A DNA stretch of 64,000 nt from Fodinibius halophilus (lineage in GTDB: Bacteria; Bacteroidota; Rhodothermia; Balneolales; Balneolaceae): assembly GCF_011059105.1 (NCBI RefSeq), contig NZ_JAALLS010000020.1:1-64000 (forward strand). The letters run 5' to 3'. Under the pieces are notes generated by a model that searched no databases, was not told where the DNA came from, and was given only the letters and a program-made list of their open reading frames with translations. How positions within the stretch are numbered: position 1 is the stretch's first letter; each line of letters opens with the position of its first letter. This document shows, piece by piece, positions 1 through 64,000 of this stretch. The position numbers and the translations under genes were made by a program.

Positions 1-195
1 CTTAGCAGCCTAACTTAATCGGTAAACGCGTTAATAATAGGATATCTACTGATTGACAGGGGTTTTTTATTTTGCTATCTACCTCTTTAAGCCGATTTAG
101 TTAATAGAATTTTGTTGTTGATTCTTCGTTGAATACCTACTTGGATATTAGTTTTTCACATAAGAAGATAAAATTTTAATAGAAATTGGATTCTT

Positions 196-708
196 TTGGG
201 AAAAAGTGAAATTACATACGTAATACTGTTCTTAATAATAGCAACGAGTACGTATTTCTTTTTAGTAGAGAAAAATGATGAAAAGACAGAAGGCCAATTG
301 ACTACTGATACAGTGTTAGTGAGTTCGCGCCCTTCTTTTGAAGCAGCTACGGATACTACACCAACTCTTGAGCCTGTAAAAGAAGATATTGCTCCGGGTA
401 TGGCATTGGTGCTCCTTAAAGTTGATTCCCTAGAATATCAGGACGATACTGTCGCCAAACTGGTTGGCAGCGTTCAAGAAGTAATAGGATACGGGCCGGC
501 TACCCCTAATATTATAAGAGGTAAAACACAAAGCTTTGATATCTTGGGCTATCTCAGGGCAGATCCGGAGGAGGACCAAAAAATACAGAAAGGACGTTCA
601 ATAAAAGTTTTGATATCAGAAATAACCCGGATGGACGGATTAGAAAAATCTGGGAATTGGTCGAAGTGGCAGATAAAAAAAATACTTCGAGATAAAGAAA
701 AAAAATGA
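196..708 (+). CDS. Hypothetical single-pass membrane protein
   Basis: The product has 170 residues. A hydrophobic segment at about residues 7-25 looks like an uncleaved N-terminal anchor, which would leave about 145 residues in the periplasm. The soluble part has an acidic, Thr/Ser-rich linker (about 30-70) followed by a mixed region that ends in a lysine-rich tail. The start is TTG with no clear Shine-Dalgarno, so the exact N-terminus is uncertain. I do not recognise the family. It is followed by an AT-rich gap and an outer-membrane barrel gene on the same strand, which suggests an envelope role but does not prove one. Confidence 0.6.
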   Translation: MGKSEITYVILFLIIATSTYFFLVEKNDEKTEGQLTTDTVLVSSRPSFEAATDTTPTLEPVKEDIAPGMALVLLKVDSLEYQDDTVAKLVGSVQEVIGYGPATPNIIRGKTQSFDILGYLRADPEEDQKIQKGRSIKVLISEITRMDGLEKSGNWSKWQIKKILRDKEKK

Positions 709-862
709 AGACACCGCTTGGAGGATTGCTTTTTTATTTTAAAACTGTTTTATATGAGTTAATCCAGAATTTTTATGTATAAGGTATTTGCATAAATTTA
801 TTTACACCCTTACCCTAAGGCTTACAAACAAAATAAAAAAGTATAAACAGATGGAGTTTGTT

Positions 863-1435
863 ATGAAACTTAAAAAAATATTATTACCACTCGCTTTTTT
901 TGCCTTGTCGTTGAGTTTAGTACCTCAAACAGCAAATGCCCAGTGGAGCTTGGGAGCTTCTTATGAAATTCGCGATGCCGAACCGAAAAATGGTTTTGGA
1001 GTTCGGGTAGAACGGGAAATCCTGAGTAAACTCCCCGTTATAAACCTGGGTATACGTGCTCATTTTAGTTATTTCAATGAGAATATTTCATATGAAAACC
1101 AAACATACTCAACAGATATTACCAACTATGATTATGGCGTAGCTGCTGTTGGTGGTGTGAGTGTTGGTCCAATAGATCCTTATGTCGGATTAGGGTTAGG
1201 TGCTTCTACTTTAGATGTGACCAGAGAAAATTTAGGCAACGTACAGAAACCTCAAGAGAGTAACGATAATGCAATCTATTGGAATGGATTTGTTGGAGCT
1301 AAAGTGAGCATTATTCCAGCCTTAAAACCTTTTGTGGAGTATCGATTGGAAGATGTTTCTAATTATGAAGATGAATTAAATGATATTGATCAAAGCAATG
1401 GGCGCTTAATGTTTGGCGTTTCTCTGTCTTTCTAA
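863..1435 (+). CDS. Outer-membrane beta-barrel protein, OmpA-like fold
   Basis: The product has 190 residues. The N-terminus is a classic signal peptide (MKLKKILLPLAFF..., cleaved after ANA, mature protein starting QWSLGASYE). The rest alternates short amphipathic strands and ends in phenylalanine (GVSLSF), as expected for BAM-inserted outer-membrane barrels. At this size an 8-stranded barrel is likely. I chose the ATG at 863 because GGAG lies 7-10 bases upstream and the signal peptide begins there; the frame is open to 788 but the extra residues look untranslated. A strong intrinsic terminator follows directly. The ligand or function is not visible. Confidence 0.8.
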   Translation: MKLKKILLPLAFFALSLSLVPQTANAQWSLGASYEIRDAEPKNGFGVRVEREILSKLPVINLGIRAHFSYFNENISYENQTYSTDITNYDYGVAAVGGVSVGPIDPYVGLGLGASTLDVTRENLGNVQKPQESNDNAIYWNGFVGAKVSIIPALKPFVEYRLEDVSNYEDELNDIDQSNGRLMFGVSLSF

Positions 1436-1451
1436 TGAACAGGCTTTTCTC

Positions 1452-1488
1452 AAAAGGCGGGCGTTATATCTAACGTCTGCCTTTTTTA
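1452..1488 (+). terminator. Intrinsic terminator after the barrel gene
   Basis: A stem of about 15 bp, with two G-U pairs, closes on the loop TATC (1467-1470). The descending arm runs into TTTTTT at 1482-1487. It lies 16 bases after the barrel stop codon and separates that gene from rel. Confidence 0.85.
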
Positions 1489-1625
1489 TTATAAAACCCT
1501 TAAAGCAAAGGGACTTACTGATTGTTAAACTGCGGTGAGTTCCTTTATTTGAATGTAATAGCTGTTTGCATTGTTTGGTACATTTAGGTCAGCAGTGCAA
1601 ACTATTTTTATTATTAAACAGATTT

Positions 1626-3875
1626 ATGGCCGATACAAAAGCGATAGAAAATATTAACCTGGATGACTATACCCTTGATCCTCCTCAACAAAAGGATTTG
1701 GATCAGCTGCTAAAAGTATGTCGAGAGCACCTTGAAAGTGTTGATGAGAAGATGGTTTCTCGTGCTTTCAAGCTTTGTTACGTATCTCATGAAGGGGTTG
1801 AACGGGCCTCCGGGGAACCCTACTATTATCATCCGGTAACGGTAGCAAAGATAGTAGCTGAAGAAATTAATATTGATGATGTTTCTGTTGCTGCGGCTCT
1901 GCTACATGATACCGTAGAGGATACGGAAGTTACCCTGGAAGATACGGAGAATATGTTTGGCGAAACGGTATCGCACCTTATTGATGGGGTAACAAAGATA
2001 TCGGGAGTTTTCAAGAGTCGTAATACCAAGCAGGCAGAAACATTTATGAAGCTTCTGCTTTCAATGGCAGAAGATATCCGGGTGGTATTAATCAAGTTTG
2101 CTGATCGCCTTCACAATATGCGAACGATTCAGCACCTGCCGCGCGAGAAACAGATGCAAAAGGCTACAGAAACAATGGAGCTTTATGCTCCCCTGGCACA
2201 TCGGTTTGGGCTTTTTAATATCAAAAGTGAGCTTGAAGATCTCTGCTTTAAAGTTATCGATCCAAACTCCTATAAGTTTATCTCTCGTAAGCTTCGTGAG
2301 AAGCGCGAATCGCGAGAGGCGTTTATTGAAAAATTTATGAAGCCTATTCGAGAAGAGCTGAATGAACAAGGCTTTACTTTTGAAATCAAGGGGCGCCCCA
2401 AACATATTTATTCTATTTTTCGGAAAATGCAGCGGCAGCAAAAGCCGTTTGAAGAGATCTATGATCTCTTTGCTATCCGGATTATTCTTGAAGATCCTCA
2501 TTCTAAAGAAGATTGCTGGCGCGTTTATTCTATTATCACGGATTGGTATACGCCCATCCCTAAACGATTTCGAGATTTTATATCGGTGCCCAAAGCCAAT
2601 GGCTACCAGTCGCTCCATACCACAGTTATTACAAAAAAAGGGCGGAAGGTAGAGGTACAGATACGTACCCGCCAGATGGATGATATTGCAGAGAAAGGGT
2701 TGGCGGCCCACTGGAAATACAAAGAAGGGAAGGGAGGGTCAGAAACCCTCGACAAGTTTGTACACTGGGTTCGAGATATCCTTGACAATCCGCGGCCTGA
2801 TGCCGCTACGGAGTTTGTCAAAGATTTCCAGCTGAATTTGTACCAGGATGAGATCTATGTGTTTACTCCGGACGGAGAATTGCGGACTCTGCCCCAAGGG
2901 GCTACCCCTATCGATTTTGCTTTCGATATTCATAGCGAAATCGGGGAACGGGCTATTGCTTCTAAGATCAATGGGAAAATGGCGCCTCTTCGACAGAAGC
3001 TCGACATTGGCGATCAAGTAGAGATTATCACCGGCAATAAGATAAACTTGAATCCCGACTGGATTAATGATGTAGTTACACATAAGGCAAAGTCGCGGAT
3101 TCGTCAGTATATCAAACAGAAAGAGCGTGAGAAAGCAGACGAAGGCCGCGAAATATGGGAGAAAAGAGCGAGTCGCGGCAATGTTGAGATATCTGATCAA
3201 GACTTGATGCGTATTGCTCACAAGCTAAAATTCGATTCCATTCAGGATCTGTTTTATGATATTGGTACGGGCACATTCGATGTGAATGAGCTCTACGATA
3301 TGGTGAAACAGTTTACCAGTAAGGGACGGATTGAGGAAAAACAAGATAACGACGATACCCCACCGCCGGTTACCGAAGAAGAGATACAGGAAACCTATAT
3401 TAATGCGGCGCGCTCGGTTAGTGATGAAAAGGCACTGGTGATTAATGGTGAGGTTACCAATGTAAAGTACGATTATGCAAACTGTTGTAACCCTATTCCC
3501 GGTGATGATGTAATGGGATTCATCAGCCGTACCGGTAATGTTAAAATCCACCGATCGAACTGTAAAAACATTCATCATCTTATACAGACCGATGGTGAGC
3601 GCATTGTAGATGTCTCGTGGGCCAAGAATATTAATTCGAAATTTCTTGGTGCTGTTAAAGTCATCGGTGAAGACCGTGTGGGTATGATTAATGATATTAC
3701 AGACGTACTGTCAAAATCATTGGAGACAAATATGAAAAGTATTAATGTAAACAGTGACAGCGGCATGTTTGAAGGCATTCTTACCGTCTATGTTGATGAT
3801 ATTAATCACCTCGGTCGTATTATCAGAAAGCTGGAAAAAGTACAAGGAGTAAAAAGCGTATTCCGTTACGAATAA
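1626..3875 (+). CDS. Bifunctional (p)ppGpp synthetase/hydrolase, Rel/SpoT type
   Basis: This 749-residue cytoplasmic enzyme makes and degrades the stringent-response alarmone. Domain order matches long RSH proteins: an HD hydrolase domain with intact HDTVED (about residues 94-99), a synthetase domain with YDLFAIRI and NGYQSLHTTV, a TGS domain (YVFTPDGELRTLPQGATPIDFAF), and a C-terminal ACT domain. The synthetase loop reads RFRD where bifunctional Rel enzymes usually have RFKD, a conservative change. Intact hydrolase and synthetase motifs suggest a single dual-function Rel; spoT and relA are equally valid labels. The frame extends to a TTG at 1566, but the ATG at 1626 gives the usual N-terminus. 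A stem-loop follows at 3889. Confidence 0.95.
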   Translation: MADTKAIENINLDDYTLDPPQQKDLDQLLKVCREHLESVDEKMVSRAFKLCYVSHEGVERASGEPYYYHPVTVAKIVAEEINIDDVSVAAALLHDTVEDTEVTLEDTENMFGETVSHLIDGVTKISGVFKSRNTKQAETFMKLLLSMAEDIRVVLIKFADRLHNMRTIQHLPREKQMQKATETMELYAPLAHRFGLFNIKSELEDLCFKVIDPNSYKFISRKLREKRESREAFIEKFMKPIREELNEQGFTFEIKGRPKHIYSIFRKMQRQQKPFEEIYDLFAIRIILEDPHSKEDCWRVYSIITDWYTPIPKRFRDFISVPKANGYQSLHTTVITKKGRKVEVQIRTRQMDDIAEKGLAAHWKYKEGKGGSETLDKFVHWVRDILDNPRPDAATEFVKDFQLNLYQDEIYVFTPDGELRTLPQGATPIDFAFDIHSEIGERAIASKINGKMAPLRQKLDIGDQVEIITGNKINLNPDWINDVVTHKAKSRIRQYIKQKEREKADEGREIWEKRASRGNVEISDQDLMRIAHKLKFDSIQDLFYDIGTGTFDVNELYDMVKQFTSKGRIEEKQDNDDTPPPVTEEEIQETYINAARSVSDEKALVINGEVTNVKYDYANCCNPIPGDDVMGFISRTGNVKIHRSNCKNIHHLIQTDGERIVDVSWAKNINSKFLGAVKVIGEDRVGMINDITDVLSKSLETNMKSINVNSDSGMFEGILTVYVDDINHLGRIIRKLEKVQGVKSVFRYE

Positions 3876-3888
3876 GCTGATCGGCACC

Positions 3889-3912
3889 TCGTAATTTGGG
3901 CCCACAAATTAC
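3889..3912 (+). terminator. Stem-loop after rel, possible terminator
   Basis: GTAATTTG at 3891-3898 pairs perfectly with CAAATTAC at 3905-3912 across a GGCCCA loop. Only a short T run follows, so it may be a weak terminator or an mRNA-stabilising hairpin. Confidence 0.4.
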
Positions 3913-4034
3913 TTTCATATTCCTGATAAAAGTAATATCATCAACCAGACTTATTTGACGGCTATTATTTGGTTGTTTTTACAGGAGATAGAGCAATTAA
4001 TGCACTACTGAATTTAAGATTTTTGCGATAGACT

Positions 4035-4367
4035 ATGATAACATATACGAAACGAGATATTGTACGTCATGTGGCCGAGCAGATGGATGAGCCTATGGTG
4101 CATACTGAACCGTGGGTAGAGGCTGTATTAAATGCTTTGCGTGAGACGATGATGAGTGCTGATCCCGAATGCCGGATCGAATTGCGAGATTTTGGTGTTT
4201 TTGAGGTTAAGAAAACAAAAGCAAAGCCGCGGGCTCGTAATCCCAGAACGAATGAAGAGATTTATGTGCCCCCGCACCGTAAAACGCATTTTAAACCCAG
4301 TAAATTACTGAAACAATTTTTAAAACAACCTCTTGAAGAAGGGGAGTTAGAAGAAATGGACAATTAA
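4035..4367 (+). CDS. HU/IHF-family DNA-binding protein
   Basis: The product has 110 residues. The conserved beta-arm signature RNPRTNEEIYVPP is followed by HFKPSKLLKQF, both diagnostic of the HU/IHF family of DNA-bending dimers. It is about 20 residues longer than canonical HU because of an acidic tail (EEGELEEMDN). Its stop codon is one base from the GTG start of ruvX, so the two are probably translated together. Subtype (HU or IHF) cannot be told from sequence alone. Confidence 0.9.
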   Translation: MITYTKRDIVRHVAEQMDEPMVHTEPWVEAVLNALRETMMSADPECRIELRDFGVFEVKKTKAKPRARNPRTNEEIYVPPHRKTHFKPSKLLKQFLKQPLEEGELEEMDN

Positions 4368-4368
4368 C

Positions 4369-4824
4369 GTGGCAAAGTATGGCAGAATTATAGGGCTTGA
4401 TATTGGTACCAAGTGGATTGGTGTAGCCCGTACCGATCTTCTTAAAACAGTGGCGAATCCCATTGGTACGTATCACACCGAAAATGCTATTGATGAGATC
4501 AAAAAGCTTGTTGATGGTGAACGGGTAGAAAAAATCGTGGTAGGTTGGCCCCTGACTCCGGCCGGGCAAGAAGGCAAAGCTATTAAGATGGTAGAAGAAT
4601 TTGTGGCTCGCCTAACGAAAGCATTACCGGATATGGAGATTGATAAAATTGATGAGCGTTATACCACGAAAGAAGCGGTTCGTGCCATGGTTGAAGCCGG
4701 TGTTCCAAAGATGAAGCAGCGAGATTCGGATCGTGTGAACCAGGCTGCTGCCGCAATTATTCTTCAAAAATATATTGAATCGAGAAAAACAGATAATGTC
4801 CGTATTACCGATCGTTACGTATGA
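4369..4824 (+). CDS. ruvX: Putative Holliday junction resolvase RuvX/YqgF
   Basis: The product has 151 residues with an RNase H-like fold. The first acidic residue lies in GLDIGTKWIGVA; VGWPLTPAGQEG, DERYTT and the C-terminal RDSDRVNQAAAAIILQ match the YqgF family. Family members are linked to pre-16S rRNA 5' end processing and to a proposed Holliday junction activity. Translation starts at GTG right after the HU stop codon, and the 3' end overlaps the def start by 29 bases, so this is part of a tight HU-ruvX-def-fmt transcription unit. Confidence 0.92.
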   Translation: MAKYGRIIGLDIGTKWIGVARTDLLKTVANPIGTYHTENAIDEIKKLVDGERVEKIVVGWPLTPAGQEGKAIKMVEEFVARLTKALPDMEIDKIDERYTTKEAVRAMVEAGVPKMKQRDSDRVNQAAAAIILQKYIESRKTDNVRITDRYV

Positions 4825-5362
4825 TGACGAGGTACTTCGCAAAGAAGCGAAACCCGTTGAAGAAAATAGTGAAGAGCTGCAAGCACTTATCGAGGATATG
4901 TTTGATACCATGTATAACTCGGATGGTGTTGGATTAGCTGCTCCCCAGATAGGCAAGCTGTTGCGGATTTTTGTTGCAGATGCCGATCCTATGACAGATG
5001 AAGATGGACCTACATATGGTCCTATTGCTATGATTAATCCGGAAATTACATTTGAAAGTGACCGGGAGATAGATATGGATGAAGGTTGTCTTAGCATCCC
5101 AGGTGTAAATGCTACGGTAAGTCGTCCTGAAAAAATTGTGGTGAATTATCTGGATAATAATTTTAAAGAGCAGGAATTTGAGGTTGGCGGTTGGTGGTCG
5201 CGGGTCATACAACATGAGGCCGATCACCTGGATGGAATCTTGTTTTTGGATCACCTTTCTTTATTTAAGCGAAAGCTTTTGTCATCAAAACTAAAAGAGA
5301 TTGCTAAAGGGGAAAAAGAGATAGATTATCCCGTAGTTTCTAAAAAAGCACAGACTCAGTAG
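4796..5362 (+). CDS. def: Peptide deformylase
   Basis: This 188-residue metalloenzyme removes the N-formyl group from nascent proteins. All three family motifs are present: GVGLAAPQIG, EGCLSIP (metal-binding Cys) and QHEADHLDG (two metal-binding His and the catalytic Glu). I placed the start at the ATG of MSVLPIVTYDDE, which overlaps the end of ruvX; a TTG seven codons earlier is less likely. The neighbour fmt carries out the opposite step, formylation of initiator Met-tRNA, a common pairing. The gap to fmt is 8 bases. Confidence 0.96.
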   Translation: MSVLPIVTYDDEVLRKEAKPVEENSEELQALIEDMFDTMYNSDGVGLAAPQIGKLLRIFVADADPMTDEDGPTYGPIAMINPEITFESDREIDMDEGCLSIPGVNATVSRPEKIVVNYLDNNFKEQEFEVGGWWSRVIQHEADHLDGILFLDHLSLFKRKLLSSKLKEIAKGEKEIDYPVVSKKAQTQ

Positions 5363-5370
5363 AGGATTTT

Positions 5371-6285
5371 ATGCGTATTGTATTTATGGGCTCTCCTGAT
5401 TTTGCGATCCCCAGTCTGGAAAAAATCCATAATTCAGATCACGAGATTGTATCGGTAGTCAGTAATGTTGATAAACGGCGCGGTCGCGGTTCTAAGCCAA
5501 GTCCTACAGTAGTTAAAAAGAGGGCCTTGGAGCTTGATTTGCCGGTTATTGAAGTAGAAGAGCTCGATGCCCCTGACTTTTATAATAAGCTAGATGCCTT
5601 AAACGCTGACCTTTTTGTAGTTGTAGCTTTTCGCATTCTGCCAACGAAGGTATTGGAACTTCCCCAAAAAGGTTCTGTAAACCTGCATGCTTCCCTGTTA
5701 CCGAAGTATAGAGGGGCTGCTCCCATCCACTGGGCTATTATCAACGGGGAGGATGAAACGGGCTGCACTATTTTCTTTTTGGATGAAAATGTGGATGCCG
5801 GGAAGATCATCAAACAAGATACAACCCCAATAGGGCCCAATGAAACAACGGGTGACCTTTATGAGCGCCTTAAGGAGCTGGGAAGTGATACCCTGTTAGA
5901 GGCGGTAGAAGAGATTGATCAGGAAACATATGAAACAGTTGCCCAAGCTCATGCACAAGCAACACCTGCTCCCAAATTGTTTACGGATGATTGTAAGATA
6001 GATTTCAATAGTCCAGCACAACAAGTTCATAATAAAATTCGTGGGCTAAGCCCTTTCCCCACGGCCTGGGCTAAGATCGATGATCTGAAATTTAATATGT
6101 ACCGGTCGGCTATAGGCCCTGATAAGAATCTTGGGACAGGGGAATTACAGATGGAAGGGGATGATCTATTGGTTGGATGCGATGATGGAACGGTTATCCT
6201 AAAAGAGGTTCAATTGCAGGGAAAGCGTCGAATGAGCGGGAAAGATTTTATAAATGGGTATAATGGAAGCGGTTTTCTTCATTAA
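5371..6285 (+). CDS. fmt: Methionyl-tRNA formyltransferase
   Basis: This 304-residue enzyme transfers a formyl group from 10-formyl-tetrahydrofolate to initiator Met-tRNA. The catalytic and folate-binding block NLHASLLPKYRGAAPIHWAI lies at about residues 104-123, with the downstream DENVDAGKI supplying the conserved Asp. A C-terminal beta-barrel-like domain (about 205-304) ends in the typical GKDFINGY. GAGGA lies 5 bases ahead of the ATG, and the gene follows def closely, so the two are probably co-transcribed. Confidence 0.96.
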   Translation: MRIVFMGSPDFAIPSLEKIHNSDHEIVSVVSNVDKRRGRGSKPSPTVVKKRALELDLPVIEVEELDAPDFYNKLDALNADLFVVVAFRILPTKVLELPQKGSVNLHASLLPKYRGAAPIHWAIINGEDETGCTIFFLDENVDAGKIIKQDTTPIGPNETTGDLYERLKELGSDTLLEAVEEIDQETYETVAQAHAQATPAPKLFTDDCKIDFNSPAQQVHNKIRGLSPFPTAWAKIDDLKFNMYRSAIGPDKNLGTGELQMEGDDLLVGCDDGTVILKEVQLQGKRRMSGKDFINGYNGSGFLH

Positions 6286-6353
6286 TGATTGGCATTAGTG
6301 CAGGAATGCAATATTATTTGCATTAAATAATTTACAAATGATCGATTAACTAT

Positions 6354-6361
6354 TATTTTTG
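6354..6361 (+). promoter_or_regulatory. Candidate -7 box of the gap promoter
   Basis: TATTTTTG fits the Bacteroidota primary-sigma -7 consensus TAnnTTTG and lies 76 bases before the gap start codon in the only intergenic space upstream of it. No clear -33 box is visible. Short motif in AT-rich DNA, so tentative. Confidence 0.4.
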
Positions 6362-6425
6362 AGCGCTTTAAAGCAACATCAGCGAAATTCGTTATAAGGA
6401 TTTAATTTACAACAGAGGCAAATAA

Positions 6426-7442
<1,017 letters not shown>

Positions 7443-7450
7443 GAAGTTTC

Positions 7451-7485
7451 AACTGATGGAATCGCTCAAAGCGATTCCATCAGTT
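7451..7485 (+). terminator. Perfect stem-loop after gap
   Basis: A perfect 15-bp stem closes on the loop TCAAA (7466-7470). It starts 8 bases after the gap stop codon. There is no U tract, so it may block exonucleases or act as a processing signal rather than as a classic terminator. Confidence 0.6.
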
Positions 7486-7492
7486 AATAATA

Positions 7493-7566
7493 CGGGGAGT
7501 AGCGCAGTCCGGTAGCGCATTCGCTTTGGGAGCGAAGGGTCGCAGGTTCAAATCCTGTCTCCCCGA
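7493..7566 (+). tRNA. tRNA-Pro (anticodon UGG)
   Basis: A 74-base cloverleaf folds by hand: acceptor CGGGGAG/CTCCCCG, D stem GCGC/GCGC, anticodon stem TTCGC/GCGAA with loop TTTGGGA (anticodon TGG), T stem GCAGG/CCTGT with loop TTCAAAT, discriminator A. The 3' CCA is not encoded. It lies 7 bases after the gap stem-loop and is followed by its own terminator. Confidence 0.97.
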
Positions 7567-7573
7567 CATCATG

Positions 7574-7601
7574 AGGTCAGGCAGGCAGGTCTGGCCTTTT
7601 T
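7574..7601 (+). terminator. Intrinsic terminator after tRNA-Pro
   Basis: AGGTCAG (7574-7580) pairs with CTGGCCT (7591-7597), one T-G pair, across a 10-base loop, and the stem is followed by a T run. Confidence 0.65.
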
Positions 7602-7626
7602 CATTTTAACCTTGGTCTCAGATGAT

Positions 7627-8079
7627 ATGATAGATTGGAAGCAGGTTAATGAGTATGCAGGAAAGCAAAACCCGGAACCGCCGAGGCGAGTAGAAAAATC
7701 AGAAGAAGAGTGGAAGGAAGAACTTACTCCTACACAGTTTCGGGTAACCAGAAAACATGGTACAGAGCGTGCCGGTACGGGAGAGTATTGTGAGGCTCAG
7801 CAGCCCGGTTTATATGCCTGCGTATGTTGTGGAACAGAACTGTTTGATTCTTCAGGGAAGTTTAAGTCTGGCTCTGGGTGGCCTAGCTTTGCAAAGCCGG
7901 TACAGGGCAATGCAATTCGTTATGTAGAGGATTTAAGCCATGGTATGCATCGTATAGAAGTACTTTGTAATGTTTGTGATGCACACCTTGGCCATGTTTT
8001 TCCTGACGGACCTCAACCCACCGGTCTTCGCTATTGCGTCAACTCTGCTTCTCTGCAGCTGGTAGAAAAGTCGGATTAA
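7627..8079 (+). CDS. msrB: Peptide-methionine (R)-S-oxide reductase
   Basis: This 150-residue enzyme repairs the R epimer of methionine sulfoxide in proteins. Two zinc-binding CxxC pairs (CVCC and CNVC) are present, along with [14 protein letters not shown] and the catalytic block [10 protein letters not shown] standard cysteine sits at the position that is selenocysteine in mammalian enzymes. The frame opens at a TTG at 7612; I prefer the ATG at 7627 ([10 protein letters not shown]). There is no signal peptide, so it should act in the cytoplasm. It stands alone between the tRNA terminator and a gene-poor region. Confidence 0.95.
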
Positions 8080-9153
8080 TTCGCATTTGCAGCGTTTGAG
8101 AGAATGTAATTGCCGATGAACGTTATATCTATAGAATAAATGCAGTGAGTTCATATCGGCTCCTTTGCTGCTGTGCCCCACCCTTGGTTTCTTTCTAGCG
8201 ATTTAGGGTGGGGAATTGGGTGATTAGGTTGGGTGCTTAAGTAGCAGAGGATAATACTGAATGTCAGATGTTGAATGAGCTCCCATCTGTAGTCTGTTTT
8301 TTTGGTGGTTGATGGACGACCGGTGACCATTTTGCCAACCTATGTAGGCCGTGCTTCAGCGTGGGCATGACATACTCACGGTTGTGCACCACTCCCAAAA
8401 GTAAGAAAAATATAACATCTGATGGGTTAGCACTATCCTTCGTCGGGCGACTGGTGTTGGCGTCCGGTGAATATAACGCATAAAGCAAGCTAAGAATGGC
8501 CTCATTGGCCGGCTTGGCAAAAGCACTGTCATAATGAGAAGACCTGCCAATGAAGTCATCTCTTGGAATAAGCTCGCCAAGTGCCGCAAAGCCGTAAGGC
8601 ACAGGTGCACGTAACATCAAAAAAATTCTTTCCCCAGAGAGCCCATGGTAATTGGAGTGGCAGATATAGAGGAGAAAGAAAATGAATAAAAAGCGATGCC
8701 ATCAAGTGATGGCATCGCTGATCAATAGGTAATAGATATATACAAAGGCTGGGTAAAGCACGGGGAAGCAAACTCAGGACAACTCCTACCGCTTCACAAC
8801 TATCTAAAGGGAAATTTTGAACGCCCTTTTTGGCCCACCCACACCTGCACTATCAACTTCGTCAAGGTATGACTTCGTAGATTACGAAAGTTTCGGTGTG
8901 TTTGCTCCCTCCCTAACGATTTCGAGGGAAAACACCTTTTAACAACACTGTCATCCTGTCTGCCGACAGCCTGCCCATACCCCACAACCAGCAATCAGCT
9001 TCCAGCATCGAAACCGTCGCGCAATAGCTAAATTTTCGACTGATTCTTAAACTTGATTATCTTTCCCCCGCCCCACAAACCTTAACACACCGAGCTGTTG
9101 CATTAATCACTTGAACACAGCATTTAAATAAAACTATTTGTGAGAGATATTGA
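8080..9153. other. Gene-poor stretch between msrB and metZ
   Basis: About 1.07 kb with no convincing gene. Open frames on the minus strand at 8264-8620 and 8800-8994 have odd composition, no ribosome-binding site and no recognisable domain. Visible structures are a stem of 8 bp (8176-8183 with 8206-8213) and a minus-strand terminator at 8684-8719. A 32-base segment at 8445-8476 resembles 16387-16420. The stretch looks like dispersed non-coding repeat material of the kind found between Bacteroidota genes. Confidence 0.5.
8684..8719 (-). terminator. Strong minus-strand terminator in gene-poor region
   Basis: A perfect 13-bp stem (8692-8704 with 8707-8719, loop 8705-8706). Read on the minus strand it is followed by TTTTTATT. 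It lies 435 bases beyond the metZ stop codon, so it could end a long metZ transcript or an unknown minus-strand RNA. Confidence 0.6.
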
Positions 9154-10320
9154 TCAAGCCAAGGCTTGATTCACATCGGCAATAATATCCTCAACAGCTT
9201 CGAGCCCAACAGCAATTCGAACCATACCCGGCGTAATATTAACTGCCAGCCGTTCTTCTTCTGTTAGTTTGGAATGCGTGGTCGATGCCGGGTGCGTAGC
9301 GATAGAGCGGGAATCCCCTAAATTAGCAGAGAGCGAAATGGTATTCAGCTTATCCAGGAAGTTTTTAGCAGCTTCATACCCGCCTTTGATATTGAAAGAC
9401 ACAACTCCCCCTCCCTTCTTCATCTGTTTTTTTGCCAGTTCATATTGTGGATGACTAGGCAAATACGGATACTTGACCCATTCAACATTTACATGTTCCT
9501 GCAGTTCCTCAGCAAGAGCAAGGGCATTATCACAATGCCGATCCATACGCATAGGTAGCGTTTCCAAACTTTTTGAGAACATCCATGCATTAAAAGGGGA
9601 AAGGGCCGGTCCGGAGTGGCGACAGAAAAAACTTATCTCATCGATATAGCGTTCTTTTCCGACAGCAATACCCCCCAATCCACGACCTTGTCCATCAATA
9701 AACTTGGTAGCCGAATGTAATACCAGGTCTGCTCCATACTTCATAGGCTGCTGTAGATAAGGCGTAGCAAAGCAGTTATCAACGATCAGGATTAGATTAT
9801 GGGCATCAGCAAGTTTGCCGGCCCATTCCAGATCAATAAGGTCCAGGCCGGGGTTGGAAGGGGTTTCCAAAAATAAAACCCTGGTATTATCCTGAATAAG
9901 TGATTCCCAGCTCTCGGTATCATCGATACTGCCATAGCTAAAATCGATGCCCCATTTAGGTAAGATCCCGCTTAGTATTTGATGCGAAGAGCCAAAAAGT
10001 GATCGGCAGGCCAACACATGATCGCCCTGTTCCAGCAGACCGGCCAAAGTGGAAAATATAGATGACATGCCCGAAGCAGTAGCAACGCCAGCCTCGGCTT
10101 CTTCCATGTCGCACATTTTTGTTACAAACTCATCAATATTCGGATTGGAGTACCGACTGTATACATTGCCATCAACCTCTCTTGCAAAAAGGGCTCGGGC
10201 ATGCTCGGCCGAATCAAAGACAAAACTGGAAGTTAGAAAAAGAGGCGTAGAGTGTTCTCGTTGGTCCGTACGCTCGGTTTGGTTTCGTATCGCTTTGGTT
10301 TCTGGCTGTTGATCACTCAT
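9154..10320 (-). CDS. metZ: O-succinylhomoserine sulfhydrylase, MetZ type
   Basis: This 388-residue PLP enzyme of the Cys/Met metabolism family makes homocysteine from an activated homoserine and sulfide. The PLP lysine is at about residue 206 in HSATKFIDGQGR; the GQGR extension after the lysine is typical of MetZ rather than of cystathionine gamma-synthase. SRYSNPN (56-62) and the C-terminal HPASTTHSKLTEEER are also family hallmarks. Acceptor choice (succinyl or acetyl homoserine) cannot be decided from sequence. An OsmC-family gene ends 8 bases upstream, so the two are probably one transcript. Confidence 0.88.
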   Translation of the reverse strand: MSDQQPETKAIRNQTERTDQREHSTPLFLTSSFVFDSAEHARALFAREVDGNVYSRYSNPNIDEFVTKMCDMEEAEAGVATASGMSSIFSTLAGLLEQGDHVLACRSLFGSSHQILSGILPKWGIDFSYGSIDDTESWESLIQDNTRVLFLETPSNPGLDLIDLEWAGKLADAHNLILIVDNCFATPYLQQPMKYGADLVLHSATKFIDGQGRGLGGIAVGKERYIDEISFFCRHSGPALSPFNAWMFSKSLETLPMRMDRHCDNALALAEELQEHVNVEWVKYPYLPSHPQYELAKKQMKKGGGVVSFNIKGGYEAAKNFLDKLNTISLSANLGDSRSIATHPASTTHSKLTEEERLAVNITPGMVRIAVGLEAVEDIIADVNQALA

Positions 10321-10328
10321 GACGGTTG

Positions 10329-10739
10329 TTATTTAATTTCGTAGCTATGGGTAATTTCAGAAGTTTTCTCGAGAGTTTTAGAAACAGAACAGTATTTATC
10401 AAGGGATAGATTGATGGCTCGTTCCACCTTTGATTCATCCAGATCTCCGGTAAAGATATATTTAACGTGAATTTCCGTGAATTCAGAATATTCATCTACA
10501 GATTGACGGTCTCCTTCGACTTCTACCGTGAGATCTTCAAGGTCTTGGCGCTGTTTTTCGAGAATACCAATAATATCAATAGCACTGCATCCGCCTACAC
10601 CGGCCAAGAGTAATTGCATTGGACTAAAACCACCCTCCAGTCCACCAATACTCGTAGACCCATCCATACGGATTAATCCCCCTTCTTCATTTGCTGCTTC
10701 CATGTGGGTGCTCTTGAGCTGGTCAATTGTGATCTTCAT
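10329..10739 (-). CDS. OsmC family protein
   Basis: The product has 136 residues. The two family cysteines are present in VGGCSAIDII (about residue 51) and YCSVSKTL (near 119), the pair that reduces organic hydroperoxides in OsmC/Ohr proteins. GGLEGGFSPMQLLLAGVGGC is the expected helix ahead of the first Cys. It belongs to the YhfA-like branch rather than to Ohr. It is transcribed just ahead of metZ, which may link thiol-redox defence to sulfur assimilation. It is divergent from the OPT transporter across 148 bases. Confidence 0.88.
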   Translation of the reverse strand: MKITIDQLKSTHMEAANEEGGLIRMDGSTSIGGLEGGFSPMQLLLAGVGGCSAIDIIGILEKQRQDLEDLTVEVEGDRQSVDEYSEFTEIHVKYIFTGDLDESKVERAINLSLDKYCSVSKTLEKTSEITHSYEIK

Positions 10740-10887
10740 ACCTTTTGAAACTTTATGTTAAATGAAATTAGATCGTCAAAGCTAAGAAATGGTGAGGGCT
10801 AAGGAAAGGAAGAAAAACGTTAAAATCTTGTATTCTTGATGAGTTCTCTTAAATTGGTGGAAAATTAGAATTAAAGATGGGGATACT

Positions 10888-12936
10888 TTGAGCAATAGTA
10901 AAAAAGACTTTATTCCATACGTGCAGGCTGATGATGATATGCCGCAGATTACAGTTAAAGCGGTGGTATTGGGTGTTTTACTCTCAGCAATTCTTGCCGG
11001 TGCTAACGCCTATTTGGGACTGAAGGTGGGAATGACCGTTTCAGCTTCTATCCCGGCAGCTGTAATATCAATGGCTCTGCTGCGAATGTTTAAACATTCT
11101 AATATCCTGGAGAATAATATTGTGCAGACAGCAGCTTCTGCCGGCGAATCATTGGCCGCAGGTGTTATCTTTACACTGCCTGCCCTTATATTGCTTCGGT
11201 ATTGGGCTGATTTCCCTTTCCTCGATACGATGGCTATTGCCATGTTTGGAGGAGTGCTGGGGGTACTTTTTACGATCCCCTTGCGTCGTGCGCTGATTAT
11301 TGAAAAGAAGCTCAAATTCCCGGAAGGGGTTGCCACAGGCGAGGTTCTTAAAGCCGGAACCGAGGGTGGAAAAGGTATTATGCAAATTGCCTGGGCAGGA
11401 CTTGCTGCTGCTCTATACAAATTGGGCCAAACGGGCTTGAAACTTTTCTCAGGTTCAGTAAGTGGTTCGGTAACCACAGGCCGCTCTGTTTTTGGGATGG
11501 GGACCGAGCTATCCGTGGCCCTTCTTGGAGTTGGTTATATAGTGGGACTGAATATCGCGGTGCTGGTTTTTGCTGGGGGATTAATTTCATGGCTTTTTGG
11601 GATCCCGTTGTATATGGCCTTTGCCAACCCGGGAGAGGTCGCGGAAGTCGTGGGAAATATGGAAGGCTATAATGCAGCCCTGGAAATATGGAGCCAGAAA
11701 ATTCGCTATATGGGGGTTGGGGCCATGGTAGTAGGAGGTGTTTGGGCTCTTGTCTCTTTGGCAAAACCACTCAAAGATGGTATTGCATCTTCCTGGGAAG
11801 CGGTAAAACAGGCAAAGTCCGAGGATGGACCAGAAGTGCTGCGCACCGAAAAAGATATGCCCATAAATTATGTGCTATGGGGTATAGTAGCATTGGCAAT
11901 CCCAATATTTATCATATTTACACAGGTAATTGATACCTCCCACTTGCCGGTAAGCAGAGGTTTATATTGGACCACCATGGGTATCGGTGTCTTATTTTCA
12001 TTGGTAGCTGGGTTTCTATTTGCTTCGGTGGCAGGTTATATGGCTGGTCTGGTAGGGTCATCCAATAATCCTATATCGGGCGTTACTATTGCAACGATTT
12101 TAGCGACCTCATTAATTTTGTTAGTCCTATTGGGATCGCAGTTAGATTTTTCTGTAGACAGCAATCGGGCCCAGGCGGCAGCTGCAGCAGCTATTGTAGT
12201 TGGGGCTATGGTTGCTTGTGCTGCGGCAATTGCAGGTGATAACATGCAGGATTTGAAGGCCGGCCAGCTGGTAGGGGCTACCCCGTATAAGCAGCAGATT
12301 ATGCAGATTGTCGGGGTGGTATCGGCGGCCGTGGTTATTGCGCCTATTTTGAGTTTGTTATTTAATGCCTACGGATTGGGCGGGGTGTTACCACGAGAAG
12401 GGATGAGTACCGAAGAGATGCTGAGTGCCCCGCAAGCTACCCTGATGCAATCGGTAGCAGAAGGGGTTTTTGCCCAGAACCTGGAATGGAATATGATCTG
12501 GATCGGGGCTGTTATTGCAGTAGCCATTATTATCCTGGATAAAGTACTGGAAGCAAAAGGTACTGAGTTCAGAACCCCGGTATTAGCAGTGGCGGTTGGA
12601 ATCTATCTGCCGTTAGAGCTTACAGTGCCAATTTTTATAGGGGGAATGATTGCATGGGGCGCTGCAAAGGTGGTTGCCAAGCGAGCGAAGAAAAATAGTG
12701 AAGATCCGGACGAGGCCAAGGTGGAAGCCGAGCGTAAAGGATTGCTGTTTTCATCTGGACTTATAACGGGGGAGGCTTTAATTGGTATTATTTTAGCAAT
12801 TCCTTTTGCAATACAGGAAAGTACAGATGCGCTTCGGATGGTACCGCAGTCATTTGCTCCTTATGCGGATTGGCTGGGTGCGGCTGCCGCAGTCTTTTTC
12901 TGTATCTGGTTATATAAAGTAGCCGTAAAAAAATAA
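10888..12936 (+). CDS. Oligopeptide transporter, OPT family
   Basis: This 682-residue inner-membrane protein has about 14-16 hydrophobic segments. ANAYLGLKVGMTVSASIPAAVISM near the N-terminus and GATPYKQQIMQ in the second half are OPT signatures. OPT proteins are proton-coupled importers of small peptides or metal chelates. The start is TTG with a good GATGGGGA ribosome site 5-12 bases upstream. The neighbour downstream is a formamidase-family lipoprotein on the same strand, 46 bases away. The substrate is unknown. Confidence 0.92.
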   Translation: MSNSKKDFIPYVQADDDMPQITVKAVVLGVLLSAILAGANAYLGLKVGMTVSASIPAAVISMALLRMFKHSNILENNIVQTAASAGESLAAGVIFTLPALILLRYWADFPFLDTMAIAMFGGVLGVLFTIPLRRALIIEKKLKFPEGVATGEVLKAGTEGGKGIMQIAWAGLAAALYKLGQTGLKLFSGSVSGSVTTGRSVFGMGTELSVALLGVGYIVGLNIAVLVFAGGLISWLFGIPLYMAFANPGEVAEVVGNMEGYNAALEIWSQKIRYMGVGAMVVGGVWALVSLAKPLKDGIASSWEAVKQAKSEDGPEVLRTEKDMPINYVLWGIVALAIPIFIIFTQVIDTSHLPVSRGLYWTTMGIGVLFSLVAGFLFASVAGYMAGLVGSSNNPISGVTIATILATSLILLVLLGSQLDFSVDSNRAQAAAAAAIVVGAMVACAAAIAGDNMQDLKAGQLVGATPYKQQIMQIVGVVSAAVVIAPILSLLFNAYGLGGVLPREGMSTEEMLSAPQATLMQSVAEGVFAQNLEWNMIWIGAVIAVAIIILDKVLEAKGTEFRTPVLAVAVGIYLPLELTVPIFIGGMIAWGAAKVVAKRAKKNSEDPDEAKVEAERKGLLFSSGLITGEALIGIILAIPFAIQESTDALRMVPQSFAPYADWLGAAAAVFFCIWLYKVAVKK

Positions 12937-12982
12937 CTTCGATAGCTCTGTTGAATTCTAAATAACATCAAAGGGATATATT

Positions 12983-13993
12983 ATGAAAATATCTGAAATC
13001 AATTTTTCTATTTTACTGATAGTGCTGCTTCTTTTGGGATGTGAGAAGCAGCAAGTGGAGGGCGATACAACAGTGGTCCCGGAAGCGGATTATTCACTTA
13101 ATGCGGATCAAACACACAATCGTTGGAGCAGTACGATTGAACCACTCATAAAAGTTGAATCGGGGTCAGTAATTGAAGTTGCTACTGAGGATGCATCTGA
13201 TCAGCAGCTTAGTCCTGAATCAACTATTGAAGATCTTAAAAACCTCGATTTTGATCCCATTCACCCATTAACCGGGCCGGTCTATGTGGAGGGGGCCGAA
13301 CCGGGCGATCTGATAAAGGTGAAGCTGCACAAAATTGAGTTGGGCGACTGGGGATGGACAGCTATTGTTCCCGGATTTGGTTTCCTTGCTGATGATTTTA
13401 ATGAGCCCTATTTGAAAACTTTTGAATTCAATAAAGGGAGTCGTGAGGTTAATTTTTCTGATGATATTTCAGTGCCCTTAAATCCTTTTCCGGGTGTAAT
13501 GGGTGTGGCCCCGGCAACAGATTCCATGCTTTCCACCATTCCGCCAAGAGCCAATGGGGGAAATATGGATGATCCTCATATAACCGAGGGAACTACTGTA
13601 TACTTTCCCGTCTTTGTGGAGGGAGCACTTTTTTCAATAGGAGATGCCCATGCTACACAGGGGCTTGGCGAGGTCTGCGGAACAGCTATTGAGGCTCCTA
13701 TGCGGATAGTATATGAAATAGAGTTAATTAAAAATGGCCGGTCTATTCAAGAACCACAGTATGAAACCGATGATTATTATGCAGTTACGGGTTTTGGAAC
13801 CACCATTGATGAGGCTGCGAAAAAGGCCACTCGTTATATGATCGATTATTTGGTTGAGGAACACAATATGAATCGGAACGATGCTTATGCACTGTGTTCT
13901 CTGGCCGGAGATTTGAAAATTGCCGAGGTGGTCGATGTCCCTCACATGTTAGTGACCATGCATATGCCGAAAGAGGTCCTGGGAATTAAATAA
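12983..13993 (+). CDS. Lipoprotein of the acetamidase/formamidase family
   Basis: This 336-residue protein carries a lipoprotein signal peptide with lipobox LLLGC (Cys at about 20). After it comes an acetamidase/formamidase (FmdA/AmdA-like) domain. Family signs are HNRWSSTIEP near the start, LTGPVYVEGAEPGDLIKV, FPGVMGVAP, GNMDDPHI and GDAHATQGLGEVCGTAIE. Family members hydrolyse short amides; most well-known ones are cytoplasmic, whereas this one should be membrane-anchored outside the cytoplasm. AAGGGA lies ahead of the ATG. The OPT gene upstream could supply or remove a linked substrate, but this is only inferred. Confidence 0.85.
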   Translation: MKISEINFSILLIVLLLLGCEKQQVEGDTTVVPEADYSLNADQTHNRWSSTIEPLIKVESGSVIEVATEDASDQQLSPESTIEDLKNLDFDPIHPLTGPVYVEGAEPGDLIKVKLHKIELGDWGWTAIVPGFGFLADDFNEPYLKTFEFNKGSREVNFSDDISVPLNPFPGVMGVAPATDSMLSTIPPRANGGNMDDPHITEGTTVYFPVFVEGALFSIGDAHATQGLGEVCGTAIEAPMRIVYEIELIKNGRSIQEPQYETDDYYAVTGFGTTIDEAAKKATRYMIDYLVEEHNMNRNDAYALCSLAGDLKIAEVVDVPHMLVTMHMPKEVLGIK

Positions 13994-14005
13994 GGCAAGG
14001 GCCTC

Positions 14006-14617
14006 TTATTGGTGACGTTCTTTAAGGCGACCGATAATTTTTTTCAGTGGGATGCCTTTTTCTGTTAGCAGTACCAACAGGTGATATATGAGATCTGCTA
14101 CTTCTCCAATAAATGCACTTTTGTTGTTATTCTTGGATTCAATGACGGTTTCGACCGCCTCTTCACCAACTTTTTGTGTAATTTCATCCAGTCCTTCGGT
14201 GAATAGGTGGGTAGTGTAGGAGTTTTCGGGCATCTCCTTTTTACGGTTCTGTATCAGTTGCTCTAAATTACCAATAAATGAAAGATCCTGATCCGGTTTA
14301 AAATCTTGTTCATAGAAACAGGATTGTTCTCCGGTATGGCATGTAGGCCCGTGAGGTTTTGCTAAGATCAACAGGGTATCGTTGTCGCAATCTTTTTGGA
14401 TATCAACAAGATCTAGAAAATTGCCTGAGGTCTCGCCTTTGGTCCACAGTCGTTCTTTACTGCGGCTATAAAAAGTGACGCGCTCTTTTTCGAGAGTAAC
14501 TTCAAGGGCTTCTTTATTCATATAGCCCAACATCAGTACCTGAAACGTTTCGGCGTCTTGGATGATTGCAGGTATCAGGCCGTTTCCTTTTTTAAAATCT
14601 AAATCTTCGGTTTTCAT
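14006..14617 (-). CDS. hisIE: Bifunctional phosphoribosyl-AMP cyclohydrolase/phosphoribosyl-ATP pyrophosphatase
   Basis: This 203-residue fusion catalyses histidine steps 2 and 3. The N-terminal HisI half has VLMLGYMNKEAL, FYSRSKERLWTKGETSGN and the zinc-binding region ending GPTCHTGEQSCF. The C-terminal HisE half (about 115-203) has KVGEEAVETVIE and EVADLIYHLLVLL. It follows hisF by 59 bases and is the last gene of the displaced his block. It converges with the formamidase lipoprotein gene, 12 bases apart, with no obvious terminator between them. Confidence 0.96.
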   Translation of the reverse strand: MKTEDLDFKKGNGLIPAIIQDAETFQVLMLGYMNKEALEVTLEKERVTFYSRSKERLWTKGETSGNFLDLVDIQKDCDNDTLLILAKPHGPTCHTGEQSCFYEQDFKPDQDLSFIGNLEQLIQNRKKEMPENSYTTHLFTEGLDEITQKVGEEAVETVIESKNNNKSAFIGEVADLIYHLLVLLTEKGIPLKKIIGRLKERHQ

Positions 14618-14676
14618 TTATATGTAACTAGAGTAAATGTTGTAAATAAGAGGTTATTCAGAATCTGGAAACCGGG

Positions 14677-15447
14677 CTAATTATTATTTACGGCATGCCG
14701 AACAGCGATACCTTCATTTTCCATAGATCTCTTTAGTTCATCAATTTCGATCTTTTGGAAATGGAATATACTTGCCGCTAAAACGGCATCGGCGCTACCT
14801 TTTTTAACTGCTTCGATACAGTGATTTTTAGTTCCGGCGCCCCCACTCGCGATAACGGGAATAGTAAGGAAAGAGTTGACCGCATTTAGTAAATCGAGAT
14901 CGTATCCCGACTTGGTGCCATCTTTATCCATACTGGTTAGTAATATTTCACCGGCGCCACGTTCTTCTGCTTCTTTAATCCATTCCAAGGCATCCTTTCC
15001 GGTATCAATAGAGCCCCCGGATATATATACATTCCATTGATCGCCCGTTTGTTTGGCATCTACGGCCGCTACAATACATTGTGCTCCAAACTGCTGGGAA
15101 GCTTTATTAATAAGCTCAGGATTTCGCACAATAGCACTGTTTAAGGATACTTTGTCAGCTCCGGCATGTAGCAGGTCGCCGATCTGTTCAACGCTGCTTA
15201 TACCACCGCCTACTGTAAAGGGAATATCAATTTTAAGCGCTATCTTTTTAACAAGTTCAACTAGGGTTTTTCGTTTTTCTTTAGTCGCTGTAATATCAAG
15301 AAAAACCAGCTCGTCAGCCCCCTCATCAGAATAGCGTTTAGCAAGTTCTACGGGATCACCGGCATCACGAAGTCCTTCAAAGTTGACGCCTTTAACTGTA
15401 CGGCCGTCTTTAATATCGAGACAGGGTATAATTCGTTTTGCGAGCAT
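14677..15447 (-). CDS. hisF: Imidazole glycerol phosphate synthase, cyclase subunit
   Basis: This 256-residue TIM-barrel subunit closes the imidazole ring using ammonia from HisH. The catalytic Asp lies in [16 protein letters not shown] at the start, with a second in [13 protein letters not shown]; phosphate-binding loops are [25 protein letters not shown] and PVIASGGAG. Its partner hisH lies 10 kb away on the same strand, an unusual separation. A cupin gene on the opposite strand sits between hisF and hisA. Confidence 0.97.
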
Positions 15448-15661
15448 TTAATAATTTGGTTAACTCGTTATATTTATTTGATTTAGACAGAATAGTATCC
15501 TGTCTGATGAAGGCAGTTATATTACCAAAATTTTCAGTCGAATTGAAGTAGAGTATTATATTTGATGTTTGGAGGAAGATATAAATATTATTCATATAAT
15601 TTGTATCTTCAGCAACTTTCGCATAAGCTTAGTTATACACTTAAAAAAATTAAACGACTCA

Positions 15662-16162
15662 ATGAGTTCGGTAGAGACGAAACAGCAGTTATTTAAAGAG
15701 ATTGAGCAAAAAATTCAGAAGCAGGGTTTTGGCATTGTGGACAGAGATCAAGAACGACCGTGGGGCGGTTTTTTTGTGATTGATGAAGAAGAGGCTCCTG
15801 CGTTTGCTAAAACGTATTTCAATAATACCGCTGATGAGCTTAAAATTTCGGGCAAATTGAGTCCCAAGATTCTTGTCGTACAGCCGGATAAACGCTTGTC
15901 TTGGCAGTATCATCATCGCCGTGCCGAGATCTGGAAAGTGATAGCGGGACCGGTGGGAGTTGTTACCAGTGATACTGATGAGCAGGGTACGGTAGAAGAA
16001 TATGAGTTGGGTGATGTTATTAAGATTAAACAAGGAGAACGTCACCGCTTGGTCGGGCTCAATGACTGGGCGGTGTTAGCAGAAATTTGGCAACATACTG
16101 ATCCCCAAAATCCTTCTGATGAGGAGGACATTGTGCGCGTGCAGGATGATTTTGGCCGTTAA
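15662..16162 (+). CDS. Cupin protein related to mannose-6-phosphate isomerase C-terminal domain
   Basis: The product has 166 residues. Residues about 20-150 form a cupin barrel with the PWGGFFVI entry, SWQYHHRRAEIWKVIAGPVGV (metal-binding His/His/Glu) and GERHRLVGL, as in the sugar-phosphate isomerase cupins. It lacks the other domains of a full phosphomannose isomerase, so the substrate is open. The chosen ATG (MSSVETKQQ) gives the natural N-terminus; the frame opens upstream at 15569 but that part looks non-coding. It lies on the opposite strand from the his genes on either side. Confidence 0.8.
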   Translation: MSSVETKQQLFKEIEQKIQKQGFGIVDRDQERPWGGFFVIDEEEAPAFAKTYFNNTADELKISGKLSPKILVVQPDKRLSWQYHHRRAEIWKVIAGPVGVVTSDTDEQGTVEEYELGDVIKIKQGERHRLVGLNDWAVLAEIWQHTDPQNPSDEEDIVRVQDDFGR

Positions 16163-16556
16163 AATGGAGGAAATGGGATTTGGAATTTTCCGTTATCTAT
16201 TGATGAAATGTTCTTTAGAGAGGATTGCGAAGTGTCAAATAGCTACTTGTTCAGAAGTTAAATTTAGCATGATAGCGGGAGTGCAACTCTCTTGGAGCTA
16301 GTGCGGATTAAGAATTCAGGACTCAGAATTCAGAATAGAGTATTGTCGAATATATACTGCTCTAAATTAAGACGTTTTTCCTCCCTGGGCGACTGGGATT
16401 GTCGTCCGCCGAAGCATATAAAGGAAAGTTTTTTAAAGCCTACTGAAGAAATGTAAGAATACTCAACCGAGTTGGTACAGTAATATTGGTGTGCGGTGTA
16501 GCTTTTGTCACGTCGGGAGTATAACTCCCTGGGAACTAAAGGGGAGTTCTCAGGAG
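16163..16556. other. Non-coding stretch between the cupin gene and hisA
   Basis: 394 bases without a gene. It holds a short 7-bp-period array (16311-16338), a segment at 16387-16420 that resembles 8445-8476, and small inverted repeats near 16515-16545 (GGGAGT ATA ACTCCC). It appears to be repeat debris between hisA and the cupin gene. Confidence 0.5.
16311..16338 (+). repeat. Short degenerate heptanucleotide array
   Basis: Four units in register with a 7-base period: AGAATTC, AGGACTC, AGAATTC, AGAATAG. The same AATTCnn theme appears in the longer array at 61987-62042. No gene is attached here. Confidence 0.6.
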
Positions 16557-17279
16557 CTAAATGGGAGTGTGATATTCAAGCATTTCGTCTAGTGTTAACT
16601 TCTCTTCGTAATAGGCGCGGCCGACTACAACCCCATACATATTTTGTTTTTCTAAAGCCTCCAGATCTGTAGCATTGGAGACCCCTCCGGAAGCGATAAA
16701 GTTTAGGTCCGGGAACTGGGATTTGAGTTTTTTATATAGTTCCAGGTTTGGCCCCTCGAGGGTACCGTCTTTTGATATATCAGTGCTGAGAACGGTTCGC
16801 AATCCACGATCAATCATCGGTTGTAGAAATTCTACTAATGTTTGGTCAAGGGTTTCCAGCCAGCCGCCGTATGCTACCTTTCCATCTTTCAAATCCATTC
16901 CCAATATTGCTCTTTCTCCATAGCTGTCTAGTACCGAGAGCCATGCCTCTTTGCTTTTAACGGCCATGGAACTGCAAATAATATTTGCTAAGCCTTTTTC
17001 AAGCAGCATTGAAGCATCATCATAGCTGCGAATACCGCCTCCGGTTTGAACGGAGATACCCAGCTCGTTAATGATTTCCTGAATATGTTCAAGGTTTATA
17101 AACGCTCCCTCTTTGGCACCATTCAGGTCTACTATATGAATGTGATCAAAGCCTGCTTCTTGAAACTTTCGCGCTTCGTCAAGTGGGCTGTTATTATATA
17201 CGGTTACTTCATCATAGTTACCTTTGTGCAGGCGGACTACCTGCCCATCTAGTAGATCAATAGCGGGAATAACTTTCAT
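16557..17279 (-). CDS. hisA: Phosphoribosylformimino-5-aminoimidazole carboxamide ribotide isomerase
   Basis: This 240-residue TIM barrel performs the Amadori isomerisation at histidine step 4. The N-terminal VIPAIDLLDGQVVRLHKGNY holds the catalytic Asp; QTGGGIRS and FIASGGVSN are the phosphate loops, and STDISKDGTLEGPNLE carries the second Asp. It is the first gene of the downstream his block, more than 8 kb from hisH. No typical promoter box is obvious in the 90 bases upstream. Confidence 0.96.
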   Translation of the reverse strand: MKVIPAIDLLDGQVVRLHKGNYDEVTVYNNSPLDEARKFQEAGFDHIHIVDLNGAKEGAFINLEHIQEIINELGISVQTGGGIRSYDDASMLLEKGLANIICSSMAVKSKEAWLSVLDSYGERAILGMDLKDGKVAYGGWLETLDQTLVEFLQPMIDRGLRTVLSTDISKDGTLEGPNLELYKKLKSQFPDLNFIASGGVSNATDLEALEKQNMYGVVVGRAYYEEKLTLDEMLEYHTPI

Positions 17280-17369
17280 TTTTGGAACATTTTATATTGT
17301 CTTTTTTATCGGAATCGGAAAGTACAAATAGCAGAATAGAGTTCACAGTAAATTGTCTTAAAACTTTTA

Positions 17370-18554
17370 TTAATACGACCATTTCAGGCGGAAGTAAAAA
17401 AGATTGGCCGCATCAGTTGCGTTCTTGAAAACCGATCCTTTAAGTAGTTGAGATAAGAGCAGAAGGTCTATATCATCGGTTACTGAGATGGATACTTGAG
17501 GAATAGTAATAAAAATGGAGCGATCGAAACTGCCCATAAATCCAAGGTTACCACTGACAAGAGGGTGCAGTTGATATGATCCATTAAGGAAAAAACCGGT
17601 TTTGGCTATAAACAGATTGTCAGCACTTGGGGGACGTACAAGAGTACTCAACGGCCTGCCTTTTGAATTATATCCACCATTATAGAGTAGTTCACCTTGT
17701 AGGTATAAACCGTTAGATAACATATAATCGAAGCCGGTAGTGGCCGTAAAATGTCCGGTATCTTCAAAGAACTGATCTTCAGGGTGGAAATAGGAGATCT
17801 CTCCTTTGAATCCGGCATCTCCGATGTAACCGGCCCAGCCGGTTCCCAAAGTCGTTTTGTCGAGATAATGTCCAGCGGTAAACTGTATATCATAATTTTC
17901 CCAGTTGGTGCGTATGATACCGCTTACTATGGATTCTTCCCAGCTATCACCAAGGCGGTAGCCCACTTCTATACTTGAAGCATAGCTCCAGTTATATTGA
18001 AGAGAAAGGGCATCAACACCGGGACGTTCTTCGTAATCAAAATCCAGGAAGGCGTAATTGTTAAACAGATCGTTGGGATTCCAGACATAGGTACGTCCCC
18101 AATTTATGCGCTGGCGGCCGGCATGGATCTCCCATGGGCCGTTGATATAGCTAAGATGCAGTCGGTCGATATTGGAGTGCATCAGGGATTGATCCGTAGC
18201 AAACCATACCCATGATAAGTCAAAATAGTTGGCATCATTTTCGTAGAACTGCTCCAGTCCGGGCGTGTTATTAACAGTATAGCCATTGAGCAGGCGGCTT
18301 CGCAGGTCGGCTCGGAATTCAAAATGTGTTGATAAATCCCACTCTGTTTCTAAGCGGTGATGGAGGATATTATCATAGCGAATGTCCGAAAAAGCATTAT
18401 TTGTGGATATTTGGCCCAGTTCTTTTACGTATCCGTTTATATCCAGATCGAAGGAGGATTGTTGGGCTTTCACGGATTGAAATCCCAAAAGAAGTAGACA
18501 AATACCAAATAGTAAATGAATATATTTTATAGGGGAAATCATATTTTCGTTCAT
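17370..18554 (-). CDS. Outer-membrane beta-barrel protein in the ABC/LolA-like operon
   Basis: This 394-residue protein has a signal peptide (cleavage near VKAQQSS) and many short amphipathic strands, ending in FRLKWSY. The conserved-looking block GRQRINWGRTYVWNPNDLF (about residue 140-160) resembles porin-like barrels found beside lipid-export systems. It starts 8 bases after the LolD-like ATPase gene, so it is probably made with the transporter. In this context it could be the outer-membrane exit or acceptor for what the permeases extract; this is inference. I do not assign a Pfam family. Confidence 0.78.
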   Translation of the reverse strand: MNENMISPIKYIHLLFGICLLLLGFQSVKAQQSSFDLDINGYVKELGQISTNNAFSDIRYDNILHHRLETEWDLSTHFEFRADLRSRLLNGYTVNNTPGLEQFYENDANYFDLSWVWFATDQSLMHSNIDRLHLSYINGPWEIHAGRQRINWGRTYVWNPNDLFNNYAFLDFDYEERPGVDALSLQYNWSYASSIEVGYRLGDSWEESIVSGIIRTNWENYDIQFTAGHYLDKTTLGTGWAGYIGDAGFKGEISYFHPEDQFFEDTGHFTATTGFDYMLSNGLYLQGELLYNGGYNSKGRPLSTLVRPPSADNLFIAKTGFFLNGSYQLHPLVSGNLGFMGSFDRSIFITIPQVSISVTDDIDLLLLSQLLKGSVFKNATDAANLFYFRLKWSY

Positions 18555-18562
18555 CTTATCTT

Positions 18563-19264
18563 TTAAGCATTTGGATGCTCTTCCCGAACGTCATCTTTGG
18601 CAATTTTACCATCCACAAGGGTAACAACACGGCGTGCGCGGTCAATAACGCGTTGGTCGTGGGTAGAGAATACAAAGGTCATATTTTCTTTTTCGTTGAG
18701 GTCAGCCATCATGTCCAGCAGGTCGGCTGTAGATACGGAATCAAGGTTTGCGGTAGGTTCATCAGCCAGTACAAAATCGGGGTTCGAGGAAAGAGCCCGC
18801 GCTACGGCTACCCGCTGCTGTTGCCCGCCGGAAAGTGCGGAGGGACGTTTATTAATTTTATCAGCGAGCCCAACTTCTTCTAATAAAGTCCGGCTTTTTT
18901 TATTGCACTCTTTCTGGGGACGTCCCTGCATCTGCATCACGAAAGCCACATTTTCAATAGCAGTAAGGACGGGAATAAGGTTATAGGCCTGGAAAACAAA
19001 GCCGATATGTTGCAGCCGAAAGTTAATAAGTTCGCTATCAGAAAGGGTGCTCAAATCAGTACCCTGTACAATAGCGGTGCCATCGGTTGGGGAGTCGAGT
19101 CCTCCAATAATATTCAAAAGTGTGGTTTTACCTGAGCCCGATGGACCTACTATAGCGGTAAATTCTCTTTTTTCAATTTTGAGGTCAACACCGTTGAGGG
19201 CATGAACCGGGACTTGGTCTTTATTATAAACTTTGGTTAAGCCTTTGGTTTCTATTACAGCCAT
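18563..19264 (-). CDS. ABC transporter ATP-binding protein, LolD/MacB type
   Basis: This 233-residue ATPase has Walker A GPSGSGKTT at about 40-48, a Q-loop in FQAYNLIPVLTAIENV, signature ALSGGQQQRVAVARAL, Walker B VLADEPTANLD and switch His in FVFSTHD. The LIPVLTAIENV stretch is typical of LolD/FtsE-like ATPases that work with FtsX-type permeases, two of which lie upstream. A 7-bp repeat array ends (read on this strand) only 6 bases before the ATG, so no Shine-Dalgarno is visible. The barrel gene follows by 8 bases. Confidence 0.93.
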   Translation of the reverse strand: MAVIETKGLTKVYNKDQVPVHALNGVDLKIEKREFTAIVGPSGSGKTTLLNIIGGLDSPTDGTAIVQGTDLSTLSDSELINFRLQHIGFVFQAYNLIPVLTAIENVAFVMQMQGRPQKECNKKSRTLLEEVGLADKINKRPSALSGGQQQRVAVARALSSNPDFVLADEPTANLDSVSTADLLDMMADLNEKENMTFVFSTHDQRVIDRARRVVTLVDGKIAKDDVREEHPNA

Positions 19265-19270
19265 AATTTA

Positions 19271-19361
19271 CGGGTTTCGGGTTGTGTGTTATGTGTTGCG
19301 GGTTGTGTGTTTCGTGTTGCGGGTTATGGGTTGTGAGTTGCGAGTTTCGGGTTGTGGGTTA
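19271..19361 (+). repeat. Degenerate heptanucleotide array next to the LolD-like gene
   Basis: Thirteen consecutive 7-base units in perfect register, for example CGGGTTT, CGGGTTG, TGTGTTA, TGTGTTG, CGGGTTG, TGTGTTT, CGTGTTG, CGGGTTA. Position 5-6 (TT) is invariant and positions 1-3 and 7 vary. It lies between the ATPase start codon and the end of a four-helix-bundle gene. The array on the far side of that gene (19757-19845) has the same unit in the same orientation. Confidence 0.9.
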
Positions 19362-19371
19362 GGGTGAGGTG

Positions 19372-19737
19372 TTATGTTTTCCAGCTTGTTTCGACGTATT
19401 GGATGAAATGATTGATCTTGCGACCCAGTTTGTCGTATTTATCCAACAGTTCTGTTAATGGATCATCCGAAAAATGAATATCACTGATCATCTGTAATTG
19501 GCTGATGGTTTCATCACAGGAGGCGTGAGCAAAAATAAGAAACCTAATGAATTCCTTTTTATATCTTCTTCTTCCAAATCCTTCGGCAATGTTATCTTTG
19601 ATACTTTTTGATGATCGCCGGATCTGACTTCCCTGTTCATATAATTCATACTTCGGCAAATCCATGCTCATTTTGTGAACCTCTAAGGCGTAATCATATG
19701 CCATGTTATATATCTCTAAATCTGTATGGCTCTTCAT
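19372..19737 (-). CDS. Four helix bundle protein (23S rRNA intervening-sequence family)
   Basis: The product has 121 residues and is mostly helical. Hallmarks of the family are LEIYNMAYDYALEVHKMS near the start, QIRRSSKSIKDNIAEGFGRR in the middle (IAEG core) and a final helix region. These proteins form pentameric bundles; relatives are encoded in 23S rRNA intervening sequences, and Avd of diversity-generating retroelements is a distant relation. No function is established. The gene interrupts an ABC operon between permease 2 and the ATPase, on the same strand, and is bordered on both sides by 7-bp arrays of the same type. The frame is intact. Confidence 0.9.
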   Translation of the reverse strand: MKSHTDLEIYNMAYDYALEVHKMSMDLPKYELYEQGSQIRRSSKSIKDNIAEGFGRRRYKKEFIRFLIFAHASCDETISQLQMISDIHFSDDPLTELLDKYDKLGRKINHFIQYVETSWKT

Positions 19738-19756
19738 GATGGTTGTTTTTTTGTTT

Positions 19757-19845
19757 CGGGTTGCGGGTTATGGGTTACGGGTTGCGTGTTACGGGTTTTG
19801 GGTTGCGTGTTGCGGGTTTCGGGTTGTGTTGCGGGTTGCGGGTTT
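19757..19845 (+). repeat. Degenerate heptanucleotide array on the other side of the four-helix gene
   Basis: About twelve full 7-base units plus one shortened unit: CGGGTTG, CGGGTTA, TGGGTTA, CGGGTTG, CGTGTTA, CGGGTTT, TGGGTTG, CGTGTTG, CGGGTTT, CGGGTTG, then TGTTG (2 bases lost), CGGGTTG, CGGGTTT. It ends 12 bases before the end of the permease 2 gene. Unit and orientation match the array at 19271-19361. Confidence 0.9.
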
Positions 19846-19857
19846 GCGTGAAACGCT

Positions 19858-21078
19858 TTAAATCTTTCGTATTGCTTCTACGGGTTTTAGTTTTAGTGTT
19901 TTCCAAGCGGGGTATAGGGCTGATAAAATAGCCGCTACACTGATAAGCAGGGTGATATGCCAATAGTAACTGGCATTTAATTTGGGATAGATTACGGTTT
20001 CCATGCCATAGGCGTTAAGTCCCTGGGCAAATGCGCTGAGGTCGATGCCCGTTGTTCCCAAGATCGAGACGGTGATCCAACTAAACAGTAAGCCCAGCGG
20101 AGTTCCGACCATCGTCAGAAAGAAGGTTTCAGAAAGTACCATCCCAAACAGGCGGCGTTTGTTCATCCCAATAGCCATAAGCATGCCGAGCTCGCGTGTG
20201 CGCTCCATTACGGCCATCAGCATGGTATTGATAATACTGAATACCAATGCAATAATGATGATGACCATAACAACGTACATCGATACGTCCGTCATACTAA
20301 AGACATATTCAAGTTCCGGAGCGATAGCAGCCCAGCTGGCGATTTTGAGATCCGGATAAGAGCCTGAAAGCTGTTCGGCCTGTTGGGGGGCATTGGTAAA
20401 ATTTCCAAGCTTTAGTGTTATCTTATGAATAAGATCCTTTTTGCCCAGCAGGCGGTTTAGGTCACTTCGTAGTACAAACACATTTCTTTTGTCATATTTT
20501 GAATTAAAGGAATCGAAGATCCCCGCCACGCGGAAAGCACCTGCGGTAATATTTCCATCTACATCTTGGAAGCTGAGGACCAATTTTGATCGAAGGTCCA
20601 GCTTCAAACGTTCGGCCAGGGCTTTTCCAATAAGAATGGGATTGCGGTCTATGCTTTGAAGGAAATCGCCCTGTTTGAGATATTGGATGACAGGTGGTGG
20701 GCTTGTATGAGTTGTATCGACTCCATGGATAGTAACACCGTAGCTATTGGCCGCACTTTGTGCCAGGCCCGTTGATTGACTTTCATACTCAATTTGCTGG
20801 ATATGCTTTTGCTCGGCCAGAGTATCTAACAGACTTTGTACCTCTTCAATATTGTACTTGGGATTAAATTGATCCCCGAACTGGGGATTTGTTATCTGGA
20901 TATGACCGACTGTTAGATCGAGCTGGTTTTGCAAGTACCCCTGCGCCATGCTGTTAAAAAAGGCGGAGATAAAAACACCGGCCCAGATTCCCAGCAGTAC
21001 GGCAATGATTACGACTCCACTGCGTGTTGGATTACGCCAAATGTTCTTCCATCCGAGTGTGATAATTTTTCGAATCAT
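19858..21078 (-). CDS. ABC transporter permease, FtsX/LolC-E type (second of two)
   Basis: This 406-residue inner-membrane protein has one N-terminal transmembrane helix (about 20-45), a large periplasmic domain of the MacB-core type (about 45-270), then three C-terminal helices of the FtsX domain, including the block FSIINTMLMAVMERTRELGMLMAIGMNKRRLF. Its N-terminus IITLGWKNIWRNPTRSGVVI closely matches that of the upstream permease, so the pair probably arose by duplication and forms a LolCE-like heterodimer. The start lies 1 base after the other permease's stop codon. Confidence 0.92.
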   Translation of the reverse strand: MIRKIITLGWKNIWRNPTRSGVVIIAVLLGIWAGVFISAFFNSMAQGYLQNQLDLTVGHIQITNPQFGDQFNPKYNIEEVQSLLDTLAEQKHIQQIEYESQSTGLAQSAANSYGVTIHGVDTTHTSPPPVIQYLKQGDFLQSIDRNPILIGKALAERLKLDLRSKLVLSFQDVDGNITAGAFRVAGIFDSFNSKYDKRNVFVLRSDLNRLLGKKDLIHKITLKLGNFTNAPQQAEQLSGSYPDLKIASWAAIAPELEYVFSMTDVSMYVVMVIIIIALVFSIINTMLMAVMERTRELGMLMAIGMNKRRLFGMVLSETFFLTMVGTPLGLLFSWITVSILGTTGIDLSAFAQGLNAYGMETVIYPKLNASYYWHITLLISVAAILSALYPAWKTLKLKPVEAIRKI

Positions 21079-21079
21079 A

Positions 21080-22303
21080 TCAGGACCTCATAGCATCAAC
21101 AGGGTTCAACTTGGCGGCTTTAAGAATAGGGATGATGCTGAACAGCAGGGTGATTCCAAAGACGATAAGTGCCTGGCTGGTAAATATTTCGGGATCGGTA
21201 GAGAACTGTAGTACGGGCGTCATGTTATACTGCTCAACAGCCGAAGCCATAGCTCCCGAAAGATCGATGGGATTTACATTGAAGTACCAGGCAACGGGGA
21301 TGCTCAGAAAGATGCCAAATCCTGCTCCCATTAGACTCATGATGAGTACTTCGAGAGATAGTATTTTGGCGATGGTGCTGCGCGGCGTACCTACCGAGAG
21401 CATGACACCAAATTCATAGCTACGTTCAGCAATCATCATCAGCACGGTGCCTAAAATGCCGAAGCCTACCACCATGTAGAGTACGAGAAGAATGATGATT
21501 CCACTGGCCCGATCCACTTTAATAGCCTGTTCTAGTTCCGGCATCATTTTTTGCCAGGTTAATACTTCATATTCACTGGCCGGTAACTTGCTCTTAAGGT
21601 AATCGGCCGTTACATCTATTCCTGTGGGATCTTCCAAGTTGAGCGCAATAGAAGTGAGTCGACCTTGGGCTGAAAATAGGTATTGGGCGGTTTCCAGGGG
21701 TAGATACACCAAACTGCTGTTCATATCGGGATTGGAAAATGAGACCGTTCCTTTAATAGGATAGAGGCCTGTAGCATTCATCCCGTGGTAGCCTTGGCCA
21801 ATAAGAACCAGGCTGTCACCAACTTGGGCATTCAGTCGATTCAATAACTCTTGACCGATAATAGCTGCTTGTTCGTTATTTGAGGAAAAATAACTTCCCT
21901 GCTGCAAATTTATCTGTGGCTGGCTGAGCTCTTTTTCTGCCTCTACATCAATTCCCATAATCATAGCCGGTCGACTTTGTTGCCCGGTTGCTGCCAGCGA
22001 ATACGATTCGATGCGGGGAATGATTGAGCTAATATTATCTTCCGATTTAATAATTTGATACAACGAATCGCTAACACCCAGACTGTTATTCAGAGTAGGG
22101 GTATCCTGGTAACCCTTTTTGTGGATTTGAATATAGCCGGAGAAAGTCCCTACCGTATTTTCGAGCATATTATCGTACTGTCCTTCCTGAGAGGAGCGTG
22201 TAATGGCTGATAAAAAGACGGCAACAACAATAGAGAGCGTTGTGATGATGGTTCTACGCTTATTCCTCCAGATATTTCGCCATGCTAATTTTATTGAAAG
22301 CAT
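21080..22303 (-). CDS. ABC transporter permease, FtsX/LolC-E type (first of two)
   Basis: This 407-residue protein has the same layout as its partner: an N-terminal helix after KLAWRNIWRNKRRTII, a periplasmic domain (about 45-275), then three helices with VLMMIAERSYEFGVMLSVGTPRSTIAK and a C-terminal FSIIPILKAAKLNPVDAMR. FtsX-type permeases of this class do not move solutes through the membrane but extract lipids, lipoproteins or peptides from its outer face. A four-helix-bundle pseudogene with repeat arrays on the opposite strand separates it from the LolA-like gene upstream. Confidence 0.92.
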   Translation of the reverse strand: MLSIKLAWRNIWRNKRRTIITTLSIVVAVFLSAITRSSQEGQYDNMLENTVGTFSGYIQIHKKGYQDTPTLNNSLGVSDSLYQIIKSEDNISSIIPRIESYSLAATGQQSRPAMIMGIDVEAEKELSQPQINLQQGSYFSSNNEQAAIIGQELLNRLNAQVGDSLVLIGQGYHGMNATGLYPIKGTVSFSNPDMNSSLVYLPLETAQYLFSAQGRLTSIALNLEDPTGIDVTADYLKSKLPASEYEVLTWQKMMPELEQAIKVDRASGIIILLVLYMVVGFGILGTVLMMIAERSYEFGVMLSVGTPRSTIAKILSLEVLIMSLMGAGFGIFLSIPVAWYFNVNPIDLSGAMASAVEQYNMTPVLQFSTDPEIFTSQALIVFGITLLFSIIPILKAAKLNPVDAMRS

Positions 22304-22316
22304 TTTTTCTAGTGGA

Positions 22317-22351
22317 CAGTTATCAGTGACCCGTACACAGTGGTCATTGAA
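22317..22351 (+). repeat. Degenerate heptanucleotide array upstream of four-helix pseudogene
   Basis: Five units in 7-base register: CAGTTAT, CAGTGAC, CCGTACA, CAGTGGT, CATTGAA. The unit differs from the CGGGTTG type at 19.3-19.8 kb. It begins 14 bases from the permease 1 start codon. Related units appear inverted at 22798-22825 beyond the pseudogene. Confidence 0.65.
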
Positions 22352-22431
22352 GTGAAAATTTATTTGTAAGGATGTACTCTTTTAAAAGGTCATACTATCT
22401 AAGTAAGGGATTTAGTTAAGAGAGAATATTT

Positions 22432-22784
22432 GTGGATAATAATCTTTACGAGAAGTCACAGGCATTTGCTATTAGGATTGTCAAGGCATATCAACTTTTA
22501 AAGGATAAAAAGCGTGAGTTCGTCTTATCAAAGCAGCTTCTACCAAGTGGTACTAGTATTGGAACAAATATTGCAGAGGCAAATGGTGCTATTTCAAAAG
22601 CTGATTTTTCAGCTAAAATTTCAATTTCATATAAAGAGTGTTTAGAAACAAAGTATTGGTTAATCCTCCTGGGGGTACTAACTTTATCGATGAAGAAACA
22701 CATGATAGTATATTTAATGATGCCGATGAACTGGCAAGAATTCTATTTTCCATTTTGAAGAAAACCCGTATTGATCCGAAGTAA
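22432..22784 (+). pseudogene. Four helix bundle protein gene, frameshifted in a G5 run
   Basis: The frame opens at GTG 22432 and encodes a family-typical N-terminus (SQAFAIRIVKAYQLL, LLPSGTSIGTNIAEANGA, SYKECLETKYWLILL). At GGGGG (22671-22675) the reading frame shifts: the original frame ends at 22758 with an atypical tail, while the next frame carries the expected C-terminal helix (TNFIDEETHDSIFNDADELARI...) to a TAA at 22782-22784. An indel in the G run explains this, so the gene is broken or could be phase-variable. It runs opposite to the ABC operon and is a different subfamily from the copy at 19372. Confidence 0.82.
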
Positions 22785-22797
22785 CTTAACGATTTTG

Positions 22798-22825
22798 TTA
22801 CTGTAAACTGATAACTGTTCACTGT
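22798..22825 (-). repeat. Degenerate heptanucleotide array downstream of four-helix pseudogene
   Basis: Four units in 7-base register on the plus strand: TTACTGT, AAACTGA, TAACTGT, TCACTGT. Read on the minus strand they become ACAGTGA, ACAGTTA and so on, matching the CAGTTAT/CAGTGAC units at 22317 in inverted orientation. The array ends 1 base before the stop codon of the LolA-like gene. Confidence 0.65.
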
Positions 22826-22826
22826 T

Positions 22827-23585
22827 TTAATCAACACGTTTCATATTTTGAATGCTAAAGAATCGCTCATCAATATCAGTATTGAAGGCGATATCCTCGT
22901 AAAGCAATACCGTCTTTTGGTCTTTTTTATTCATAGGAATCATCTCCATTTTTGTTGGGATGGTTCGTCCATTCATGTTCTTAATTCTTGAGCCCTCCAT
23001 TACCTTAATCAATTTTCCATCCTCATTATAAAATTCGGTACGCAGCTGCAGATACTCTTGTTTGGATATAAAGCTGATTAGTTTTCCCCACACGACGGGG
23101 GCCTGGGGTTTGGGCGTCATTTCAATTTTATAGCACTTATAATCACTTATAGTACTGTCACCGGCCATTGTATGGTTATAGTCAGTAACAATGGAAGATT
23201 CTTCCACCAGGTCGTTATTGGAGAAATCCGATCCCATCCAGGATTGACTCATCATCGAGGGGGGCATTTTGATCGTTCGATTGATATTAGGCAGCCAGTT
23301 CCAGATCTCATTCTCTCGTTTTAAATAAGCTGTACCCTCGTCGCGGGCCGGGGCCGTCACAAGGATGAGGCTGTAATCGGTACCCAGGCTCCAGGCCTTC
23401 ATTGTTACTTCGCGCTGCCAACTTGGGCGTACAATCTTCATAGTTATTTTAGCGCGTGAACTTTCTCCCCGCATTTTCTTGTCCGCTTTTTGGACAATAT
23501 CAGTAGCATCTTGGGCCTGTAGCATCGTTACGCCACTGAATAATAGTACACTTATTACAAAACAATACTTTTGTATGAACTGCAT
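22827..23585 (-). CDS. LolA-like outer membrane lipoprotein-sorting protein
   Basis: This 252-residue periplasmic protein has a signal peptide cleaved near MLQAQDA. The mature part starts with the ATDIVQKADKKMRG helix and then forms the antiparallel sheet of the LolA-like fold, with RDEGTAYLKRENEIWNWLPNINRTIKMPPSMMSQSWMGSDFSNNDLV, a block typical of the family annotated as outer membrane lipoprotein-sorting protein. Such proteins have a hydrophobic cavity for acyl chains. Encoded ahead of two FtsX-type permeases and a LolD-like ATPase, it is probably their periplasmic carrier. True LolA normally serves lipoproteins; the cargo here is not known. Confidence 0.88.
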   Translation of the reverse strand: MQFIQKYCFVISVLLFSGVTMLQAQDATDIVQKADKKMRGESSRAKITMKIVRPSWQREVTMKAWSLGTDYSLILVTAPARDEGTAYLKRENEIWNWLPNINRTIKMPPSMMSQSWMGSDFSNNDLVEESSIVTDYNHTMAGDSTISDYKCYKIEMTPKPQAPVVWGKLISFISKQEYLQLRTEFYNEDGKLIKVMEGSRIKNMNGRTIPTKMEMIPMNKKDQKTVLLYEDIAFNTDIDERFFSIQNMKRVD

Positions 23586-23603
23586 AATGGAGCACCCGTT
23601 TTA

Positions 23604-23993
23604 TTATTCATTTGTTATTCTTTCTGTCAGCATAGCAATTTGAAATTCCAGTCTCTTAACTTCTCGCAGTATAGAATTTTTATCCATCTGCATCCAGTGC
23701 CAGAGCTTAATCATAGAGCCAAAAGCCAAGGCAATAAATAGGACCACTCCATATCGTATTATTTCTGTTATACCTTCCACTACAAATAGTTTATAGCCAC
23801 AATAGAAGCATAATACTACTACGATGGTATGGACTATGGACATCAAGATGGCAACCCAGCCCAATTTGCCGGTATAGAGATCTCCCCACATTTTGAAAAG
23901 GCTTTTTTCTTCGAGGTTATTATAGAACTCAGCCTCTTCCTTATCCAGTGATTCTGTAATTAACTTATCGATTTCTTCCTCTTTCATCGTCAT
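23604..23993 (-). CDS. DUF6768-like small membrane protein next to ECF sigma factor
   Basis: The product has 129 residues: an acidic N-terminus (EEEIDKLITESLDKEEAEFYNNLEE), two transmembrane helices (about 45-70 and 78-97) and a C-terminal amphipathic stretch (WHWMQMDKNSILREVKRLEFQ). This layout matches my recollection of DUF6768 proteins of Bacteroidota. It lies 16 bases after the sigma factor gene and 18 bases before the LolA-like gene. The position suggests it may act as an anti-sigma or sensor partner; that role is inferred from context only. Confidence 0.7.
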   Translation of the reverse strand: MTMKEEEIDKLITESLDKEEAEFYNNLEEKSLFKMWGDLYTGKLGWVAILMSIVHTIVVVLCFYCGYKLFVVEGITEIIRYGVVLFIALAFGSMIKLWHWMQMDKNSILREVKRLEFQIAMLTERITNE

Positions 23994-24009
23994 GGTTAGT
24001 TTCTTTTAG

Positions 24010-24558
24010 TTATGAGATAATCTGCTTTAATTTTTCACGGGCATAAAACAAGCGAGACTTAACGGTTCCCTTCGATATTTCAAGCAGGTTACTGATTTCC
24101 TTTAAACTCAAGTTATCAAGGTAAAACAGCTCAAGCACGATCTGTTGTGTGGCCGGCAACTGTTGGATACCTTCTTGTACCTTCTTTAACTTTTCATCGG
24201 AATAATCAGTTGCTGCCTGCTTCTGTTCTGATTCAGTTTCACTTTTAAGAGTTTGGGCATGTTTGGCACATTGCTGCTGTTTTCTTATCCAGTCGATAGC
24301 TTTTCTTCGAGCGATACTTAGTGCCCAAGCCTTAAAACTCACTTTCAGCTCTAATTCAGAGAGCTTCTTGATAATGATATACCAACAATTTTGGGCAATA
24401 TCGTCAACAGGATCTTGTTCCCGGATTTGATGATATATTGTTTTCTTCATAATCGGATGGAAGCTCCTAATAAGCGTTTTCAATGCTTTTTCTTCCCCGT
24501 TTTGAAAACGTTGAATCATCTCTTCATATGATTGTTGTTTATCCGTAGTATCCATCAT
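24010..24558 (-). CDS. ECF-type RNA polymerase sigma factor heading the transporter operon
   Basis: This 182-residue sigma-70 family protein has region 2 (DPVDDIAQNCWYIIIKKLSEL ... FKAWALSIARRKAIDWIRK) and region 4 (IQQLPATQQIVLELFYLDNLSLKEISNLLEISKGTVKSRLFYAREKLKQ) with a clear helix-turn-helix. It is the first gene of a run that continues through the DUF6768-like, LolA-like, permease, ATPase and barrel genes, so it may control that operon. ECF factors typically answer envelope stress. The start may be either of two adjacent Met codons. Confidence 0.92.
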   Translation of the reverse strand: MMDTTDKQQSYEEMIQRFQNGEEKALKTLIRSFHPIMKKTIYHQIREQDPVDDIAQNCWYIIIKKLSELELKVSFKAWALSIARRKAIDWIRKQQQCAKHAQTLKSETESEQKQAATDYSDEKLKKVQEGIQQLPATQQIVLELFYLDNLSLKEISNLLEISKGTVKSRLFYAREKLKQIIS

Positions 24559-24781
24559 TCATCTATATAGTCGAATGAGAAGTAGGAAGGTTCAATATTT
24601 TTTTAAAAACTCTTGATTCGAATGAGTCCGCAGCAAATAGTATCCACTGGGGACTTTAAAGTCAATCTGTAGACTTGGTTATCTCTTGATGAGTTTTTTT
24701 TGTGGCGGGTGACCAGGGACGGTAGGTCGATGCTGCCAATTCGAAGGCTGAACTATTTTTTACTTCATCAAATAAAAGCAA

Positions 24782-24809
24782 TGTCATCCTGAATTTATTT
24801 CAGGATCTC
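24782..24809 (+). repeat. Direct repeat, copy 1 (imperfect palindrome)
   Basis: 28 bases that match 25298-25325 with two differences. The core TCCTGAA-TTTATTTCAGGA folds as a small hairpin. It resembles widely dispersed intergenic repeats of Bacteroidota. Confidence 0.8.
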
Positions 24810-24921
24810 AGTGAATAAGGCCGCGTAGGCTCTAAAAGGCAAGCACCTGCTTACAGTAGTAATGTAGAGGGCACGGAAACCGAAGGAGGCGCAACAGGAT
24901 GATCACTTTGTCCTTTTACTT

Positions 24922-24952
24922 ATAGTGCAAGCATCCCGCTCGTGCTATGCTG
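24922..24952 (+). repeat. REP-like palindromic element, copy A
   Basis: 31 bases centred on GCATCCCGCTCGTGC. The reverse complement matches 56310-56340 at 26 of 31 positions, and several differences keep the stem pairing. Confidence 0.75.
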
Positions 24953-25157
24953 TAGTTAATAATTGCGAGCAGCAAATAAGCCACAGGTCATTTCGAGCCG
25001 CCGCAAGATGGCGATAAATCTCATTCACATGGTTTGGCTCCCTTTTGCCCCCCTGATGTTAATGTTGGTTTAAGAATTAAAAGCAGTCTCCCTTTATTAG
25101 TTCGCGAAGTGCACTGAAGCCATACCTTCACTTAAAAACTTCGACAGAGTTCACCTC

Positions 25158-25182
25158 GGCGTAGGTGTGCGTAGGATCTAAA
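25158..25182 (+). repeat. Dispersed repeat block iv, copy A
   Basis: Begins GGCGTAGGTGTGCGTAG; the reverse complement occurs at 55941-55965 with only a small change near GGAT/ATCC. Confidence 0.7.
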
Positions 25183-25187
25183 GGGAA

Positions 25188-25247
25188 CTGTCAGATAATT
25201 GTATTGATAGCAGATCGAGATATCATCTCGATCAACATATTTTTTAA
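25188..25247 (+). repeat. Dispersed repeat block ii, copy A
   Basis: 60 bases containing the hairpin GATCGAGAT-ATC-ATCTCGATC. The reverse complement of 55995-56056 aligns along the whole length with only scattered changes. Confidence 0.85.
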
Positions 25248-25297
25248 ATCCTCTCCTTACTTCCCAAAGCTCATCCATTTTAAGAATATAAAACACG

Positions 25298-25325
25298 TGT
25301 CATCTTGAATTTAGTTCAGGATCTC
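25298..25325 (+). repeat. Direct repeat, copy 2
   Basis: Second copy of the 28-base element at 24782-24809 in the same orientation, with two substitutions (T for C and G for T). Confidence 0.8.
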
Positions 25326-25376
25326 CTAAAAGAGGTTCCCATAATGGACCAAAAATTAAGCGTGGGCATGTGTAGT

Positions 25377-25441
25377 ATCCCTCATACATCAGCCAGTTAT
25401 TACAGGGAGATCGCTACGTTCCGTTTCATTCCTCTTGCGAT
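25377..25441 (+). repeat. Dispersed repeat block iii, copy A
   Basis: Contains ATCCCTCATACATCAGCCA and GGAGATCGCTACGTTCCG. The reverse complement matches 56167-56240 at both ends (CATnGCnAGAGG... and CTGATGnATGAGGGAT), with a more variable middle. Confidence 0.7.
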
Positions 25442-25663
25442 GTACAAGCGTTGATAGGGTGAGGAAAAGTCCTCCTTTTGGCGCTATTAGTGAAGGAGCG
25501 GAGAATGGGAGCTGAAGGAGGTGTAGGAAGATGATCCCAGTGAACATTATCAATAATCTGCCAATAGCGCGAGTGTCTCGTACCTGTTATGCTGACTCAC
25601 CCTTAGTTCCTCCTGCTCGCAGGGAGGGAAACTTTGTTTACAAGTCACCCAAAACAGATCGAG

Positions 25664-26269
25664 CTATTCACTTCCAGAATGCACATAGGATAGGAAGTTT
25701 TGTAATAGCAATGCCCCGGCCTTTCCCGATTTTTCCGGGTGAAACTGTGCTCCCATATAATTGTCTTTAGAGACTACGGCCGTAAAATCCTGTATATAGC
25801 AACAGCTGGCCAGAGTATATTTATTAACTGGTGCAAAGTAGCTGTGCACATAATAGAAATATTCTGATGTGTTAAAGCTGCTCACCAGGGGATGGCTGTC
25901 ATCAACATCGGTAAAAGTATTCCATCCCATATGCGGGACTTTTTCCTTTGAGGAATCAAACTTTCGTAATCGACCGGGAATAATACCCAATCCCTCGGAA
26001 TCACCTTCTTCCGATGATTCATACAGCAGTTGCATCCCCAGGCAGATGCCCAGCACCGGCTTGTTGGTCTTTTTCAACCACTGGTCCAGGCTGTTTTTTT
26101 TGAGTGATGCCATTGCCGGTTCTGCATGACCAACGCCCGGAAAAATAATGCCATCAGAATCGTTGAGTTCATCCGGATTATTCGTAATGATATGAGGCTC
26201 ATTGAGGCGCTTGAGTGCATTCGATACCGAAGCTAAATTACCGGCTTCATAATTGATAATTGCGATCAT
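25664..26269 (-). CDS. hisH: Imidazole glycerol phosphate synthase, glutaminase subunit
   Basis: This 201-residue class I amidotransferase feeds ammonia to HisF. The nucleophile is in GICLGMQLLYE (Cys about 77), the oxyanion strand in FPGVGHAEPAM, and the His/Glu pair in QFHPEKSG. It starts 2 bases after hisB. It is the last gene of the upstream his block; the rest of the pathway resumes more than 8 kb downstream with hisA. Confidence 0.97.
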   Translation of the reverse strand: MIAIINYEAGNLASVSNALKRLNEPHIITNNPDELNDSDGIIFPGVGHAEPAMASLKKNSLDQWLKKTNKPVLGICLGMQLLYESSEEGDSEGLGIIPGRLRKFDSSKEKVPHMGWNTFTDVDDSHPLVSSFNTSEYFYYVHSYFAPVNKYTLASCCYIQDFTAVVSKDNYMGAQFHPEKSGKAGALLLQNFLSYVHSGSE

Positions 26270-26271
26270 TA

Positions 26272-27162
26272 TTATAGTAAGTCTTTAGTACTGGGTAAAA
26301 TGTTAGCATTACGTTCGTTACGGCTTATGGCTGCACGCAGGCACCGGGCAAAAGCTTTAAAGCAGGCCTCAATTTTGTGGTGATCATTTTCACCCTCAAC
26401 TGAAATGTTCAGAGTTGCTTTGAGATTCATAGCCAGGGAGTAAAAAAAGTGTTCCGTCATTTCGGTTGGGAAATCTCCAACATATTCACGGTTCAAGGTG
26501 CCGTCAAAGACGAGATAGGGGCGTCCGGAAAAATCCAGTGCTACCGTTGCCAATGTTTCATCCATAGGCAAGGCGAATCCATAGCGTTGTATTCCCACTT
26601 TATTTCCTAAAGCCTTGCTAATGGTTTCTCCCAGCGTAATAGCAACATCCTCAATGGTATGGTGTTCATCGATTTCAAGGTCACCATCACACGAAATTTC
26701 CAGATCTACCAATCCATGTTTGGCGATCTGTTCCAGCATGTGATCAAAAAAACCTAAGCCTGTATCGATTGAGCTCTCACTCGTTCCATCGAGATTAACA
26801 CTGATGGAGATATCGGTTTCGGAGGTAGTGCGCTTAACGGTAGCCTTACGCGTAGGAAAGCATATTTTATTGCTTAGTGAAATCCAGTTCTTAGCAGATT
26901 CCATTTCAATCCCCTCTGCATCAATAGCTTTCAACTGACTATCGTCAGCAATAATTTGTAAATCAACTTCATCAGAACTAATACCGGCTGCCGATATTTT
27001 CTCATTATCCAGCAGGTCCACTTCTAATGGTGAGAGTGTATCAGTAATAAAAAAGAGTGTATGGTCTAGCTGCTGTAGACGTTTTAGGCCATATAAAGCC
27101 CCGGGCCATAATAGTTCTGTATCGGAACCTGTTAACGCTTCTGTTGATATTCGAATGTTCAT
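26272..27162 (-). CDS. hisB: Imidazoleglycerol-phosphate dehydratase with a degenerate N-terminal extension
   Basis: This 296-residue protein catalyses histidine step 6. The dehydratase domain covers about residues 105-296 with FFDHMLEQIAKHG, DEHHTIEDVAI, MDETLATVALDFSGRPY and DHHKIEACFKAFARCLR, whose His and Glu residues bind two Mn ions. The first ~100 residues resemble a shortened HAD phosphatase: GALYGLKRLQQLDHTLFFITD matches the second HAD motif region of bifunctional HisB, but the DxDGT nucleophile motif is missing. Histidinol phosphatase activity is therefore unlikely here. The start overlaps the hisC stop codon (TAATG). Confidence 0.95.
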   Translation of the reverse strand: MNIRISTEALTGSDTELLWPGALYGLKRLQQLDHTLFFITDTLSPLEVDLLDNEKISAAGISSDEVDLQIIADDSQLKAIDAEGIEMESAKNWISLSNKICFPTRKATVKRTTSETDISISVNLDGTSESSIDTGLGFFDHMLEQIAKHGLVDLEISCDGDLEIDEHHTIEDVAITLGETISKALGNKVGIQRYGFALPMDETLATVALDFSGRPYLVFDGTLNREYVGDFPTEMTEHFFYSLAMNLKATLNISVEGENDHHKIEACFKAFARCLRAAISRNERNANILPSTKDLL

Positions 27163-28220
27163 TATGCTATCTCCTTTAAAGCTGTAATTAACCGTTCATT
27201 TTCATCCGGAGTTCCTACTGTGATGCGCAGGCAGCTATCGCAATGTGGTTCGTTGCCACGATATCTAACAATGATATCCCGTTTAGCCAGTTGTTGGTAG
27301 ATGGTACGGGCATTATCTATTTTCACCAGCAGGAAGTTTGCATCACTGGGATAGATATGTTCTACGTGGTTGAGCTCTTCCAACTTATTACGCAGCTGCT
27401 TTCGTTCCTTTTTAATGGCCTCAATATGAAATTCTACTGTTCTCCAGTTTTCTAATCCTTCAATGGCCAGTTCCGCGGTTGGTTTATTAATATTGTAGGG
27501 GGCCTTTACCTTCATCATATAGTTGATGATCTCTTCTTGGGCATAACTTATACCCAGCCTGATTCCTGCCAGTCCCAGAGATTTCGACATCGTTTGCAGT
27601 ACTACAAGGTTGGGATATGTTGCCACATGCGATGCCCAGCTTTCTTGATCACTAAAGTCGATATACGCCTCATCAACTACTACAATACCGGGAAACTTTT
27701 TAACCAGCTGTTCAATCTTATCGGCTTCAAAGGTGTTACCGGTAGGATTATTGGGGGAGCAGAGAAACAAGATCTTTGTTTCCGGGGTTACGGTATCCAA
27801 GATGGCTTCTACCCGAGGTTGGAATGTTTCTTCATCCAGCAGTACTTCGTCAATGGCAATATCATGGATATTAGCAGATACCGTGTACATGCCATAGGTC
27901 GGAGGTACGGTCAATACGCGATCTTTGCCGGGTCTGCAGAAGATCCGGAACAGCAGGTCAATCCCTTCATCACTGCCAACCCCTACAAAGGTGTTCTCCT
28001 TTCGAACACCGCGCCATTCTGCAATCAGTTGTCTCAGCTTTTTTTGGGATGGATCCGGGTAGCGATGCAAGTCGCTTTCATCAGTAAAAGGAGCACCCAG
28101 GCTATTCTCATTGGCATCTAACAGTAGTCCCTCTTCAAAATCTTCGCGGGCACTGTGGTAGGGGGTAAGCTGTTGAATATTAGGACGAACAAAGCTTTCA
28201 ATATTGAATGAACTATTCAT
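27162..28220 (-). CDS. hisC: Histidinol-phosphate aminotransferase
   Basis: This 352-residue class I/II PLP aminotransferase catalyses histidine step 7. NENSLGAPF and RYPDPSQKKLR near the start, PNNPTGN in the middle, the PLP lysine in QTMSKSLGLAGIRLG and RITVGTPDEN near the end match HisC. It overlaps hisB by one base and lies 24 bases after hisD, so translational coupling through this part of the operon is likely. Confidence 0.96.
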   Translation of the reverse strand: MNSSFNIESFVRPNIQQLTPYHSAREDFEEGLLLDANENSLGAPFTDESDLHRYPDPSQKKLRQLIAEWRGVRKENTFVGVGSDEGIDLLFRIFCRPGKDRVLTVPPTYGMYTVSANIHDIAIDEVLLDEETFQPRVEAILDTVTPETKILFLCSPNNPTGNTFEADKIEQLVKKFPGIVVVDEAYIDFSDQESWASHVATYPNLVVLQTMSKSLGLAGIRLGISYAQEEIINYMMKVKAPYNINKPTAELAIEGLENWRTVEFHIEAIKKERKQLRNKLEELNHVEHIYPSDANFLLVKIDNARTIYQQLAKRDIIVRYRGNEPHCDSCLRITVGTPDENERLITALKEIA

Positions 28221-28244
28221 TGTCTAAAAGAAGTAATAGTTAAT

Positions 28245-29534
28245 TTATTTGTTGATATCGGCAAGACGGATAGATACTGCATTTTTATGAGCCTGTAACT
28301 GTTCCAGATCAGCAAGTTTTTCGACAGTGGGTCCCACATTCTGCAAACCTTCTTTCGAAATTTGTTGTACCGTGATCTGTTTGATAAATGAATCCACAGA
28401 AACTCCGCTGTACATACGGGCATAACCATATGTTGGTAACGTATGGTTGGTACCTGAGGCGTAATCACCGGCACTTTCAGGCGTCCAGGGGCCCAGAAAT
28501 ATTGATCCGGCATTCATAATATCTTCTACCAGCTGATTTGGTTGCTTAGCCTGAATAATCAGGTGTTCTGGGGCATATGCATTGGAAAATGATACAGCCT
28601 CACCCAGAGATTCAGTGACTATGCTGAAGCTCTTTTCTATTGCTTTCCGGGCAACTTCTTTACGCGGCAGTTCCGCAAGTTGTTGGTCCAATTGCCGTTG
28701 ACAAGTTTCCAGGTCAAAACCCTTTGTTGCTGCCAACACCACTTGGCTGTCTGCCCCGTGTTCGGCCTGCGATAACAGATCGGCAGCAACAAACACCGGA
28801 TTCGTTGTTTCATCAGCAATAACCAGTACCTCTGACGGACCGGCCGGCATGTCGATGGCTATTTGTGCCTCACTGTTTTGCAGAATCATTTTAGCTGCCG
28901 TTACATACTGGTTACCGGGGCCGAATATTTTATCCACTTTTGGAACCGATTCTGTACCCAAGGCCATTCCTGCCACGGCTTGGGCTCCACCGGCTTTGAG
29001 TAGGTGTGTTGCCCCGATTTTCTGTGCAATATAGATGATCTCATCAGCTACTGTGCCATCTTGTTGAGGCGGGGTAGCTACCACTATGGTTGAACAACCG
29101 GCCAGCATTGCCGGAATGCCCAACATCATCAGGGTAGAGGGGAGGATAGCGGTACCTCCGGGAATATAGAGACCAACTCTTTCGATTGGTCGTGCTATAC
29201 GTTTGCACTGCACGCCGGGCATGGTTTCTACCTCCAGCTGCGAGGGGAGTTGGGCTTTATGAAACTCATAGATATTATTGAAAGCAGTATCTATGGCTTT
29301 TCTGATATCATCGTTCAAACGAATATCCTGATTCTGTGGGTCGATGACCAAGGGATCGGGTGTAACGCCATCGAACTTCGCAGAGAAATGATTGATCCCA
29401 TTGTCCCCTTCCTCTGCAATACCTTGGATGATCGGCTCTACCTGTCCAAAGACAGATGTAAAATCCATTTTAGGACGCTGACAGAGTTGCTTCAGGTCAT
29501 CCGTAGCTAATTTATTATATATGTAAGATTTCAT
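28245..29534 (-). CDS. hisD: Histidinol dehydrogenase
   Basis: This 429-residue zinc enzyme oxidises histidinol to histidine in the last two steps. GLYIPGGTAILPSTLMM, FGPGNQYVTAAK, AGPSEVLVIAD, SQAEHGADSQ and SAGDYASGTNHTLPTYG are all present, including the zinc ligand regions. It is transcribed between hisG (90 bases upstream) and hisC. Confidence 0.97.
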   Translation of the reverse strand: MKSYIYNKLATDDLKQLCQRPKMDFTSVFGQVEPIIQGIAEEGDNGINHFSAKFDGVTPDPLVIDPQNQDIRLNDDIRKAIDTAFNNIYEFHKAQLPSQLEVETMPGVQCKRIARPIERVGLYIPGGTAILPSTLMMLGIPAMLAGCSTIVVATPPQQDGTVADEIIYIAQKIGATHLLKAGGAQAVAGMALGTESVPKVDKIFGPGNQYVTAAKMILQNSEAQIAIDMPAGPSEVLVIADETTNPVFVAADLLSQAEHGADSQVVLAATKGFDLETCQRQLDQQLAELPRKEVARKAIEKSFSIVTESLGEAVSFSNAYAPEHLIIQAKQPNQLVEDIMNAGSIFLGPWTPESAGDYASGTNHTLPTYGYARMYSGVSVDSFIKQITVQQISKEGLQNVGPTVEKLADLEQLQAHKNAVSIRLADINK

Positions 29535-29624
29535 GGTCTTTATTGTCCGGTCATTATTATGGGTAAGAAGTGAAGAGCAAGAGGTAGCGATATGCTTTTC
29601 ACTTCTCGCTTTTTACTCATGAGA

Positions 29625-30506
29625 TTACAATATCATACTTTCAATAGGTAGAATTACAATTCCACTGGCTCCCTCTGCTTTGAGCCTTTCCATAACAACC
29701 CAAAATTCATCAATAGGGATGACCGTGTGGATGGCTACCATACCGTTATCGGCAAGAGGCATTACCGTAGGACTTTTAAGCGAAGGAATGATCTCCTTGA
29801 TTTTTTGTACTGAATCTTGCGGAGCATTCATCATAATATACCGGCTGCGTTCGGCCTGCTGGTGCCCGTCCATGCGTTGCAGGAATTTGTCAATCAGCTT
29901 TTTCTTACCAGGCGATAATTTTTTATTGGTTTGGATGAGTTCCGTTTCTGACTCCAGTATTGTTACCAGCTCTTGCAAGCCGTTGGCTTTAAGGGTATTG
30001 CCAGTTGATACGATATCACAGATAGCATCGGCAACTTCGAGCCTGGGTGCTATTTCAACGGCACCCGAAATCGTTACCACATCTGTGTTAATGTCTTTCT
30101 CTTCAAAGAAATCACGGGTCAGTTTAGGATAGCTTGTAGCAATAGTTTTGCCTTCAAAATCATTTACTGATTGAATATCGCCATCTTTGCGAGCGGCTAA
30201 AGACAGACGACATACCCCATAATCGAGTCCCCGGAGTACGGTAACATCCGCACCTTTTTCTTGTGTCTCATTAGCACCTACAAATCCGAGGTCACAAACC
30301 CCATCTTGTACATATTCGGGAATGTCATCATCTCGAATAAGGAGCAGTTCAACATCAAAATTTCGGCATTTAACCAAGAGGTTACGTTTATAGTCATCAA
30401 ATCGGAGTCCTATACCTTTGAGCAGGTCAATAGTTTTATCGGTTAGACGTCCAGATTTTTGAATAGCAATACGTAGAGAAGTATTAGAGTCTGCAGTGCG
30501 TTGCAT
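29625..30506 (-). CDS. hisG: ATP phosphoribosyltransferase, long form
   Basis: This 293-residue enzyme starts histidine synthesis by joining ATP and PRPP. The catalytic part has LRIAIQKSGRL, CDLGFVGANETQEKGADV and ADAICDIVSTGNTLKANGL (PRPP loop). Residues about 210-293 are the C-terminal regulatory domain of HisG(L), which binds histidine and makes hexamers; no HisZ partner is then needed. A leader peptide with five His codons lies 84 bases upstream, so control by both feedback and attenuation is plausible. Confidence 0.96.
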   Translation of the reverse strand: MQRTADSNTSLRIAIQKSGRLTDKTIDLLKGIGLRFDDYKRNLLVKCRNFDVELLLIRDDDIPEYVQDGVCDLGFVGANETQEKGADVTVLRGLDYGVCRLSLAARKDGDIQSVNDFEGKTIATSYPKLTRDFFEEKDINTDVVTISGAVEIAPRLEVADAICDIVSTGNTLKANGLQELVTILESETELIQTNKKLSPGKKKLIDKFLQRMDGHQQAERSRYIMMNAPQDSVQKIKEIIPSLKSPTVMPLADNGMVAIHTVIPIDEFWVVMERLKAEGASGIVILPIESMIL

Positions 30507-30590
30507 AACAATGAGATATAGTAATTTGTTGTTGGGAAAAAGTGCTAGGAATAATAAGAGACGGGGTAGCCTAAGCTACATATAAAGATG

Positions 30591-30653
30591 CTATCGACGG
30601 TAGGAACCGCCGTGATGGAGGTGAGAATGGATATGGAGTTGTTCTTTTAGCAT
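30591..30653 (-). CDS. Candidate his operon leader peptide
   Basis: A 20-codon frame starts at ATG 30653 and ends at TAG 30591. The middle reads HIHSHLHH, five His in eight codons. It begins 5 bases after a TAnnTTTG box and sits 84 bases upstream of hisG on the same strand. The last codons overlap a stem of seven pairs (CGGCGGT/ACCGTCG, one G-U), and a second hairpin GTAGC-TTAG-GCTAC follows before hisG. This is the expected layout of ribosome-mediated attenuation, in which stalling at His codons alters downstream folding. No classic U-tract terminator is clear, so the exact mechanism is open. Confidence 0.75.
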   Translation of the reverse strand: MLKEQLHIHSHLHHGGSYRR

Positions 30654-30658
30654 CAGGC

Positions 30659-30666
30659 CAAATATA
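30659..30666 (-). promoter_or_regulatory. Candidate -7 box of the his promoter
   Basis: TATATTTG on the minus strand fits TAnnTTTG. It ends 5 bases before the leader peptide ATG, so the transcript would begin at or next to the start codon (leaderless). Confidence 0.6.
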
Positions 30667-30750
30667 CAAACTTTTCAGAAACCATCCAGAGAAATTATCT
30701 GTATTTACAATTATTTAATTTTTATCGGCCTACAACGCTGATAAAGCTAT

Positions 30751-30790
30751 AAAAAACAAAAGACCCTTGTCTTCCGACAAGAGCCTTTTA
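30751..30790 (-). terminator. Intrinsic terminator of the DUF4382 gene
   Basis: Read on the minus strand, AAAAGGCTCTTGTC pairs with GACAAGGGTCTTTT across GGAA and continues into TTTTTT. It separates the DUF4382 gene from the his promoter. Confidence 0.8.
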
Positions 30791-30826
30791 CGTATGATTT
30801 AACCTTGAGGGGTTAAAGGGAAGTAG

Positions 30827-31651
30827 TTAGTTCGAATTTAATTCAATAGTTCCAAGCTGTGTTTCTTCTCCTTTGGTAACTTCAATTCCGGTTTGAGTAG
30901 AATCGGTATATTGGTCGCTGCTGGGATCAAAGACCACATCATAGGTAGCTGCTTGAAGGCCAATAAGCAGGAATTCACCGTTGTCAGCTGTAATAGTGGA
31001 GGTTACGGTATCTTCACCGGTTATTGCCATCACATTGGTATTAAAATCAGAAGGTTGTACCGTACCTGAGATAGATCCCGTTTCAGAAAGACTTACTGCA
31101 CGAAGTACCGGTTTAAGCGAGTATCCGCCATTTCCTTTCTTTACAATAGAGCGTGCGGCATCAAAGTCGATTAAAAGTGTGTAGTTGGAACCTTCCTCTA
31201 CTTCGGCCTCAACATTGAGTTTAAGACCAGATTGTTGTGATCCGGGTGTCTGGAGGTCATGAGTTTGACCATCAACCGTAACGGTATTGTCGTCGCCCAG
31301 GATAAATCGAATTTGTTCATAAGTACCTGCTTCTAACTCTTCGGTACCCAGCATAATGGTGTTACCGTTAGTTAACTCAAGAAGGTTAACTTTCATAGAC
31401 TGGTCGGTAATTGTAACCCAGCCTTCTTCTTCAGCCTCATTATCAGATTTCGTAGAGTCGGTTTCTGCATTCTCATCTTTATTAACACGGACACTGTTTA
31501 TCGTAACATTAACGGAATCATAATTAGCCGGGGCGTCGGTCATGGCCACAGACATAGTGCCTGTTCCACCAGTTTCGTTAGTGGTGTCACATGAGATGAA
31601 TCCAAAAATAAGTGCTAATGATAGGGTAATAAGTAGCGTAATATTTTTCAT
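30827..31651 (-). CDS. DUF4382 domain lipoprotein
   Basis: This 274-residue protein has a lipoprotein signal peptide (lipobox FGFISC, Cys about 21). Residues about 30-185 form a DUF4382 domain: MSVAMTDAPANYDSVNVTINSVRVN at the start, MKVNLLELTNG, LEAGTYEQIRFIL and YTLLIDFDAARSIVKKGNGGYSLKPVLRAV at the end. Residues about 190-270 look like a carboxypeptidase-regulatory-type beta sandwich (GEFLLIGLQAATYDVVF). Function is unknown; surface or periplasmic display is likely. It stands alone with its own terminator. Confidence 0.85.
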   Translation of the reverse strand: MKNITLLITLSLALIFGFISCDTTNETGGTGTMSVAMTDAPANYDSVNVTINSVRVNKDENAETDSTKSDNEAEEEGWVTITDQSMKVNLLELTNGNTIMLGTEELEAGTYEQIRFILGDDNTVTVDGQTHDLQTPGSQQSGLKLNVEAEVEEGSNYTLLIDFDAARSIVKKGNGGYSLKPVLRAVSLSETGSISGTVQPSDFNTNVMAITGEDTVTSTITADNGEFLLIGLQAATYDVVFDPSSDQYTDSTQTGIEVTKGEETQLGTIELNSN

Positions 31652-32096
31652 AATAGTTAGTCAATTTGTTCGTATTTCCATCTTATCTATTCAAATCGAC
31701 ATTGGGGCAAAATGCTTCACTTCATTGTGGGGGCTGTCACCTTAAAATCAGGGTATGGGTACCGGATTGGTTTATTAATACAGAAGTGTGTTCATTTAGG
31801 CATTTACTGCAACTACCACAACAATAAGGAAGAGCGTAAAAAGAGTAAGTTGAATGATGGGATTGAAAATAATCTTTTTATGCATGTAAATACTGCCTAT
31901 TCCAAGTTAGAAGTACTATTTTTAGAACATTAAACCGGACAGATAATAAATTGTTCCAAACTTTTTATGTGGAGTCGGATTATCCCATCTTAAGAAATAC
32001 ATATTGCCAAACTATTATCATTTAATGATTGAACTATTACGGTTAAACATTTATTCTTAGAGCCAAACAACCGAAACTGATATTGAACGTTTTATT
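31652..32096. other. Intergenic region between divergent genes
   Basis: 445 AT-rich bases hold the upstream regions of the DUF4382 gene (minus) and of the small gene at 32097 (plus). An open frame at 31712-31933 has no ribosome site or family resemblance. I see no clear repeat, RNA or operator. Confidence 0.5.
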
Positions 32097-32375
32097 ATGA
32101 TTACAACTGCTCAATTTACCTATATCCCACTAAAAGCATCCGATCCCCGTGAAAGTGTAGACTTTTTGTTAGAATTGGTGGCACAACACGATGTTGAAGT
32201 TGATGTGAATTATATGTCAACAAGTGTGCGAGGGGAAACAGAAGTGGTTTTTGAGCTCATCCAAGAGATGTATGATACGATGACGATAGAAAAGGAAGAG
32301 TTCCGTTTCCATGTAGAGCTACTGAGCCCGGTAGCTGAGGAAAAAGATCCTATTGACCTGCCCAAAGAAGATTAG
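32097..32375 (+). CDS. Small protein with YkoF/MTH1187-like thiamine-binding fold
   Basis: The product has 92 residues without a signal peptide. AQFTYIPLKASDPRESVDFLLELVAQHDVEVDVNYMSTSVRGETEVVFELIQEMY follows the ferredoxin-like beta-alpha-beta pattern of the MTH1187/YkoF family: an FxYxPL strand, a long helix, and an MSTxxxGE turn at the ligand site. Family members bind thiamine or HMP. No thiamine genes lie nearby, so this is a fold-level call. It converges on a PID-CTERM peptide gene. Confidence 0.55.
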   Translation: MITTAQFTYIPLKASDPRESVDFLLELVAQHDVEVDVNYMSTSVRGETEVVFELIQEMYDTMTIEKEEFRFHVELLSPVAEEKDPIDLPKED

Positions 32376-32410
32376 AATTAAATGAGTACTCTTCTTTTAA
32401 GATCAGGGAG

Positions 32411-32596
32411 TTAATCCTGTTTTTTATCGCGTAGCTTTTTAATGGCATAGGAGCCGCCCAGGGCTGCCAAAATCCCCAGTCCCCCGTCAATGGGGGTTTG
32501 CTCGGGACTGCCGGGTAGTCCGGGTTGAGCAAGGGTTAGGGTAACTGTAATAAAGATAATTACAAGGGTAAGAAGGAGTATAGTCGTTATTTTCAT
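32411..32596 (-). CDS. Short PID-CTERM sorting-domain protein
   Basis: The product has only 61 residues: a signal peptide (MKITTILLLTLVIIF... ending TLAQ), a nine-residue linker, and a C-terminal sorting region, TPIDGGLGILAALGGSYAIKKLRDKK. PIDGG, a short hydrophobic segment and a basic tail form the PID-CTERM pattern of Bacteroidota. There is almost no mature domain left, so its role is unclear. I use the ATG at 32596; the frame extends to 32665 but that part looks untranslated. A frameshifted paralogue lies at 35170-35332. Confidence 0.72.
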   Translation of the reverse strand: MKITTILLLTLVIIFITVTLTLAQPGLPGSPEQTPIDGGLGILAALGGSYAIKKLRDKKQD

Positions 32597-32670
32597 AATA
32601 ATAGCTGTATTGATAGTTTTGTAACAAAGAATAAAGTCTTTGCCTGATAGCAGATTTTTGATCATATCAA

Positions 32671-34818
32671 TTATTTAACAAGGCTCATTTTCTTGGTAAG
32701 CACTTTGGTTCCTACCTTTAATTGGTAGAAATAAAGTCCTGATGCTAAATTTCTGCCATTAAAATTTGCCTTATAACTTCCTGCCGATTTTTGTTGGTCA
32801 ATTAATGTTCGAACCTCTCGTCCCAACATATCATAAACCCGTAAAGTTACCTTTGATTGTGAAGGTACACTATATTTGATAACTGTTTCGGGGTTAAAAG
32901 GGTTAGGGTAGTTTTGTTGTAACCTAATTTGATCAGGAACCTTAGTGTTGGTTTCCGTAACAGGAGCTGCCGTAACTATAAAACGAGGATCTTTTTGTTT
33001 AGCATGTATAACGGTTGGATAGGGAGTGACTGGGGGATTATCAGGTGATGCAGTGGTTACTTTTTTATTGCTAATCTTTTTCTGCTGGACCGGTTGGATA
33101 TGAATACGATCATGCTCTTTTAGGTTATAATGCTCACCGGTTTTTTGATCAACAAGAAAAAGATCAATTTCGCCAGGTATATTTTGGCCCTCCCATTCCA
33201 ACAGTAATGGTTCGCTGGTGCTATTATTTATTTCGTATCTCAGGGGAAAGGAAATGATATCTTCAATTTGTTCAGGAATAGCATTTATTTCTAGGGCTGT
33301 TTTTTCGGGGCCGGTGAAATATAAATAATTGTTTTTACCATTTAGGGGGCGAAGTTTATAGGCGTCGTAAATATCCTTTTTCAGGGATGATTCGGAGTTG
33401 AAGCTAAGGAAAGCGCTTGACTGGGTTTGATTGTTGCTGGTGAGCTTCAATTCTATTTGTGAGATAGATTTATTGTTCTTGTACAATGCCCCTCCATCAG
33501 AGCTGACAATGGCTTCGGGAGAAATAGCCAGGCTGGGACTGCCATTATTATTTGCTTTAACCCAGAACCCTTGCCAAACCCCGATTTCTCCCCCTGCTAA
33601 ACTACCGGCGCTGCCATTCCAGGTTAAATAGCTCCCGGATCCTTCATTGGCACTTGAATCCCAAACATAAATTGTGTTGTCGATATTGGTTTTAGTCCAG
33701 TTAGCATTGTCATCCCAGTCAATTTTTGCCCCAAAAGGGTTACCTACTAAGTTCCATCCGTCGCGGTTGGTAACGTAGGTGCCTCCTTGTTTTGTGAGAC
33801 TGATATTCGGAGAGACCGTATTTGAGGGAGCAAAACCGGTAATATCCAGCGTTTTGGGGAACCCTCCGTCAACAGCAGTAGTAGATGGGTCGTCATCCTC
33901 ATAAACATAAACTAAAAACCCTTTTCCATTGTCCAGTGTTTCAGAAGCGTTATTAATAGATGTAAAACCGCGTGCTGTGGTATCTTGGCTTCCGTTGCCC
34001 TCGTTCCAGATATATACATTAGAAGTACCCGCACTGTTATCGGCCCCGGTAAATCCCTGCGTCCAAATATCATTTGTAAGGGCACCAAAACTGTTATTGA
34101 GTTCGGGAGCAGATAAGATGCGCCATCCCTCATTGCCGGAAACGGTTTGCGTAATATCTCCCGGGGTGATCTCAAGATAGGGTTCCTTGCCGCTGGTATT
34201 GTCACCCGAACCAAAGTAGTAAGAGGTGCTAAATCCATTGCCGCTGTAGCTGCCATCGGGTCTTATTTTTAGTATCACAATATTATCGGAGGCGTTGGCT
34301 TGGTAATCTGAAATCCGATTATTAATGAAATTTGTAATATCGATGGAATACCATTCTTGGTTGGGATCACTGGGAGTTATAAATGGCGAACTGCCCAACA
34401 AGGTATACGGATGAGTTGAGCCAAAGAATTCGTCTTTGGACGATGATACCGTGGAAGAGATAAAATCACTTCGGTTTTCAGTAGAACCATATAGGTCAAT
34501 ATCAAAGTCGTTACCCGAAGAGTTGATCTCTTTGTAGACATGAAAGACAGCTTGGTCAACCGGGGCGGTAAGCTCGCTAATATCAAACTCCAAGATAGCA
34601 CGATAGTACTCTGTTACAAGGCTCTTGTCCTCGATAGAAACAAGCAGTGATTCTGAAGCACCATGAAATGAGTTTTGTTGGCCATTTGATCGATATAGAA
34701 TATCATAGTCAGTGGTGTCGCTGTTAATGGTGGTCGTTTGCCCCGGGCTCTGGCCGGCTATTCCAAATGTTAGGACTATAACAAACAACGCAGAAAGTTT
34801 TAGATACATAGCATTCAT
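32671..34818 (-). CDS. T9SS-exported surface protein with C-terminal sorting domain
   Basis: This 715-residue protein has a signal peptide ending near GQSPGQ. Residues about 28-220 resemble a CBM96/DNRLRE-type beta-sandwich (repeated strands, AVFHVYKE, ILKIRPDG). The middle (about 225-480) carries two similar WRILSAPE/WNLVGNPFG segments, an internal duplication. The last 85 residues are a type A type IX secretion sorting domain: QNYPNPFNPETVIKYSVP, VYDMLGREVRTLI, GLYFYQLKVG, ending KKMSLVK. It should be exported and attached to or released from the cell surface. The substrate is unknown. Confidence 0.85.
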   Translation of the reverse strand: MNAMYLKLSALFVIVLTFGIAGQSPGQTTTINSDTTDYDILYRSNGQQNSFHGASESLLVSIEDKSLVTEYYRAILEFDISELTAPVDQAVFHVYKEINSSGNDFDIDLYGSTENRSDFISSTVSSSKDEFFGSTHPYTLLGSSPFITPSDPNQEWYSIDITNFINNRISDYQANASDNIVILKIRPDGSYSGNGFSTSYYFGSGDNTSGKEPYLEITPGDITQTVSGNEGWRILSAPELNNSFGALTNDIWTQGFTGADNSAGTSNVYIWNEGNGSQDTTARGFTSINNASETLDNGKGFLVYVYEDDDPSTTAVDGGFPKTLDITGFAPSNTVSPNISLTKQGGTYVTNRDGWNLVGNPFGAKIDWDDNANWTKTNIDNTIYVWDSSANEGSGSYLTWNGSAGSLAGGEIGVWQGFWVKANNNGSPSLAISPEAIVSSDGGALYKNNKSISQIELKLTSNNQTQSSAFLSFNSESSLKKDIYDAYKLRPLNGKNNYLYFTGPEKTALEINAIPEQIEDIISFPLRYEINNSTSEPLLLEWEGQNIPGEIDLFLVDQKTGEHYNLKEHDRIHIQPVQQKKISNKKVTTASPDNPPVTPYPTVIHAKQKDPRFIVTAAPVTETNTKVPDQIRLQQNYPNPFNPETVIKYSVPSQSKVTLRVYDMLGREVRTLIDQQKSAGSYKANFNGRNLASGLYFYQLKVGTKVLTKKMSLVK

Positions 34819-34959
34819 AATCCCGATATTAAGTTATTTCTCTTCTTAAATGACTTTTCCACTTTGTAATGCGAAATTAGAACCAGAAAAGGATCAGATT
34901 AGCATAGATCTTACTTTTTAAGATGCCCGTGGAATTGCTAGACAAAATATGAACGTTGA

Positions 34960-35047
34960 TTTTGTACCTTTGGTGTTGTTTGGAGAAAGGTGAAATGCTG
35001 TTATAAGCCCCCTCTTTATGATTTTGCTTTGTAATTTTAGAATTATC
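34960..35047 (+). pseudogene. Relic copy of the lepA promoter and first codons
   Basis: Aligned by hand with 39269-39355: both have TTTTGTAnCTTT, then GTTnTTT, GAGAAAG, AAATGCTGTT, TTTATGA and AATTTTAGnATTATC. About three quarters of roughly 90 bases match with one single-base gap before the ATG. The ATG at 35018 matches the lepA ATG at 39326, and conserved codons give M....NF.II. Similarity stops after about ten codons. The -7 box is TACCTTTG here and TATCTTTA at lepA. Confidence 0.75.
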
Positions 35048-35169
35048 AGCACTCAATTACAGCAAGCCCGTGCTCGCAGCTCATCTATGCGTAGCGGAGT
35101 AGTGCAAGGAGTTAAGGAACCTGTAGCTCTACTTAATGAAGATTGGAAGGCAAAATGAAGTAGTACGTG

Positions 35170-35332
35170 CTAAATCTGTTTTTCATCGCGTAATTTTTTG
35201 ATGGCATAGATTCTACCTAAAGTTGCCAGGATGCCGAGTCCGCCATCAATAGGTGTTTGCTCGGTGGCCCATCACAAGAGTTGGGAGCGTGGTTAAGAGG
35301 AACAAAATAACTAAAGGGATAAGATGTCTCAT
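35170..35332 (-). pseudogene. Frameshifted PID-CTERM peptide gene
   Basis: From ATG 35332 a signal-peptide-like start (MRHLIPLVILFLLTTLP) runs to a premature stop, but one frame over lies TEQTPIDGGLGILATLGRIY followed by AIKKLRDEKQI up to TAG 35170. It closely matches the intact gene at 32411-32596 (EQTPIDGGLGILAALGGSY, AIKKLRDKKQD). An indel near GGGCCACCGAG explains the break. The two copies lie on the same strand on either side of the T9SS protein gene. Confidence 0.85.
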
Positions 35333-35677
35333 AATATTCGACTTTTAAGGAATGAGATATAGAATATATGAGTGATCTTCTGCATAATAAATATCTCGAT
35401 TTCAGACTTTTATTATCGATGTTTATGGAGGTTTGGCCCCTTACCATAGTTCATCAACGGTTTGAGGTCACCCCCTCCCATACTTTTTTAATACATAAAC
35501 CATGTGGGAATTCTCTCATTTTTTGATAATAGATTAAGGTTATGGGTTGCCGGGTACCGTTAGTGGTTGGAAAACAACTACGAGATAGGAACAAGCGGTG
35601 CAAGAATGAAATTTGAAGAATAGGTCTTTAGGATTTAACTTACCTTTCGTTTTAAGAGATGAACAGACGGGGATATA

Positions 35678-36277
35678 GTGGGTAAAGAAATATCATCAAA
35701 CAGTACTAAAGCCGATACCACCAAGTTACTTCTTCGCCTTGGTGAGGGCGAGCAAGGGATATACGATCAGCTCTATCCGATTGTTTACGAGGAATTAAGG
35801 AGGTTGGCATATGCTCAAATGCGCCGACAAGCTTCCGACCATACCTTATCAAAAACGGAGCTGGTTCATGAAGCTTACCTGAAAATGATTAATCAGTCAC
35901 AAGTAAATTATAACGATAAAAGTCATTTTTTGGCAGTTGCCTCTCACTGTATGCGGCAGATACTGATAGACTATGCACGTAAGAAGCAAGCTGAAAAACG
36001 GGGTGGCAAGGAAAAGGATTTAACCTACATTGATGAGCTCTACAATAACCAAAAAGAGAAAGCAGAAGAACTGATTGAGATTGATGCAGCGATTGAGGGT
36101 CTGGCCGAAATAAATGAACGGTATAGTAAAGTAGTTGAAATGCGCTTTTTTGGAGAGATGACGATCAGGGAGACGGCTGAGGCGCTCGGTGTATCCGAAA
36201 GTACGGTTGAACGTGATTGGGTGAAGGCGCGCGGCTGGCTGCATAAAGAACTTAAGGGGCGGTTTGATGTGGAGTGA
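35678..36277 (+). CDS. ECF sigma factor paired with TPR-kinase
   Basis: This 199-residue sigma factor belongs to the large ECF group that lies beside Ser/Thr kinases. Region 2 is YDQLYPIVYEELRRLAYAQMRRQ ... TELVHEAYLKM ... AVASHCMRQILIDYARKKQAEKRGG; region 4 is EINERYSKVVEMRFFGEMTIRETAEALGVSESTVERDWVKARGWL. Translation starts at GTG, with GGGG 6-9 bases upstream. The kinase gene follows by 161 bases on the same strand, so phosphorylation-linked signalling is probable. Confidence 0.92.
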   Translation: MGKEISSNSTKADTTKLLLRLGEGEQGIYDQLYPIVYEELRRLAYAQMRRQASDHTLSKTELVHEAYLKMINQSQVNYNDKSHFLAVASHCMRQILIDYARKKQAEKRGGKEKDLTYIDELYNNQKEKAEELIEIDAAIEGLAEINERYSKVVEMRFFGEMTIRETAEALGVSESTVERDWVKARGWLHKELKGRFDVE

Positions 36278-36438
36278 TTTTTATCTCTCTTTTTTCGCTA
36301 TGTATAAATTAGGTGCTGTTGATCAGTATTGATTATGGTATAACTGTTTTTATAAAGCAATTATCAGACTATACATCAGAAATTTTGAATTATGGATATC
36401 CATTCTAGTCAATCACAAGCTGAGAAAAAATATATGTT

Positions 36439-39159
36439 ATGAGTGATGTAAACCGGAAAAAGGTTGATACCATCGTTGACCAGGCACTGGACTTACCTAA
36501 GGAGGAACGTAAAACATTTATTGAAAGTCAGTGCGGTGATAATAAACGGCTTAAAAATGAAGTTACGCTCTTGCTGGAATCTATTTATGATTCTGAGGGA
36601 TGGCTCGAAAATCCCGAGGATTATAAAAAGGAATTTTACGATGAGATTTCTGACGATGTGGAGTACCTTTCAACAGATCATGCTTTTGTTGGTAGTCAGG
36701 TGGGGTCTTATACAATCCGCGAAAAAATTGGTGAAGGGGGGATGGGTACGGTATACCGGGCCGAACGCCGCGGCGGTGAGTTTGATCACCAGGTTGCTAT
36801 CAAGATTATTCGCCGTGGTAGGGCCAGTGAAGTGAATATACGCCGCTTTCGTCGGGAACAGCGCATCCTGGCCGGGTTGAACCATCCCGGCATTGCTCGA
36901 CTTTACGATGGGGGCATAACGGAGGAGGGCTTCCCTTATATTATTATGGAGCATGTTTCGGGTATACCAATCGATGAATACTGTCGGGAAAACGATTGTA
37001 GTATTACCGAGGAAATAGCGCTATTTGAACAAGTGCTGGAAGCGATTCGGTATGCCCACGAGAACCTGATTATTCACCGGGATCTGAAACCCGACAATAT
37101 TTTGGTAGATGAAGCCGGTACCATCAAAATTCTCGACTTTGGAATTTCCAAGCTGCTGGAAGAGGATAGCGATCCCTCTCTTACCAAGACCGGTACCCAG
37201 CTTTTGACCCCCCGATATGCCGCTCCGGAACAGATACGTCAGGAAAATATCACTACGGCTACGGATCTGTATGCACTGGGTGTCGTATTTTATGAATTGT
37301 TAGCTGGCACTGGGCCCTATGATCTGGAAGAAGCCACTAGCTTCGAAGCGAAGCAGATTATTCTCAGGCAGGAACCGGTCAAACCAAGCGCCAAGGTTAG
37401 TTCAGCTGCATCCCATAAGAAATTAAAGGGTGATCTTGATGCAATTGCACTGAAGGCAATCCGCAAAGAACCCGACCGGCGCTACCGTGTGGCCAATGAG
37501 TTTCTGGACGATCTGAAGAGTTACCAAACGGGTATCCCAATCTCTGCTCACCAAGATTCTTTCAAATACCGAAGCCAGAAATTTATTAGCCGACATAAAC
37601 AGGGTGTTGCAATAGCGGCAGGTATTCTTCTGCTCGTGGTTGGCTTTGTGGTTTTTTACAGCTGGCGTATTACCGAAGAACGAAATCAGGCAAAATTGGA
37701 AGCCCAAAAGGCTGAAGAAGTGACCGATTTTCTTACCCGCATTTTTGAAGGGAGTAATCCAACAGTTGCAAAAGCTGATAGTATTCCCATCAGGAATTTT
37801 TTGGAAAGAGGTGTAAACCGAATAAATGAAATGGAGGGGCAGTCAGAGGTGAAGGCAGCTCTTTTGACAACCATGGGGAGAGTGTATAGCAATCTGGGGG
37901 AGTATGAAAAATCAGATACACTTCTTCAAGAAGCCCTGAAACTCAGCAAGGAAGTATATGAGGACCCACATGAAGACCTGGCCAATTCATACGTAATGAA
38001 GGCGGCGAATGAAAAAGAATTGGACAATTTTGCTGCTGCAGAGTCGCTCTATAAAAAGGGTATTAATATTCTGGAAAAACTTGAAAATCGCCCTGATAGC
38101 CTTTATTCAGGTTCATTAAGTAATCTTGCGCTTTTATACGAGGAGATAGGTAAACACCCAAAAGCGATTCCGATCCACAAGAAAGCTGTAGCATTAGACA
38201 AAAAGCGCTACCCTGAGGGGCATAAAGAGATCGGTATAAGTTTAAACCACCTAGCAGTAGCTCAGGAGAAAAATGGAGCTTTTCAAAAAGCACTCAAAAA
38301 TCATAAAAAGAGCCTTGAGATTTTTAACGATAAACTGGGGAAGGGGCATAAGAGAACAGCTATAACAACTCATAACCTCGCAATTTTGTATCGCAGTCTT
38401 GGGAGGATCGACAAAGCTATACCATTGATAAAAGAAGCATTAAAAATGAAAAAAGCGATATATGGCAATGAGCACATTGTCGTTGTGTCCAGTTTAGCCG
38501 GTTTGGGGCATCTTTATCGGGAAACCGGACAAATAGAAAATGCTATTTCTACTTTTGAGAAAACCATGGATATCGTTTCCAACACGCATGGAGATTCGAG
38601 CATGTATGCCGGTATCCTCTCGTTTAGTTTGGGCGCGAGTTACCTGCAAGATGGGAACTTTTTAAAAGCTAAGCGATTATTTCGCAAGTCAAAAGATATT
38701 TTAGAACGAGCGCTTGGACCGGAAGGAGCATATGTGGCTATTCCCAAACACTTACTGGGTAAGCTCTTTCTTAAGCAAGAGAAACTTTCTGAGGCACAAG
38801 ATGAATTCCGGGAGACGAAAGCCATTTTAATTAAAAATTACGATAAAACTCATCCCTATTATGGTGGATTAATGAAAAGCCTCGGGAGATTAAAAATAGC
38901 CCAGGACAGTCTTCAAAAAGCTCGTGCGTACTTAAACAAGTCGATAGAAGTATTTGAACAGAAACTGCCGGATACCCATTGGAAGCTTGCAGAATCCAGA
39001 CTCCTGTTAGGCAAAGTGTTATACCATCAAGAGAATTATTCTGAGAGCCGTCAATTGTTAAAACAAAATATCCCTCACATCAGAAAGTACAGGGGCGATG
39101 ACGATTCTTATGTTAAAAGTTCAGCTGAAATATTAAAAATGATCCCGAGTACAGATTAA
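36439..39159 (+). CDS. Membrane Ser/Thr protein kinase with TPR sensor domain
   Basis: This 906-residue protein has a PknB-like kinase domain at about 90-375: P-loop GEGGMGTVY, ATP lysine in VAIKII (about 122), HRDLKPDNIL and DFGISKLL. One transmembrane helix follows (about 392-411, IAAGILLLVVGFVVFYSW). The remaining ~490 residues are tetratricopeptide repeats, with recurring ALKL.KE.YG..H..VA..L..LA.LY...G motifs. Topology puts the kinase in the cytoplasm and the repeats outside. It is the partner of the sigma factor upstream. The next gene, lepA, appears unrelated. Confidence 0.93.
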   Translation: MSDVNRKKVDTIVDQALDLPKEERKTFIESQCGDNKRLKNEVTLLLESIYDSEGWLENPEDYKKEFYDEISDDVEYLSTDHAFVGSQVGSYTIREKIGEGGMGTVYRAERRGGEFDHQVAIKIIRRGRASEVNIRRFRREQRILAGLNHPGIARLYDGGITEEGFPYIIMEHVSGIPIDEYCRENDCSITEEIALFEQVLEAIRYAHENLIIHRDLKPDNILVDEAGTIKILDFGISKLLEEDSDPSLTKTGTQLLTPRYAAPEQIRQENITTATDLYALGVVFYELLAGTGPYDLEEATSFEAKQIILRQEPVKPSAKVSSAASHKKLKGDLDAIALKAIRKEPDRRYRVANEFLDDLKSYQTGIPISAHQDSFKYRSQKFISRHKQGVAIAAGILLLVVGFVVFYSWRITEERNQAKLEAQKAEEVTDFLTRIFEGSNPTVAKADSIPIRNFLERGVNRINEMEGQSEVKAALLTTMGRVYSNLGEYEKSDTLLQEALKLSKEVYEDPHEDLANSYVMKAANEKELDNFAAAESLYKKGINILEKLENRPDSLYSGSLSNLALLYEEIGKHPKAIPIHKKAVALDKKRYPEGHKEIGISLNHLAVAQEKNGAFQKALKNHKKSLEIFNDKLGKGHKRTAITTHNLAILYRSLGRIDKAIPLIKEALKMKKAIYGNEHIVVVSSLAGLGHLYRETGQIENAISTFEKTMDIVSNTHGDSSMYAGILSFSLGASYLQDGNFLKAKRLFRKSKDILERALGPEGAYVAIPKHLLGKLFLKQEKLSEAQDEFRETKAILIKNYDKTHPYYGGLMKSLGRLKIAQDSLQKARAYLNKSIEVFEQKLPDTHWKLAESRLLLGKVLYHQENYSESRQLLKQNIPHIRKYRGDDDSYVKSSAEILKMIPSTD

Positions 39160-39273
39160 CAAAATTATTAATTTAAATACACTAGTTTAGTGTTTTTGCG
39201 GGAGCGAAGATCAACGAGGTAAAATTTGAGCTTATCCAAAAACTTTCGTTATGCAAAGCCACTACCATTTTTG

Positions 39274-39281
39274 TATCTTTA
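39274..39281 (+). promoter_or_regulatory. Candidate -7 box of lepA
   Basis: TATCTTTA, close to TAnnTTTG, lies 44 bases before the lepA ATG. The same position in the relic copy reads TACCTTTG (34965-34972), the full consensus. Confidence 0.5.
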
Positions 39282-39325
39282 GCGTTCTTTTGAGAAAGCC
39301 AAAATGCTGTTGACGGCACACCTTT

Positions 39326-41134
39326 ATGACTCAGATTCGCAATTTTAGTATTATCGCCCATATCGATCACGGTAAATCCACACTCGCAGATCGTCTGCTA
39401 GAGCGTACCGGTGCTATAACCGAGCGCGAAATGCAGGAGCAGATTCTCGATGACATGGATCTGGAGCGTGAGCGTGGTATTACCATCAAGAGTCATGCTA
39501 TTAAGATGGACTACGAACGCCCCAGCGGTGAGCGGGTTATCTTTAATCTTATTGATACGCCCGGGCACGTTGACTTCGCCTATGAGGTGTCGCGGGCTCT
39601 TAAAGCCTGTGAGGGTGCCCTGCTTGTGGTTGATGCCGCACAGGGAATAGAAGCGCAAACGATTTCAACGCTCTATCAAGCTATTGAACAGGACCTGGAA
39701 ATTGTGCCGGTGCTCAATAAGATCGACCTGCCCGGCGCCGATCCGGAAGGAGTAGGGCAGCAGATTGTAGATCTCATTGGCTGTGATCATGATGAGATTT
39801 TAGAAGTGTCTGGTAAAACCGGCGAAGGGGTGGATGAGCTGTTGGAGGCCATCGTAGAACGTATTCCGCCACCGGGACGAGAGGATGAAAAACCGTTACG
39901 GGCACTTATTTTTGATTCTATCCACGACAGCTACCGCGGGTCTATTGTGTATGTACGAGTGATGGAGGGGACTCTGAACAAGGGCGACGGTATCCGTTTT
40001 ATGGCTACCGATAAAGAGTATGAGGCCGAAGAGATCGGATTCCTAAAGCTTAAGAAAGAAAAGACCGATAAGCTGGAGGCCGGTGATGTAGGATATATTG
40101 TGGGGAGTGTAAAGTCGCTGGAGGATGCCCGCGTGGGTGATACGGTGACTAGAACCGATAATCCCGCTGATGAGCCTATCCCCGGTTATCAAGAACCTAA
40201 ACCAATGGTATTTAGTGGGCTTTTCCCTACCCAATCTGATGATTTTGAGGATCTGCGCTCGGCACTGGAAAAATTACAGCTCAATGATGCTTCTTTAACT
40301 TACCAACCGGAAACTTCCGAAGCGCTCGGCTTTGGATTTCGTGCGGGTTTCCTTGGGATGTTGCACATGGAGATTGTACAGGAGCGGCTCGACCGAGAGT
40401 TTAACATTGATATCATAACTACGGTGCCCAATGTTGAGTACGAAGTGATGGTAACCAAAAAGGGCGAGCAGGAGAAGATCCTGGTTGATAATCCCAGTGA
40501 TATGCCGGATCCGGGGGATGTGGATGTGGTTTATGAACCCTATATCAAGGCTAGTATTTTAACCCCTTCTGATTATATTGGTCCGGTGATGACCTTATGC
40601 CAGGAAAAGAGGGGGCAGTATGTGAATCAAATTCATATGCAGAGTCAGCGGGTAGAAATTAAGTATGAGCTGCCCATGGCCGAGGTTGTTTTTGACTTTT
40701 ATGATCGATTAAAAAGCGGAACTCGGGGATATGCATCGCTTGACTATGATTTTTTAGAGTATCGGGAAGGTGATCTTGTAAGATTAGATATTTTACTTAA
40801 TAAAGAGCCGGTAGATGCGTTATCAAGTATTGTGCATCGTGATAAAGCCTACGAGTTGGGTCGTAAGCTATGTAAGAAGCTTAAAGAGCTGATTGATCGA
40901 CATCAGTTTGAAGTACCCATTCAGGCTGCCATAGGATCAAATGTTATTGCCCGTGAAACAATACCGGCTATCCGAAAAGATGTTACGGCTAAATGTTATG
41001 GTGGTGATGTTTCTCGAAAAAGAAAATTGCTGGAGAAACAGAAAGAAGGTAAGAAACGTATGAAGCAAGTGGGGACCGTTGAGGTACCTCAAGATGCATT
41101 CCTTGCCGTACTTTCTATGAATGATGATCAATAA
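39326..41134 (+). CDS. lepA: Elongation factor 4 (LepA), ribosomal GTPase
   Basis: This 602-residue translational GTPase has G1 AHIDHGKS, G3 DTPGH, G4 NKID and G5 region VSGKTGEG, followed by EF-G-like domains and the LepA-specific C-terminal domain ([44 protein letters not shown]). LepA acts on stalled or misassembled ribosomes and influences initiation. The length is standard. It is followed by a periplasmic protein gene and lepB, an order like the classic lepA-lepB pair of E. coli with one gene between. Confidence 0.98.
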
Positions 41135-41168
41135 ATTTCAACGGTAACAATTAGGTTTAATAAATCGG

Positions 41169-41804
41169 ATGGTTTCAACTACTACCTTTACTTTGTGTAA
41201 GAGCTTTTTGAATAAAAAGCTACGAATAGTCTTACCGGTCATTCTTTTCGCTCTTGTTATTACGACATCGGCTTTTGCCCAGTTTGAGGAGCCGGAGTTT
41301 AAAAAAATAGATACTGAGCGTGCTGAATGGTTTATGAACAAGTTTGAAGATGTTAGCTGGACCGGTCGCGGTTTGTACCGAAAAACAGATCTGGATGATA
41401 CACAGACCAATGAGATTCGCGCACGGCTTCAAACGGTGTTTGGCGCTCCCACAAAAACCCTGGAAGATTTGATCAATACTGACAGCTTCCGACCGGGACA
41501 GGCAATACAGTTTGAGTATTGGTTTACGGTAAATGACAGCATTCCTTTGATGGTATTGGATGTTGACGGACCTTTTACAGATGGGTTGGTTTTCGGAGGG
41601 GCAAGTAAATATATAGATTTAATGCCCCAGATTAAGCGAACGTTTGCCCGTAAACTATTAGAGGTAGAAGCCCTTGATCCTTTTCAAGATTATTTCTACT
41701 CACCGGAACGTGAGCAATGGTTTAAGGTGGCCTATAAGAACGGAAAGTATAAGACAAAAGAAATTTCATCACCCGATGGAATGACGATTGATTTCGACTA
41801 TTGA
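41169..41804 (+). CDS. Hypothetical secreted protein between lepA and lepB
   Basis: The product has 211 residues with an N-terminal signal peptide (hydrophobic segment about 19-36, cleavage near AFAQFEE). The mature part is a mixed alpha/beta domain with WTGRGLYRKTDLDDTQ, QFEYWFTVNDSIPLMVLDVDGPF and REQWFKVAYKNGKYKTKEI. I do not recognise the family. It starts 34 bases after lepA and ends 46 bases before lepB, so it is probably co-transcribed with both. Confidence 0.75.
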   Translation: MVSTTTFTLCKSFLNKKLRIVLPVILFALVITTSAFAQFEEPEFKKIDTERAEWFMNKFEDVSWTGRGLYRKTDLDDTQTNEIRARLQTVFGAPTKTLEDLINTDSFRPGQAIQFEYWFTVNDSIPLMVLDVDGPFTDGLVFGGASKYIDLMPQIKRTFARKLLEVEALDPFQDYFYSPEREQWFKVAYKNGKYKTKEISSPDGMTIDFDY

Positions 41805-41850
41805 AAAAAGATTTTTTAATTACAGCTTTTAATGATTTAAAGGAGTAACA

Positions 41851-42948
41851 TTGGCAGACCAACTATCAAAAGAAGAGCGAAAGAAACGGCGCGAAAAAAG
41901 AAACAATAAACGCAACGCCCAAAATGAAAAGGCAAAAAGCTGGTTGCGTGAATGGCTTGATGCGTTAATGTTTGCGGCTGTTGCGGCACTTATTATCCGT
42001 ACTTTTTTCTTTGAGGCTTATCGTATTCCCACTCCATCGATGGAAAAGACGTTACTCACCGGTGACTTCTTGATTGTCTCTAAAATAAACTATGGTCCTC
42101 GTACGCCGATGGTGCTGGGGGTGCCGTTTACCAACATTCACTTACCGGGCGTTGTACTGCCTTGGACACGTTTGCCCGGTTTTGAAGAGGTTGAGCGCAA
42201 TGATATTGTGGTGTTTAATTATCCGATTGATTTAGCACCTATTGCCGCCAAAACAAATTATATTAAGCGTGCTGTTGGTATGCCCGGTGATTCTCTCATG
42301 ATAGATGATACTGATTTATATGTAAATGGTGAAAAAGCAGAACCGTTCCCGGGTATTCAGCAGACCTATACGGTAAAAGTTCGGGACCGGGTTCGTTTAA
42401 GTCCGGCAAAAGTTAAAGCGGCTGGTGCTCAGCTTTATCGTCAACAGGGGAATAACGGATACCGAGTAAATATGACAAAGCAGGTGGCCCAAAAAATGAG
42501 CCAATGGCCGGAAGTGAAAAATGTAGAGCCATTTGTTTTACCTGATGACTTTAACGAATTTCGACAGAGTACTTTTAGTTTCTCTTCTGGTTTTACCAAT
42601 CATCACCATCTTCCCTCTTTGCAGGTGCCCTCGGCCGGTGATACTGTGACACTTACTCCTGAAAACTATCATATCTATGAAAACATCATAACCCGGTACG
42701 AGCGGAATGATGTTGAGCGGAATGGGGAGCAGTTCATCATTAATGGAGAAGAGACCAATACTTACACCATTCAGCAGGACTATTATTTTATGATGGGTGA
42801 TAACCGTGATAACAGTGAGGATAGTCGTTTCTGGGGTTTTGTGCCACAGTCACACATTGTAGGAAAAGCAGGAATGATCTACTTTTCTTGGGATAGTGAA
42901 CGCTGGTTACCGCGGTTTGGTCGCCTATTGGATGTAATTCATGATTAA
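41851..42948 (+). CDS. lepB: Signal peptidase I
   Basis: This 365-residue membrane protease removes Sec/Tat signal peptides. A transmembrane helix at about 36-54 precedes the catalytic Ser in PTPSMEKTLLTGD (Ser63) and the Lys in NYIKRAVGMPGDS (Lys139). The last box, MGDNRDNSEDSRFWGFVP, lies at about 315-332. A long insert of about 150 residues separates the Lys box from this last box, and a lysine/arginine-rich head precedes the helix. The start is TTG with AGGAG 6-10 bases upstream. A bidirectional terminator follows. Confidence 0.95.
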   Translation: MADQLSKEERKKRREKRNNKRNAQNEKAKSWLREWLDALMFAAVAALIIRTFFFEAYRIPTPSMEKTLLTGDFLIVSKINYGPRTPMVLGVPFTNIHLPGVVLPWTRLPGFEEVERNDIVVFNYPIDLAPIAAKTNYIKRAVGMPGDSLMIDDTDLYVNGEKAEPFPGIQQTYTVKVRDRVRLSPAKVKAAGAQLYRQQGNNGYRVNMTKQVAQKMSQWPEVKNVEPFVLPDDFNEFRQSTFSFSSGFTNHHHLPSLQVPSAGDTVTLTPENYHIYENIITRYERNDVERNGEQFIINGEETNTYTIQQDYYFMMGDNRDNSEDSRFWGFVPQSHIVGKAGMIYFSWDSERWLPRFGRLLDVIHD

Positions 42949-43043
42949 TCAAACAAAATGAGTAGAGTGGTAAATATCCTAAATAGGGTGTGATTCATTG
43001 ATGCATCCGGTAAGAGTAGAGAAGTAGTAGAGACTAATTATAT

Positions 43044-43089
43044 ACTAGTGGCTTATTAATTAGCTAAATTGATAAGCCACTAGTTTTTG
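43044..43089. terminator. Bidirectional terminator between lepB and amidohydrolase
   Basis: A perfect 13-bp stem (43044-43056 with 43072-43084) encloses a 15-base loop. TTTTT follows on the plus strand. It separates two convergent genes. Confidence 0.8.
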
Positions 43090-43117
43090 TATTAATGATT
43101 TAAAATGTGAGCAGAGG

Positions 43118-44401
43118 TTAGTTATTCTTGTGAATAACTCCTTCTTTCATTACAAATGATACATTTTGGAGCGTAGCAATATTATCAACCGGATTATTTG
43201 GCACGGCAATAATATCGGCATATTTGCCTTCCTCAACTGTTCCTGTTTTGTCGTCGATGTTTAGAATTTGTGCAGGTATTTTGGTTGCAGTTTGAATAGC
43301 TTCTATGGCAGGCATGCCCGCTTCCGTCATATAGACAAATTCTATAGCATTTTTGCCATGAGCAAAAACACCGGCATCTGTACCGAATGCAATATTGACA
43401 CCGTTTTTATAAGCTTCAGCAAATTTATCCTGTATCTGGGGACCGATAGCCTTTGCCTTGGGCTGGACGACTTCCGGATAATAACCTGGAATTTTTGCAG
43501 AGTCAGCAACGGATTTGCCGGCTGTAATAGTAGGTACCAGGTAGGCATTATGCTTTTTCATCAGTTCCATTGCTTCCTGGTCCATATATGTTCCGTGTTC
43601 AATAGTCTTGATACCCGCCTTTATAGCCCGTTTCATACCTTCAGCACCATGGGCATGTACGGCTACATGAAATCCATAATCATTGGCTGTCTCTACAATG
43701 GCTTTCAATTCATCTTCTTTAAACTGTGGGGCGGTGCCGCTTTTAGCAAGACTGAGCACTCCGCCGGTGGCCGTAATTTTTATTAGGTTAGCACCATTTT
43801 TATAACGTTGGCGAACGGCTTTGCGGGCCTCATAAGGGCTGTTTAGTACTCCTTCTTTGGGGCCTGGATCTCCTTGCAAAGCATCCTTGTAGCCGTTAGT
43901 AGGATCGGCATGGCCCCCGGTAGAAGCGAGGGTTTTACCGGCCGTGAAAATGCGCGGTCCAACAACTTTACCGGTATTGATAGCGTCACGAAGTGCAATG
44001 TTGACGCCGGTTCCGCCTACATCCCGAACTGTGGTAAAACCGCTCATTAGCGTTGTTTTTGCATAACTAACAGCATTGAAAGCAATATCAGCTTCGTTGA
44101 GGGTAAAACGTTTTATATAATTGTCGGGGCTCGTTTCTCCCTCTAAGTGAACATGCATGTCAATAAGACCGGGAAGACAGGTCTGTGTTTTCAGGTCAAC
44201 AACATTAGACCCACTCGATGGAGTACGGTATCCATCTTTAATCGATTGAATATTTTTGTTTTTGATGATGATTGTAGTTTCTGAAAGAACATCATCGCTA
44301 TTTCCGTCAATTAGATTGCCGCAATGCAGGTAAGTTGTCTGGGCTTGCAGGCACAAGCTTGACAGTACAAAGCAGATAATTAAGAGTACAACCTTTTTCA
44401 T
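43118..44401 (-). CDS. Secreted amidohydrolase, imidazolonepropionase/prolidase-like
   Basis: This 427-residue metal-dependent hydrolase has a signal peptide (cleavage near LQAQTTY). Metal ligands are in DMHVHLEG (HxH), LIKITATGG (likely carbamylated Lys), HVAVHAHG, IEHGTYMD and the catalytic Asp in AFGTDAG. The layout matches Xaa-Pro dipeptidase-like amidohydrolases that act outside the cytoplasm on dipeptides or cyclic amides. The exact substrate cannot be told from the sequence. It stands alone. Confidence 0.9.
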   Translation of the reverse strand: MKKVVLLIICFVLSSLCLQAQTTYLHCGNLIDGNSDDVLSETTIIIKNKNIQSIKDGYRTPSSGSNVVDLKTQTCLPGLIDMHVHLEGETSPDNYIKRFTLNEADIAFNAVSYAKTTLMSGFTTVRDVGGTGVNIALRDAINTGKVVGPRIFTAGKTLASTGGHADPTNGYKDALQGDPGPKEGVLNSPYEARKAVRQRYKNGANLIKITATGGVLSLAKSGTAPQFKEDELKAIVETANDYGFHVAVHAHGAEGMKRAIKAGIKTIEHGTYMDQEAMELMKKHNAYLVPTITAGKSVADSAKIPGYYPEVVQPKAKAIGPQIQDKFAEAYKNGVNIAFGTDAGVFAHGKNAIEFVYMTEAGMPAIEAIQTATKIPAQILNIDDKTGTVEEGKYADIIAVPNNPVDNIATLQNVSFVMKEGVIHKNN

Positions 44402-44686
44402 AACGAATAGATTGGGGTTAGGATTGGATTGTCTCTAAAGTATAAGATTGTGCGCAAAGATCAAGGAAGAAGATTGGTAGTAGGTTGGGTCACAGTTTTG
44501 CCAATACAATAACGGAGATGCTTTGAAGAGGCTTTATGAAACCTGATTTGCTCTCTTTCTAACTCTTGGGTTTACGGTCTTGATTTGTATGACAATATTT
44601 GCACATGATTTCTGATCTGTCACCGACTGAGAACGACCAGATAGTGGTCCCTTCCAGGACTTTTGAATATCAATTTAGAAAGGGAT

Positions 44687-45799
44687 TCAATTTTTCCGTA
44701 TTGATTTACCCATCGGTTGACCGTCTTTAATAGCCAGTTGTCCACAACCGGCATCGATATCGTCACCGCGACTTCGGCGTACCGTAGCCGTAATATCGCG
44801 CTTAACAAGCTCTTGCATGAATTTGTCTAACCGGTTTTCTCGTGCTCGTTTAAGTGCTACACCGGCCACATTGTTATACATGATGATATTTACTTTGCTG
44901 GGGACCCATTGCACGATTTCAGCCAACTGACGAGCATCTTCCGGGCTGTCGTTGAACTCATCAAAAAGCAGGTATTCGTAAGTGATAGGGCGGTGAAGCT
45001 TGGTATAATAATACTGAACGGCCTCTTTTAGCTGCTCAAGATTCATTGAGCTATTAATCGGCATGATTTCGTCACGCTTCTCATCGTTAGCAGCATGTAG
45101 TGAAATAGCCAGGTTAAAAGGCTGTCGTTCGTCTGCCAGTTGTTTAATTTGTTTGGTAAGCCCTACGGTAGAAACTGTTATTCTCTTGGGCGAAAGGCCA
45201 ATGCTTAGTTCGTCGGTGATTATATTGGCTGAATTGACCACTGACTTGTAGTTGTGAAGTGGTTCGCCCATCCCCATATACACGATATTGGTGATTCCTT
45301 TGCCAAACTTTTCTTCACAAAGGGCATCGATATATTGCACTTGATCTACTATTTCGCCGTGAGTGAGACTACGGAAAAAGCCCATTTTACCGGTAGCACA
45401 GAAAGAACATCCAAAAACACATCCTACCTGTGAAGACACACATACCGTTAAACGATTGGCAACGCCGTCATCATAAAAGTCAGGAATAAGCACTGATTCT
45501 ACCCGGTGCCCCTCTTCGCCCTGGAGCCTGAACAGGAATTTGATCGTTCCATCTTCAGATTCTTGTTGCCGAACATGTTCAATAGTAGGCACCTTGGCTA
45601 CTTCCTTTAGGCGAGCGCGGAGATCCTTGGAAAGGTTTGTCATCTCGTCAAAGCTGTGCACGCCTTTTTGGTAAAGCCATTGAAAAATTTGGTCACTGCG
45701 AAAAGATTGCAGCCCCAGATCGTCACAGAACTCCTGTAACTCGGCTTTGGTGAGGTCTTTGAGATTTACTTTTTCGGTAGTGTCGGTTTCTGTAGTCAT
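44687..45799 (-). CDS. rlmN: Dual-specificity 23S rRNA/tRNA adenosine C2-methyltransferase
   Basis: This 370-residue radical SAM enzyme methylates A2503 of 23S rRNA and A37 of some tRNAs. The Fe-S cluster motif CVFGCSFC has cysteines at about 127, 131 and 134. VYMGMGEPLHNY and ISLHAANDEKRDEIMPIN are present, and the C-terminal methyl-carrier Cys lies in DDIDAGCGQLA. A TAnnTTTG box ends 5 bases before the ATG, so the transcript may have almost no leader. Confidence 0.96.
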   Translation of the reverse strand: MTTETDTTEKVNLKDLTKAELQEFCDDLGLQSFRSDQIFQWLYQKGVHSFDEMTNLSKDLRARLKEVAKVPTIEHVRQQESEDGTIKFLFRLQGEEGHRVESVLIPDFYDDGVANRLTVCVSSQVGCVFGCSFCATGKMGFFRSLTHGEIVDQVQYIDALCEEKFGKGITNIVYMGMGEPLHNYKSVVNSANIITDELSIGLSPKRITVSTVGLTKQIKQLADERQPFNLAISLHAANDEKRDEIMPINSSMNLEQLKEAVQYYYTKLHRPITYEYLLFDEFNDSPEDARQLAEIVQWVPSKVNIIMYNNVAGVALKRARENRLDKFMQELVKRDITATVRRSRGDDIDAGCGQLAIKDGQPMGKSIRKN

Positions 45800-45804
45800 A
45801 ACCC

Positions 45805-45812
45805 CAAAGATA
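45805..45812 (-). promoter_or_regulatory. Candidate -7 box of rlmN
   Basis: TATCTTTG on the minus strand is a full TAnnTTTG match. It lies 5 bases ahead of the ATG, as for the his leader peptide. Confidence 0.55.
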
Positions 45813-45840
45813 CAAATAGTATTGCAAGGTTGTTAACTGA

Positions 45841-45865
45841 TTGGGGATGAAATTTCCATCCCCAA
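45841..45865 (-). terminator. Stem-loop after the thiol peroxidase-like gene
   Basis: TTGGGGATG pairs with CATCCCCAA across AAATTTC. It lies between the peroxidase-like gene and rlmN; no U tract follows, so termination would be weak. Confidence 0.45.
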
Positions 45866-45913
45866 GGTTGTGACCACAAGTTAGCTGCGAAAAGAGACAG
45901 TTGTGGTGATATA

Positions 45914-46558
45914 TTAGTTATTGCTTTCAGGATAATAGGCTTCGGCGGCAGTTAAAAGGACCTTAGAATTGATACGCGTTTTATAATTTGGATTCACATA
46001 CTGAAAGGTGATCAGGCCGTCAGGGTTAATAAGATATACTGCAGGTGCTGGAAGCAAGTGATGATTATGGCCAGAATTTTTCTCGAGGTCAATTCCCACT
46101 TCTTTATAGCGTTTTACGGTTTTGTTATCCACTTTAAAAGCCAAACCAAAAGCTTTGGTAAGGTTCATGGGACTGTCTGACAGAAGAGTGTAGTCAAGGT
46201 CGTGCTTACTGATGCTCTTTTTTAGTATTTCGGGGCGGTCGGGGCTAACGGCTAATATTTGGTATCCCATATCAACCAGTTGTTGTTCTATACGCTGGAG
46301 CTCGGCAAGGTGTCTATTACAATAAGGGCACCAGCCTCCCCGATAAAAAATAAGTACAGTAGGTTTCTGGCTTACTAATTTTTTGAGCTTTACAGTATTA
46401 CCGTCCACTGTTTTTACAGAGCTGTTTGGTATTGTTGTGCCCGTAAGTACCGGGTTCACTTCAGTGGCTTTTTGGGCATACGATTTCTGTGCATAGGTCG
46501 AAGAGGCGAGTAAAAAAAGTATTGAGCAGAATAAAAAAGCTTTAATAAGTAATTTCAT
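45914..46558 (-). CDS. Exported AhpC/TSA-family thiol peroxidase-like protein
   Basis: This 214-residue thioredoxin-fold protein has a signal peptide (cleavage near SSTYAQK). The active-site region FYRGGWCPYCNRHLAEL carries a CxxC, and ILAVSPDRPEILKK and TYLLSDSP-like segments follow as in peroxiredoxin-like AhpC/TSA proteins. It should act in the periplasm, reducing peroxides or serving as a thiol oxidoreductase. Paired Cys and GGWCPYC resemble the PrxQ/BCP-like group, but the subfamily is uncertain. Confidence 0.85.
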   Translation of the reverse strand: MKLLIKAFLFCSILFLLASSTYAQKSYAQKATEVNPVLTGTTIPNSSVKTVDGNTVKLKKLVSQKPTVLIFYRGGWCPYCNRHLAELQRIEQQLVDMGYQILAVSPDRPEILKKSISKHDLDYTLLSDSPMNLTKAFGLAFKVDNKTVKRYKEVGIDLEKNSGHNHHLLPAPAVYLINPDGLITFQYVNPNYKTRINSKVLLTAAEAYYPESNN

Positions 46559-46616
46559 CAGAGAATATGTACTAGGGGTTCAATAGTAGAGAACGGGTAT
46601 GCTTGTAATTTCTTAC

Positions 46617-46650
46617 TAAAAAAGGATGCCCCTTGCAGGACATCCCAAAA
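46617..46650 (-). terminator. Intrinsic terminator of the OsmC-type peroxidase gene
   Basis: On the minus strand GGGATGTCC pairs with GGGGCATCC across TGCAA and runs into TTTTTT. It lies 22 bases after the stop codon of the OsmC gene. Confidence 0.8.
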
Positions 46651-46671
46651 ACGAGAAGTATAATAACGTTA

Positions 46672-47100
46672 TTAGTTGTTGAGCGTGGCATTCAGCTCAA
46701 TATTAACCCCGGCCAGTGCCTTGGATACCGGGCAACCTTTTTTAGCACCTTCGGCATGTTCCTGGAACGTATCGGCATCGATACCGGGAATATTAGCTGT
46801 CACATCAAGTGTAATAGTGGTAATTGCGGGATCTCCATCTACTATCTCAAGAGAGACAGTCGCTTCGGTAGAAACTGACTCAGGATTAAAGCCGGCTTCT
46901 GCCAGAACGCCCGAAAGTGCCATAGAATAGCAGCCGGCGTGCGCAGCGCCAATCAATTCTTCGGGATTAGTACCTGACCCATTTTCGAACCGGGATTTAA
47001 AGGAGTAGTTACCCTTATAGGCACCGCTCCCGAAAGCCATTTCACCATTTCCGTTATTGAGATCTCCGTTCCAACGAGCATTTGCTTTTCTTTTTGGCAT
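46672..47100 (-). CDS. osmC: Organic hydroperoxide reductase, OsmC type
   Basis: This 142-residue dimeric peroxidase has both catalytic cysteines: GAAHAGCYSMALS (about 57) and KGCPVSKAL (about 126). GTNPEELI ahead of the first Cys is typical of OsmC. Unlike the OsmC-related protein at 10329, this one matches the classic OsmC branch. It is a single-gene transcript with a clear terminator and likely belongs to stress defence with the adjacent thiol peroxidase-like gene. Confidence 0.93.
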   Translation of the reverse strand: MPKRKANARWNGDLNNGNGEMAFGSGAYKGNYSFKSRFENGSGTNPEELIGAAHAGCYSMALSGVLAEAGFNPESVSTEATVSLEIVDGDPAITTITLDVTANIPGIDADTFQEHAEGAKKGCPVSKALAGVNIELNATLNN

Positions 47101-47282
47101 AATTAAATAATGTTTGGTTGTAAAATTTCAAGTCAGATTTGATAACATGCTTAGTTTATGAGACATTCCGAAATAAAAGTTTTTTGATATCCTTTTAAGT
47201 CTCATATAAAAAACAAGGCCCTGTTGGGCAAATGAACGTTTCGCAGCCGTAATCTATTAAATGATATGTTAATCAATAAAAT

Positions 47283-48230
47283 ATGATAAAAAATTTATTT
47301 TTGATGAATCAAGAAATGGGAACGGAATTTGTAGATGTGTATAGTACGTTAACAGAGAAACTGATTGCTTGGTTAGAGACAACCATAGCAATGCTTCCCA
47401 ACATGGTGATGGCACTACTGGTGCTGATATTTTTCTTTGTGGCCGGCCGGATAGTCCGCAAGACGGTTAAGAGATTATTGAAAAAGGCAACAGATAATAA
47501 ATCTATTATCAATCTTCTTGAGACCATTGTTGGTATTTTAGTTATAGGGATTGGATTTTTCATAGCCTTAAGCATTTTGGATCTTGATGGGGCAGTAACA
47601 TCACTCCTTGCCGGTGCTGGTATAGTTGGTTTGGCATTAGGTTTTGCATTTCAGGACATCGCCTCTAATTTCATTTCGGGTATTATTTTATCGATTCGTC
47701 ATCCGTTTGGTATTGGAGATATTATTGAGACCAATGATATTTTTGGGACGGTGCAAAAGATGAATCTTCGTAATACAATTATTCGCACTCCACAGGGCCA
47801 AATTGTTTATATCCCAAATAAAAAAGTTTTTGAAAGTCCATTAAAAAACTATACGAGCAGTGGAGAACGACGCATTGATCTGGAATGTGGAGTATCTTAC
47901 GGTGATGATCTTGAGAAGGCGAAGGAAGTGGTCATTGAAGCGATCGAAACGCTGGATAATTATAATGATGACAAAGAAATCGAATTTTATTACGAGGAAT
48001 TTGGAGGAAGCTCAATTAACTTTGAAACTCGTTTTTGGGTGAATTTTGAATCAAATTCTGATTTTTTATCAGCCCGCAGTGATGCTATAATTGCCATTAT
48101 GAAAGCATTTGAAGAAACTGATATTATGATTCCATTCCCCATTCGTACGCTCGATTTTGGAGTTCGTGGGGGAGAGAAGTTGAATGCTATGTTGGGCAAT
48201 GGAAACGCACCAACCCAAGAAGACAGTTAA
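47283..48230 (+). CDS. Small-conductance mechanosensitive channel, MscS family
   Basis: This 315-residue inner-membrane channel opens under membrane tension to release solutes on osmotic downshock. Three transmembrane helices are visible (about 36-58, 78-97, 104-128); the third has the glycine/alanine-rich pore pattern LLAGAGIVGLALGFAFQDIASNFISGI. The beta domain has FGIGDIIE and IRTPQGQIVYIPN. The length is close to E. coli MscS with a slightly longer tail. The start is ATG without a strong ribosome site. Confidence 0.94.
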   Translation: MIKNLFLMNQEMGTEFVDVYSTLTEKLIAWLETTIAMLPNMVMALLVLIFFFVAGRIVRKTVKRLLKKATDNKSIINLLETIVGILVIGIGFFIALSILDLDGAVTSLLAGAGIVGLALGFAFQDIASNFISGIILSIRHPFGIGDIIETNDIFGTVQKMNLRNTIIRTPQGQIVYIPNKKVFESPLKNYTSSGERRIDLECGVSYGDDLEKAKEVVIEAIETLDNYNDDKEIEFYYEEFGGSSINFETRFWVNFESNSDFLSARSDAIIAIMKAFEETDIMIPFPIRTLDFGVRGGEKLNAMLGNGNAPTQEDS

Positions 48231-48248
48231 TCTTTTTAATACTATAAA

Positions 48249-49508
48249 TTAGAAACGGGGATTGACGATATTGTTATAGATCGATCCGAACGAATATTCA
48301 ATGCCGATGGATCCCCGATAGGAATAAGAGGTACTCTGTTGGCGCAGGTCCAGCAGCTGTTCTGCGTCAGATATATCCCCTTTGGGAATAGAAAGCTGAT
48401 CGTTAATTAGTGAATACCGGCCTGAGAGATTGAGGGAGAGGCCTCGGAAAATGCGAAAATCAAGTTCCAGGTTAAGGTCCAACCTGTTTTTGGTGATATC
48501 GTGAAGATAGGTAGAGGCATTAACTCGTCCTTCAATTTCTCCCCATGGCTGGGTAAATTCCATCTGGCCTCGTAGCTGGGGACGAATAAGAAAGTCAGAT
48601 TTCTTATCGAAGATCGTTTCTTCTTCATAGTCGAAGTAACCGGCCGACATTACATACATAAAGCTAATCCTTCGTTCGGCATATTCTTCATATGGGAATA
48701 TATTATATTCTATTGCGGGGCTGCCGGAAATATTAAATGCAATGTTATTGCGGCTAGAAGAGAATGACTCTGCGAGGATACCTAACGACCAGTGGTCTGA
48801 TAAGCTTTTAACAACTGAGCTTTCAAAACGCTGGCCACGTGTTATAAAGGTATCAGTATCTTCATTGCCCAATGAATCAGTAGAAGTAAATTGTCTACGG
48901 TTATAATCGTAGTCATACTCAATGTTCACCTTCCAATCTTTCGTAACGTGATCTGCTGATGCACCGAGGGAAAGGAATAGGTTTTTGCGGCTTTCTTCGC
49001 CATTAAAATAGCTTCTACCATCCAGTTCAAATACCCAGTAATTCCATTTATCAGATTGGGCAGATGCTTGGGCTGCAGACTCTTCATCGGCTTCATAGGT
49101 GATATCGAGATCACTTAAAACAGGACTATTTGATAAATAAGGTAGAAGCCCGATTTTTATTTTTTTTACTAATCCTTTTCGTTCTTCATCTTGGGTGTCT
49201 GATTTTGGCGAAGTATAGGTAAGGTTCTGAGAGCTGAGATTACCACGTCCGATATAACGTAACGTATATTCGGTACCCCCACTGCCTGTTCGTTGTTTAG
49301 TAATCAGGAGATGTAGTTGGGAATCCTCCTTGTCTCGCACATAATTGATAAAGCTAATTTTATCACGGATGTAGGAACGGTCACATCGATTACAATCTAA
49401 AAAGACATTAATAGTTCCATTGGTTACATTCTTTTCTTGCCCATAGCTTTCGGTGGACAAAAGAAAAAAAAAGAATAATATGATAAAGCTGACTTTACTA
49501 TGACTCAT
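48249..49508 (-). CDS. Outer-membrane beta-barrel protein with CxxC near the N-terminus
   Basis: This 419-residue protein has a signal peptide (cleavage near SYGQEKN). Mature residues open with NVFLDCNRCDRSYIRDKISFINYVRD, a Cys-x-x-Cys block followed by a small alpha/beta region, then about 290 residues of strands that look like a 12-16-stranded barrel ending IVNPRF. I recall similar uncharacterised proteins in Bacteroidota and Acidobacteriota but cannot name a family. It converges with the MscS gene, 18 bases apart. Confidence 0.75.
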   Translation of the reverse strand: MSHSKVSFIILFFFFLLSTESYGQEKNVTNGTINVFLDCNRCDRSYIRDKISFINYVRDKEDSQLHLLITKQRTGSGGTEYTLRYIGRGNLSSQNLTYTSPKSDTQDEERKGLVKKIKIGLLPYLSNSPVLSDLDITYEADEESAAQASAQSDKWNYWVFELDGRSYFNGEESRKNLFLSLGASADHVTKDWKVNIEYDYDYNRRQFTSTDSLGNEDTDTFITRGQRFESSVVKSLSDHWSLGILAESFSSSRNNIAFNISGSPAIEYNIFPYEEYAERRISFMYVMSAGYFDYEEETIFDKKSDFLIRPQLRGQMEFTQPWGEIEGRVNASTYLHDITKNRLDLNLELDFRIFRGLSLNLSGRYSLINDQLSIPKGDISDAEQLLDLRQQSTSYSYRGSIGIEYSFGSIYNNIVNPRF

Positions 49509-49660
49509 TATCAGGTCTAAAATCTATTAATTATATGAGAAGTGGACTAAAGCACTGATATATAATTAAGATTTTTTAAACTTAGGAGCCAACGTTTTTG
49601 TGCAAAAGTATTTAAAAAGAAGTGGGTAGATATTAAAAGACGTTACAAGTGCCGCAAAAT

Positions 49661-49697
49661 AAAAATCCCCTGTCTGGATATGTTTCCAAACAGAGGA
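49661..49697 (-). terminator. Intrinsic terminator of the S9 peptidase gene
   Basis: On the minus strand CCTCTGTTTGGA pairs imperfectly with TCCAGACAGGGG and is followed by ATTTTT. It lies 31 bases after the stop codon. Confidence 0.75.
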
Positions 49698-49728
49698 TAG
49701 GTCTGATTTTCCTTTATACCTTAAGAGA

Positions 49729-51957
49729 TTATTTGAGATGTTCATTCAAATAATCAGTGTACGTTTTGTAGAGCAAATAATAACTGGCTGTATTAAAGGC
49801 AACCCCGTGAGCTCCCGGAGGATAGATCCGCAGATCTACATCTTTACCATTGCTGGTAAGAGCGGTCATTAATTGCATTGTATTCTGGACATGCACGTTT
49901 TCATCCATCGTAGAATGAGAGAGCAACAGGTTTCCTTTCAGATCGCTGGCGTGGGTTACAGAAGCACTCTTTTTATAGCCTTCCTTGTTGTTTTCCAAGA
50001 GTCCCATATAGCGCTCCGTATAGATGCTGTCATACAGTCGCCAATCGGTTACGGGTGCTGTAGAAATACCGGCAGCAAACACATCAGGATGCGTGAACAG
50101 GGTATACGTAGTCATATATCCTCCGTAGCTGTGACCTCGAATGGCCATTCGGTCGCCATCAACCCACTCTTTTTGGGCCATATACTGTGCTGTTTCCGCA
50201 AAATCATTGGCTTCCCATTTGCCAAGTTGTTTGTAGACAATTTTTTCAAAGTCAGAACCATAGCCGCCGCTGCCGCGATTGTTTACATTAACAACCACGA
50301 AGCCTTTTTGAGCAAGATATTGGTTCCATCCGCTTGATTCCCACGCGTTATAAACTCCCTGTGCGCCGGGGCCGCCATAAATATTAACCAACAGTGGGTA
50401 ACTCTTAGAAGGATCAAAGTTAAATGGTTTAATCATATAACCATCAAGCTGTTGTCCGTCAGAGGTGGTAAAAGAGAACAGTTCTCGCGGTGAATAGGCA
50501 TGCGATGTAATAAACTCTTCTACAGAAGCATTGTTTTCCAGCACTTCAATTTTACCGTTCATCGTATCCCATAGTTCTACCTGCGTAGGTGTAGACGTAT
50601 TGGAGTAGCGATTAATAAAATATTTGCCATTAGATCCCATGCTTATGTTGTGGCGTCCTTCGGCTTCTGTGTGCTTCATCTTATTGCGTCCACTAAAGTT
50701 CACAGAGTAGAGATGGCGCTGCAGGGGTGATTCTTCTGTTGAGTTATAGTAGATTCGGTTATTTCGGTAATCTACGGTGTGTACATAGGTCACCTCCCAA
50801 TCACCTTTCGTAACTTGATTTTTGACTTTGCCGTCGTAGCCATACCGATAGATGTGGCTCCACCCGTCCCGGTCAGATATCCAGAAAAACTCTTCGCTGT
50901 CTTTTGGGAAGAAAAACAGATGGTTGATGCCTGCAAAGAAATCAAAAACATCAATCCAGGTGTCAGAAGTCTCTTCCATAACCAAACGGCTATTACCTGA
51001 GTTAATGTCATTGAATGATAATTTTAGATTTGTTTGTGCCCTATTAAGATGCACAATAGCTAATTTATCATCTTTAGCGGTCCAATATATCCGTGGAATG
51101 TATCCGCCTTCAGGGGTATCCATCCACTGTTGATCGGCTGTTTCAACATTTACAACACCGATTTTTACTTTGGGATTTTCATCGCCCACTTTAGGGTATG
51201 GGATTTTTTCATATTCCGGATGTTGTCCCGAATAGTTGGTCATCTGGAAAATGTTAACATGCCGTTCATCGGTTTGCCAGTAAGCAATATGTTTACTGTC
51301 GGGAGACCATTCCCAGGCTTGGGCCAGGCCAAACTCTTCTTCATAGACCCATCCGAAACGTCCATTGTAAAAATACTCTTCGGCGCTATCGGTAAGCTGG
51401 GTCTCTTTTTGTGAGTTTAAATCATAAACAAACAGATCTCCCTCTCGTTCATATCCGATTTTTTGTCCGTCGGGAGATAGCTCGGCCGTACGTGCATCCT
51501 CAACCAATAGCTTCAGCGACCCATCTTCAATAGAATACAGGTAAAAATCTGAAATACCGGAGTGGCGGTAAACCGGTCGAAAATTGGATTTAAAAACAAG
51601 ATACTTGGAATCTTTTGACCATTGAAATGACGAATACTCAAAGGTCTCTTCAGAATCGGGAAAGGTATGCTCTGCATTATTAAAAATCAGTTCATCTTCT
51701 TTAGCAGCCGGATCGTAAGCCCGAATCTCCATGTTCTCGGTATCCTGGTTGTACTGCATATAGGAGTACCGGTTGCCGTTATCAATCCAATTGACATTAC
51801 GGGGTCCGTTAGAGCCGCTAAGTTTTCTACTCTTTGATAGAGCTTCTTTAACACTGGAATACTCATTCTTCTCTTGAGCAATAGCCTGCTGCTGGAAAAA
51901 TCCACCAATTACCAGACCAAGGATCAAAAGTTTGTATATCGATTTAAATGTCTTCAT
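49729..51957 (-). CDS. Dipeptidyl-peptidase IV family serine peptidase (S9)
   Basis: This 742-residue exported peptidase has a signal peptide (cleavage near QAIAQEK). An eight-bladed propeller domain (about 40-480) precedes the alpha/beta hydrolase domain. The catalytic triad is Ser610 in RGHSYGGY, Asp685 in HSTMDENVH and His717 in PPGAHGV. The propeller includes WEWSPDSKHIAYWQTDE, a DPP4-type segment with the substrate-binding glutamates near VYEEEFG. It should remove X-Pro dipeptides from peptides in the periplasm. Single gene with its own terminator. Confidence 0.94.
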   Translation of the reverse strand: MKTFKSIYKLLILGLVIGGFFQQQAIAQEKNEYSSVKEALSKSRKLSGSNGPRNVNWIDNGNRYSYMQYNQDTENMEIRAYDPAAKEDELIFNNAEHTFPDSEETFEYSSFQWSKDSKYLVFKSNFRPVYRHSGISDFYLYSIEDGSLKLLVEDARTAELSPDGQKIGYEREGDLFVYDLNSQKETQLTDSAEEYFYNGRFGWVYEEEFGLAQAWEWSPDSKHIAYWQTDERHVNIFQMTNYSGQHPEYEKIPYPKVGDENPKVKIGVVNVETADQQWMDTPEGGYIPRIYWTAKDDKLAIVHLNRAQTNLKLSFNDINSGNSRLVMEETSDTWIDVFDFFAGINHLFFFPKDSEEFFWISDRDGWSHIYRYGYDGKVKNQVTKGDWEVTYVHTVDYRNNRIYYNSTEESPLQRHLYSVNFSGRNKMKHTEAEGRHNISMGSNGKYFINRYSNTSTPTQVELWDTMNGKIEVLENNASVEEFITSHAYSPRELFSFTTSDGQQLDGYMIKPFNFDPSKSYPLLVNIYGGPGAQGVYNAWESSGWNQYLAQKGFVVVNVNNRGSGGYGSDFEKIVYKQLGKWEANDFAETAQYMAQKEWVDGDRMAIRGHSYGGYMTTYTLFTHPDVFAAGISTAPVTDWRLYDSIYTERYMGLLENNKEGYKKSASVTHASDLKGNLLLSHSTMDENVHVQNTMQLMTALTSNGKDVDLRIYPPGAHGVAFNTASYYLLYKTYTDYLNEHLK

Positions 51958-52035
51958 ATATTATAAATATCTGTTGAAGGTAATTCTTTAGAAAGGTTGA
52001 AGTAATCAAATTATAGACGGGGGGGCAAATTATTT

Positions 52036-52794
52036 TTAACCGATAAGTACTTGAAATACGATCATCAGGGCTACTGAAATGGTAATAGTTGTTGCTACGG
52101 TTGAGCTATCGGTATCTTCGAGCGCATCGGGGATAAGTTCGGCAAAGACCATCCAGATCATAGCCCCTCCGGCAAATCCCAGTCCCATGGGTAGGTAGGT
52201 ACGAAAAATCTCAACAAATAAGAAGGCCGGTACAGCCATCAAGGGTTGGGGGAGGCTCGAAAAGATGCTCCACCACATCGCTTTTAGGGGAGTGGTACTC
52301 CGTGGTATCAGCACCAGGCATATGGCTAATCCCTCAGGAATGTTATGAACGGCAATAGCAGTGGTAATAAATAAGCCAAGGTCGAGGCCCCCACTGAAAG
52401 AAACACCCACGCTAACGCCTTCTGTGAAAGAATGAAGGGTCATGATGCCGACAATGAGCAGCATTTTGGTGCTGTCGGCCTGGCTTATATTTTTGATTCC
52501 AAACTGATCCTCATAACCGTTCAGGATTTTTTGACTGATAACAATAAAGGCCAGTCCAATGAGTATGCCGTAAAAGGTAAACCAGAGATCGTAATTGAGC
52601 CCCTCATAGATAAGCCCAAAGCTTGCTGCCAGCATTAATCCCGATGCGATAGCATTAGAGATGCCCAGCCAGCTGCGTGTCAGCTTCTTGAAGAAGAAAA
52701 AGGGAATAGCCCCTAACCCGGTTGCCACCGCAGTGATAAGGGCATATAGAAATACGTCTGTTGCCGGTTGTTGTAGGAGTTCACTCATCATCAT
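52036..52794 (-). CDS. ZIP family divalent metal transporter
   Basis: This 252-residue inner-membrane protein has about eight hydrophobic helices. Helix 4 has HSFTEGVSVGVSFSG and helix 5 VHNIPEGLAICLVL, the paired metal-binding HxxxEG and HNxPEG motifs of ZIP transporters, which import zinc or iron/manganese. No regulator lies adjacent. The start may use either Met in MMMSELL. Confidence 0.92.
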   Translation of the reverse strand: MMMSELLQQPATDVFLYALITAVATGLGAIPFFFFKKLTRSWLGISNAIASGLMLAASFGLIYEGLNYDLWFTFYGILIGLAFIVISQKILNGYEDQFGIKNISQADSTKMLLIVGIMTLHSFTEGVSVGVSFSGGLDLGLFITTAIAVHNIPEGLAICLVLIPRSTTPLKAMWWSIFSSLPQPLMAVPAFLFVEIFRTYLPMGLGFAGGAMIWMVFAELIPDALEDTDSSTVATTITISVALMIVFQVLIG

Positions 52795-52892
52795 CCTCTG
52801 TTTGAGAGGGTGAATATAATGAGTGGAAATGGTATATCCAGCTTCTCAGAAATATTTAGAATGATTACAAGAAGATGAGTAGTGCTAAAAAG

Positions 52893-54629
52893 TTACTCCG
52901 TTAAATGAGCAATAACCCGATCCATTTTATCTTCAAGCGCCTGGGTAATTTGGTCAAACTCTGACCTGTTTTTTAGATCTGAGTTAACACTGCAGTAAAA
53001 TTTAATCTTGGGTTCTGTACCCGAAGGTCGGACCGACACTATGGTTTCGTCTTCAGTTATAAATTGAAGAACATTTGAGGTTGGGAGGTCTATTGCACTG
53101 GTTTCACCTGATCTAAGGTCAGTCGCTTGCTGTGTCTTATAGTCCTTAATGGTTACAACTTCTGATTCATCAAGAGTGTTTGGAGGATTTTCACGATAGT
53201 TTTTTAACATCTGCTGGATCTCTTCGGCTCCTTTACGGCCTCGTTTATAAATCGAAACCAGTCGCTCACGATAGTAGCCGTGTTGGATATACATGTCGAT
53301 TAACGCTTCAAACAAGCTGCTGCCCTGATCTTTATAATAAGCAGTCATTTCGGCAATGATAGCGGCCGAGACTACAGCATCTTTATCGCGTACGTGTTCG
53401 CCGATGAGGTATCCATAACTTTCTTCGCCCCCGGCGATAAATTGCTTTTCATCTTCGAGCTCGGTAATAAGTTCACCGATATACTTGAATCCTGTTAAGG
53501 TGTTGTAGCAATCAACACCGTATTGTTCTGCAATGCTATCGATCAGGTATGAGGTTACAATAGTTTTAACTACATATTCATTACCGGAGAGTTTGCCTGC
53601 CTCTTTCCAGGCGTTAAGCATATAGTTTATAATGAGTGTACCCGTCTGGTTTCCATTTAGAAGCACCCATTCTTCGTGATTGTCTTTTACGGCAATACCT
53701 ACGCGGTCGGCATCAGGGTCGGTCCCCATTACCAGATCAGCATCAATCTGTTTGGCTTTGTCCAGGGCCATTGAAAGGGCTTCTTCTTCCTCTGGGTTAG
53801 GATATTCTACCGTTGGAAAATCTCCGTCGAAACTCATCTGTTCTTCAACGAGCGTAACGTTTTCGAACCCATACCGCTTAAGGGCTGGGGGTACCATCAC
53901 ACCGGAAGTTCCGTGAATAGGAGAAAAAACAATGCTTAGATCTTTCTGTCGGGCAATAGCATCTCGTGAAATAGAAAGTTCCGTAATGGTTTCAAGATAT
54001 TTTTTGTCAATATCTGCACCTATCATCTCAATGAGCTCATCATTGCCCCCAAAGTTGATTTTATCAACGGTATCAATCTTTTGGACTTCTTTCATCACGG
54101 CTTTGTCTTCGGGGGAAACCAACTGGCATCCTTCCGAATTATAGGCCTTGTACCCATTATATTCTTTGGGATTGTGAGAGGCCGTTAACACTACTCCAGC
54201 CTGGCAGTTTAGCTCACGGATGGCAAAAGAGAGTTCGGGCGTTGGCCGTAAGCCATCAAAAAGATATACATAGATGCCATTGGCAGAGAAAATATCAGCA
54301 ACAACTTTGGCCAGAGATTCTGAATTATTACGGCAGTCGTAAGCAATGGCGACTTTAATATCAGTGTTAGAATATTGCTTTTTTAGGTAGTTACTGAGTC
54401 CCTGGGTTGCCATCCCAAAAGTATATTTGTTGACTCTGTTGGATCCTACCCCCATGATGCCGCGCAGGCCGCCGGTACCGAACTCAAGATCTTTATAGAA
54501 GGCATCGGTTAGCTCTTCATAGTTCTCTTGATCCAGTTGCTTGCGGATTTGTTCTTTTGTGGCTTCATCATAATTTCCGTTTAACCACTGGTCAATCTTT
54601 TTTTTGATGTCAGAGTCTAATGCTTGCAT
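52893..54629 (-). CDS. Phospho-sugar mutase (phosphoglucomutase/phosphomannomutase)
   Basis: This 578-residue alpha-D-phosphohexomutase has the phosphoserine loop TASHNPKEYNGYK, the metal loop GTDPDADRVG, the sugar-binding loop GGEESYGYLIG and the phosphate loop SVRPSGTEPKIKFY. Length and the RGIMGVGSNRVN entry resemble the PgcA-type phosphoglucomutase of Firmicutes and Bacteroidota. It links glucose 6-phosphate and glucose 1-phosphate for glycan and cell-wall precursors. It starts 24 bases after lgt. Confidence 0.94.
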   Translation of the reverse strand: MQALDSDIKKKIDQWLNGNYDEATKEQIRKQLDQENYEELTDAFYKDLEFGTGGLRGIMGVGSNRVNKYTFGMATQGLSNYLKKQYSNTDIKVAIAYDCRNNSESLAKVVADIFSANGIYVYLFDGLRPTPELSFAIRELNCQAGVVLTASHNPKEYNGYKAYNSEGCQLVSPEDKAVMKEVQKIDTVDKINFGGNDELIEMIGADIDKKYLETITELSISRDAIARQKDLSIVFSPIHGTSGVMVPPALKRYGFENVTLVEEQMSFDGDFPTVEYPNPEEEEALSMALDKAKQIDADLVMGTDPDADRVGIAVKDNHEEWVLLNGNQTGTLIINYMLNAWKEAGKLSGNEYVVKTIVTSYLIDSIAEQYGVDCYNTLTGFKYIGELITELEDEKQFIAGGEESYGYLIGEHVRDKDAVVSAAIIAEMTAYYKDQGSSLFEALIDMYIQHGYYRERLVSIYKRGRKGAEEIQQMLKNYRENPPNTLDESEVVTIKDYKTQQATDLRSGETSAIDLPTSNVLQFITEDETIVSVRPSGTEPKIKFYCSVNSDLKNRSEFDQITQALEDKMDRVIAHLTE

Positions 54630-54653
54630 GTGATACTGATATGATTCTAAAAA

Positions 54654-55679
54654 TTATGCGTTTACTTGTGGAGTTTCTTTCCAGTCAACTTTTTTAACAA
54701 TGAGCCAAATTCCACCAATAATAAGGGGAACGCTCAACCATTGTCCCATATTGAATATCCAGTCGGCGGCAAAAGCAGCTTGCTCCATCTTTGTGAATTC
54801 GAGCAGAAAACGTCCACTAAACAGGATGGTTAAAAATAGACCAAACAAAGATCCTTCAGGGGGATTGTTACTGTAGTTCTTGTAGACTTTCCACAGTATA
54901 GCAAAGACTACAATACACAACAGCGCTTCATAGAGCATAGTGGGGTGGCGGGGTAGCATATCAAGTCTTTGGAAGACAATACCCCAGGCCATTTCTGTTG
55001 GTTCTCCAATAATTTCGGAATTCATAAAGTTTCCTGTTCGAATAAAAGCACCTGCAATAGCTACCACAACGACTACGCGATCAGCAAGCCAAAGGAAACT
55101 CATATCCCGTTTTTTGTTGGCGAAGAGGTACAGGGCAAGCAGAATACCAATGGCAGCACCGTGGCTGGCTAATCCGCCATTCCATACCGCCAGAATCTGG
55201 AAGGGATATCGAAAGTAAAATGAGGGGTCATAAAAGAGAACGTGCCCAAGTCTGGCTCCTACTACCGTAGCAATAATCACATACATAAACAGCTGATCTA
55301 CTTCCAGGGGATCACGATCGGCATGGAGAAACATCTTTCGCGTGAGCCATATGCCTACAATAAATGAACCTGCAAAGAGCATGCTGTACCAACGTAGTTG
55401 TATGGGGCCGATTTCACTGATCGCGGGTGATGGTAATATCAGAAACAGCAATTGGCCCAGTACAAAAGATCCGGCAACGAGCCCAGTGAATTTAAGGGGA
55501 GGCATTTCTGATTTTTCCTGCGATCCTTTTTCATCAGGAGCGAGCCATTGATAGCCGAAATAAATGAATACGAGTGCAGCGAAAATTCCATATAAATAAA
55601 TAGGAAAGGGGAGATGAAATGTGCCTAAGTCAATAGCTACAGGATCAGCATTCCAAACCAAGTAATCAGAATTTTGCAT
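54654..55679 (-). CDS. lgt: Prolipoprotein diacylglyceryl transferase
   Basis: This 341-residue inner-membrane enzyme adds diacylglycerol to the lipobox cysteine. Seven or so helices are visible. The signature GAFIRTGNFMNSEIIGEPTEMAWGIVF holds the essential Arg/Asn region, with ARLGHVLFYDP earlier and RHPTMLYEALL later. It serves the several lipoproteins of this window. It is longer than the E. coli enzyme because of a loop at about 50-60. It is followed by the phospho-sugar mutase gene. Confidence 0.95.
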   Translation of the reverse strand: MQNSDYLVWNADPVAIDLGTFHLPFPIYLYGIFAALVFIYFGYQWLAPDEKGSQEKSEMPPLKFTGLVAGSFVLGQLLFLILPSPAISEIGPIQLRWYSMLFAGSFIVGIWLTRKMFLHADRDPLEVDQLFMYVIIATVVGARLGHVLFYDPSFYFRYPFQILAVWNGGLASHGAAIGILLALYLFANKKRDMSFLWLADRVVVVVAIAGAFIRTGNFMNSEIIGEPTEMAWGIVFQRLDMLPRHPTMLYEALLCIVVFAILWKVYKNYSNNPPEGSLFGLFLTILFSGRFLLEFTKMEQAAFAADWIFNMGQWLSVPLIIGGIWLIVKKVDWKETPQVNA

Positions 55680-55940
55680 TGGCTAAATAAATAATGAGGA
55701 GTGAACAATACTAGTTGTTCGCTCCATTTATTAAAGTTAATAATCCTTTGAAGTTCTATCTAAAGAGGCAGAAATATATAGCTTCTGAATAGATTGGTAA
55801 ACAAATTTCCTTTCTTTTTAAAAACAGCTAATGATTTGGTCATTTTAGGGATATCTGGAGAGTTTGTTACTATGACGGGGAGTAACAAATAGCATGCCGA
55901 CCTTTGTAATATAGTTTATTTAATACAGTCGGTGGAATTC

Positions 55941-55965
55941 TTTAGGATCTACGCACACCTACGCC
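55941..55965 (-). repeat. Dispersed repeat block iv, copy B
   Basis: Reverse complement of 25158-25182, differing mainly near GGAT/ATCC. Here it lies on the other side of block ii compared with copy A. Confidence 0.7.
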
Positions 55966-55994
55966 TTAGGCTTCGGGGCGAAAGCTTGGGAATA

Positions 55995-56056
55995 TTAAAA
56001 AACAGATGTTGTTCGAGATGTCATCTCGATCTGCTATCAATTCAGTTATCTGACAG
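55995..56056 (-). repeat. Dispersed repeat block ii, copy B
   Basis: Reverse complement matches 25188-25247 along the whole length; the internal hairpin ATCTCGAT/GTTCGAGAT is nearly conserved. Confidence 0.85.
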
Positions 56057-56166
56057 ATCTCTTTAGATATTACGTAAGCTAAGAAAGGGAGACTACCGCG
56101 GTCTTCCGAATAATCGCCGGAATCCCTCGCAGTGACACTGCTTTTAATTTTTAAACCAACGGCTGT

Positions 56167-56240
56167 CATTGCGAGGAGTGCCGTGGGTTGGCGGGACGAC
56201 GCGGCAATCTCCAGAAGCAATGGGCTGATGCATGAGGGAT
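56167..56240 (-). repeat. Dispersed repeat block iii, copy B
   Basis: Reverse complement matches 25377-25441 at both ends. The CATTGCGAGGAGTG ... GACGCGGCAATCTCC core is a type seen widely between bacterial genes. Confidence 0.7.
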
Positions 56241-56309
56241 GCCCTTTGGTGTATTTGTTGCTTGTCATTATCAATTTCCCCAAATGGAAAATTGATAGCA
56301 GGTGTTGGT

Positions 56310-56340
56310 CAGCAAAGCACGAGCGGGACGCTCGCGCTAT
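56310..56340 (-). repeat. REP-like palindromic element, copy B
   Basis: Contains GCACGAGCGGGACGCTCGCGC, able to fold as AGCGCGAGCG/CGCTCGTGCT. It is the inverted counterpart of 24922-24952. Confidence 0.75.
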
Positions 56341-56433
56341 TGGTAGGGCATTGATAATGTATGCCGTCCCTGATTATTCCCTTCCTGCACTTTCGTTGGC
56401 AGGTTATAGCGATAAGAGAATGCTTTTACTGCT

Positions 56434-57894
56434 TTAGTTCTCAATTTTGAAGTCTGTGCCTTCCGGGCCGTCCATCAGTTTTATGCCCATCTCTTCAAGG
56501 CGGTCACGAATTGCATCAGAGAGCTCAAAGTTTTTCTCATGACGTGCTTTATTACGGAAATCAATCAGCAGTTCAATAAGCTGTTCCGTTTTATCATCCG
56601 CACCCAAAGATTGTTCTTCTTGTGGCCATAATCCTAATACTCCATCTACGAAATCATGCAAAAATAGGCTGATCTCTTCGATATTAGCCGGGATCTTGCC
56701 ACTGTTGATATCTTTTCGGATTGCCTTGAGTTCCTCAAAAAGCACAGCAATAGCCTGTGCAGTATTGAAGTCGTCATTTAACTTGCTTTCCAGGGAAGAG
56801 CGTAATGACTCAAGATCGTAGGAAGTATCTCCGGCATTTTCAGGATCTGCCTGGTCAATTGTTTGTACCATCTCTTGTAGGCTTCGGAGGCCATTTTCAG
56901 CCCCGGAGAGTGCATCTTCAGAAAAGTCCGTAGTACTGCGATAATGACTTTGGAGCAAAAAGAAACGAATAATTTGCGGATCCCAGGCACGAGAAAGAAG
57001 CTCATGGTCGCCTGAGAAAAACTGGTGGAGTGAAATTGCATTCCCCAGCGATTTCCCCATCTTTTGTCCTTCTAGCGTTACCATATTGTTATGCATCCAA
57101 TAGTTGGCAAAAGGTTTATTATGGGCCCCTTTGCTTTGGGCGATCTCGCACTCATGGTGTGGAAACTGGTTATCCATGCCACCGCCGTGAATATCAAAAT
57201 GCTCGCCCAGATACTTCGTCGACATAGCCGAGCACTCTACGTGCCATCCGGGATATCCCATGCCCCATGGTGAGGGCCATTTCATAATGTGTCCGTCATC
57301 GGCCTTTTTCCAGAGGGCAAAATCTTCGGGTGAACGTTTATCACTGGCCGTTTCAATACGGCTGCCGCTTTCCTGCTCATCAATATCACGGCCGCTGAGC
57401 TTACCATAGTCTTCATCAGAAGAGACATCAAAATAGACATTGCCGTCGGTTTCATAGGCATGCCCATTTTCGAGCAGCTTTTTGACCATCTCTATCTGTT
57501 CGATAATATGCCCTGTTGCCCGGGGAGAAATATCGGGACGCTGTACCCCTAAAGCATCCATATCCCGGAAATAGTTATAGGTATACTTTTCGGCAATTTC
57601 CATGGGTTCCAGCTTTTCGATAGCCGCCTGTTTTTCAAGCTTGTCTTCGCCCTGGTCGGCATCGTCGGTGAGGTGTCCCACATCCGTAATATTTTGTACA
57701 TAGCGCACCCGGTAATCGAGGTAGCGGAGGTAACGGATCACTACATCAAAAGAGACATAACTTTTGGCATGTCCCAAGTGGGGATCCCCATAGACCGTTG
57801 GCCCGCAGACATAAATACCGACAAAGCCCTCTTTGATAGGTTCAAATTTTTCCTTCTCACGACTGAGCGTATTATAAATATGTAGTGTATCCAT
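56434..57894 (-). CDS. cysS: Cysteinyl-tRNA synthetase
   Basis: This 486-residue class I synthetase has the HIGH-type motif in GDPHLGHAKSY and zinc ligands in VCGPTVYG, WHVECSAMS and HHECEIAQ. The KMSKS loop reads KMGKSLGN, a variant I recall as common in Bacteroidota enzymes. The C-terminal region (about 440-486) has IRDRLEEMGIKLMDGPEGTDF, typical of CysS. It follows a non-coding repeat region and is transcribed alone. Confidence 0.96.
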   Translation of the reverse strand: MDTLHIYNTLSREKEKFEPIKEGFVGIYVCGPTVYGDPHLGHAKSYVSFDVVIRYLRYLDYRVRYVQNITDVGHLTDDADQGEDKLEKQAAIEKLEPMEIAEKYTYNYFRDMDALGVQRPDISPRATGHIIEQIEMVKKLLENGHAYETDGNVYFDVSSDEDYGKLSGRDIDEQESGSRIETASDKRSPEDFALWKKADDGHIMKWPSPWGMGYPGWHVECSAMSTKYLGEHFDIHGGGMDNQFPHHECEIAQSKGAHNKPFANYWMHNNMVTLEGQKMGKSLGNAISLHQFFSGDHELLSRAWDPQIIRFFLLQSHYRSTTDFSEDALSGAENGLRSLQEMVQTIDQADPENAGDTSYDLESLRSSLESKLNDDFNTAQAIAVLFEELKAIRKDINSGKIPANIEEISLFLHDFVDGVLGLWPQEEQSLGADDKTEQLIELLIDFRNKARHEKNFELSDAIRDRLEEMGIKLMDGPEGTDFKIEN

Positions 57895-58035
57895 TAACTA
57901 TGGGTAACTATGATTTCTCACTAATTTTGTTGAGCTCTAAGATAAAGTTTAGAGCGAATAGTTTACAACATGTATTTACAATTAAAAGGCGGTTCAATTT
58001 ATTTTGAAAAATCACGAATTTTTAATGGTGTTACA

Positions 58036-61000
58036 TTAGCCATCGAAGAGCTTTTTAAGGGCATTACCGGCCTTATCTTTGAGAAATTCCTTGATGATAG
58101 GAGCAATAGCTTTTTCATCAGGCGTAACAATGGGCTTGCTATGGGTGCCGCGCACGCGAAGTGGTATCATAATAGTACCGTTATCTTGGGTGAGCGCTTT
58201 AACAGCACGCGAACTAATTACAGAGGCAATAGCTCCCTTAAACTTTTCGGGTAAGAATAACTTGAGCTGGTAATTTATTTTGCTGGTTTGCAGGTGTTGG
58301 GTGCCGTTCATCTCGGCCCCGATGTTGCCACTGGTAAGGCGCAAGTCTTTAATGGTAAAAACATTGTCTTTTAGGGTGTAGGTGCTATTCCACTCATCCA
58401 GTGCGATATTCCTGAGTTCATCTGCATTAAACATTGCTGCAATTTTTTGTTGCAGGGGATGTTCCTTAAGACGTGCTTTGGTCATTCCAAAGTCTCCTTC
58501 CATGACAGTAGTTTCCATAATGGGTTGCAGGTATACATCAAGCTCTGAAGAATAATCAACATGAGCAGTAAAAGCACCTGAAATATAGTTGTGGAACTCA
58601 CTGTCTTCTCCCAGTATGGGATATTCACGGAAGAATGATTCAGACTGCAGACTGTCCAGCGAACCGTTAAACGTAAGTTTCGTACGATCGGGCTGGGGCA
58701 CATCCCAGGTAAAAGAACCGTTGGCTTCTCCCTCAAAAAGCTGTACCGAAGCCTGCTCAAGTTCTATCTGTTTGGGAGTGGTACTAGCTTTTGCTTCCAG
58801 TTTTTTCATGGAAACGCCTGTCACTACAAGTTCGCCAATGTTTGCTGTTACCGAGCTGGTTAAATCGGGAAGATGGATGGGTGTTTTTTCCGTTTCTGTT
58901 GTATCCTCCCAGTTAATAAGCTCATCAACATTAAGAAGATCACTTTGGTATGAGCCGGTAAGGTCGGGAGTAGTGTTGCGATCTTTTTCAGCCTTTAAGT
59001 AGGCCATATAATTTTTGAGTGATCCTTCCAGTAGAAAATCCGAAGAGCCAAGATTAAAGCGCAGAGAATTAAGGTCGACACTCTTGGGATTAAGATTGAG
59101 TTCTCCGTCAAGATTTTTAAGAGGTTGGACCATACCCTCCCCATCCATATTAACTTTTTGGGCCGTAAGGGTACCATTAAAATTCATCTGGGTCGGTTTT
59201 GAGATAGGTCCCGAGGCAGTCAGGTTTAGATCTGCTTTGCCGGTAAGCTCGGTAATTGTGGGCCTGAGGTCATAGTAACTGGTGATTTCTGATAAGTTGG
59301 CACTACCATTGAGCTGAAAGTTGATGATACGATTGTCGCTGAGATAGTCTTTAACAGAGCCGGAGAGCGAAAGGTTGTTTCCACCCGTTTTGATACGGGC
59401 TTCCGCAATGGAAAGCGTGGGGCCGTCCAGCTTTGAATCAAAAGTAATCTCTTCCAGTGGTTTGCCCAGTGATTTGTGATTGATGTATCCGTTTGAGAGG
59501 ATGATAGTTCCGGATTGTACTGCTTTTTCAATCTGATCTGCTTTGCCCTTTAAAGAGGCGTTTGCACTTAGCTGTCCACGCATTTTTAGGGTATCCTCAT
59601 CGATCGGGTAGAACTCTTTTATGGTAGCCAGATCAAATTGTAGATCAGTATCCAGATCTATGGTACGCTGCTGTTCTTCTAAGGGGTGATTGATGACGCC
59701 CTGCATCGAAAAGGTGTTCGATGCAGTTTCAAGTGCCATGCTGTTTATCGTTACCTTTGATTGGTTTGCCTGAGCATCAATAGAGATATTTTCAACAGCT
59801 TTCGGGACTTCTGCATACTTTAGCCGCCCGCCTTCAAGGTTGGTAACAGCATCAAAGGTAGCCTTTTCAGGATTTGCCCGATCCCCATTTGCCTTTCCTT
59901 CAACAGTCAGTGTTCCTGCTAACTCTTCAATATCAAATTCACTGATATCATAAAATTGACTTACTGTTGCCAGGTTAATATTCCCATCAAACTCAACTGA
60001 GAACTCGCCATCTTCACCGAGGGGATTGGAAAGTTCTCCATTAGCCGAAATATTGTTTTCGCCCGCTTGGGCCGTAAACCTTGTAAGAGTAACTAAGTTA
60101 TTGTTGGCTTGGGCGGTTAGCTGAATCTGCTCAATAGGCTGAGGAAGGTCAGGATTTTTAAGGTATCCATCAGTAACCTGCATATTGAGGTTAAATTGCG
60201 GTAGCTCCTCAGCTGCCAGCGGTCCATTAACAGTACCGTCAATAGAGAGAGTACCTTCAGTGTTAAGATCCGTGACATATTCTTCATATTCCTTGGGCAC
60301 CAATCGTAAGAGTTCACCAAAGTTATCAGATGAAGAACTCACCGTGAGATCAGCAGCGAGGTTATTGCTCCAATCCGAAAGGGTGCCTGAAAGGTTAAGA
60401 GCCAGCCCTCGAATTGAAAGTGTTCCGCTTTTAAGGGTTAGGTTTTCATTCGAGAGGTCAATTGTTGATTGCTGTTGGAGGCTCAGGGGCAATTGATTGA
60501 GATATCGGGTACCACCTGCAGTTGCTGATACGCCACCAACCTGCAAATCAATAGTACTTTCTATCGTATCGGCATAACGCAGGGCGATTTCAGCATTCAG
60601 GTCATCAATTTGAGCATGGGTGTTGGAAGTTGAATCCCTGTAACCAAACTGGGCACCAGAGACTCGGAGCGAAGGTATATTGACTGCTAGACCTGCCGAA
60701 GTATCCTGGGTACTTTCTTCAGTACTCATCAAGAAGTCAATATTCGTACTGCTGTCAGGATATACGATATAAGTAAATTCTGGTTTTTCTATTTTTAGAT
60801 CTGCGATTTCCACCTGGTCCCCCATCAGGGAAAAAAATTTTACTGATACAATAAGTTCATCGAGCGATAAAAGAGTATCGGATGGAGTTGTGCCGGGAAT
60901 ACTCATTTTTTGAATACTAATACCCGGTTGTGGAAATGAACTGAAAAAAGTGAGCGACATCGATTCTACTTCTACTGTGCGTCCAACGGCATCATTAAGT

Positions 61001-61113
61001 TGGGGCATTACCGTGTTTTTAAGACGCTCATCCGTAAAATAGATATTGAGTCCTACAGCTATAAGAATGACTAGAACCAGAAATCCTGCTATAACTTTTA
61101 GAAATGTTTTCAT
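58036..61113 (-). CDS. AsmA-like protein with N-terminal membrane anchor
   Basis: This 1025-residue protein has one N-terminal helix (about 5-25) followed by the AsmA entry IYFTDERLKNTVMPQLNDAVGRTVEVESMSLTFFSSFPQPGISIQKMSI. A long series of repeated beta segments follows (ITTxEF/LSGSLSD-like, GxLxLxxxSLKN), and the C-terminal TGNIGAEMNGTQHLQTSKINYQLKLFLPEKF matches the AsmA-2 end. AsmA-like proteins bridge the periplasm and are linked to phospholipid transport to the outer membrane. I use the ATG at 61113 (GGAG upstream); an in-frame TTG lies six codons earlier. It is divergent from pcm. Confidence 0.88.
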   Translation of the reverse strand: MKTFLKVIAGFLVLVILIAVGLNIYFTDERLKNTVMPQLNDAVGRTVEVESMSLTFFSSFPQPGISIQKMSIPGTTPSDTLLSLDELIVSVKFFSLMGDQVEIADLKIEKPEFTYIVYPDSSTNIDFLMSTEESTQDTSAGLAVNIPSLRVSGAQFGYRDSTSNTHAQIDDLNAEIALRYADTIESTIDLQVGGVSATAGGTRYLNQLPLSLQQQSTIDLSNENLTLKSGTLSIRGLALNLSGTLSDWSNNLAADLTVSSSSDNFGELLRLVPKEYEEYVTDLNTEGTLSIDGTVNGPLAAEELPQFNLNMQVTDGYLKNPDLPQPIEQIQLTAQANNNLVTLTRFTAQAGENNISANGELSNPLGEDGEFSVEFDGNINLATVSQFYDISEFDIEELAGTLTVEGKANGDRANPEKATFDAVTNLEGGRLKYAEVPKAVENISIDAQANQSKVTINSMALETASNTFSMQGVINHPLEEQQRTIDLDTDLQFDLATIKEFYPIDEDTLKMRGQLSANASLKGKADQIEKAVQSGTIILSNGYINHKSLGKPLEEITFDSKLDGPTLSIAEARIKTGGNNLSLSGSVKDYLSDNRIINFQLNGSANLSEITSYYDLRPTITELTGKADLNLTASGPISKPTQMNFNGTLTAQKVNMDGEGMVQPLKNLDGELNLNPKSVDLNSLRFNLGSSDFLLEGSLKNYMAYLKAEKDRNTTPDLTGSYQSDLLNVDELINWEDTTETEKTPIHLPDLTSSVTANIGELVVTGVSMKKLEAKASTTPKQIELEQASVQLFEGEANGSFTWDVPQPDRTKLTFNGSLDSLQSESFFREYPILGEDSEFHNYISGAFTAHVDYSSELDVYLQPIMETTVMEGDFGMTKARLKEHPLQQKIAAMFNADELRNIALDEWNSTYTLKDNVFTIKDLRLTSGNIGAEMNGTQHLQTSKINYQLKLFLPEKFKGAIASVISSRAVKALTQDNGTIMIPLRVRGTHSKPIVTPDEKAIAPIIKEFLKDKAGNALKKLFDG

Positions 61114-61249
61114 AAACTCTCCGTTGATCAATTTTATCTAACAAGGTATAATTAACACTACTAATAGATACAATAAAAATCGATTTTATTGTTACAAGTT
61201 CCTTATGTTATAAAATAACGCTAATTGGTCGCTAGAATACTGATTAACT

Positions 61250-61918
61250 ATGGTGAATTGGGGATCCGGAGCTAATAATCCAAAATTTAAACGACGCCGC
61301 GAGCGCTTGGTAGAAACGTTGGCTGATAAAGGTATTGAAGATCCGCGGGTATTGGAAGCCTTTAGTATAGTGCCGCGTCATATTTTTGTGGATACCGCCC
61401 TCCAAGATCGGGCATACAAAGATACGGCTTTGCCAATAGGTAAAGAACAAACCATTTCGCAGCCATTTACCGTTGCCAGTCAGACTGAATTGCTGGAAGT
61501 TAAACCCGGAGAAAAGGTTTTAGAGATAGGAACCGGTTCGGGATACCAGGCCTCAATATTGTGCGAGCTGGGAGCCGAAGTGTATACTGTTGAGCGCCAT
61601 AAAAAACTGTATGAAAAAGCACGATCTACGTTAAAAGAGCTCGGTTATTCGGTACGTGCTAAGCTGGGCGACGGCACATTAGGGTGGTCGGCTTATGCCC
61701 CTTATGATGCTATTGTTGTTACCGCAGGGGCTCCTGTTGTGCCCGACGACCTGGTAGAGCAATTAGCAATTAACGGACGATTGGTTGTTCCTGTGGGTGA
61801 TGAAAAACGGCAAGAGATGATTCGTATCATAAAAATTCGTAAAGATGAGTACGAGGAGGAACACTACAGCGATTTTAAATTTGTGCCCCTCATTGGAAAA
61901 AAAGGCTGGCAGAAGTAA
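61250..61918 (+). CDS. pcm: Protein-L-isoaspartate O-methyltransferase
   Basis: This 222-residue SAM-dependent enzyme starts repair of isoaspartyl residues. Motif I is VLEIGTGSGYQASIL, the substrate region IGKEQTISQPFTVA, and YDAIVVTAGAPVVPDDLVEQL and LVVPVGD follow. The frame begins at ATG in the 118-base gap opposite the AsmA-like gene. The next gene, for the DUF368 transporter, is separated by a promoter-like box and a heptanucleotide array. Confidence 0.96.
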   Translation: MVNWGSGANNPKFKRRRERLVETLADKGIEDPRVLEAFSIVPRHIFVDTALQDRAYKDTALPIGKEQTISQPFTVASQTELLEVKPGEKVLEIGTGSGYQASILCELGAEVYTVERHKKLYEKARSTLKELGYSVRAKLGDGTLGWSAYAPYDAIVVTAGAPVVPDDLVEQLAINGRLVVPVGDEKRQEMIRIIKIRKDEYEEEHYSDFKFVPLIGKKGWQK

Positions 61919-61961
61919 TTGGGAATTAAAAATGATCAATGAAAAAATGCACTTCTTGCTA

Positions 61962-61969
61962 TATCTTTG
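61962..61969 (+). promoter_or_regulatory. Candidate -7 box ahead of the heptanucleotide array
   Basis: TATCTTTG, a full TAnnTTTG match, lies 17 bases before the 61987 array and 74 bases before the DUF368 gene start. If it is used, the repeat array is the whole 5' leader. Confidence 0.5.
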
Positions 61970-61986
61970 CACGGACACGAATACTC

Positions 61987-62042
61987 AATTCCTAATTCTC
62001 AATTCCTAATTCCTAATTCTTAATTCCTAATTTCCAATTTCC
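61987..62042 (+). repeat. Heptanucleotide array abutting the DUF368 gene
   Basis: Eight units with exact 7-base spacing: AATTCCT, AATTCTC, AATTCCT, AATTCCT, AATTCTT, AATTCCT, AATTTCC, AATTTCC. The last unit ends 1 base before the TTG start codon at 62044, leaving no room for a Shine-Dalgarno. No four-helix-bundle gene is attached. Confidence 0.92.
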
Positions 62043-62043
62043 C

Positions 62044-63177
62044 TTGTCTAAAACTGACCAGCCCGATTCCAACTCTGATTCTACATCCTGGAAAGAATAT
62101 CCCTTTCTATTACTTAAAGGCTTTTTAATGGGCTCAGCCGATATTGTTCCCGGCGTAAGTGGGGGCACAATGGCGCTGATTGTAGGTATCTATACCCGTC
62201 TCATTAATGCCATAAAAAGTTTTGACACTCATTTTTTTAAACACCTGTTTACCTTCAAACTGAAGAAAGCTTTTGAAGGTGTGGATTGGCGTTTTATGGG
62301 TGTACTGTTGGCTGGGATGTTTGCAGCAGTACTCTTCTTCACCAAGGTAGTTCCGCTTCAGATATATATGTTTACCGATCCGGAGCTTATTTTTGGTCTC
62401 TTCTTTGGATTGATCGTCGGCTCTATAGTCATTCTCACCAAAGCAATTGAGAACTTTGGCTGGATTCATGGGCTGATGATATTGATTGGAGCGGTCATCG
62501 GCTTTTGGGTAGTAACATTGGTGCCGGCCGATACCCCCGATTCACCACTGTATGTTTTTCTAAGTGGATCTGTTGCTATCTGTGCCATGATTTTGCCGGG
62601 TATCTCGGGCTCCTATATTTTGCTGATTCTTAGAAAGTATGATTATATCCTAAGCCAGATTGGGAGTCTTGGAACGGTAGATACGACTACAGCCTTACTG
62701 GCTTTATTACCCTTTGTGGTAGGGGCCATTTGTGGATTGATGCTTTTCTCACGGCTTCTTTCCTGGTTGTTGAAACGATATGAGGCCAAAACACTTGCAG
62801 TGCTTATAGGTTTTTTGATTGGCTCGTTATATGTTATTTGGCCATATCAAAATAGAACGTATAAAGAGATTGTCAGTAAGAAAACGGTGGTTGAATATAT
62901 GAGTCCTAAAGCTGTTGAACTGCGTAATAATCCGCCCTCCGAAAAGCGCCCTGAATTTCATAGACTGGGCGAAGTAATAAATCCTGACGCAACATTTAAT
63001 AAGCTTAAAAAAATTGAACTGCTTACGATTAAAAAGAAGTTGATTAAGAGCGATCCATTTGTGCCGTATGCTACCGTTAAGGGGGCAAATACGGCTCATT
63101 TTTGGGATGGGGTGATAGGTGTTTTTATTGGACTTTTGATGGTACTTGGGCTTGATTATGTACGAGCTAAAGGATAA
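62044..63177 (+). CDS. DUF368 family membrane transporter
   Basis: This 377-residue protein has about nine transmembrane segments. LLLKGFLMGSADIVPGVSGGTMALIVGIY near the N-terminus is the DUF368 signature, with a second inverted-like half around AICAMILPGISGSYILLIL. DUF368 proteins have been reported to recycle undecaprenyl phosphate across the inner membrane (PopT). The TTG start follows a heptanucleotide array directly; an internal ATG at LMGSADI would remove the first helix and is unlikely. An intrinsic terminator follows. Confidence 0.9.
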   Translation: MSKTDQPDSNSDSTSWKEYPFLLLKGFLMGSADIVPGVSGGTMALIVGIYTRLINAIKSFDTHFFKHLFTFKLKKAFEGVDWRFMGVLLAGMFAAVLFFTKVVPLQIYMFTDPELIFGLFFGLIVGSIVILTKAIENFGWIHGLMILIGAVIGFWVVTLVPADTPDSPLYVFLSGSVAICAMILPGISGSYILLILRKYDYILSQIGSLGTVDTTTALLALLPFVVGAICGLMLFSRLLSWLLKRYEAKTLAVLIGFLIGSLYVIWPYQNRTYKEIVSKKTVVEYMSPKAVELRNNPPSEKRPEFHRLGEVINPDATFNKLKKIELLTIKKKLIKSDPFVPYATVKGANTAHFWDGVIGVFIGLLMVLGLDYVRAKG

Positions 63178-63189
63178 CCTTCAGTAAGG

Positions 63190-63213
63190 AAAAGAGACTA
63201 AATTGTCTTTTTT
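63190..63213 (+). terminator. Intrinsic terminator of the DUF368 gene
   Basis: AAAAGAGAC pairs with GTCTTTTTT (one G-U) across TAAATT, 12 bases after the stop codon. Confidence 0.75.
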
Positions 63214-63241
63214 ATAAAAAAACTATTAAAACGGTGTCATC

Positions 63242-64000
63242 ATGAAGAAAATCAATAAAATATTAGTCCCGACAGATTTTTCAGTTAACTCGGTAATTGC
63301 GTACCAGCATGCACAGCAGATAGCTGAGAGTTTTGGTGCGCAAATCGACCTAATCCATGTAATCCCCACCCTGAAGTACTTTAATGACAGTATTTCACAA
63401 TTGGGAGCTCCTATTAGTATGGATTCGGATATTTATCCTAAAATTCAGGAACAGACTTCAGAAAAACTCACTGAGCAGATGCAGATGAATATTGCTGAAG
63501 AGTACAGGGGAGAGCTGCTTCGACCCATTCACAGAAGAGCATCGTCAAAGATTTGTGAAGTTGCGAATGAAGGCGAATATGATCTGATTATTATGGCCTC
63601 AAAAGGAGGCCATGGAACGCCCCTGTTGCGAGGTTCTACCACCGAAAAGATTATTCGCCATTCACAGGTGCCGGTCTTTACGGTTGATGATAGTTTGGGA
63701 ATTGAGGGGTTGGGCCGGATACTCGTACCAACAGATGGGTCTGATATCTCTTTTTCTGCACTACCCATTGCATTATCTCTGGCTGAAATTTATGATGCCG
63801 AGCTCACTCTTTTTCATGCTATAGAATTGTATGGGAGCCCGATGCAGGATGTGATAGGGAGTCCACAACAATCAGATGAAAGTAATATTTATACTGCACT
63901 TATAGATAGCTTGGAATCGTACCTGGCCGATAATGATGAAGTATCGATCAATCGACATAAAGATGACTTCGAAGATCAGTTGGTGATTTCACACGGTGCT
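63242..64000 (+). CDS. Tandem universal stress protein, cut by the window end
   Basis: 253 codons are visible from the ATG at 63242, with no stop before the window ends. The first UspA domain (about 1-148) begins KILVPTDFSVNS and ends with the ATP-binding loop MASKGGHGTPLLRGSTTEKIIRHSQVPVFTV (G-x2-G-x9-G-S/T). A second domain begins GRILVPTDGSDISFSALPIAL at about 158. Two-domain Usp proteins bind ATP and respond to starvation or stress. The DUF368 terminator lies between it and the upstream gene. Confidence 0.92.
   Translation, partial: MKKINKILVPTDFSVNSVIAYQHAQQIAESFGAQIDLIHVIPTLKYFNDSISQLGAPISMDSDIYPKIQEQTSEKLTEQMQMNIAEEYRGELLRPIHRRASSKICEVANEGEYDLIIMASKGGHGTPLLRGSTTEKIIRHSQVPVFTVDDSLGIEGLGRILVPTDGSDISFSALPIALSLAEIYDAELTLFHAIELYGSPMQDVIGSPQQSDESNIYTALIDSLESYLADNDEVSINRHKDDFEDQLVISHGA

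Follow-up and report, generated by a model that had tools for sequence, protein, structure and literature searches.

A gene of the IVP family (PF05635 / TIGR02436, four helix bundle protein) is carried by one described class of short inserts with complementary ends, the 23S rRNA intervening sequences (IVS). In the excerpted account of the Coxiella 23S IVS, the insert has inverted ends, an S23 ORF and RNase III cleavage, and tandem GACAGAT heptamers lie upstream of the ORF in numbers that vary between strains (PMC4990558). The elements described in the current study share with the 23S rRNA IVS both the protein family and its placement in a short insert with complementary ends, whereas they lie between protein genes, their arms are themselves heptad arrays and may be direct, their repeat unit is common to IVP relatives and their gene-less arrays are dispersed. 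The IVS elements are probably kin of this class. Heptamer repeats of unknown origin are the second relevant phenomenon. Excerpts from the literature report them from Xanthomonas, Nostoc, Beggiatoaceae and Geobacter (PMC4692102, PMC4679880, PMC2700814), the known heptads of the first three being GGGAATC, GGGGA(C/T)T and TAACTGA, respectively, and describe arrays that are mostly intergenic and, in Xanthomonas, often inverted pairs (PMC4692102, PMC4679880). In these excerpts, the repeats have no gene of their own and no link to IVP genes is made, whereas the arrays reported here are tied to a gene family. Arthrospira strain-specific genes include four helix bundle genes, the excerpted text making no mention of repeats (PMC8700078).

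REP/RAYT systems (REPtrons) likewise combine a gene flanked by repeats with many dispersed gene-less repeat copies. The RAYT protein is a transposase of the HUH type and each REP is a single palindrome, whereas here the protein is a four-helix bundle, in which we know of no catalytic residues, and the arms are tandem 7-mers. MITEs are short and intergenic with inverted terminal repeats; here, the ends are instead tandem arrays, a conserved gene is carried and there is no transposase relation. The accessory protein Avd of diversity-generating retroelements (DGRs) resembles the focal IVP protein in its fold, but no reverse transcriptase (RT) adjoins the focal IVP gene. Each known class considered differs from these elements in a defining feature. 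In searches of the open-licence PMC literature, covering mostly titles and the first lines of abstracts, no paper was seen to link IVP genes to flanking heptad arrays outside the Coxiella IVS, in agreement with a sequence-only reading of this locus, which had supposed that such a link would be new.

An IVP element within an ABC operon

The window, that is, the whole 64,000-nucleotide stretch of Fodinibius halophilus DNA that was analysed, contains the features collected in Table 1.

Table 1. Features of the window, in order of position
Feature	Position	Strand	Basis or remark
Gene-less AATTCAG-type array	16299-16349		Arm match to congeneric IVP loci
ABC ATPase, LolD-like, downstream neighbour of occupied junction	18563-19264	-	ORF and profile match
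Downstream arm of focal element, degenerate 7-bp array, CGGGTTG type, same direction as upstream arm	19271-19365		TRF
Focal IVP gene (PF05635 / TIGR02436, four helix bundle protein), 121 aa	19372-19737	-	ORF and profile match
Upstream arm of focal element (gene orientation), degenerate 7-bp array, + strand unit CGGGTTG type	19753-19850		TRF
Permease 2, FtsX/MacB-type, LolCE-like, upstream neighbour of occupied junction	19858-21078	-	ORF and profile match
Permease 1 of ABC operon, FtsX/MacB-type	21080-22303	-	ORF and profile match
Upstream arm of second IVP element, ACAGTNA-type heptads	22311-22346		Arm comparison
Two-box promoter-like site between arm and second IVP gene	22365-22395	+	
Second IVP gene, upstream of permease 1 of ABC operon	22432-22758	+	PF05635 match
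Downstream arm of second IVP element, inverted	22796-22826		TRF period 7
ECF sigma factor gene, near ABC/LolA-like operon	24010-24558		
Gene-less AATTCCT-type array	61975-62053		Best arm match IVP locus G000:C23:173420 (L009)

The sequence-only reading had placed an IVP-family gene exactly between permease 2 and the ATPase, with degenerate 7-base arrays of about 13 units on both sides, and this description stands. The focal protein scores 96.1 bits against PF05635 (cut-off 33.8) and 104.2 against TIGR02436 (cut-off 24), while the period-7 rows of TRF give 12.9 copies at 19271-19360 (score 61) and 13.4 copies at 19753-19844 (score 93); at multiples of this period, the highest row scores are 121 and 124 and the arrays extend to 19365 and 19850. 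The gaps it gave are likewise correct, with 6 bases between the ATPase ORF end at 19264 and the array start at 19271, and 12 bases between its array end at 19845 and the permease ORF end at 19858. For the permeases, the best NCBIfam model is lolCE with a score below the cut-off, and for the ATPase the nearest model is lolD. The pattern GTT(NNGNGTT)x3 yields 18 overlapping matches genome-wide (4.19 Mb, 91 contigs), all within the two focal arms, and the same pattern read backwards yields none in the whole 4.19-Mb genome; the focal arrays are therefore not a product of chance. The IVP gene is the only ORF of at least 80 aa between the arms, there is no transposase gene inside the element, and the interval 17000-23000 has no Rfam match at the gathering score. 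The gene does not lie inside a 23S rRNA gene, its site being the permease/ATPase junction, and its arms are direct, so that they provide no complementary ends forming a stem. As tandem 7-bp units in intergenic DNA, the arms are heptanucleotide simple sequence repeats with degenerate units.

The IVP gene is under strong purifying selection. Among 45 ortholog pairs, which are not independent and in some cases saturated, the median dN/dS (NG86) is 0.06, with values below 0.5 in 43/45, so that the gene is evidently kept for its product. The AlphaFold model of the focal protein, predicted as a monomer, is a four-helix bundle (pLDDT 93.1), and in Foldseek it matches 2gsc_B (TM 0.83/0.85) and 2rld_B (TM 0.82/0.88), solved relatives with five chains each, as well as a DGR ribonucleoprotein chain, 8ub7_C (TM 0.76/0.82, E 0.062). 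The 8ub7 chains matched are, we assume, Avd. In the focal genome, the sole RVT_1 match is on contig C10 and the window is on C13, with no RT beside the focal IVP gene; RVT_1 is absent in 4/12 congeneric genomes with IVP genes, so an RT is not needed in every host. At G009:C5:255052-256514, a weak PF05635 match lies beside an RT together with a strong direct repeat (DIR 140, INV 17), and this locus is probably a DGR.

A second IVP gene is present in the window. Its PF05635 match ends at profile position 83 and its 3' end is apparently frameshifted, and G003 encodes a stop-free copy near its own permease 1. A PADLOC defence search returned no match for the two window IVP proteins. Two-box sites of the kind preceding the second gene (TGTAAGG-N13-18-GTCNTAC-like) are found ahead of many IVP genes of the window's family and were seen in 49/309 loci; they resemble ECF-type promoters. 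TGTAAGGA occurs in 25/208 IVP upstream windows vs 6/~4,440 control windows. The two-box site is also found in 4/20 control stretches and therefore seems to mark a wider regulon.

Heptad arrays and their matching arms

The focal genome has 15 PF05635 matches and 12 congeneric genomes have 82, which were merged to 80 units. Each flank of 235 bp was scored by its self-match at a fixed lag over 35 comparisons, with the best window retained and a score of at least 20 considered strong. At lag 7, 75/160 IVP flanks in the 12 congeneric genomes were strong vs 14/634 flanks of other genes in twenty 20-kb stretches (2.2%), and 7-base arrays are thus not equally common beside other genes. At least one flank was strong at 50/80 loci and both at 25/80. 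An excess was also seen at lags 8, 14, 15, 21 and 28, with little or none at lags 4, 5, 6, 9, 10, 11, 13, 17, 20 and 22. Phylum-wide, PF05635 is found in 116/148 genomes, and among the 28 best-scoring new loci, 29/56 flanks were strong and 19/28 loci had a strong flank on one or both sides. A scan of named genomes provided the best 80 of 583 confirmed stretches, many of them metagenome-assembled, of which 62 belong by record title to Bacteroidota and 18 elsewhere. Of their flanks, 96/160 were strong at lag 7 vs 4.6% of 416 windows elsewhere in those loci, both flanks being strong in 40/80; other lags gave 1.9-7.5%, except 8 (20%), 14 (41%), 15 (11%) and 21 (19%). The flanks below the array threshold number 85/160 in the genus and 64/160 in the named genomes.

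Among the 18 non-Bacteroidota loci, 19/36 flanks were strong. These loci come from Chlorobiota, Nomura-, Doudna-, Parcu- and Gracilibacteria, Nitrospirales, Atribacterota, Desulfuromonadales, Syntrophobacterales, Alpha-, Beta- and Lambda-proteobacteria, Limnohabitans and Thiohalocapsa, together with two Omnitrophota, one cyanobacterium and one Methanophagales archaeon; in the archaeal and cyanobacterial loci, whose flanks are cut by a contig end, the inverted pair was not found. A further 16 places, non-Bacteroidota by title and taken from the 45 other PF05635 places listed in the same genomes, gave 22/32 strong flanks. One locus below the family cut-off (L394) had no array signal and one with a partial match (L393) had no inverted pair. 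Plasmid records with an IVP match number 18, of which 17 are cyanobacterial. Ten of the 18 records, including two near-duplicate pairs, were examined, and the cyanobacterial plasmid loci had at least one strong flank in 10/10 and an inverted score of at least 46 in 6/10, with L311 stronger in direct orientation (125); their arm units include TAGGGAG, AAAGGGA, AGGTGAC and GGGTGTA. On two of these plasmids (L311, L315), the IVP element lies between cas6 and cas4 of a CRISPR-Cas locus. A tblastn search with one IVP query against 50,697 phage records found no match. The sequence-only reading had mentioned heptanucleotide repeats as known in some cyanobacteria; the IVP link extends far beyond the focal operon and the cyanobacteria.

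To compare the two arms of a locus, the upstream flank was matched to the reverse complement of its own downstream flank, with partners permuted 10,000 times. Across the 80 genus loci, the own-locus inverted sum was 2453 vs a permutation maximum of 1771 (mean 1489, sd 42). The direct orientation was also above chance, but weaker than the inverted (1787 vs a maximum of 1649), its signal being led by the DGR-like locus (140) and the focal locus (84); scores beyond the 99th percentile of cross-locus scores were reached by 23/80 genus loci inverted and 9/80 direct. At G000:C45:86600, 28/28 inverted bases are identical (AAAGTGT AAAGTTT TAAGTGT TAAGTTT). For the best 80 named loci, the inverted sum was 2720 vs a permutation maximum of 1629 (mean 1464, sd 37), with 60/80 loci above the 95th percentile of cross-locus scores and 34/80 above the 99th, and for the 16 further non-Bacteroidota places it was 581 vs a maximum of 414. 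Both arms of one locus tend to share a heptad, usually inverted. The direct focal arms are an exception, and arm inversion is consequently not required everywhere. The single orientation noted in the sequence-only reading thus holds at the focal locus and fails as a rule for the family, in which inverted arms are commoner, while the single heptad type on both sides extends to the family as matched arms, with the heptad itself differing between IVP subfamilies. In three sets of loci, the coding strand of upstream arms is 24-27% G and 7.5-12% C, the focal upstream arm being reversed, and G exceeds C in 89/103 upstream arms with an inverted score of at least 30.

Heptads that go with the gene and heptads without it

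With the focal IVP as a query in its family, 60 of 77 genomes had a match, and its relatives (62-82% identity) are located at five different junctions, the names of whose neighbours are a reading of translated flanks. These are the ABC junction (G000, G005), a junction between genes that read as frr and smc, occupied in nine genomes from a single genus, a site before a LolC/E-like permease (G204, G178, G182), a site before an aminotransferase (G049) and another place (G057, G137). Their arms are of the CGGGTTG or GGTTGCT type and look inverted by eye everywhere but at the ABC junction. In the upstream arms of L237 (G137) and L238 (G178), GGTTGCT is repeated over long, nearly perfect stretches that look like recent expansion. 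Arm similarity rises with IVP identity among 208 loci with an intact domain (24/232 loci lacking one were dropped), when pairs without related flanks are compared: an arm match of at least 30 was found in 1.4-2.2% of pairs at identity <0.45, 4.6% at 0.50-0.55, 7.3% at 0.55-0.60, 19% at 0.60-0.70 (n=247), 19/39 at 0.70-0.80 and 9/9 at 0.80 or above, the high-identity pairs being non-independent (39 pairs from 33 loci and 9 from 13, the focal locus taking part in 5 and 3 of them, respectively). In G007, two copies with 94% identical domains occupy unrelated sites and have similar arms. It is therefore evident that related IVP genes share a heptad and that the heptad goes with the gene to unrelated junctions. 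Heptad labels on the IVP tree, which are too coarse and were read without a shuffle comparison, undergo 26 changes with 32 of 70 non-syntenic loci labelled. Gaps in 47 ortholog pairs comprised 9 of 7 nt, 7 of 6, 1 of 8, 16 of 5 and 8 of 11, and these indel lengths, along with the long perfect runs in G137 and G178, point weakly to array expansion. Of the earlier phrase "mobile or expanding", mobility is thus well supported by genome comparison and expansion weakly so.

The state of the permease 2/ATPase junction varies among the relatives. It measures only 5 bp in G010, 10 bp in G003 and 11 bp in G008, which bears out the claim that the unit fills the junction. In G011 it is 12 bp when counted from the last aligned codon and 6 bp when counted from the stop codon, and in G001 it is 70 bp, without a clear array; as these five junctions have no gene, the insert does not occupy the same place in all relatives. 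The IVP gene and direct arms are present in G005, while only array scars are found in the closest relative, G006 (86% in permease 2; 77 bp of AACCCGN heptads), and in G004 (118 bp of decayed heptads), neither of which has the gene. When the two scars were compared with the arms of intact loci, their best match was the focal arms (39 and 43), followed by other members of the focal subfamily, the third match for G004 being an unrelated locus at 31. The G009 junction is 149 bp long and contains an inverted pair of a different heptad, and in G002 and G007 the orthologous permease was not found.

Two other junctions show comparable variation. At frr/smc, 9/10 genomes of one genus have the gene (one with an internal deletion and one with a stop), and in the tenth, G187, the gene is absent and 132 bp of inverted GGTGTTA-like arrays remain, with no intact arm match of at least 30 (best 28). 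In the frr/smc survey, which covered 30/85 genomes with an smc match, 20 loci from other genera had no IVP gene in the stretch examined, L306 having been mis-parsed and L303 being only 160 bp. For the aminotransferase junction, a close ortholog (78%) exists in only G110 of seven other genomes, where the downstream arm of the G049 element is kept nearly letter for letter and other sequence replaces the gene. This includes a short broken frame between TGATTCA-like stretches, which has no PF05635 match and was taken, by eye, for the beginning of another IVP. A near-identical empty site, from which a target-site duplication could be read, was not found, the nearest pairs showing replaced or decayed elements. 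Together, we read these junction states as turnover, in which an element would be gained, its gene would decay with the arms left behind, and the junction could be re-occupied.

Arrays also exist where no gene is present. For the stretch 16270-16360 of the window, the 80 congeneric IVP loci include two matches, G011:C1:655657 and G000:C2:17778, and the proteins encoded there resemble each other. In the same comparison, the mean number of loci matched was 0.53 for random 400-bp windows (maximum 2) and 0-0.8 for shuffled copies (maximum 3). Two strict lag-7 arrays occur in the window besides the two focal arms, and two, both AATTCCT-type, occur in 400 kb of control DNA. Altogether, 464 kb yielded 6 strict arrays at lag 7 (four in the window), 3 each at lags 6 and 9, and 1 at lag 8. 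The pattern AATT(NNNAATT)x3 has 55 matches in the focal genome, a count of one AT-rich type whose heptads might arise by slippage; the matches listed form at least 24 clusters, one of which (C23:173355) is beside a PF05635 match. For seven AATT sites and the window AATTCCT array, the matches are mainly to arms of IVP loci whose heptads contain AATT, the best-matching of which, among those whose protein was inspected, are of the KSGTSIGAN type. Several heptad types are combined in L350 and L352, two mosaics that match 19 and 16 of 80 loci, respectively. Like L355, they form intergenic islands in which several heptad families follow one another, as though arrays attracted further arrays, a pattern that is clear in these two mosaics. 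In four cyanobacterial plasmid stretches, 14/20 strict arrays lie away from an IVP gene, and at L322, 2 of 7 outlying arrays consist of the resident element's own heptad. At L347 (G000:C6:9467), AATT-type heptad arrays were seen by eye inside an apparent CRISPR array (repeats ...TAGCACCTTAGAGGAATTGAAAT).

Candidate explanations and their implications

Based upon these features, we consider it probable (roughly 0.6) that the loci represent an undescribed class of mobile element, with an IVP protein that would recognise the heptad of its own arms and with movement that would depend on machinery of the host. The comparisons establish the anatomy and the dispersal of the elements, whereas recognition and mechanism are the inferred part. 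Such an element would consist of an IVP gene of ~360 bp bracketed by two arms of degenerate tandem 7-mers. Its protein would bind its own heptad in many copies, whether as DNA or as RNA, and a pentamer binding repeated short sites would suit heptad arrays; a title cited in PMC10053308 describes 2gsc as five four-helix bundles. Heptad recognition would keep both arms of one type and may allow host replication or repair to copy the element, or its arms alone, into gene junctions. Upon decay of the gene, the arms would remain as dispersed heptanucleotide repeats. As the element contains neither a transposase nor an RT, its movement would have to use host functions. The arms stay of one type despite a drift without register, the type follows relatives and gene-less arrays persist; we infer heptad recognition as the simplest common cause of all three.

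A rather unlikely alternative is that these are RNA-level inserts, whose inverted arms pair in the operon transcript and are excised by RNase III, such that the IVP gene is a passenger or a binder of the excised RNA and the heptads matter only as a stem. The Coxiella 23S IVS offers a precedent in its S23 ORF, inverted ends and RNase III cleavage, as excerpted (PMC4990558). Element orientation is also in keeping with this scenario, since a co-directional junction with the element in the same direction was found in 50/73 genus, 21/25 phylum and 65/73 named called loci (17/188 loci were not called), where 215/315 adjacent pairs of control gene neighbours are co-directional. However, 15/151 called elements between co-directional neighbours are antisense, the direct arms at the focal locus and in G005 cannot pair, and a stem leaves the 7-bp period, the unit common to relatives and the gene-less single arrays unexplained. 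The register of the arms argues against a stem as well. In 34, 12 and 40 loci picked because both of their flanks were periodic, own arms matched at 16.9-17.0 of 21 in inverted orientation, above the cross-locus match (12.6-13.2 of 21), vs 16.3-18.2 between units of one arm. Because own arms match about as well as units within one arm, there is no unit-by-unit register beyond the shared heptad. Among eight frr/smc orthologs, own arms scored only slightly higher than cross arms (23.8 vs 21.4), two of the eight rows having untrimmed upstream sequence. An RNA stem and heptad recognition could also both be true, with the arms bound as RNA by the IVP protein.

It is improbable that the arrays came first, having been produced in junctions by polymerase slippage, with IVP genes inserting into them or surviving beside them. 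Gene-less arrays and mosaic islands of several heptad types do exist, and heptanucleotide repeats are over-represented in several genomes according to excerpts of PMC4692102 and PMC4679880. Against this, the focal heptad pattern is found genome-wide only in the focal arms, control DNA has few strict lag-7 arrays (2 in 400 kb), the inverted heptad shared by both arms is far beyond permutation, and heptads follow IVP relatives across unrelated sites. Very improbable is a non-mobile arrangement, in which the heptads are operators of an autoregulated, vertically inherited IVP gene. The proximity of the arms to the gene, the promoter-like site at many IVP genes of the window's family and the strong purifying selection would all suit such a role, yet relatives with the same heptad occur at five junctions, the permease 2/ATPase junction is 5-11 bp and without the element in some relatives, arms lie on both sides of the gene, and arrays persist without it. 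Finally, arrays made by an RT with a short template, telomere-repeat- or DGR-like, and with IVP in the role of Avd, are scarcely credible and, as a general cause, are ruled out by the 4/12 congeneric genomes that have IVP genes without an RVT_1 match, despite the Foldseek match to DGR ribonucleoprotein chains, the homology between the IVP family and Avd noted in the excerpted PMC10053308 and the PF05635 match adjoining an RT gene in G009, which itself is without inverted heptad arms (INV 17, DIR 140).

If the mobile-element reading is correct, IVP genes would form the active component of a class of small elements present in many phyla, ranging by record titles from Bacteroidota, Cyanobacteria and Proteobacteria to Omnitrophota, candidate phyla and others. 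A broader proposal, which we hold tentatively and at somewhat less than even odds, is that the IVP proteins, as one large family, bind heptads in a sequence-specific manner, with a particular 7-mer for every subfamily, and that they spread and maintain cognate arrays through genomes, in cis where the gene is present and in trans where it is absent. Orphan bacterial heptanucleotide repeats (the cyanobacterial heptads, Xanthomonas GGGAATC and Beggiatoaceae TAACTGA) might then be footprints of the element class and the rRNA intervening sequences one of its special landing sites. Two orphan phenomena, a very common protein family to which no function has been assigned and the bacterial heptanucleotide repeats, appear to be parts of one system. 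The element class, if real, would supply natural protein/7-mer pairs for studying sequence recognition by a four-helix bundle, as well as a concrete hypothesis for the origin of rRNA intervening sequences and of Avd. The origin of heptanucleotide repeats likewise becomes directly testable, and the leftovers of such elements could explain part of the 7-base repeats scattered in bacterial genomes.
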